32,230 nucleotides of DNA from Nitrospiraceae bacterium. GTDB taxonomy: Bacteria > Nitrospirota > Nitrospiria > Nitrospirales > Nitrospiraceae. Of this stretch, positions 1-32,230 are shown piece after piece (the stretch's first letter is position 1; each line of letters begins with the position of its first letter). The stretch spans positions 1-32,230 of the forward strand of contig OMJK01000054.1 of NCBI GenBank assembly GCA_900299325.1. The letters are read 5' to 3'. Made by a program: the position numbers and the translations under genes. Below the pieces are notes generated by a model. It was not told where the DNA came from. It was given only the letters and a program-made list of their open reading frames with translations, and searched no databases.

Positions 1-229
1 AGGAGGTCTGGGTTCCCTCGATGACGGGGGATTACATTGTTCGACCGGAGAACCTTACGGGAGAGAGAGACCTCCACTTCGTCGGCAAATCGCCTAATCA
101 GTCCACACCCTGACCTCATCGTAGAGACTGGAGCCCACCGAAGGTCAGATGCGGTGCCGTTGCCTTTGTCCGAGCACCACAAGCCCTGACTATATAAATT
201 CATGGGTCAGTGGTGAAGAGCCACGACTG

Positions 230-402
230 CGAACATTCTCGAATTCCTGCACAATAATCGCCTTGACGAGTCTTCGGCCTCTGCCTCGCGTGTTCCTGTC
301 GGTATTAGCCGCGCTCTTTCTTGCCCATACGGCTCATGCCGATTTCTCCGGCCCCGTTCCGAGGCAACTCTTAACCAGAGCAGACAACTTCTCCCATCAA
401 AC
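230..402 (+). pseudogene. N-terminal remnant of a secreted protein (signal peptide ...VFLSVLAALFLAHTAHADFSGPV), possibly thermonuclease-like, cut next to the IS3 element
   Basis: ORF 149..445 contains a hydrophobic signal-peptide stretch with an AHA-D cleavage site followed by DFSGPV. The reading continues directly into the IS left inverted repeat. The thermonuclease link rests on memory of similar N-termini (DFSGPVVSVLDGDTIEV) only. Confidence 0.3.
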
Positions 403-462
403 GGGTTCAGCCCCGCTTTCACGGACACCTAGCGAAGGCTCATAATGAGCCAGGAGGGTGTC

Positions 463-750
463 ATGGGAGCACGACGGAAGTTTTCAGTCGAGTACAAACG
501 AGAAGCGGTGGCGATGCTCGCGGCGCCAGGGGTGACAGTGAGTCAGGTCGCCGCCGAACTGGGCATTGGAGCGAATGTCTTGGGACGGTGGCGACGGAAA
601 CTCCGCCAGGAGCCGACCCGTGCGTTTCCGGGCCAGGGCCGACCGCGTGACGAGGAGATCGGACAGCTCAAACGGGAACTCGCCCGAGTCACCAAGGAGC
701 GGGATTTTTTGCGCGCAGCGGCAGTGTTCTTCGCGAATGCATCGCGATGA
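463..750 (+). CDS. IS3-family transposase OrfA (HTH)
   Basis: MGARRKFSVEYKREAVAMLAAPGVTVSQVAAELGIGANVLGRWRRKL...; AGGAGG just upstream of ATG 463 (the track start at 445 is also possible). Confidence 0.85.
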   Translation: MGARRKFSVEYKREAVAMLAAPGVTVSQVAAELGIGANVLGRWRRKLRQEPTRAFPGQGRPRDEEIGQLKRELARVTKERDFLRAAAVFFANASR

Positions 751-1616
751 AGTATCGGATGATCCAACGCTGCCGCGCCACGTTTCCCATCCGATTGGTG
801 TGTCGGTGCTTGCGGGTCTCGCCCAGCGGCTATTACGGCTGGACGACGCGGCCGCCCAGCCGACGGACCCAAGCCAACACGCGGTTACTCACGCGGATTC
901 GGCAGCTGCATGTCGAGGCAGATGGGGGCAGCGGCAGCCGGCGGATCTGGGAGGATCTGCGCGCGGCGGGCGAGCAGTGCGGACGGCATCGGGTGGCCCG
1001 CCTGATGCGGCAGGCCGGGCTGCGGGGCATTCCCTAGCGGCGGCGGTGGCGCACCAAACCCGCGGGGACGCCGCCCGCTGGCACGCGCAATCATTTGGAG
1101 CGGGACTTCACTGCCACGGCCCCCAATACCAAATGGGTCACCGACATCACGTACATCCGTACGGCGGAGCACTGGTTGTATCTCTGCATCGTGCTGGATT
1201 TGTATTCGGGCGTGGTCGTGGGCTGGTCGATGAGTCCCCGGCAGGATCGCCAGTTGGTGGTCCAAGCGGTGTTGATGGCCCTCTGGCAGCGGCCGACCCG
1301 CACGCCCGTCATTCTCCACTCGGATCGGGGCTGTCAGTTTACCTCGGACGAATACCAGCAGTTCCTCGCGGCCCATCACGTGATCAGTAGCATGAGTGCC
1401 GTGGGGAGCTGCGCCGACAATGCGGCCGCCGAAAGCTTCTTCGGGAGGCTCAAACGGGAGCGGGTGAATCGGCGGCAGTACCGGACGCGAGCCGACGCGC
1501 GAGCGGATCTCTTTGACTACATCGAACGCTGGCACAATCCCCGGCAGCGGCGGAGACTGGCGGTTCAGCAGCAAGGGAAGAAACTCTTAACTCACCTGTC
1601 CGTGGAAACGGGGTAG
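747..1616 (+). pseudogene. IS3-family transposase OrfB (rve/DDE integrase), interrupted by an in-frame TAG at 1035-1037
   Basis: 747..1037 and 1095..1616 are in the same frame. HTH_21-like part (SPSGYYGW...SRRIWEDLRAAGE) then DDE part ([13 protein letters not shown]...[11 protein letters not shown]...FFGRLKRE). Only a TAG (likely from CAG) separates them. Confidence 0.85.
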
Positions 1617-1652
1617 AACCCATTTGCGCGGCTTGCAAAGAAAGACACTAGC

Positions 1653-2057
1653 TCAAGCGCCTATTGAACCTTGACAAGGATTACAAAAAAATATCCCGTG
1701 AGTCGAGAGACTCGGAATGGGTGACGTGGAAATAACAATGACGGTGAGAAATTCGGTGCTGGACCGTCCGGGAAGTCCGAACCCCCGGACAAAGCATGCA
1801 CCGTTCGGCATCGGCAACACATGCTCGACGCCACAGGAGAGCCCTTTGCCGTGGCTCAACGAAGCTTGGATCGCATGGCGGAACTCGCGCGCAACATCAT
1901 GCACATGGTTAGGCAACAGAGTCCCCGCCGGGGTTTTGGACATCGGCGAAAGCGCCGGCTGAAGAAGTTGCTTGGCATACGGGCTGATGTGCAGCACGTC
2001 GAGCGAATGCGAGAAAACTATGACGCCTTCAACAGCCGATTCCGTTGCGAGATTCAT
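1653..2057 (-). CDS. PAS-like sensory domain protein (possibly truncated)
   Basis: MNLATESAVEGVIVFSHSLDVLHISPYAKQLLQ... resembles a PAS N-terminus, and ...FVRGFGLPGRSSTEFLTVIVIS resembles its C-terminal strands. No clear SD. Confidence 0.45.
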   Translation of the reverse strand: MNLATESAVEGVIVFSHSLDVLHISPYAKQLLQPALSPMSKTPAGTLLPNHVHDVAREFRHAIQASLSHGKGLSCGVEHVLPMPNGACFVRGFGLPGRSSTEFLTVIVISTSPIPSLSTHGIFFCNPCQGSIGA

Positions 2058-2283
2058 GGGGCGCTTAATTATGGATGGTGACTCTACTGTCCAACATGAT
2101 TGTGGACATACTCTGGCACATTCGACAGGCGAACCGTAACATGATGGGATTACTACTTATATACCTCTTACGTAGTATGGCTATGGTGAGACGGCCAGGC
2201 GACTAGCCCGCAACAGATAATTCTCATGTAAGAGCACGTGATTCTACCGCCTTGTAACCGATCCAACCGCGTGGTTCAGTAAC

Positions 2284-2368
2284 GGGGGTGAAGGTCGCTG
2301 GGACAGGGAGGCCCACCCTGCCAGTTCATGGCCTCTGCGTCCTCCTGGAGAGGCCAGCCTTCACCCCC
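2284..2368 (+). ncRNA. Candidate structured RNA (three-way junction) of unknown class
   Basis: Outer stem GGGGGTGAAGG (2284-2294)/CCTTCACCCCC (2358-2368), 11 bp perfect. Arm 1 CTGG-ga-CAGGG/CCCTG-CCAG (2298-2324). Arm 2 GGCCTCT/AGAGGCC (2330-2355) with loop gcgtcctcctgg. Strand is not determined. Confidence 0.45.
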
Positions 2369-2685
2369 AGCCACTCTCCTCTTTCATTACAAACACACCG
2401 ATCAGGCATATCGCGAAGAGCCCACTCCGTCGTATATATCTAATGTATAAGTTAATTAGTTTACTACAAGTGATTGTTGTTAAACGTATTATATATCTAT
2501 TAAATTATTAAAAACCGATCGGCATGCACCGCCAAATACTACTTTCGGGTTAGTACGTATACCTCCTCTACGGTATTTCACGGGTCCCCTCATCCATCTA
2601 TCTTCTAAACAAAGCGAGCAGAGTCCGCTTGTGAAAATTCAGAGGAAACAATCGGAAGAATAACGACCGGCACGCGGAGGCGATC

Positions 2686-2886
2686 ATGCAGAAACAGGCA
2701 GGCAAGGTGGGAACCATTCGACGAAACGTTCGCGGAAAGGCCTGTCCCTATTGCGGAGGACACAAGTATCAGCTGGTTCTACGGCCACACTGTTCGCCTG
2801 AAAATGCGGGCTTATTCGCCCGCTGCACCCAATGCCAGCGGCCTCATGGGCTCGATGAAGAATTGGGGCGGATCCTGTGGATGTAA
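2686..2886 (+). CDS. Small zinc-ribbon protein
   Basis: 66 aa with two Cys pairs: ACPYCGGHKY...ARCTQCQRPH. Confidence 0.6.
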   Translation: MQKQAGKVGTIRRNVRGKACPYCGGHKYQLVLRPHCSPENAGLFARCTQCQRPHGLDEELGRILWM

Positions 2887-3314
2887 TCCCGCTCGCCCTG
2901 CAATCACCTGCACACTCCTCGAGATGAATCGATAGAAGGAGTTCATCAAATAATGCCGCTCCCCGCGTGGACTGACCAGAAAGCCCAGGCCAAGAGAAAG
3001 CTCAGAGCATTACAGCTGTTGACTCATGGTGGGATGAGCCGCCCGGTATCGACAGAAATTCGATCGCCCGCTTCTTTGGCGAAAAACTCCACAAACGTCT
3101 CTTTTGAAGATCGCATGTCCAGTGGATTATCTTTGCTAAGAATCGTTTCCCGTTCCAAATAGCCCGACCTGATCGATACTCTGCCCCATTCACACGATCA
3201 ATCATCAGCTAGGATCTCGCAACTCCCTTGTACGTCCTCTTCGCCTGAGGTAAGATCACACCCGCTTGCTTCCCGCCCTCGCTGCGGGCATGACACCCTG
3301 AAGAGATTACGTGT

Positions 3315-3408
<94 letters not shown>

Positions 3409-3564
3409 CACAACTTGAAGCTTCAACCGGCAGAGTAGGTTAACGTTCAAGCCCTTTCGGCCACGTCGCATATTGCCTCACCGATTTCTATTGTGTGATT
3501 CGCAGGGCTGTCGTATTGTTGCTCGGCAAGTTACGGCCTCTCTCCTCACAAGAAAGGACCATCC

Positions 3565-4242
3565 ATGCAGATTGTGATTGCTATTCTGTGGGCCCTGCTT
3601 CTGCTACCGACTTCTTCGGCCTTCGCAGGGCCTCCGGAGCCATCAACCGACGAACAAAAAACCCTGTATGCGTTGGGATTGGCCATCAGCCAATCGCTGG
3701 GAATCTTCTCGCTTACCGAAGCTGAGTTGGACCTGGTGAAATCAGGGTTGACCGACGGTGTGCTCAAACGGCCGCAGAAAGTCGACCTCCAGGCCTTTGG
3801 GCCAAAGATTCAACAATTGCAGCAGACGCGAGCAACCGCAAGTGCGGAAGCTGAGAAGAAGGCCGGGACCGCGTTTCTGACCAAGGCAGCGGCTGAAAAA
3901 GGGGCCGTAAAAACCGAGTCCGGCATTGTCATCACAACCATCAAGGCCGGGACCGGCGCCACGCCTAAAGCATCCGACACCGTCAAGGTCCATTACCACG
4001 GCACACTGATCGACGGAACAGTCTTCGATAGTTCCGTCAAACGTGGCGAGCCTGCAACCTTCCCGCTCGGACAAGTCATCAAGTGCTGGACCGAAGGTGT
4101 ACAACAGATCAAGGTGGGAGGCAAAAGCCGTCTGGTCTGCCCGTCAAACCTGGCATATGGCGACCGCGGTTCTCCGCCGATGATCAAGCCGGGCTCCACC
4201 CTGATCTTTGAGGTGGAGTTGCTGGAAATCGTCTCGAAGTAA
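3565..4242 (+). CDS. Exported FKBP-type peptidyl-prolyl cis-trans isomerase
   Basis: Signal peptide, FKBP N-terminal-type region, then GTGATPKASDTVKVHYHGTLIDGTVFDSSVKRGEPATFPLGQVIKCWTEGVQQIKVGGKSRLVCPSNLAYGDRG. Confidence 0.93.
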   Translation: MQIVIAILWALLLLPTSSAFAGPPEPSTDEQKTLYALGLAISQSLGIFSLTEAELDLVKSGLTDGVLKRPQKVDLQAFGPKIQQLQQTRATASAEAEKKAGTAFLTKAAAEKGAVKTESGIVITTIKAGTGATPKASDTVKVHYHGTLIDGTVFDSSVKRGEPATFPLGQVIKCWTEGVQQIKVGGKSRLVCPSNLAYGDRGSPPMIKPGSTLIFEVELLEIVSK

Positions 4243-4259
4243 CGCTGCACCATGCTGAT

Positions 4260-4304
4260 CCTTCGTACGGCCTGCGGCAGGAATGCCATCCGGCCGTACG
4301 AAGG
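4260..4304. terminator. Hairpin between convergent genes, likely a transcription terminator
   Basis: CCTTCGTACGGCC (4260-4272)/GGCCGTACGAAGG (4292-4304), 13-bp perfect stem with an inner GGCA-GGAA-TGCC hairpin. Lies between the FKBP stop and the channel gene stop. Confidence 0.6.
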
Positions 4305-4343
4305 TAATTTCATCGCTGAAAGATCGTTCAGCCACATTCTTCT

Positions 4344-5876
4344 CTAGAGACCATCACCTATTTTCCGCCCCCAGAGAAACTTATACATCTTCGCTATAAG
4401 CGAACGGGTTTCCTTTGCCAAATCTTGGGCATCCCGTTCACGATGCATGGCCTCACGGGCTATTTGGCTATTCATTTGCCTGGCGACCACCACTGCGCCG
4501 ATTCGGTCAATGACATCGGCATTCCCATCGATTGCTCGTCCAAATGCTTCTTTCCCAATGACCAGCACGCGAGCAGGCGTCTCACAGACGACCGTCACGG
4601 ATCGCGGCGCGCCGGTCAACAGCGACATCTCGCCGAAGAATTGCCCTTTCGCCATCCGGTTGACAATCTTGCTCAAGCCGCCGGCTTCTTCTTCGACATT
4701 CATCACTCCGTCCAGAATGACAAACAGCTCCTGCCCGTCCGCCCCCTGCCGCACCACACGTTCGCCCGGAAGGAACTCCTCCACACGGGCATCGCGGACC
4801 AACACCACCAGTTGCTCCTCCGACAGCAATGACAGAATGTCGACCTGACGTATGTGCGTGAGGATCTGGTCATCTGATACCGTCGCCCGCTCGTGAGACC
4901 GTCCCCTCGCATCCATGCGCACCGCCATGTGCGGGGTCGGCATCGGAATACGGTGGCGGCGGAACGCGTTCCACACATAGATTCGCACCCGGCTCTCGAT
5001 ATCGAGCACCTGCCCGAAGTCGGCTAGTGCAAACCACAATTGATACTGCGCGCCGGTTTCCTTGAACGCATGCAGCCGCGCCATAGGAGCCGGCTTACGC
5101 AACACTCCGTCGACCGCCGCCGCAGCGTCCGTCAACACGCCGCAGACAAGACGAGGGGCAACATCCTCGGAAGCCTCAATGATCAACGATTGCACGTGGA
5201 CCGGCGTCCGACTGTAATTCGTCACACGCGATTGAATGACGGTGTCGTTCGGAATCGTCACCTGGGACTGTGCCCGCGTGGTTAACGTCACATGACTGAA
5301 GTTGATGCCGGTGACGATGCCTTCACATTCCATGACGGACACCCAATCGCCAATCCGGATCATTTTCCCCATCGAGATGCCGGAAAAAACCGGACCAGGG
5401 TATCGCGCAACGCCACACCTACGATGGCGGTCATCACAGTCGGCAGTGCCACCAGCGCAACAGGATCGACCTGGAACAGCACCTGCACGATCACCAGCGC
5501 AGTCGCCGCCAACCCGACGCCCATGATGAGCATCCGCACAATGTCCGGGATATAGGCGCTATGGCGATCGATCAGATATTCGCCGATGACGAGCAGATCG
5601 AGCGTTTTCAACGCGACAAACGACACGCTCAGCCATGTCGCCCCCGTCAATACCAGCACACCCGTGGGCGAAGGAGCCGGCAGCACTTCTTGTCGAATCA
5701 GTACTCCTGCAGCGGTCAGAAGAAAGCAGCCCGCGGCGACGGGCCAACAGCGACACGCCCCCGACAATCGCGATGAGCAACACGGCTGCTCCGATCAGCT
5801 TCGCAGCAATCAGACCGACATCCATGAAGCCTGTCTCCAATGGAGGATCAATACCCCTCAGCCATAAAAATAGCAA
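4344..5876 (-). pseudogene. MscS-superfamily mechanosensitive channel with C-terminal cyclic-nucleotide-binding domain, two frameshifts
   Basis: 5559..5876 (TM start), 5360..5767 (TM/MscS core ...VGVALRDTLVRFF) and 4344..5372 (MGKMIRIGDWVSVMECEGIVTGINFSHVTL...FGEMSLLTGAPRSVTV) join into one protein. The outer segments share a frame and the middle is in another. Confidence 0.75.
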
Positions 5877-6022
5877 TCCCCGCCCAGATCACTCGACGCC
5901 TGCGAAAAGATGTGGAACTCGAGTCGGTTGAATTGGTAAGATGCGCAGGCTTCTCCCCATGCGGGCGGGAGGAGACACGCGACGCAATCAACTTCCCGTG
6001 CAACCCTGCCGAACACGATCGT

Positions 6023-6098
6023 GCCGAGGTAGCTCAGTTGGTAGAGCACAGCCCTGAAAAGGCTGGTGTCGACAGTTCGATTCTGTCCCTCGGCACCA
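6023..6098 (+). tRNA. tRNA-Phe (anticodon GAA)
   Basis: Acceptor gccgagg...cctcggc, discriminator A, encoded CCA; anticodon arm gccct-GAA-aaggc; T-arm acagttcgattctgt. Confidence 0.95.
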
Positions 6099-6164
6099 CT
6101 TCCCCGTCTACACTACACCCCTTCATCCGTTTCCGATCAGCACGTCCGGCGAAAACATGACCAC

Positions 6165-6968
6165 CTACGCACCGGTCGGAAGACCGCTGAGATAGAAGGA
6201 TGCGATCGCGGCCGTCGCCGCCACATTGAGTGATTCGACGCCCCGTGCGAGCGGGATGGAAAACCGGCACGCGGAAGCCGCGAGCGTGGCCGCGGAAAGC
6301 CCCCGACTCTCGTTGCCAACCGCAATCATCAATCGGGTGGGAATCTGGCGGATCTCTCGCAGCCGAACTGTTCCGGGAGCAGGGACAACCGCCGCGTACA
6401 ACGCGCATTTCGCATCGGCAAATGCAGCCGGATGCGCTGCTCGAAACACCGGCAACGTCAGGATCGCACCGGCCGTCGCACGAACGACTTTCGGCGCGAA
6501 CCAGTCGGCCGAGTCGGGGGTCAGCCATAATCCGGTCAGGTTCAATGCGGCGGCCGTCCGGATAATCGTCCCGACGTTTGCCGGATCGCGCAACTGCTCG
6601 CCGTAGATCCCCACCACGCGAGGCTGGTTCAATGCTTTGGACTCGTCCCAGTGCGGCTGCCGGACGATTGCAAGAATTCCCTGCGGAGTTTCGGTATCCG
6701 ACAACGTCCCCAACGCCGCATCAGTTCCGCCATAGAGCCGGCCGGAACACTTCCGAAGGGCCTCTCCGGCGGCGGGGTTCTGGCGAAGAAATCGCGGTGT
6801 GACCACCAGCGTCAGAACGGCATCGGGAAAGCGCTGAACGAGATCAAAACACGCGAGGGCGCCCTCCATCAGGAAGGCGCCCTCTGCTGTTCTGACTCGC
6901 TTATCTTTGGAGAGGCTTCTGATGCGAGCGGCGTGAGCCCGCGTCAGGGCAGGGAAAGAGGATGCCAC
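6165..6968 (-). CDS. SpoU/TrmH-family RNA 2'-O-methyltransferase
   Basis: SPOUT motifs: YGEQLRDPANVGTIIRTAAALN...IAVGNESRGLS...FSIPLARGVESLNVAATAAI. Confidence 0.9.
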   Translation of the reverse strand: MASSFPALTRAHAARIRSLSKDKRVRTAEGAFLMEGALACFDLVQRFPDAVLTLVVTPRFLRQNPAAGEALRKCSGRLYGGTDAALGTLSDTETPQGILAIVRQPHWDESKALNQPRVVGIYGEQLRDPANVGTIIRTAAALNLTGLWLTPDSADWFAPKVVRATAGAILTLPVFRAAHPAAFADAKCALYAAVVPAPGTVRLREIRQIPTRLMIAVGNESRGLSAATLAASACRFSIPLARGVESLNVAATAAIASFYLSGLPTGA

Positions 6969-6975
6969 TGCCCTG

Positions 6976-7317
6976 CTAGCGCCGCTTCCGTTCGGAGGCG
7001 GCTTCTGCCGCCCGGATTCGTTGCGCCCTGGCTTTCGCCCGCTTCAACGCCGTCAGTTTGCCGCGGGTCCGGTCCTGTTCGGTCTGCAGCTGTTGCATCT
7101 GCGATTTCAGGTATTCCTTTTCCCGCTTATGCAGACTGGCACACTCCGACCGGGACAGATTATTCCAGTCGCCGCTGTTGCGCGCCCGTTTAATCCGGTC
7201 CTCAAGCGACTCACGGAGCTGCCTGGCCCGCATCGTCAGCAGGGACTTCAAGGCCTGCTGTCGGCGCTGCACCTCTTCTTCTTCCGCCATAATACCGCGA
7301 ATATCGGTTCCCAACAT
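6976..7317 (-). CDS. Hypothetical basic coiled-coil protein
   Basis: Charged, heptad-like 113-aa ORF with no strong competitor on the other strand. Confidence 0.55.
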   Translation of the reverse strand: MLGTDIRGIMAEEEEVQRRQQALKSLLTMRARQLRESLEDRIKRARNSGDWNNLSRSECASLHKREKEYLKSQMQQLQTEQDRTRGKLTALKRAKARAQRIRAAEAASERKRR

Positions 7318-7489
7318 GTTTGTTCTCCTCCTTGCCGAGAACTACGTAGCGCGAAAGTATTGTACTCGATCTTCCTCCCGATCTTCCACTTGCAATAAAC
7401 TCACTTAAGCTATTGTTATAATTGAACATTAAAATGTTTGACTTCGCGAGATCGTTGAAGCGGCGCACGGCTTTCTGTATGATCGCGCC

Positions 7490-7951
7490 ATGCCAATTGG
7501 ATCGATTATTCAGGCCTGGCGGCTGTCCAGGAAGCAATCAGTGGAGTCGCTGGCGGGCTCTGCCGGCATCACCGGCGGGCAACTAGAAGCTATTGAGGCG
7601 AACCAAACCGATCCTCCCGCAGCAACGATTGAAGCCATTGCATCAGCGCTTCGCATTCCCCCGTCCTGGCTCTTTGACGTGCCTCAGTCGTTCGAATGTC
7701 TGTTTAGCGACGATGAGGGAAGCACCGACGCACCGGCTTCCGGAACCGATCCGGTCACAGACCGCATCCTCACCGGCAGCCGAATGGACCGCTCACTCTA
7801 TGTCTTGTTGACCGCGTTGATGCAGGCAGGCGACCCGAAGCTGCTGCGCGCCGCTGAAATGAGCCTTCGCAGCCTCGTGAAGCAATCCCGTCAGGCCACT
7901 GTTCCCTGGCAACAGCGTCCACCGGGACATTTCGAACCCCCGAGCGACTAA
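7490..7951 (+). CDS. XRE-family helix-turn-helix regulator
   Basis: IIQAWRLSRKQSVESLAGSAGITGGQLEAIEANQTDPPAATIEAIASALRIPPSWLF is a canonical HTH_3. Confidence 0.8.
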   Translation: MPIGSIIQAWRLSRKQSVESLAGSAGITGGQLEAIEANQTDPPAATIEAIASALRIPPSWLFDVPQSFECLFSDDEGSTDAPASGTDPVTDRILTGSRMDRSLYVLLTALMQAGDPKLLRAAEMSLRSLVKQSRQATVPWQQRPPGHFEPPSD

Positions 7952-8014
7952 CACCGTACCTGATCGACCGGGATCGCTCACTTCACGTTCTACAAAACAG
8001 GGCTCCCCCTCCCG

Positions 8015-9208
8015 TTACAGTACTTGCAGGATGAAACACTTGAGGTACCGCGTCTCCGGCATGGAGGCGAGGATGGGATGGTCCGGAGCCTGGCCCCGCT
8101 GTTCCAGCAGGCGGACGGTCCGGCGGGCGTCATGTGCCGCGCGGGCGACGGCGCCCCAGAGTTCCGCTTCGCTGACGTGATGGGAGCAGGAACTGGTCAC
8201 CAGAAACCCGTCTGGGCGGGTCAGGCGTATCCCCAAAATATTGACATCTTTATAGCCGGCTAGGGCGCGAGGTACCGACGGTTTGCTGCGGGCAAAGGCC
8301 GGCGGGTCGAGCAACACCAGATCATAGCGCCGGCCCGCCCGGTCCAACCGGCGCATCTCGTCGAATGCATCGGCCGCTTGATAGGTAACCCGGTCTTCGA
8401 CCCGGTTCAATCGGGCATGGGCCTTCGCCAACTCCAGCGCGTCCTCGCTGATATCAATCCCTTCAATCGATTTCGCTCCCGCCAGCGCGGCATGAATACC
8501 GAAGGCGCCGGTGTGGCAGAACACCTCCAGTACTTCTGCGCCAGCAGCGAGCCGGGCCGCAGCCAGGCGATTCTCCCGTTGGTCGCAAAACCATCCCGTC
8601 TTCTGGCCCCGTTCGATGTCGACCACAAATGTCGCCGGCCCCTCTGTAATGGTGACGTGCGTCGGACCGGTCCCTCGTAAAAATCGCCGCTCGACCGCCA
8701 GGCCCTCCAGCGTTCTCGACTTGGCATCGTTACGAAGATAGACCGCCTCTGCGCCCGACTCCGCAAGCAGCAACTCAGCCAGCCGTTCTTTGCGGCGATC
8801 CATGCCATACGCCAGCGCCTGCATGACCAGCATCCGGTCATACCGATCCACGATCAGTCCCGGCAGCCGGTCGCTTTCTCCATGAATTAACCGGTAGGCA
8901 TTCGTTCCGGACACTACACGCTCGCGCAGACGGATGGCCTGTTCGATTCGACGACGCCAGAACGAGTCGTCGATGGGCTCATCGTCGACGGTCAGTAGTC
9001 GCACGCGAATCTTCGACGACGGATTGTAGAAACCGCGTCCATGCCAGCGCCCGACCGGTGTCAGAACATCGACCAGATCGCCGGCCGCCGGTTCGCCACG
9101 CACCTGTTCCACATGGCCGGCATAGATCCACAGATGCCCGGGGTCACCCTTCATCCACTGCGTATTGAGGGTGACCTGTGCGGTGACCGGATCGGACGAA
9201 TTCGTCAT
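8015..9208 (-). CDS. rlmI: Class I SAM-dependent rRNA methyltransferase, RlmI-like (PUA + MTase)
   Basis: N-terminal PUA-like region (GHLWIYAGHVEQVRGEPAAGDLVDV), ...EVLEVFCHTGAFGIHAALAGAKSIEGIDIS...YDLVLLDPPAFARSK...LVTSSCSHHVS. Confidence 0.85.
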   Translation of the reverse strand: MTNSSDPVTAQVTLNTQWMKGDPGHLWIYAGHVEQVRGEPAAGDLVDVLTPVGRWHGRGFYNPSSKIRVRLLTVDDEPIDDSFWRRRIEQAIRLRERVVSGTNAYRLIHGESDRLPGLIVDRYDRMLVMQALAYGMDRRKERLAELLLAESGAEAVYLRNDAKSRTLEGLAVERRFLRGTGPTHVTITEGPATFVVDIERGQKTGWFCDQRENRLAAARLAAGAEVLEVFCHTGAFGIHAALAGAKSIEGIDISEDALELAKAHARLNRVEDRVTYQAADAFDEMRRLDRAGRRYDLVLLDPPAFARSKPSVPRALAGYKDVNILGIRLTRPDGFLVTSSCSHHVSEAELWGAVARAAHDARRTVRLLEQRGQAPDHPILASMPETRYLKCFILQVL

Positions 9209-9350
9209 GCCTTACTTATCCAATTGCGAACCGGCAAAGGTCAAGCGCAACGACATCGCATCGGCACACATCGAACCGTACACCACTTTGCTTGACGGAG
9301 ATCGGCCAGTGTGGTTTGCTGAAACAGGGACCTCATCCGGGAGAAGCCCG

Positions 9351-11006
9351 ATGCGTGGCAAGACGACGATCGGCACGGCCGTGTTGGAGCGTCTCCACCG
9401 CCTCGGCGTGCGCCATATCTTCGGCATCCCCGGCGATTATGTCCTGTCGCTCTATCAACTGATCGAATCCTCGCCCATCACTCACATCGGCACGACCCGC
9501 GAAGACTGCGCCGGCTTTGCCGCCGATGCCTACGCGCGGATCAACGGCATCGGCGCCGCCTGCGTGACGTACTGTGTCGGCGGACTGAATACCGTCAATG
9601 CGATCGCCTGCGCCTACGCCGAGCGATCGCCCGTCGTCCTGCTCACCGGTTCGCCCGGCCTGTCGGAACGGACGAAGACCCCCTATCTCCATCACATGGT
9701 GCGGGACTTTTCCACGCAGCGGGAAGTTTTTGAACGGATGACGGTCGCCGCCGTCTCGTTGGACGATCCGCTGACCGCTGAACGGGAAATGGACCGGGCC
9801 TTCGCGGCACTCCTGCGCTACCGCCGACCGATCTATCTGGAAATTCCTCGCGACATGGTGCACAGCCCGCTGGCCGGAACCGGCGGGACCGTGAACCTGC
9901 ACGACCAGCCCAGTGATCCGGCCGCGTTGGAAGAGGCTCTGGCGGAAGTGCGGGCCATGCTGGCGAAAGCGCATCACCCCGCCATCCTGGCTGGAGCGGA
10001 GATCGGCCGATTCGGCCTGCAGGACGAACTCGGCACACTGGTCGAACGGCTGAATGTTCCCATTGCCTCGACGCTCTTGGGAAAATCCATTATCCGCGAA
10101 GACCACCCGCTCTATGTCGGCGTGTATGGAGGATTGATCGGCCGCGAGGACGTACAGCAGTTCATCAACGAATCGGACTGTCTGCTGATTCTCGGCTCCA
10201 TTCTCTCCGACGTGGAGGACCTCGACGCGCACTCGCCGCTCTTGTCGCAGGGACTAACGATCCATGCGACCGCAGACCGGGTCGCCATCAAACATCATTG
10301 CTACGATTCGATTCTCTTCCAGGACTTTGTGCGGGAACTGGCCAAAACGCCGATGAGTTCCTTCCCGACCCGCGCCCTGCCCGCTAAACCGATGCACGCC
10401 GGCCCTCGTCCTCAGCCGGATGCGCCGGTCACGCTCCAGGGCCTCTTCCGTCATCTCGACACGGTGCTGACGGAAACAACCCTGGTGATCGCCGACGTCG
10501 GCGAATCGTTGTTTGCCGGTGCCGACCTCCACGTCCGGCACCGGTTCGAATTTCTCTCGCCCGCGTATTACACCTCGATGGGATTTGCCGTGCCTGCCGC
10601 ACTCGGCGCCTCGTTTGCCGACCCCTCGCTGCGGTCCATTGTCCTGGTCGGAGACGGCGCCTTCCAGATGACCGGATCTGAGTTGTCAACCTGTGTCCGC
10701 TACGGACAGTCGCCGATCGTCGTAGTACTGAACAACCGCGGCTACTCGACGGAACGGGAAATCCTCGAAGGGCGGTTCAACGACGTGCACGAATGGCAGT
10801 ACGAACGGATCTGCGACGTGATCGGCGGAGGGATCGGCTCGCGCGTTCGGACGCAGCGGGAATTCGAACAGCGGCTGGCCGCCGCCCTGTCGGACCGGAG
10901 CCAGGTCCATGTGCTGAATGTGCTGCTCGATCCGGCCGACCGTTCACCCGGCATGGTACGGTTGGCGCGGCGGCTCGGCAAGAAACTCTCGACCGACGTT
11001 CCCTAG
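9351..11006 (+). CDS. Thiamine-pyrophosphate-dependent decarboxylase (pyruvate/indolepyruvate decarboxylase-like)
   Basis: TTREDCAGFAADAYARI with the catalytic Glu; GDGAFQMTGSELSTCVRYGQSPIVVVLNNRGYSTER matches the TPP GDG-N26-NN motif. Start 9351 avoids overlap with the divergent gene. Confidence 0.88.
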   Translation: MRGKTTIGTAVLERLHRLGVRHIFGIPGDYVLSLYQLIESSPITHIGTTREDCAGFAADAYARINGIGAACVTYCVGGLNTVNAIACAYAERSPVVLLTGSPGLSERTKTPYLHHMVRDFSTQREVFERMTVAAVSLDDPLTAEREMDRAFAALLRYRRPIYLEIPRDMVHSPLAGTGGTVNLHDQPSDPAALEEALAEVRAMLAKAHHPAILAGAEIGRFGLQDELGTLVERLNVPIASTLLGKSIIREDHPLYVGVYGGLIGREDVQQFINESDCLLILGSILSDVEDLDAHSPLLSQGLTIHATADRVAIKHHCYDSILFQDFVRELAKTPMSSFPTRALPAKPMHAGPRPQPDAPVTLQGLFRHLDTVLTETTLVIADVGESLFAGADLHVRHRFEFLSPAYYTSMGFAVPAALGASFADPSLRSIVLVGDGAFQMTGSELSTCVRYGQSPIVVVLNNRGYSTEREILEGRFNDVHEWQYERICDVIGGGIGSRVRTQREFEQRLAAALSDRSQVHVLNVLLDPADRSPGMVRLARRLGKKLSTDVP

Positions 11007-11016
11007 CCGGCAGTCG

Positions 11017-11045
11017 ACCCGACCGGCCCTCATCCGGGTTTTTTT
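11017..11045 (+). terminator. Rho-independent terminator
   Basis: ACCCG...CGGGT followed by seven T, immediately after the decarboxylase stop. Confidence 0.5.
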
Positions 11046-11224
11046 GCGGCAAACACCGTCGCGTCGCAGCTCAAATACTTCAGCTGCTTCATGGGGATGA
11101 TGAAGACTTCCTTTGCCGTATCCACTTCCAGAACTTCCATGTCGTCGCTGATGGTATGCCGCACGGCATCTTTCACCAGCAACTCCTGATTGTCCACAAA
11201 CACCACTTTCACCCAGTATTGCAC
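11030..11224 (-). CDS. Small conserved-looking hypothetical protein
   Basis: GTG start preceded by GAGGAGG; (V)QYWVKVVFVDNQELLVKDAVRHTISDDMEVLEVDTAKEVFIIPMKQLKYLSCDATVF. Confidence 0.7.
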   Translation of the reverse strand: MQYWVKVVFVDNQELLVKDAVRHTISDDMEVLEVDTAKEVFIIPMKQLKYLSCDATVFAAKKPG

Positions 11225-11369
11225 GAGCGATTCCTCCTCTCAGCGCACAGCCGGACATACCCAGTGCCGGCGGCGATTATACTGACTGCCGCCGGAGCCT
11301 GGCAACTTGCCAGCGGCGGTTCGCGTTGAGTAGAGTACCTCCATCATATTTCTATCTCCCCGCGAGGTC

Positions 11370-12449
11370 TTGATGCGTGCGATCCTCGGCTTCATCCTCA
11401 TCGCTCTGTCCGTTGCAACTGCCCCCGACGGGTGGGCACGCCGCGAATCGCTCAACACGGATCAGAAAGACCGGCTCCGCTCGGTCGAACGCATCCTGCT
11501 GGACATCCTGGCAATCACCGACCGTGGACCGGCCGACACCACACCGCTGCGTGACGTGGTCGGTACGCGCCTCAGCGCCCTGGGATATGCCATCGTGACT
11601 GATCCGACTCAGCCGCACGACGTCGTCTTCAAAGTGAAATGCGAGCAGCGCAAAACCTGGGAGGGTACCATGGCCTCCGGCGGAGACGCAGATCTCCCCG
11701 ACTCGCCGTTACGCACGTGGAAAGGCCCGGCCTGTCAGCTGACCTATCTCCTCAACGGCACCGGCACCCAGTGGAAAAAAGAAGTGCGGACGGACTTTGC
11801 CGACGCCATCAAAGCCGCGGCCGACGCCAAGGCGAGCGATGCAGGCGCGTTTGCGCTCCTCACACTCCGCACGCGTCTGGAGGAATACGACTTTCCCGTG
11901 CTGGTCACGGCCGATTGGGGGCAGGAAGACCGGTTGATCCGGCTGCTGCAGGACAGCCGCACGCCGGCCGCCAGAAAAGCGCGCGTAATCCAGTCACTCG
12001 GCGACATGTTTTCCGCCAAAGCCGTTCCGTACTTGCAGTCCGCCCTGAACGATCCGGACATGGAGATTTCGAAGGCGGCGGCGCTGGCGCTGGGGAACAT
12101 CGGCCATCAGGACAGCATCGCGTCGCTCGTAGAAATGCTGCGAACCGGCAAGCCGGAGCAGAAGGTCGCCGCAGCCAAAGCCCTGGGAAAAGTCGGTGCA
12201 TTGCACGGCGACGCCTCGATTATCCCGCCGCTGCTGGACGCGCTGAAGACGGACGATCTGGTTCTGAAAACGGAAGTGGTGTGGGCGCTCGGCCAGTTGC
12301 CGGACCGGCGGGCCTACGAACCCCTTGCCGAACTCCAGCGGTCGCTGCGCAACGTTCGCACCAGCGACCGCACCTCCCAGGACGGCAAGCTCTGGGATGC
12401 AGTCCTCTATGGACTTAAACAACTCGATGGATTCGATCAAATCAATTAG
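11370..12449 (+). CDS. Exported HEAT-repeat protein
   Basis: Signal peptide; tandem HEAT units KAVPYLQSALNDPDMEISKAAALALGNIGHQDSIASLVEMLRTGKPEQKVAAAKALGKVG... Confidence 0.85.
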   Translation: MMRAILGFILIALSVATAPDGWARRESLNTDQKDRLRSVERILLDILAITDRGPADTTPLRDVVGTRLSALGYAIVTDPTQPHDVVFKVKCEQRKTWEGTMASGGDADLPDSPLRTWKGPACQLTYLLNGTGTQWKKEVRTDFADAIKAAADAKASDAGAFALLTLRTRLEEYDFPVLVTADWGQEDRLIRLLQDSRTPAARKARVIQSLGDMFSAKAVPYLQSALNDPDMEISKAAALALGNIGHQDSIASLVEMLRTGKPEQKVAAAKALGKVGALHGDASIIPPLLDALKTDDLVLKTEVVWALGQLPDRRAYEPLAELQRSLRNVRTSDRTSQDGKLWDAVLYGLKQLDGFDQIN

Positions 12450-12960
12450 CCGCAACCGGATCGCTCGGTTCCTCGCGATCCTGCTCTGCGGCGGACTTGT
12501 CTTCGCCAGTGTCCCTTCTGCTCAGATGACGGGAGATGAGGCCGAGTTGGCCAGGCTCCGGGCCAAGGCGGAAGATGCCATGGCCAACGACGACCCGGAC
12601 GGGGCTGCGATGAACATGGGCCGGGCGGCCATGATGGCGGCGCAGTTGGCGAAACGGCAGGAGGGGTTCAGAAAGGATCTGTCCAAGGCGATGGAACCGT
12701 TGCTCCGGTCCCAGGAGCACACCTACCGGGCGATGGCACTCTTCCGGCGGGCTGGCAACCAGCTGCCGGCGTCATCCGGCGTGTGCGGCAGTATGGCCTT
12801 GGCCCAGAACAGCCTGACCCACGCCGACACAGCCCTCGGCGAACTACCGGTCCCGGCGCCGACTCCGCGGCTGACCGACGAGGTGAAACAGCTCCAAGAC
12901 GCGGTGGACACCTGGCAGACGATGATCGAATCGATCATAGCCGACTACCAGTGCCGGTAA
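12409..12960 (+). CDS. Exported hypothetical helical protein (start 12409 or 12427)
   Basis: Signal peptide ISRNRIARFLAILLCGGLVFASVPSAQ; overlaps the 3' end of the HEAT gene. Confidence 0.65.
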   Translation: MDLNNSMDSIKSISRNRIARFLAILLCGGLVFASVPSAQMTGDEAELARLRAKAEDAMANDDPDGAAMNMGRAAMMAAQLAKRQEGFRKDLSKAMEPLLRSQEHTYRAMALFRRAGNQLPASSGVCGSMALAQNSLTHADTALGELPVPAPTPRLTDEVKQLQDAVDTWQTMIESIIADYQCR

Positions 12961-12963
12961 CGG

Positions 12964-13407
12964 TCAGTCTTCTTCCGGATTGATAATGTGCAGCCCGGCC
13001 GTTTTCGACGCAGCCAACAGCTGCGTGTCGGCGCTCACCACCGTCAGCCGGAGCGGCTTCAGTTCCAGCGCCAGCGCCAGATGCATCACCTGCGATGCGC
13101 GCAGGAACGGATACTCCAGCACCAGATCTTTCGTCGACAGATACGTCCGCAATGTCGGGACGAGAAACTGATAGAGCCCCTGATTCGATTCGATCTCGAA
13201 CTTGTGCAGAACCGAGTAGCAATCGTCCCGCGTGATCTCGCCCTGTTGCGCGCGGTTCGACAGAGTCGCGTAAAAATCCGTCACCGTCCAGGTCGGTACA
13301 ATGGCGACCTTCCCGCGCTTCACCATCAGTTTATTGACGATGCGCGTACCGCGCTCCATGCTGTAGCGTTTCACCAGCGCCGAAGAGTCGAAATAATAGT
13401 ACGGCAT
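12964..13407 (-). CDS. PIN-domain protein, VapC-like toxin
   Basis: MPYYYFDSSALVKRYSMERGTRIVNKLM...TDFYATLSNR...LRASQVMHLALALELKPLRLTVVSADTQLLAASKTAGLHIINPE. Confidence 0.85.
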   Translation of the reverse strand: MPYYYFDSSALVKRYSMERGTRIVNKLMVKRGKVAIVPTWTVTDFYATLSNRAQQGEITRDDCYSVLHKFEIESNQGLYQFLVPTLRTYLSTKDLVLEYPFLRASQVMHLALALELKPLRLTVVSADTQLLAASKTAGLHIINPEED

Positions 13408-13411
13408 CCCG

Positions 13412-13675
13412 TCACATCCTCCCTTTCAGAATGACTTCAGCCAACGGCGCTTGCAGCTTCGACAGCCGGTCCTGCAGTTCGTCCAGCGGCAACTCTTCAT
13501 AGCCCTGCTTGCGTAGCGTTTCCGCCATATTCCCTGCATTGAACGATACCGTGTCCTCCTTCAGCCGCTCGCCCAACCGCCGCTTGGCCAGGCGACTGGA
13601 AATCTTCTGGCCCTGCTTGGTGAGCCCCCGTCCACGGCTGCGCGGCGCACGACTCAGCGATTTGCTTTCTCCCAT
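13412..13675 (-). CDS. Probable partner (antitoxin?) of the PIN-domain protein
   Basis: 87 aa, ends 5 bp before the PIN start; basic N-terminus; no classical AbrB/RHH/Phd motif recognised. Confidence 0.55.
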   Translation of the reverse strand: MGESKSLSRAPRSRGRGLTKQGQKISSRLAKRRLGERLKEDTVSFNAGNMAETLRKQGYEELPLDELQDRLSKLQAPLAEVILKGRM

Positions 13676-13741
13676 TGTCGTCAGTGTCCTTTCTTCGCAA
13701 GAAAATGAATGGCGATCACCATACCGGCATCCCCTTCTCTC

Positions 13742-14860
13742 TCAACGCGGGCAACCGGCCGGCGCAGCATTCGGCGCGGGCAACGGCGCCTCTCCCAATA
13801 CATGAGCCGCAATGGCTTTGGCAAGGTCCGACGAAAATTCCTGTTGGATCACCCGTAGCGCCTTGGCCGTTGCTTCCCGGTCTGAGAGATGGCCTTCCTT
13901 CCCGCCGCGCGACACCGCGCCCACGATGCGTTGCGATCCCACATCCACCACATCGAAATCACTGCACCACCGCACATATTTGAATTGAGGATCGCGTGCG
14001 TCGATCGGCCACACGCGCACCGTCCCTCGCACCAACAACTCAGGCGTCAGCCCGTCGCCCCCGGCCGTGCGGGTGGTCACCGACAGCCCTTCGCGGATAA
14101 GCCCTTCGCTCAACGCCCGCTGAACCGGCTCTGCATGATCGCCCGTCACTTGAACCGCCAAGACGAGATTGGTCGCAAGAAACTGTTCCAACTCGCCCGT
14201 GAGTTCGCTGACGCGGTGTGCGGCGGCCGTGCCCTGTCCGCTCGGCCGGATTACCCGCAAGTCGGCGTTGTAGGCTTCGCGCACCACGAGAGTTCTGGCT
14301 GCGCGCCTGAGCCCCCGTACCTTGGCGAGTTTATCGGAAGTTTGGCGGGATTCGCTCAACTCCATTTCGATAGTCCGGTCCAACTCTGCGATCCGCTCCA
14401 TGAGCGCAGCCTCCGCCTGCGGCCGGTTCATGGCAGCCAGCGCGTAATGCAATCCCTTCTGTGGATCGAACCAGGTGTCCCGGATGCTGACATTCTCCAA
14501 CACCTTGTCCGTCGACACTTTGGTCAGATTGTCGAGCGTCAGCCGACGCTCGGTTTGTGTGGCGCCGCGGCTTTCGACCACCAAATAGGACTCCCAGTCT
14601 TTGGCCTGCGCCGCAACTTCCGCCTTAAAAATACGCGCCACCGCCGCATAGGCCTGATCCGCCGCAGTATTTCGATTGTCCGATTGCCCGACTCCTATCA
14701 AATACTGCGCCGCCGGATAGTCCGAGCTGGCGCCATCGACCCAGGCCGGTTTCCCCTTGCCGCCCAGCCAGGCACAGCCGCCGGCCAGACACGCTATCGT
14801 CCCAACCATGACGACCGCCCAGTTGAACCGATACGGAGTCGATCGTTTGTGCGTAGTCAT
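13742..14860 (-). CDS. LPP20-family lipoprotein (C-terminally extended)
   Basis: Lipobox CLAGGCAW; GKPAWVDGASSDYPAAQYLIGVGQSDNRNTAADQAYAAVARIFKAEV. ATG 14858-14860 overlaps the upstream stop (ATGA). Confidence 0.8.
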   Translation of the reverse strand: MTTHKRSTPYRFNWAVVMVGTIACLAGGCAWLGGKGKPAWVDGASSDYPAAQYLIGVGQSDNRNTAADQAYAAVARIFKAEVAAQAKDWESYLVVESRGATQTERRLTLDNLTKVSTDKVLENVSIRDTWFDPQKGLHYALAAMNRPQAEAALMERIAELDRTIEMELSESRQTSDKLAKVRGLRRAARTLVVREAYNADLRVIRPSGQGTAAAHRVSELTGELEQFLATNLVLAVQVTGDHAEPVQRALSEGLIREGLSVTTRTAGGDGLTPELLVRGTVRVWPIDARDPQFKYVRWCSDFDVVDVGSQRIVGAVSRGGKEGHLSDREATAKALRVIQQEFSSDLAKAIAAHVLGEAPLPAPNAAPAGCPR

Positions 14861-16347
14861 TGCATCATCCGCTGAATAAGAAAGGTCGTTTGACCGGCGG
14901 TGAGCGTGAGAGGCGCCTCGCCGGCCTGACCGGAATGCCCCCCGATTCCAGCCGGTCGAACGGCGACATGATACTGCCCAGGCGTGACCCATGCCTGGGC
15001 CAGATGAATTTCATCCGGCAGGGTTTGCCAGCTGCGTTTATCTGCCTCTTCGGACGCGACCGCCAGACCCTTGGTAACTAATCCCACAGCGAGCCCGACC
15101 CAGGGTGCCGCATCTTTTCCGGCAGCCTGTTGCGCCCCGCGGGTCACCCCTTCGGCCAGCGCATACTTCGTCGCCGCCCGTGCGAGCGCTTTAACGGTGA
15201 TACCGGGAAGCCGCTCCGACAAACTCTGTTCGGCCAATGCCGTCACATTTTGCACTAATACCGAATGCACGGTCGTAGCGGGTCCGGCTTCGCTCGTCAG
15301 TGTCATCTGCTCCGACCCCACCTGCGTTTTCCGGAGTACCAGCCGGGGAAGCGCCACGCGGACGACCCGCCCGTTGAGTCCATAGAGAACGCTGTCCGAG
15401 ACCCGGTTCTGATGGCGATTCGACTGTGAGAGGCCACGATTGAGCAATACCAGTTGTACCGCATCCAGGCTGATCGGAAGATCGAGAAACTGATCCTCTT
15501 TATGAGGCGCCCGCCCATTATAACTGATCAACACGACGCGGGCGAGTTGCGGCTGCTCGGAAACCGGTGTCCAGGTCGTGTCGGGAAACGTCCGCCGGTA
15601 CTCCTCCAGTTCCGTCGTCAGATGCAGCGCGTCGGTCACACGAAGCAGATCGGAAGGCAGCGACGCCGGCACCGGCGTGTGCGCCCATCCCCGCATCGCC
15701 TCGTACGCTTCGTAGGCATTCCGATACGCGATGAACGCGTTGTTCGTGTCGCCGGCCGCTTCATAGAGAATTCCGGTGAGATAGCGGGCAAATCCGTCGG
15801 ACCGGTAGTTGTGCGCATCTTTGACCCGATCGGCGAGCACGTTCAACCGGTGATCGATCCGCCGGGCCTCGACCAGCGCCTCCTGAATCTGTCCCAGCGC
15901 CGCATAATTCAGCGCCTTGGCCACGCTGATCATGACATGCTCGTAGGCATCGCCTTCGTACGGTAGCGCATTGTCATTGGTCAGAAAGGCGGCGGTTTCG
16001 GTACGGATCGACTTGGTGTAGAGCCGGTCGACTTCTTCTTCCGCCTGCTCCAACACCGCGCTGCTCTGCTGATACCGTCCGGTCAGCTGCAGCGTCATGC
16101 CGCGATCCATGCCGTACAGCACCCGGTTTTTTGTCCCGTAGTCCTTCTCCGCCTGTTCAACGAGCGCGTCGGCCCGTGCAGGATCGCCCGAGACGAGACT
16201 CTGCTCAATGAGCCAGTACCGGTTGACCGATGGACCGCAGCCGGTCACCAGCCACAGGCCGGCGAACAGCAGCAGGGACGGGATGGGGGAACGAACGCTC
16301 CACCGCACAAAACCACCGCCGGCAAAGCGTGAGGGGAAAGAGCTCAA
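14857..16347 (-). CDS. COG3014-like lipoprotein with TPR-like N-terminus
   Basis: Lipobox LVTGCGPS; DRGMTLQLTGRYQQSSAVLEQAEEEVDRLYTKSIRTETAAFLTNDNALPYEGDAYEHVMISVAKALNYAALGQ. Confidence 0.8.
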   Translation of the reverse strand: MSSFPSRFAGGGFVRWSVRSPIPSLLLFAGLWLVTGCGPSVNRYWLIEQSLVSGDPARADALVEQAEKDYGTKNRVLYGMDRGMTLQLTGRYQQSSAVLEQAEEEVDRLYTKSIRTETAAFLTNDNALPYEGDAYEHVMISVAKALNYAALGQIQEALVEARRIDHRLNVLADRVKDAHNYRSDGFARYLTGILYEAAGDTNNAFIAYRNAYEAYEAMRGWAHTPVPASLPSDLLRVTDALHLTTELEEYRRTFPDTTWTPVSEQPQLARVVLISYNGRAPHKEDQFLDLPISLDAVQLVLLNRGLSQSNRHQNRVSDSVLYGLNGRVVRVALPRLVLRKTQVGSEQMTLTSEAGPATTVHSVLVQNVTALAEQSLSERLPGITVKALARAATKYALAEGVTRGAQQAAGKDAAPWVGLAVGLVTKGLAVASEEADKRSWQTLPDEIHLAQAWVTPGQYHVAVRPAGIGGHSGQAGEAPLTLTAGQTTFLIQRMMQ

Positions 16348-16362
16348 CGACGTCGACAGCGC

Positions 16363-16965
16363 CTAGAACACCGATCGCTTCTTCTCAACGATCTTCTTGA
16401 TTTTCTTCTGACCGAACCAGACCTTCACATTATTTTCCAGGTCGACCATTTCCAGATCGATCTGGTAGAACACCGCTTTCGTGTTGTCCGCTTCATCGAG
16501 AATGGTCGAAATGTTGCCTTTGAGAATGTAGTCGGCGCCGATCTCTTTTCCCGGCGCCTTTTGCGTGCCTTCGAGCGCATGTACGGCCTGCTCCTTGCGC
16601 TCGTCGCGAATTTCCTCGCGCTCGCCCTTATTCGCCACGAACGTGACCTTCTGTGAGTTCGTCAGTTCGCGCTGCAAATCCGTGACGAACGTTTGGACGT
16701 TGATGTGCTCGTGACTGCGATTGAGGATCGTCCCGACGACCACCACCGGCTGGCGCTTGTTGGCTTGCGTAAAGTTGCCGAGCCAGGGATAGCCCAGCGA
16801 TTCCTTCACCATGGTCTCCGCGACCATGCGGGAATCGGTATCGTTCCACCGGCCACTCAGATCTGTGACGACACCGGCATCGACACGCGTCACTTTCGTT
16901 TCGCTGGCACAGCCGGCCAGCACCACGACGGCCACCGCCACACATAGGCCCCGTCGACGATTCAT
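16363..16965 (-). CDS. lpoB: LpoB-like lipoprotein (penicillin-binding-protein activator fold)
   Basis: Lipobox VLAGCASE; VDAGVVTDLSGRWNDTDSRMVAETMVKESLGYPWLGNF...PVVVVGTILNRSHEHINVQTFVTDLQRELTNSQKVTFV...GADYILKGNIS. The track start at 16995 is also possible. Confidence 0.8.
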   Translation of the reverse strand: MNRRRGLCVAVAVVVLAGCASETKVTRVDAGVVTDLSGRWNDTDSRMVAETMVKESLGYPWLGNFTQANKRQPVVVVGTILNRSHEHINVQTFVTDLQRELTNSQKVTFVANKGEREEIRDERKEQAVHALEGTQKAPGKEIGADYILKGNISTILDEADNTKAVFYQIDLEMVDLENNVKVWFGQKKIKKIVEKKRSVF

Positions 16966-17016
16966 TGTATCCACGCGATGCCTCCGCGACACCAACCGAC
17001 CACTGCTCGGCGGCCG

Positions 17017-17583
17017 TTACTTGGTCGCCCGCTTGTCCTCTTCCTTCTCCAGCCGATCGAACAACCGGTCCGCGTTCTTCCGGACAAAATCCCGCACTTC
17101 TTTGTTGAGTTCTTTGGCCTGTTCCAGATTGTTCTTCATCTCTTCGAGGTTGAGCTTGGCCAACACATAGTAGGTGTTCGTCTTGGAATCCTTGTAGCGG
17201 TCGATCGGACGGACGCCGCTCAACGTCGCCGTCGTCACGGTCTTGATGGCCCGCTCGACGTTCTGTTCTTCCGTGTTCTTGGTGAAATCGCCCGCCGTCG
17301 TGGAGGCCGCGTAATCGCGCATCAGGTAGCCGGTGTAGGTCTCAAAGGTCTTGGCGATTTCAGCGCGGGCACGGTTTTCCGCCGTGTCCCAGGCCAGCGG
17401 CTCGTTGCGGACGCCGATCACCGACCCAATGCCGTAGAACGCTTTGCTGTCCTTGTCGTTGAAGGCGCCGGATCCTTTATCCACCCATTTCGGAGGACCG
17501 CCGCACGCGGCGAGTCCGATCAAGAGAACGACGGCGAGACTCTGGCCGGCCAATCTCGTGAAATGTGCCTGCGACTTGCCCAT
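17017..17583 (-). CDS. LPP20-family lipoprotein
   Basis: Lipobox GLAACGGP; PPKWVDKGSGAFNDKDSKAFYGIGSVIGVRNEPLAWDTAENRARAEIAKTFETYT. Confidence 0.8.
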   Translation of the reverse strand: MGKSQAHFTRLAGQSLAVVLLIGLAACGGPPKWVDKGSGAFNDKDSKAFYGIGSVIGVRNEPLAWDTAENRARAEIAKTFETYTGYLMRDYAASTTAGDFTKNTEEQNVERAIKTVTTATLSGVRPIDRYKDSKTNTYYVLAKLNLEEMKNNLEQAKELNKEVRDFVRKNADRLFDRLEKEEDKRATK

Positions 17584-17773
17584 GTGGATCCTCCTTCTAA
17601 AAATGTGACACGGTGTCGGTGAAACAGAGTCGAGAAATCGAATGAATTCATGCTAGCATGCGACCTCCGTCCAGTCAACGCAACGGCGCACATAACAAGC
17701 GGAGAACATGAGAGAATTCTCATCAACTCACCGGTCGGATGAACATTTTTTAACATAGGCAGGAGGACTCGCT

Positions 17774-17944
17774 GTGGCAGATGTACAAATTCATGACGGA
17801 ATCATCAAGATTGCGGAGCTGGAGGTGCAGGATCCGAAAGCCGCCGCAGTATTGGCGGCCTATCCGCAAGTCCGCTGGGCGGAAATCACCCGGCGTGCGG
17901 TGAAAATCGGCCTGGGCTATTTAAAGGGTGGCGAAAAAGACTAG
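17774..17944 (+). CDS. Small ribbon-helix-helix-like protein (56 aa), absent from the ORF track
   Basis: GTG start, AGGAGG at 17761. (M)ADVQIHDGIIKIAELEVQDPKAAAVLAAYPQVRWAEITRRAVKIGLGYLKGGEKD*; the RWAEITRRAVKIGL segment resembles RHH helices. Confidence 0.6.
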   Translation: MADVQIHDGIIKIAELEVQDPKAAAVLAAYPQVRWAEITRRAVKIGLGYLKGGEKD

Positions 17945-19320
17945 CGGGAGGGTTTGGCCGCTCTGTCGGCCTGCTCGACAGCCGACCGTGCGCGGTTCTG
18001 AGTCCCGCCGAGTTCCAGATAGCGGCGGAACGCCTCGACCGATTTCGCCTGGTTGTTGAGATGATCCGCATACAGCGTCCCCAGCGAGTAATACACGTCC
18101 GCATACCCGGCATTGACCTTCAAGGCCTGGAGCATCGCCTGCTCGGCCTCGGCAAACCGGCCGCGTTTCTCTTCGATTAACCCCAGCGTGTAATACGAAT
18201 CCGGGTTCTCGGGCGCATATTTGACGGCCAACTGCCCCGTTGCAAACGCATCGTCGAGATTCGGCAACACTTCCAACCGGACATAGCTCTTCAGCACATA
18301 CACGTCGCCGAACGAGGGATCGTACTCGATGGCCCGATTCAGGCGCTCCAGGGCTTCGTCCGCCGCTTTGCCTTCCTGCAACAGGGTAAACGCGGCTTCA
18401 TACTGCGCCTTAGCGGCTTTACGCCGCTCTTCGGGCGTCTGTGGACCGCTCCCGAGCACAAAGGCGGCCTTCCGCCCTTCCACCAATACCGTATCCCCGT
18501 CACCGTCGATGCGCAGGCTCACCGGATGCTGACGGCTCTTGGAGGCCGCCTCCACTTGCTGGGTCACATAGATGCCCAGTTCTGCCGCCATCAGCCATCC
18601 GTTTTTATTCAGATCGGCGTCGCCCTTGAGTCCGGCCATCAAGGACCGCACAAACAGGCTTTTCCCGTCGACACGAACCGACAGTTCACCCTTGTCCGCC
18701 GCGCTGATCACTTGCACCGCGCGCCGCTCTGTGTCGTCTTCCGGAACCTGCCGGCCTTCCAGCGAGAGTTGCTGCGGTGCCGTCAATTCCCACCCCCGCA
18801 CCGGCGCATCGAACAACAACAGCGCATGTTTGGAGGCCGACCGGCGGGTGAATTCTTTCAACTCGTCCAACGTCACTGATTTGGCAACATTATTCACCTG
18901 CGCATCCCACGGCACGAGATAGCCCAGGTCTCTGCCCTGCTCGTCTTTGGTCGTACCGGCATGTCCGACATAAAAAATGACCAGACGATCCATCCGGCCG
19001 ACCTTGCGCGGAAGAAATTCCTTGAGCACCTGTTGCAGACGACGGTAACTCGCGTCTTTATCGTAGACTTCCAGCACCTCGTCGAACCCCAACTGCCGGA
19101 ACGTCTGCGCCATCGCTTTCGCATCATCGACAGCGCCGGGGATCGGCGGCGCAAGCAGGTAGTTTTCAATGCCGATCACCACCGCCCAGGACTTGTAGTA
19201 CAGCCCTTCAGGCTTGCCCAGTTGCGCATGAGCGGGCGAGACAAGCGCATCGAGCAGGAGAAGAAGAACCGCCCCGGCGAGTGTCATAGAAAGGGATCGG
19301 CGATAGGAAAATGTCTTCAT
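17941..19320 (-). CDS. Caspase-fold (peptidase C14-like) protein with TPR repeats; catalytic Cys apparently missing
   Basis: Signal peptide; SWAVVIGIENYLLAPPIPGAVDDAKAMAQTFRQLGF; VIFYVGHAG...GYLVPWDA; HALLLFDAPVRG in place of DxCxSG; C-terminal TPRs. Confidence 0.85.
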   Translation of the reverse strand: MKTFSYRRSLSMTLAGAVLLLLLDALVSPAHAQLGKPEGLYYKSWAVVIGIENYLLAPPIPGAVDDAKAMAQTFRQLGFDEVLEVYDKDASYRRLQQVLKEFLPRKVGRMDRLVIFYVGHAGTTKDEQGRDLGYLVPWDAQVNNVAKSVTLDELKEFTRRSASKHALLLFDAPVRGWELTAPQQLSLEGRQVPEDDTERRAVQVISAADKGELSVRVDGKSLFVRSLMAGLKGDADLNKNGWLMAAELGIYVTQQVEAASKSRQHPVSLRIDGDGDTVLVEGRKAAFVLGSGPQTPEERRKAAKAQYEAAFTLLQEGKAADEALERLNRAIEYDPSFGDVYVLKSYVRLEVLPNLDDAFATGQLAVKYAPENPDSYYTLGLIEEKRGRFAEAEQAMLQALKVNAGYADVYYSLGTLYADHLNNQAKSVEAFRRYLELGGTQNRARSAVEQADRAAKPSR

Positions 19321-19487
19321 GCGGCTTCGAGCCAGCCTACCCCTGCGTTGTCGCGACTGTCAAGAAAGCCGGTACGGTGCTGGAGTCCTCGTTCGCTTCG
19401 TGCAAAAGCCTGCTTGCAGGGATGACGCCCCCTTCTCCATAATGAGACGCATCGAGCCCGTGACCTTGCGTAAGGAGGAGCCCTGGT

Positions 19488-21377
19488 ATGGGGGAAAAAA
19501 TCGACACCCTCTTGAAGGAAAGCCGGACTTACCACCCGACGGCCAAAACCAAATCGGACGCGTACATCAAGGACTACGAAACCGACTACAAACGTTCCAT
19601 CGCCGACCCCGAAGGATTCTGGAGCACCATGGCGAAGGAACTGGACTGGTATTCGCCCTGGAACAAGGTACTGGAATGGAACTACCCCTGGGCCAAATGG
19701 TTCGTCGGCGCCACCTGCAATATCTCCCATAACTGCCTCGACCGCCACGTCGCCACCTGGCGCAAGAACAAGGTCGCGCTCATCTGGGTCGGCGAGAACG
19801 ATCAGGAGCGCGTATTCACCTACGGCGAGCTCTACCGGCAGGTGAACCGCTGCGCGAACGCGCTCAAAAAACTCGGCCTGGCGAAGGGCGACCGTGTCAC
19901 CATTTATCTCCCGAAAATTCCCGAGCAGGTCGTGGCCATGCTGGCCTGCGCGCGGCTGGGGCTGATTCACAGTGTCGTCTATTCCGGATTCAGTGCGCCG
20001 GCCCTGGCCAGTCGTATCAACGATGCCGAAGCGAAGCTCGTCATCACGGCCGACGTCGGATTCGATCGCGGCAAAGTCCTCAACTTAAAACCGGTGGTGG
20101 ATGACGCACTCAAGGCCTGCCCGACCGTGGCGCACGTCGTTGTCGTCCGCCGGCAGACTCCGGGCATCGCGCTGGCCGCGCCGAAAGAACTCGACTGGAA
20201 CGAGTGGGTGAAACACGAGCCTGCGGTGTGCCCCGCTGAACAACTGGATGCGGAAACGCCGCTCTATATCCTCTATACCTCCGGCACAACCGGTAAGCCG
20301 AAAGGCGTTGTCCATGTTCACGGCGGTTACATGGTCGGCACGTACACCACCACCAAATATGTGTTCGATCTGAAGGACGACGACGTTTATTTCTGCGTCG
20401 CCGATCCGGGATGGGTCACCGGACACAGTTACATCGTGTACGGCCCGCTGTTGAACGGCGCCACAATTCTCACCGCCGAAGGCAAACCGGACTATCCGAA
20501 TCCGGGCCGCTGGTGGGACTTGATCGCACGGTACGGCGTGTCGATCTTCTACACCACCCCGACGGCCATCCGCCTTCTGATGCGCTACGGCGAGGACTGG
20601 CCGAAGAAATACGACCTCTCCACCTTGCGCATCCTGGGGAGTGTCGGCGAACCGATCAACCCCGAAGCCTGGGAATGGTTCCACCGCGCCGCAGGCGGCG
20701 ACAAACCCATCATGGATACCTGGTGGCAGACGGAGACCGGCTCGATTCTCATCACACCCCTTCCGACGGTGCCGCTCAAACCGGGCTCCGCGACCAGGCC
20801 GTTCCTCGGCATCGAAGCCGACGTGGTCGACCGCGAGGGCAACAGCCTGCCCGCGAACGCCGGCGGCTTCGCCGTGATCAAGAAACCCTGGCCCTCGATG
20901 ATGCGCACCATCTATAAGGACCCGGAACGCTACAAGACCTACTGGAATACGATTCCGAACTGCTACACCGCGGGCGACGTGTGCCACAAGGACGCCGACG
21001 GTTACATGTGGTTCATGGGCCGCGCGGACGACGTGATCAAAGTCGCCGGCAACCGCCTCGGCACCGCCGAAGTGGAAAGCGCACTCGTCAGCCATCATGC
21101 TGTCGCGGAGGCGGCGGTCATCGGCAAACCGCACAAGACCGTCGGCGAGTCGATCAAAGCCTTCATCATTCTCAAGCAGGGCGAGAAGGACTCTCCGGAG
21201 CTCATCCATTCGATCAAGGAACAGGTCCAGAAAGAATTGGGGAAGATCGCTGTACCGGCGGAAATCGACATTGTGTCGTCCCTTCCCAAAACCCGTTCCG
21301 GCAAGATCATGCGGCGGGTGCTCAAAGCCAAAGAACTGGGACAGGATCCGGGCGACATTTCAACGATCGAGGAGTAG
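19488..21377 (+). CDS. acs: Acetyl-CoA synthetase / AMP-forming acyl-CoA ligase
   Basis: SD aaggagg; YILYTSGTTGKPKGVVHVHGGYMVGTYTTTKYVFDLKDDDVYFCVADPGWVTGHSYIVYGPL...DTWWQTETGSILITP...GRADDVIKVAGNRLGTAEVESAL...PKTRSGKIMRRVLKA. Confidence 0.93.
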   Translation: MGEKIDTLLKESRTYHPTAKTKSDAYIKDYETDYKRSIADPEGFWSTMAKELDWYSPWNKVLEWNYPWAKWFVGATCNISHNCLDRHVATWRKNKVALIWVGENDQERVFTYGELYRQVNRCANALKKLGLAKGDRVTIYLPKIPEQVVAMLACARLGLIHSVVYSGFSAPALASRINDAEAKLVITADVGFDRGKVLNLKPVVDDALKACPTVAHVVVVRRQTPGIALAAPKELDWNEWVKHEPAVCPAEQLDAETPLYILYTSGTTGKPKGVVHVHGGYMVGTYTTTKYVFDLKDDDVYFCVADPGWVTGHSYIVYGPLLNGATILTAEGKPDYPNPGRWWDLIARYGVSIFYTTPTAIRLLMRYGEDWPKKYDLSTLRILGSVGEPINPEAWEWFHRAAGGDKPIMDTWWQTETGSILITPLPTVPLKPGSATRPFLGIEADVVDREGNSLPANAGGFAVIKKPWPSMMRTIYKDPERYKTYWNTIPNCYTAGDVCHKDADGYMWFMGRADDVIKVAGNRLGTAEVESALVSHHAVAEAAVIGKPHKTVGESIKAFIILKQGEKDSPELIHSIKEQVQKELGKIAVPAEIDIVSSLPKTRSGKIMRRVLKAKELGQDPGDISTIEE

Positions 21378-21427
21378 CACGCACCACACATCCGATGCAG
21401 GTTACGGCCTGCGCGAAGGAGGCTGGT

Positions 21428-21889
21428 ATGGTGACGCATCTCCGCTCGACAGGACACGTCTTCATCGGTGTGCTTGCAATTGTTCTGACAGGAATTCATC
21501 CGCCAGACTCGTTGGCAGCCGATACAACTGCCCCCGCCCAGAAACCGAAAGCGCAGGCTGAGGCTAAAGCGAAAACCGGCAAAGCAAAATCGCAGACAAC
21601 AGAACCAGCGGGTAAAACAAAAGCCTGCTTCGGAGTGGCGCCGAAAATCGAGAAGGTCAGCCCCGACGAAGGCAAAGCCGGCGATAAGGTCACGATCACG
21701 GGAACGAACTTCGGCACAGCCGAATGCCTCCGCAGCGTCTCATTCGGTCCCGGTCACAGCGCCACATTCACCATGGAAAGCGCGACCAAGATCAGTGCGA
21801 CGGTTCCCAGCGGCGGACGCAAAGGCCTGGCGATTTTGACGGTGACGACCGCTTCCGGCGAAGATTCGAAACCGTTTCTGGTGAAGTAA
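21428..21889 (+). CDS. Exported IPT/TIG-domain protein
   Basis: Signal peptide; Ala/Lys-rich linker; PKIEKVSPDEGKAGDKVTITGTNFG...VSFGPGHSATFTMESATKISATVPSGGRKGLAILTVTTASG. Confidence 0.8.
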   Translation: MVTHLRSTGHVFIGVLAIVLTGIHPPDSLAADTTAPAQKPKAQAEAKAKTGKAKSQTTEPAGKTKACFGVAPKIEKVSPDEGKAGDKVTITGTNFGTAECLRSVSFGPGHSATFTMESATKISATVPSGGRKGLAILTVTTASGEDSKPFLVK

Positions 21890-21906
21890 GCCGCACGTTT
21901 CTCAAA

Positions 21907-21943
21907 CGGACAGGACGATTCGGTTGTCGCATCGTCCTGTCCG
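21907..21943 (+). terminator. Probable terminator hairpin
   Basis: CGGACAGGACGAT/ATCGTCCTGTCCG, 13-bp stem 17 bp after the IPT gene stop. Only a weak T tail. Confidence 0.6.
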
Positions 21944-22241
21944 CCAGTTTAGTACTCCTTCGCATCTCAATCCGACGCCAATTCAAGTCGTTGATTTTTC
22001 GTTCGTCCGCCAGTCCGTTTGTGAGCAGGCCGGCCGCAATTATTGCCTGTTTTACCTCAACCGGCCGGCCATAATTAGCACGATCCAGGCCAGCCTAACC
22101 TCTTGTAGAAACGAGGGGGCATACCCCTTGCTCCGTTAAGCGGCCAGTGACAGTAGCGTCCCGTTCGCCCCGGCTGACACCGCGGCACAGACGTAGGCGG
22201 TGGCACCGGCGAATGCAGCACCATCAAAGGAGGATACTGTT

Positions 22242-23120
22242 ATGTGGCTGAGCAATAGAAACCATCACCAATCGGCAGGCTCTTGGAGAGGGCTGCGAAT
22301 TGTGGTGGCCCTACTCCTGCTGCTCCCGCTGCTGAGTGCCCCTCAGTCGGCCGGAGCGGACGACAACAACCGGCACAGTCTGATCGATCAGCAACGGGTC
22401 CAGGATTTACGGACGCGGGTGGCTGAGCTTCGGACGAAGGTTGAAGAGGAGAAGCGCCACCACCAGAGCAGCGGAGGCGCAAGCACCGCGGCACTCCAAG
22501 CCCTGCAGGCCCAGGTGACGGAACTCCAGACCGGAGTCACCGCCCTGGGCAACACCAATTCCACGCTGCTCGCGGCCTTACAGACGGCCCAGTCCCAAAT
22601 CACGACCCTCCAGACGAAAGTCGCCGCGCTGGAAGCGGCCGGCTCCGGAGGCGCGGGGGGCGCGAGTTTCGCGAAGTACATCACCGTCGACCCGAATCCG
22701 ATCAACGGCGTGAACGGCCCGCACCTGATTTTTACAGGTGTGAACGTGCACATCCGGAGCGGATCCGGCGTCACGGATGACGGCGGTAACCCGTCCGGAT
22801 TGGGCAACCTGATTCTCGGTTATAACGAGGTCGATCCGGCAAACCCGGCGCAACGGAACGGCTCCCACAATCTGGTGGGCGGCACCATGAACAGCTTCAG
22901 TTCGTTCGGCGGCGTGGTGCTGGGATTCAGAAACCGGCTCAGCGGCCAGTACGCCACCATTCTCGGCGGCGACTCGGGCGTGGCCAGCGGCGTCGCGTCG
23001 AGCATCCTGGGCGGCGCTCAGGGCACGGCCAGCGGCGCGTTCGCGACCGTGCTGGGCGCTTCAGGGAGCGCGGCATCGATCCAGTTCGGCGTAGCGCCGA
23101 AGTACGTTCCTGCTCCGTAA
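22242..23120 (+). CDS. Secreted protein with coiled-coil stalk and YadA-head-like beta-roll repeats
   Basis: SD aaaggagg; signal peptide; heptad region VQDLRTRVAELRTKVEEEKR...LQAQVTELQTGVTALGNTNSTLLAALQTAQSQITTLQTKVAALEAA; C-terminal LSGQYATILGGDSGVASGVASSILGGAQGTASGAFATVLGAS. Confidence 0.75.
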   Translation: MWLSNRNHHQSAGSWRGLRIVVALLLLLPLLSAPQSAGADDNNRHSLIDQQRVQDLRTRVAELRTKVEEEKRHHQSSGGASTAALQALQAQVTELQTGVTALGNTNSTLLAALQTAQSQITTLQTKVAALEAAGSGGAGGASFAKYITVDPNPINGVNGPHLIFTGVNVHIRSGSGVTDDGGNPSGLGNLILGYNEVDPANPAQRNGSHNLVGGTMNSFSSFGGVVLGFRNRLSGQYATILGGDSGVASGVASSILGGAQGTASGAFATVLGASGSAASIQFGVAPKYVPAP

Positions 23121-23142
23121 GCGCACGTCGCAAGCAAACTCA

Positions 23143-23181
23143 CGGGCGGGTTCTCATTTGAGAACCCGCCCGCTGTGTTTT
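23143..23181 (+). terminator. Rho-independent terminator
   Basis: CGGGCGGGTTCTC-attt-GAGAACCCGCCCG followed by ctgtgtttt. Confidence 0.85.
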
Positions 23182-23227
23182 AACCTCCCCGCATCACACG
23201 GCATAACTCCTCACTCGATCCGGGCCC

Positions 23228-23470
23228 ATGAGTTCGCTACAATGTCGCGTGATGGGAATGCGAAAACCCGGCGAGCCGATTTATCTGCGGCGGCACATGA
23301 TCGGCCTGGCCCTGGCCGTCGGCCTTCCGCTTATCCTGCTTCAGCTGTACAAGATTTTCGTCGGCCCGATTAGTTTTGAGATTCAACTGGCGGCGGGAGT
23401 GGCGATCTCCATCCTGGCCGGCCTCATGCTCTATCGCACCTACCGCTCATCCGCACAGAACCAACCCTAG
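23228..23470 (+). CDS. Small two-TM membrane protein (actual start may be 23252 or 23258)
   Basis: HMIGLALAVGLPLILLQLYKIFVGPISFEIQLAAGVAISILAGLMLYRTYR. Confidence 0.55.
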   Translation: MSSLQCRVMGMRKPGEPIYLRRHMIGLALAVGLPLILLQLYKIFVGPISFEIQLAAGVAISILAGLMLYRTYRSSAQNQP

Positions 23471-24120
23471 AGCAACCCCTTTTTACGCAGATACTCCTTA
23501 TCGATGACAGGCGCACTCTTAGGGATTTGGCTACGCTCTTGGAGGAGCCGCTCAACGTATTTGCCGATGAGGTCGGACTCGAGGTTGACGGTATCGTTCG
23601 GTTGCTTCAGGCCAAGCGTCGTCACTCTAGCGGTGTGCGGAATGATGGCCACGGAAAAACCCTTCTCGCTGACGTCATTGATGGTCAAGCTGATCCCGTC
23701 CACCGTGATCGAACCCTTCGCCACGCAGTAGCGCAGAATCTCCGACGGCGCTTCGATGGTGAAGACAATCGCGTTGCCGTCCTGGTGCCGGTTGCGGATG
23801 ATTCCGACACCGTCCACATGGCCGGCGACGAGATGCCCGCCGATGCGTTCATTCAGCTTCATCGCCCGCTCCAGATTCACCGGCGCGCCGGACTTGAGCT
23901 GACCCAGTGCCGTCACCGACAGCGTTTCAGGCGAGACTTCGACCGAAAAATCCCGTTCCCCTTTGGTCACGACGGTCAGACATGTCCCGTTCACGCTGAC
24001 ACTGTCGCCGATCTTGAGGTCGCCCATCACGGTGGAGGCAAGGATCGTCAGCCTCGTCCCCGCGAGGGTCTTCTCCATCGACGTCACAGCGCCCATTTCT
24101 TCGACGATACCGGTGAACAT
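23467..24120 (-). CDS. ribE: Riboflavin synthase (alpha-type)
   Basis: MFTGIVEEMGAVTS...GDSVSVNGTCLTV...GGHLVAGHVDGVG...GSITVDGISLTIN, duplicated lumazine-binding domains. Confidence 0.93.
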   Translation of the reverse strand: MFTGIVEEMGAVTSMEKTLAGTRLTILASTVMGDLKIGDSVSVNGTCLTVVTKGERDFSVEVSPETLSVTALGQLKSGAPVNLERAMKLNERIGGHLVAGHVDGVGIIRNRHQDGNAIVFTIEAPSEILRYCVAKGSITVDGISLTINDVSEKGFSVAIIPHTARVTTLGLKQPNDTVNLESDLIGKYVERLLQERSQIPKSAPVIDKEYLRKKGLL

Positions 24121-24156
24121 AAGAAAAGCTCTCAGCTAGCAGCCGTCAGCGTTCAG

Positions 24157-24273
24157 CTAGGACTCTTTCTTGAGGACTTGCCTCACCACGTATACGAACA
24201 CAACCAAGAGGACGACGACCCCAATTGACGCGATCACGCCGACGACGATCTCTTCCGTCGCAAATTCCCTCAT
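24157..24273 (-). CDS. 38-aa single-TM membrane protein, absent from the ORF track
   Basis: MREFATEEIVVGVIASIGVVVLLVVFVYVVRQVLKKES*; TATAAT sits directly upstream on the minus strand. Confidence 0.5.
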   Translation of the reverse strand: MREFATEEIVVGVIASIGVVVLLVVFVYVVRQVLKKES

Positions 24274-24298
24274 GGCGAGCCATTATATAAGAGTCCGG

Positions 24299-25468
24299 CT
24301 AGGCCTGTCTCATGGTGAACCAGAAGACCGCTGCGGCGGCCACCTGAATCCCTGCAATAATGGCAAAGGCCCCGGCGTAGCTCATGTTGGCGATCAGCAC
24401 GCCGGCCAGCAACGGCCCGCTGGCATGGCCGATATCCATGATCGTCCCCTGCATACCCATGCCGGCGCCCAGCGTTTTGAATTCCGAGCTGTCGGCTACC
24501 AATGCCGAAGACGACGAGGATACCACCGCCTCGCCGAATCCGAACCCGGCCGATAACATCAGCAGAAGAGGAAAGAGCGAAACATGCGGAATGCAGACGA
24601 ACGTCGCCGCGCAAATCAGCAGCCCGAGCACAATGAGCGGCTGCCGCCCCACCTGGTCGGACACGCGGCCCATGATCGGTTTGGAAAAAAACGACGTGAA
24701 GGCCTGCACCGTGAACAGCAGGCCGACTTCCCCCGGATTCAACCCGGCCGACACGCCATAGAGCGGCAGGAACGCCATCAACGCACCGTTTGCAATCATC
24801 TTCGCCGCGTCGGTCGAACTGGTAATCAGCACCTTGCGATTGTTCGCGACGACCACAAACCCCTTCCACATTTCGGCCAGCAACGGCGCCATCCCCTTCT
24901 CGTGCAACCGCGGCGGCGGGGGATTCAAGCGAAGGCTGTAAAACAACGCGACAGCGATGCACCCGAATACGCCGGCGGTGACAAATGCGGCGGGAAATCC
25001 TGCGGCATAGACCAGATAGCCGCCGATGAACGGGCTCAACAGCGCACCGGACTGCGTGCAGGCCGTGTAGGTGCCGAGCGCCGCGCCACGCCGTTCCCGG
25101 TATAACTCGGCGACGGTGGCCAACGCGCTGGGGGCAAAGATCGCCGTGGCCAGTCCGTGAAAAAACCGGAGCGCCGTCAGCACATCGAGATCTGTAATGA
25201 AGGGATAGAGAAACGGCGGCAGCCCGAACGCGACGACACCGACACGCAGGAGCATCCGGCGTCCGTAAATGTCGGACAACGCGCCGGACGGCAACTTCAG
25301 AAATACGCCGGTCAGTGTCGAGACCGACACGATCAACCCGATCCGCTCCGGCCCGGCGCCGAGCGACTCGGCAAAGAGCGCCAGCACCGGCATCCGCACC
25401 AGGTTGTAGCTGATGAAGCAAAAGACGCCGATGGTACAGAGCAGCACATAGCTGCGGGCCGGCGTCAT
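24299..25468 (-). CDS. MFS transporter
   Basis: 12-TM-like hydrophobicity, GALSDIYGRRMLL motif A; start overlaps upstream stop (ATGA 25465-25468). Confidence 0.88.
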   Translation of the reverse strand: MTPARSYVLLCTIGVFCFISYNLVRMPVLALFAESLGAGPERIGLIVSVSTLTGVFLKLPSGALSDIYGRRMLLRVGVVAFGLPPFLYPFITDLDVLTALRFFHGLATAIFAPSALATVAELYRERRGAALGTYTACTQSGALLSPFIGGYLVYAAGFPAAFVTAGVFGCIAVALFYSLRLNPPPPRLHEKGMAPLLAEMWKGFVVVANNRKVLITSSTDAAKMIANGALMAFLPLYGVSAGLNPGEVGLLFTVQAFTSFFSKPIMGRVSDQVGRQPLIVLGLLICAATFVCIPHVSLFPLLLMLSAGFGFGEAVVSSSSSALVADSSEFKTLGAGMGMQGTIMDIGHASGPLLAGVLIANMSYAGAFAIIAGIQVAAAAVFWFTMRQA

Positions 25469-26265
25469 GGATTGGCTGTCCCGGTGCGTTGCGAGAGGCT
25501 TGGCTGCGGCAGCGTGGCGAGCGTCTGCTTCACGAATGCCAAATCCTCGATCCCCAGGGTTGGCGGCGCCAGTGCCTCGCGCAGCACCCAGTCCGGATGC
25601 TCGACCATGGCCTGCGCCAAGCGGTTGGCGGCATCGAACCCGCGCAGCAGCTTGCGCGTCACGGCGTTGCCGACCAGCGGTCGGATTGCGGACACCAGCC
25701 CGGCCAGCAGACGATTGTCCAGCCTCGTGTAGGTCACCAGCACTGTATCGACCGCCGGACTCGGCTGCGGCTCCTTGACCGGCTCGACTGAGAGCAACAC
25801 CACCGCCTTGGCATAGACCCGCGGGAACAGCGCGCTGTCGTGAAAACCTTCCAGGTAATAGATTCGCGCGCGGGGATCCTGATAAAGCAGATGCACCACG
25901 CCTTCCATGCCATCCCCGTCGTTCACCCAGAATTCATCGGCACCCCGCATTTCCGCGCGATAGGGACCAATGCCGAGCCGATTCACGAGCGTGGCAATCG
26001 TCGCAGGATGATTGAGCAGCCCGGCATAGCCGATGTCCGACAACTGGGTACGGATCGGGCCTACTCTCCCCACCGTTGTGTAATCGTCGATGATCTGGTG
26101 AACCCGGCACGTCCAATTGGCATCAATTCGCTCGACCGGAAACGTCAGGCTGGCATGTTGGGCGGCCAACGCACAGGAAGGCGTGTCCGCCTGACTTGCT
26201 GCATGACACCACAGGCTCGCAGCAAACACTGCAAGTCCCAATGCCCAACGATGCAAACAACTCAT
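25465..26265 (-). CDS. Exported protein of unknown function
   Basis: Signal peptide, globular 266-aa ORF, ATGA overlaps on both sides (25465-25468 and 26262-26265). Confidence 0.75.
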   Translation of the reverse strand: MSCLHRWALGLAVFAASLWCHAASQADTPSCALAAQHASLTFPVERIDANWTCRVHQIIDDYTTVGRVGPIRTQLSDIGYAGLLNHPATIATLVNRLGIGPYRAEMRGADEFWVNDGDGMEGVVHLLYQDPRARIYYLEGFHDSALFPRVYAKAVVLLSVEPVKEPQPSPAVDTVLVTYTRLDNRLLAGLVSAIRPLVGNAVTRKLLRGFDAANRLAQAMVEHPDWVLREALAPPTLGIEDLAFVKQTLATLPQPSLSQRTGTANP

Positions 26266-27554
26266 GGCCGAGCAGGCTCCACAGTAATCAGCACCTGAGC
26301 AGGAAACAGCTGACGCGGATCTTTTCTCAGACGCGCCTGGCGCAGCAGCGTCTCACGCGCGGGTATCGCCATGCCCTCAAACGAGACCGCTCCGTTCGTC
26401 CGCACGACAAGCGGCTTGGAGAGATCCACGAGTTGGTCGTTCAGAAACAGGGTGTATCGGCGAACCCGTTCGGTTTTCACGTCGATGCGGTTCGGCGCGC
26501 TGATCGTGGCGTCGAGCGTCGCATACTCCCGGTTTCTGATCCGGTCGTCACGCTTGTTGACCAGGTCGTCGGAAAATGCGGCGATGGGATCGGTCGCATC
26601 GATCCGTATCCATCCGAACGGCTGAAAATGGCTGGCCTCCCGGACAAGCGTCAGCGCCGTCGGCAGTGGATTGCGCCGCTGCCGGTCGAACCAGGCTACC
26701 AGTTCAGGCACTTCCTCCTTGGGGAAAAAATGGCCGCCGGCCATCGGATGTTCGCGTTGATGTTCCCGATAGACGTGCGAATAGCCCAGCGCCGTCAGCT
26801 CACGAGAAATCGTCCGGCTGAGTTCGACCGGCATCACCTGATCCCTGGCGCCATGAATGATGTAGACCGGCGTGTTGCGGAGATTCGCCAGAAACGGCAT
26901 GAGCACGCCGTCCAGCCCGCTCGCCATCGGCGCCAAACCGGCAAACAGCGGCGCGTGCTGCATGCCGATCAGCCAGGCCCCGATCCCGCCGTTCGACATG
27001 CCGGTCAGAAAGATGCGATCCGGATCGATGTGGTAGCGGGATTGGACCGATCGGATGACGGCCAGCACCAATTCTTCGGCGCGCCGCGTAAACCAGGCCC
27101 CGGCCGGATACGTCGGACACACCAGAATGTACTCGTCGCCGAGCCGGCTCTGCCAACGCTCCAGGTACGCATCGCCGGTGAAGCCCGCTCCATGGAGACA
27201 GACCACCAGCCCATAGCCTTTCGCCGGCTGATACGTCAGCGGCACAGCCAGCGCATAAGAATAGGACCGGTCGTGGACCGCCACCTGTTTGTCCGGCATC
27301 GTCCCGACCGGTTGTGGCCGATAGCTCCGCCCGGCTTGAATCTCGCGGCTTACCGATTCGATCGACGCATCGGGATCGGCCAGCAACGCCTGCAAGAGCC
27401 GTTCGGCCTGCTCGCCATCCGGCTCATCGAGATAGGCCCACACGCGTGCGCGCAACGACTCGACCGGAGCCGGAGACTCGGCGGTCGAATCGGCCAGCAT
27501 CGATCCGCAGACACCGATGCTGCACATCAGAAGAAGCGCAACGGGATGACGCAT
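26262..27554 (-). CDS. Exported alpha/beta hydrolase, PHB depolymerase/esterase-like
   Basis: GYGLVVCLHGAGFTGDAYLERWQSRLGDEYILVCPTYPAGAWFTRRAEELVLAVIRSVQSRYHIDPDRIFLTGMSNGGIGAWLIG (GxSxG), late His in HPMAGGHFFP. Confidence 0.8.
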   Translation of the reverse strand: MRHPVALLLMCSIGVCGSMLADSTAESPAPVESLRARVWAYLDEPDGEQAERLLQALLADPDASIESVSREIQAGRSYRPQPVGTMPDKQVAVHDRSYSYALAVPLTYQPAKGYGLVVCLHGAGFTGDAYLERWQSRLGDEYILVCPTYPAGAWFTRRAEELVLAVIRSVQSRYHIDPDRIFLTGMSNGGIGAWLIGMQHAPLFAGLAPMASGLDGVLMPFLANLRNTPVYIIHGARDQVMPVELSRTISRELTALGYSHVYREHQREHPMAGGHFFPKEEVPELVAWFDRQRRNPLPTALTLVREASHFQPFGWIRIDATDPIAAFSDDLVNKRDDRIRNREYATLDATISAPNRIDVKTERVRRYTLFLNDQLVDLSKPLVVRTNGAVSFEGMAIPARETLLRQARLRKDPRQLFPAQVLITVEPARP

Positions 27555-27574
27555 AGAATGTAACCGGGACCGCG

Positions 27575-28689
27575 CTACAAGACGCCGTCGATAACGAGAT
27601 CCTGCCCCAGCGTTCTGGTCCGCACCTCGCGCAGTTTCCAGGCCTGCGCCAGCCGGAGCGGATTCGGCCCGCCGATCACGGCTTTCGACGCCGTGCCGCC
27701 CAGCAGTGCGGGCGCCAGATACAACCGAACGGCCTGCACAAGCTTGGCGGCGAGAAACGCGGCGTTGAGTTCGCTGCCCCCTTCGACCATCACCGACGTG
27801 ATGCCGCGGCGGCCCAATTCGGCGAGCAACGCAGACAACGAGACATGCCCTTTGACGGCCGGCAGCGTCAGCATTTCAATGCCGCGTCGTGCGAGCGCCG
27901 CGCGGCGCGAGGATGGCGCCGCCGTCGTAGTGACGACAAGCGTCTTCGCCAGCTGCTGTTGCGAGAGAATCGTCGCGGACGGGCGGATGCGCAGGCGGCT
28001 ATCCACGACGATGCGCAACGGTTGTCTCGGCGAGAGGCGGAGCAATCCCGGCGGCTTCCTCGCCGTGAGCGACGGATCGTCCTTGAGCACGGTTCCGATG
28101 CCGACCAGCACCGCATCGACCTCGCCCCGCAGCCGGTGCACTTCACGCCGGGACGGCAAACCGGTGATCCACTTGGATTCTCCGCCGGCCGTCGCAATCC
28201 GTCCGTCGAGCGTCATGCCGGCCTTCAACACGACGTAGGGACGATGCGTCGCGGCCCAATGCGCATAGGCGCGATTGAGCTGATTCGCTTCGTTCCGTGC
28301 GACTCCGACGGTCACCGACAATCCGGCGCGGCGCAGTTGCGCCAGGCCTCGTCCTCTGACCTTGGGGTTGGGATCGACTGTCGCCACCACCACGCGCCGG
28401 ACACCGGCGTGCAGAATCGCCGGCACACAGGGAGGCGTACGTTTCTTGAGATGGCAACAGGGTTCGAGCGTCACGTACAGGGTGGCGCCGGCGGCACGCC
28501 GCCCCGCCTGGCGGAGTGCGAGGATTTCCGCATGCGGCTGGCCGGCGGCATGGTGATAGCCCTGCCCGACAACACGGCCGCGGGCAACCACGACTGCGCC
28601 CACCATCGGATTGGGACTCGTCCGGCCACGGCCCTTCTCAGCCAGCCGGAGCGCCAGCGTCATGAACCGAAGGTCATCGGAGGCAGGAT

Positions 28690-28693
<4 letters not shown>
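27575..28693 (-). CDS. ribD: Bifunctional riboflavin deaminase/reductase
   Basis: MTLALRLAEKGRGRTSPNPMVGAVVV...HAEILAL...TLYVTLEPCCHLKKRTPPC...VVLKAGMTLDGRIATAGGESKWITG...VMVEGGSELNAAFL. Confidence 0.95.
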
Positions 28694-31467
<2,774 letters not shown>

Positions 31468-31497
31468 GCTGTGGTCTCCTTTACGCTCGCTTCCTAT

Positions 31498-31980
31498 TCA
31501 ACGCGTTCGTGCGGCGGCTTCGAGTTGCAGCCGGTACCGGTTGACCAGATACCAGCGAGCCACCATGCCGGCGATGAGCACCAGTCCGACGAAGCCGACG
31601 TAGGCCACTAATCGAAAATCCGCCCGTACCGATGGATCGACATAATAGCGGCCGTCCGCATCCTGCCGCACCCGCATTTCTTTGTCCAACAGATGCGACC
31701 GCCCGGTCGGGTCGGCCAGGGTAATCCATTCCGAACAGAGCCTAACCGGGTCCTGCGCGCCGGCCAACCGTTGCCACGTGAACCGGAGGCACACATCCGA
31801 TGTCGGGTTAAAAAAATCCGGCGTCTTGATCAGTTCTTCGAGATTGACGCCGCTCGCCCAGACACCGAACAGGAACACCGTATTGCAGAGCACGATCAAC
31901 GCCACCGTCACAACCGTCGAGTACCGACGGATCTTCGCCTGGCGTCCTTCGTCGACGTCCGGCTCTGGCGAAGCGATCAT
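31498..31980 (-). CDS. Two-TM hypothetical membrane protein (track start 32055)
   Basis: MIASPEPDVDEGRQAKIRRYSTVVTVALIVLCNTVFLFGVW...LVAYVGFVGLVLIAGMVARWYLVNRYRLQLEA. Confidence 0.65.
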   Translation of the reverse strand: MIASPEPDVDEGRQAKIRRYSTVVTVALIVLCNTVFLFGVWASGVNLEELIKTPDFFNPTSDVCLRFTWQRLAGAQDPVRLCSEWITLADPTGRSHLLDKEMRVRQDADGRYYVDPSVRADFRLVAYVGFVGLVLIAGMVARWYLVNRYRLQLEAAARTR

Positions 31981-32109
31981 GCTTCTTTTTCCATCTCCCC
32001 ACTCACTTAGAAAGGGGGAGCGGATGGTCTTCAACTGCGCGCGTCGAACGACCACTGTTTTATCGTGGGGGTTCCGCGAGCACAGAAGACCATTCGGTCC
32101 CCCTTTCCG

Positions 32110-32230
32110 CTACCCCCCTTGTACCACAATTTGAGAAAAGTCCGCGAATGCCATAAACAGGTCGTCGACTTCCTTCAGCAGCGACAGGCGGTTGCTGCGA
32201 ATCGCCTTGTCTTCGGCATTGACCATCACC
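32110..32230 (-). CDS. glyS: Glycyl-tRNA synthetase beta subunit, C-terminal end (partial at window edge)
   Basis: Minus-strand reading ...VMVNAEDKAIRSNRLSLLKEVDDLFMAFADFSQIVVQGG*; VNAED-x-R-NRL-LL resembles the GlyS C-terminus. Confidence 0.8.
   Translation of the reverse strand, partial: VMVNAEDKAIRSNRLSLLKEVDDLFMAFADFSQIVVQGG

Follow-up and report, generated by a model that had tools for sequence, protein, structure and literature searches.

A two-C-loop small RNA of the Nitrospiraceae with a probable role in switching off translation

Almost everywhere, the second step of nitrification is the work of Nitrospira; Rfam and the literature searched yielded no regulatory sRNA family from these bacteria. 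The locus described here raises the question of whether a short segment able to fold into a three-way junction is an RNA gene in its own right and, if so, what its C-rich loops might do. It lies near one end of the window, the 32,230-nt stretch of Nitrospiraceae DNA.

Predicted structure

The segment is closed by a perfect 11-bp outer stem, in which GGGGGTGAAGG (2284-2294) pairs with CCTTCACCCCC (2358-2368), and holds two arms. Arm 1 is GCTGG-ga-CAGGG / CCCTG-CCAGT, with the 7-nt loop AGGCCCA at its tip; arm 2 is a 7-bp stem, GGCCTCT / AGAGGCC, with the 12-nt loop gcgtCCTCCTgg, its tip reading GCGUCCUCCUGG. The parts are as follows:

2284-2368, plus strand: three-way-junction RNA core, the sRNA gene proper (fold z -3.7; 72.7 bits with the refined covariance model R2; covariation; G·U bias)
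2284-2295, plus strand: 5' strand of the outer stem (GGGGGTGAAGG and the U of a U-G pair), pairing with 2357-2368
2297-2325, plus strand: arm 1, ending in C-rich loop 1 (its stem covaries; the GCCC-type loop is near-invariant)
2309-2315, plus strand: loop 1, AGGCCCA (family consensus (U)GCCCAC)
2329-2356, plus strand: arm 2 with anti-Shine-Dalgarno loop 2 (covarying stem, conserved CCUCC columns)
2337-2348, plus strand: loop 2, GCGTCCTCCTGG (CCTCC core at 2341-2345)
2357-2368, plus strand: 3' strand of the outer stem, followed in some relatives, but not in the window, by a T tract that is probably the 3' end

The 11-bp stem, the two arms and both loops claimed in the preliminary description are all present in the sequence, and the minimum free energy structure given by RNAfold for 2284-2368 is exactly the three-way junction described, at -52.2 kcal/mol (z = -3.7). 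In the comparison with shuffled controls that had been proposed, the fold was better than nearly all of them, 1 of 200 being as good as the native one; the minus strand of the same segment folds more weakly (-47.3, z = -2.5).

Homologues and covariation

By blast, the RNA is present as a single copy in its own genome, which rules out a dispersed repeat, and a search of the region against 99 genomes (its own and relatives) gave two weak full-length matches, at 73-74% identity, in genomes of the same genus. Both of these fold alike, with compensatory changes in both arms. A seed covariance model made from the window copy and these two distant homologues (3 sequences) detected the RNA in 76 of the 236 genomes of the order, with E-values down to 1e-26, while the refined model R2, built on 62 distinct sequences, detected it in 84 of the 236, nearly all with one main copy. 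Apart from one chance-level match (25 bits), the order-wide matches all lie within one family, and among 396 genomes sampled across the phylum no match from outside that family passed an E-value of 0.01; the RNA family is confined to Nitrospira and close relatives. Named carriers include Nitrospira moscoviensis NSP M-1 (NZ_CP011801.1) and Candidatus Nitrospira defluvii. In about half of the genus the RNA is absent or decayed, and it is therefore not essential.

An exact-pattern scan also returned many contigs from outside Nitrospira, but these reach at most 25 bits with R2, against more than 80 for true members, and are therefore treated as chance. Two pattern matches on viral contigs (11-17 bits only) were rejected, and a phage or plasmid origin was ruled out, there being no phage match and two chance plasmid matches.

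Among the 62 distinct sequences (aligned by MAFFT, with the tip of arm 1 imperfectly registered between clades), 92.7% of the pair cells hold standard pairs, and 21 of the 29 base pairs show changes on both sides. There are 192 compensatory cells, against 59 in shuffles, none of 500 of which reach the observed value, and against 13-45 in controls in which the structure was slid. RNAalifold, with no structure imposed, recovers these three helices and counts 17 covarying pairs in them. When a single sequence is taken from each of 14 genera, 90.3% of cells are paired and 17 of the 29 pairs are doubly changed, so the signal does not reflect one inherited event. The outer stem is paired in 96% of its cells across the 62 homologues, and U-A/C-G and A-U/G-C exchanges are seen there. 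The fold is real; its conservation, accompanied by compensatory change, puts it far above what chance would give. According to the preliminary description, the candidate was to be given up if blastn found no homologues or if these lacked compensatory changes; since homologues with such changes exist, this did not come about.

The alignment also gives the strand: 183 cells are G·U on the plus strand as against 20 that are A·C and would be G·U if read on the other, so the plus strand is the RNA strand. A minus-strand, CsrB-like reading, with GGA in the loops, is ruled out by these counts and by the side on which the promoter lies.

The most conserved unpaired columns are the cores of the two loops, and the arm stems vary. 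Each of the five CCUCC columns of loop 2 is 94-100% conserved in the 62 homologues, and the GCCCAC columns of loop 1 are 85-98% conserved; the median predicted unpaired probability is 0.92 for the GCCC of loop 1 and 0.87 for the core of loop 2. The RNA thus carries conserved loops, complementary to Shine-Dalgarno (SD) sequences and predicted to be accessible, on a variable paired scaffold. The earlier proposal that a loop is complementary to ribosome-binding sites is upheld, the anti-Shine-Dalgarno-like CCUCC being near-invariant in the family. The second conserved C-rich loop, the (U)GCCCAC of arm 1, had not been noted before, nor had the promoter, the paralogues or the family-wide distribution.

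Promoter and genomic setting

Two further features of the window bear on how the RNA is expressed and on what lies behind it:

2251-2280, plus strand: predicted sigma-70-like promoter, CTTGTAA-(17)-TTCAGT (-35 TTGTAA at 2252-2257, -10 TTCAGT at 2275-2280)
2686-2886, plus strand: small zinc-ribbon gene, CxxC...CxxC, 66 aa (synteny; the neighbour in 64 of 77 loci, not obligate)

From the position of the promoter, transcription is predicted to begin at roughly the base that opens the outer stem. The pattern TTG-(17-21)-TTnAnT, ending a few bases before that stem, precedes 24 of 45 non-redundant homologues, where shuffles gave 0.4 (3 at most); 27 of the 45 have CTTG 30-33 nt ahead of the model start, and in the alignment of the region the boxes are kept and the spacer sequence is variable. 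Behind the outer stem, the window copy has no T tract, its tail being AGCCACTC. TTTT occurs within about 9 nt of the end in 18 of the 84 distinct homologues, and in these lineages the outer stem may therefore double as a terminator. As judged from sequence, by the promoter statistics and by the stand-alone loci and separability from the zinc-ribbon gene described below, this is an independent gene with its own predicted promoter and not the leader of the next one. The one N. moscoviensis transcriptome found was prepared with small RNAs removed (PMC6606698).

The zinc-ribbon gene begins, with its start codon at 2686, 317 nt beyond the RNA, in agreement with the distance of about 320 bp given earlier, and a tRNA-Ser and an FKBP-type isomerase come after the gene. 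The predicted protein appears to be an unnamed family: it has no Pfam or NCBIfam match above cut-off, the nearest being Lar-type restriction alleviation, below cut-off. A palindromic motif, TACCT...CGGTAT, lies at 2560-2576, about 90-150 nt upstream of the gene; it is found in 28 of 84 loci by a strict regular expression (0 in shuffles), occurs at loci without the RNA too, and is perhaps an operator or promoter of the zinc-ribbon gene. Just upstream of the RNA is an IS3-type transposase pair (445-1616, identified by eye); an in-frame stop near 1035 divides its second ORF in two (747-1037 and 1095-1616), which suggests that the element has decayed. The surroundings had been called an accessory region; the decayed element upstream fits that, but the RNA and the zinc-ribbon gene form a conserved neighbourhood.

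This neighbourhood invites the reading that the RNA is a cis-acting 5'-leader element, a riboswitch or attenuator, of the zinc-ribbon gene, which we think unlikely. In 64 of 77 loci the RNA is upstream of the zinc-ribbon gene, which is then the nearest conserved gene in the same orientation, at 43-360 nt in all but one and at about 50 nt in one clade, and loop 2 is predicted to be able to pair with its SD sequence; in the lineages of those 64 loci the linkage leaves some room for a cis role. The spacing is not fixed, however, ranging from 43 to 360 nt and once reaching 1314, and the gene often keeps its own conserved motif upstream, even in loci that lack the RNA. A leader would always lie upstream of its gene and be co-transcribed with it, but the RNA occurs without a downstream gene and the gene without the RNA. 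The zinc-ribbon gene is present in 133 of the 236 genomes of the order, as against 84 for the RNA, many of its carriers lacking the latter; in some same-genus genomes (four loci) the neighbours are kept and the RNA is cleanly gone, and in others (two loci) traces of a decayed copy can be made out. In seven genomes an unrelated conserved plus-strand gene precedes the RNA by 28-155 nt, and a convergent, lipoprotein-like gene faces it, with the stop codon 8-77 nt beyond the RNA; no gene is left downstream for it to regulate in cis, so the RNA is not a 5' leader. Among the unpaired parts, moreover, conservation is highest in the C-rich loops, with no core resembling a ligand pocket.

Likely mode of action

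The reading that we favour, with reasonable though not high confidence, is that the Nitrospiraceae RNA is a stand-alone, trans-acting sRNA that blocks SD sequences through its C-rich loops, independently of Hfq and ProQ; in these nitrifying bacteria it would probably serve to switch translation off. The promoter directly before the structure would start a transcript of about 90 nt. The 11-bp closing stem and the two arms, as the covariation shows, form the three-way junction, presenting the (U)GCCCAC and CCUCC loops, which are near-invariant and predicted to be unpaired. These would pair with G-rich SD regions of mRNAs encoded elsewhere and so block ribosome binding. Neither Hfq nor ProQ was found in 20 genomes (its own and relatives) with working controls, and pairing might proceed without either, the rigid structure replacing the chaperone. 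In type-A carriers the RNA gene travels with the zinc-ribbon gene, whose strong SD might conceivably make it one of several targets. Pairing with this SD is not specific: loop 2 is predicted to pair with it at -10.1 kcal/mol and with the start of a PilZ-like neighbour as well, at -9.7. Such energies are generic to SD sequences and therefore single out no target.

It is also conceivable, if improbable, that the C-rich loops bind a protein (for example a cold-shock, S1 or KH-type protein, or a component of the CsrA circuit) and not SD sequences. A rigid scaffold that carries two short, near-invariant loops would suit a protein decoy too, and 8 of 11 same-genus relatives have CsrA; against this, CsrA binds GGA, and not CCU as on the transcribed strand, no protein partner is linked to all of the loci, and the established precedent for C-rich loops is SD pairing. 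A passive or DNA-level element -- a dispersed palindromic repeat (REP/MITE), an attC-like recombination site or a terminator belonging to the gene upstream -- might be suspected from an intergenic GC-rich near-palindrome beside an IS remnant, with a T tract after the outer stem in 18 of 84 homologues, but is highly improbable given one main copy per genome in conserved synteny, loops more conserved than the arm stems, strand-specific G·U use, a promoter immediately before the RNA and the lack of a T tract in most copies.

The trans-acting reading could be extended to a global translation regulator of nitrite-oxidising Nitrospira, rigid and chaperone-free, in which the loops would jointly mimic the anti-Shine-Dalgarno of 16S rRNA and tune many strong-SD mRNAs, with paralogues specialised in their loops; this we offer as speculation and consider rather unlikely. 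With a mapped structure, a likely promoter and strand and two candidates for the seed region, and with N. moscoviensis and N. defluvii among its sequenced carriers, the family is directly testable.

Paralogues and a second junction element

Several genomes carry one to three extra, more diverged copies of the RNA. In one paralogous subfamily, GGTGGAGG...CCTCCACC, the RNA follows a conserved small ORF (about 67 aa), 25-96 nt after its stop codon (ten loci); this ORF and the RNA together may mark a second regulatory locus. Another subfamily, GGATGGAGG...CCTCCATCC, keeps GCCCAC and has a C-rich second loop. Four other Nitrospira contigs carry near-identical copies of another three-way-junction element, GCTGGTGAAGG...CCTTCACCAGC, with loops ACCGGCC and GTAA/GCAA, which scores only 21-25 bits with R2 and may or may not be related to the family:

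L140, 1508-1586, minus strand: second three-way-junction element
L144, 5473-5550, minus strand: second three-way-junction element
L155, 1764-1842, minus strand: second three-way-junction element
L168, 1767-1845, minus strand: second three-way-junction element

Comparison with known RNA families

At gathering thresholds Rfam 15 matched only tRNAs in the window, and cmscan at relaxed E-values gave only chance-level matches at the RNA, in the window and at six homologous loci; the Infernal/Rfam scan that had been suggested thus leaves it, as first described, an unassigned structured RNA. The family is previously uncatalogued and, by its structure, new. It resembles the motifs reported in surveys of 26 and 50 genomes for candidate structured RNAs (PMC8632094, PMC11109978) in being an intergenic, covarying three-stem junction without known function; the main texts of the two papers do not mention Nitrospira.

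Kinship with the rhizobial CCUCCUCCC-loop families, put forward in the preliminary description, is not supported, as those RNAs have three or four separate hairpins with an identical 9-nt loop (PMC3927594, PMC10746234). In the alpha-r14 type each hairpin bears the same CCUCCUCCC (PMC3927594), and NfeR1 of Sinorhizobium silences ntrB in trans at its ribosome-binding site through anti-SD loops (PMC10746234). With alpha-r14/NfeR1 and the CCUCCUCCC-loop sRNAs SmelA075 and SmelA099 the Nitrospiraceae RNA shares ultraconserved anti-SD loops on variable stems and the presence of paralogues; unlike them it is one closed three-way junction, in which two different loops, CCUCC and GCCCAC, are joined by the closing stem.

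The mycobacterial B11/6C RNA has two C-rich loops that pair with ribosome-binding sites, act redundantly and bring about repression (PMC10470900). No match to 6C (RF01066) was obtained at the RNA, in the window or at six homologous loci, and the RF01066 cut-off (47 bits) was reached in none of 20 genomes, a threshold at which the Corynebacterium glutamicum control was itself only sub-threshold. Like 6C/B11 of the Actinobacteria (e.g. Mycobacterium), the RNA is small and structured, has exactly two C-rich loops and belongs to a host without known Hfq or ProQ chaperones; it differs in that its conserved loops are GCCCAC and CCUCC and not runs of C, and in its phylum and flanks. By the features tested it is not a member of the 6C or the rhizobial CCUCCUCCC families; by its likely mode of action it falls in the class of SD-blocking C-rich-loop sRNAs. 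It looks like an independently reached answer to the problem of regulating through SD sequences where Hfq and ProQ are lacking, and in this it can be compared with 6C in Actinobacteria.
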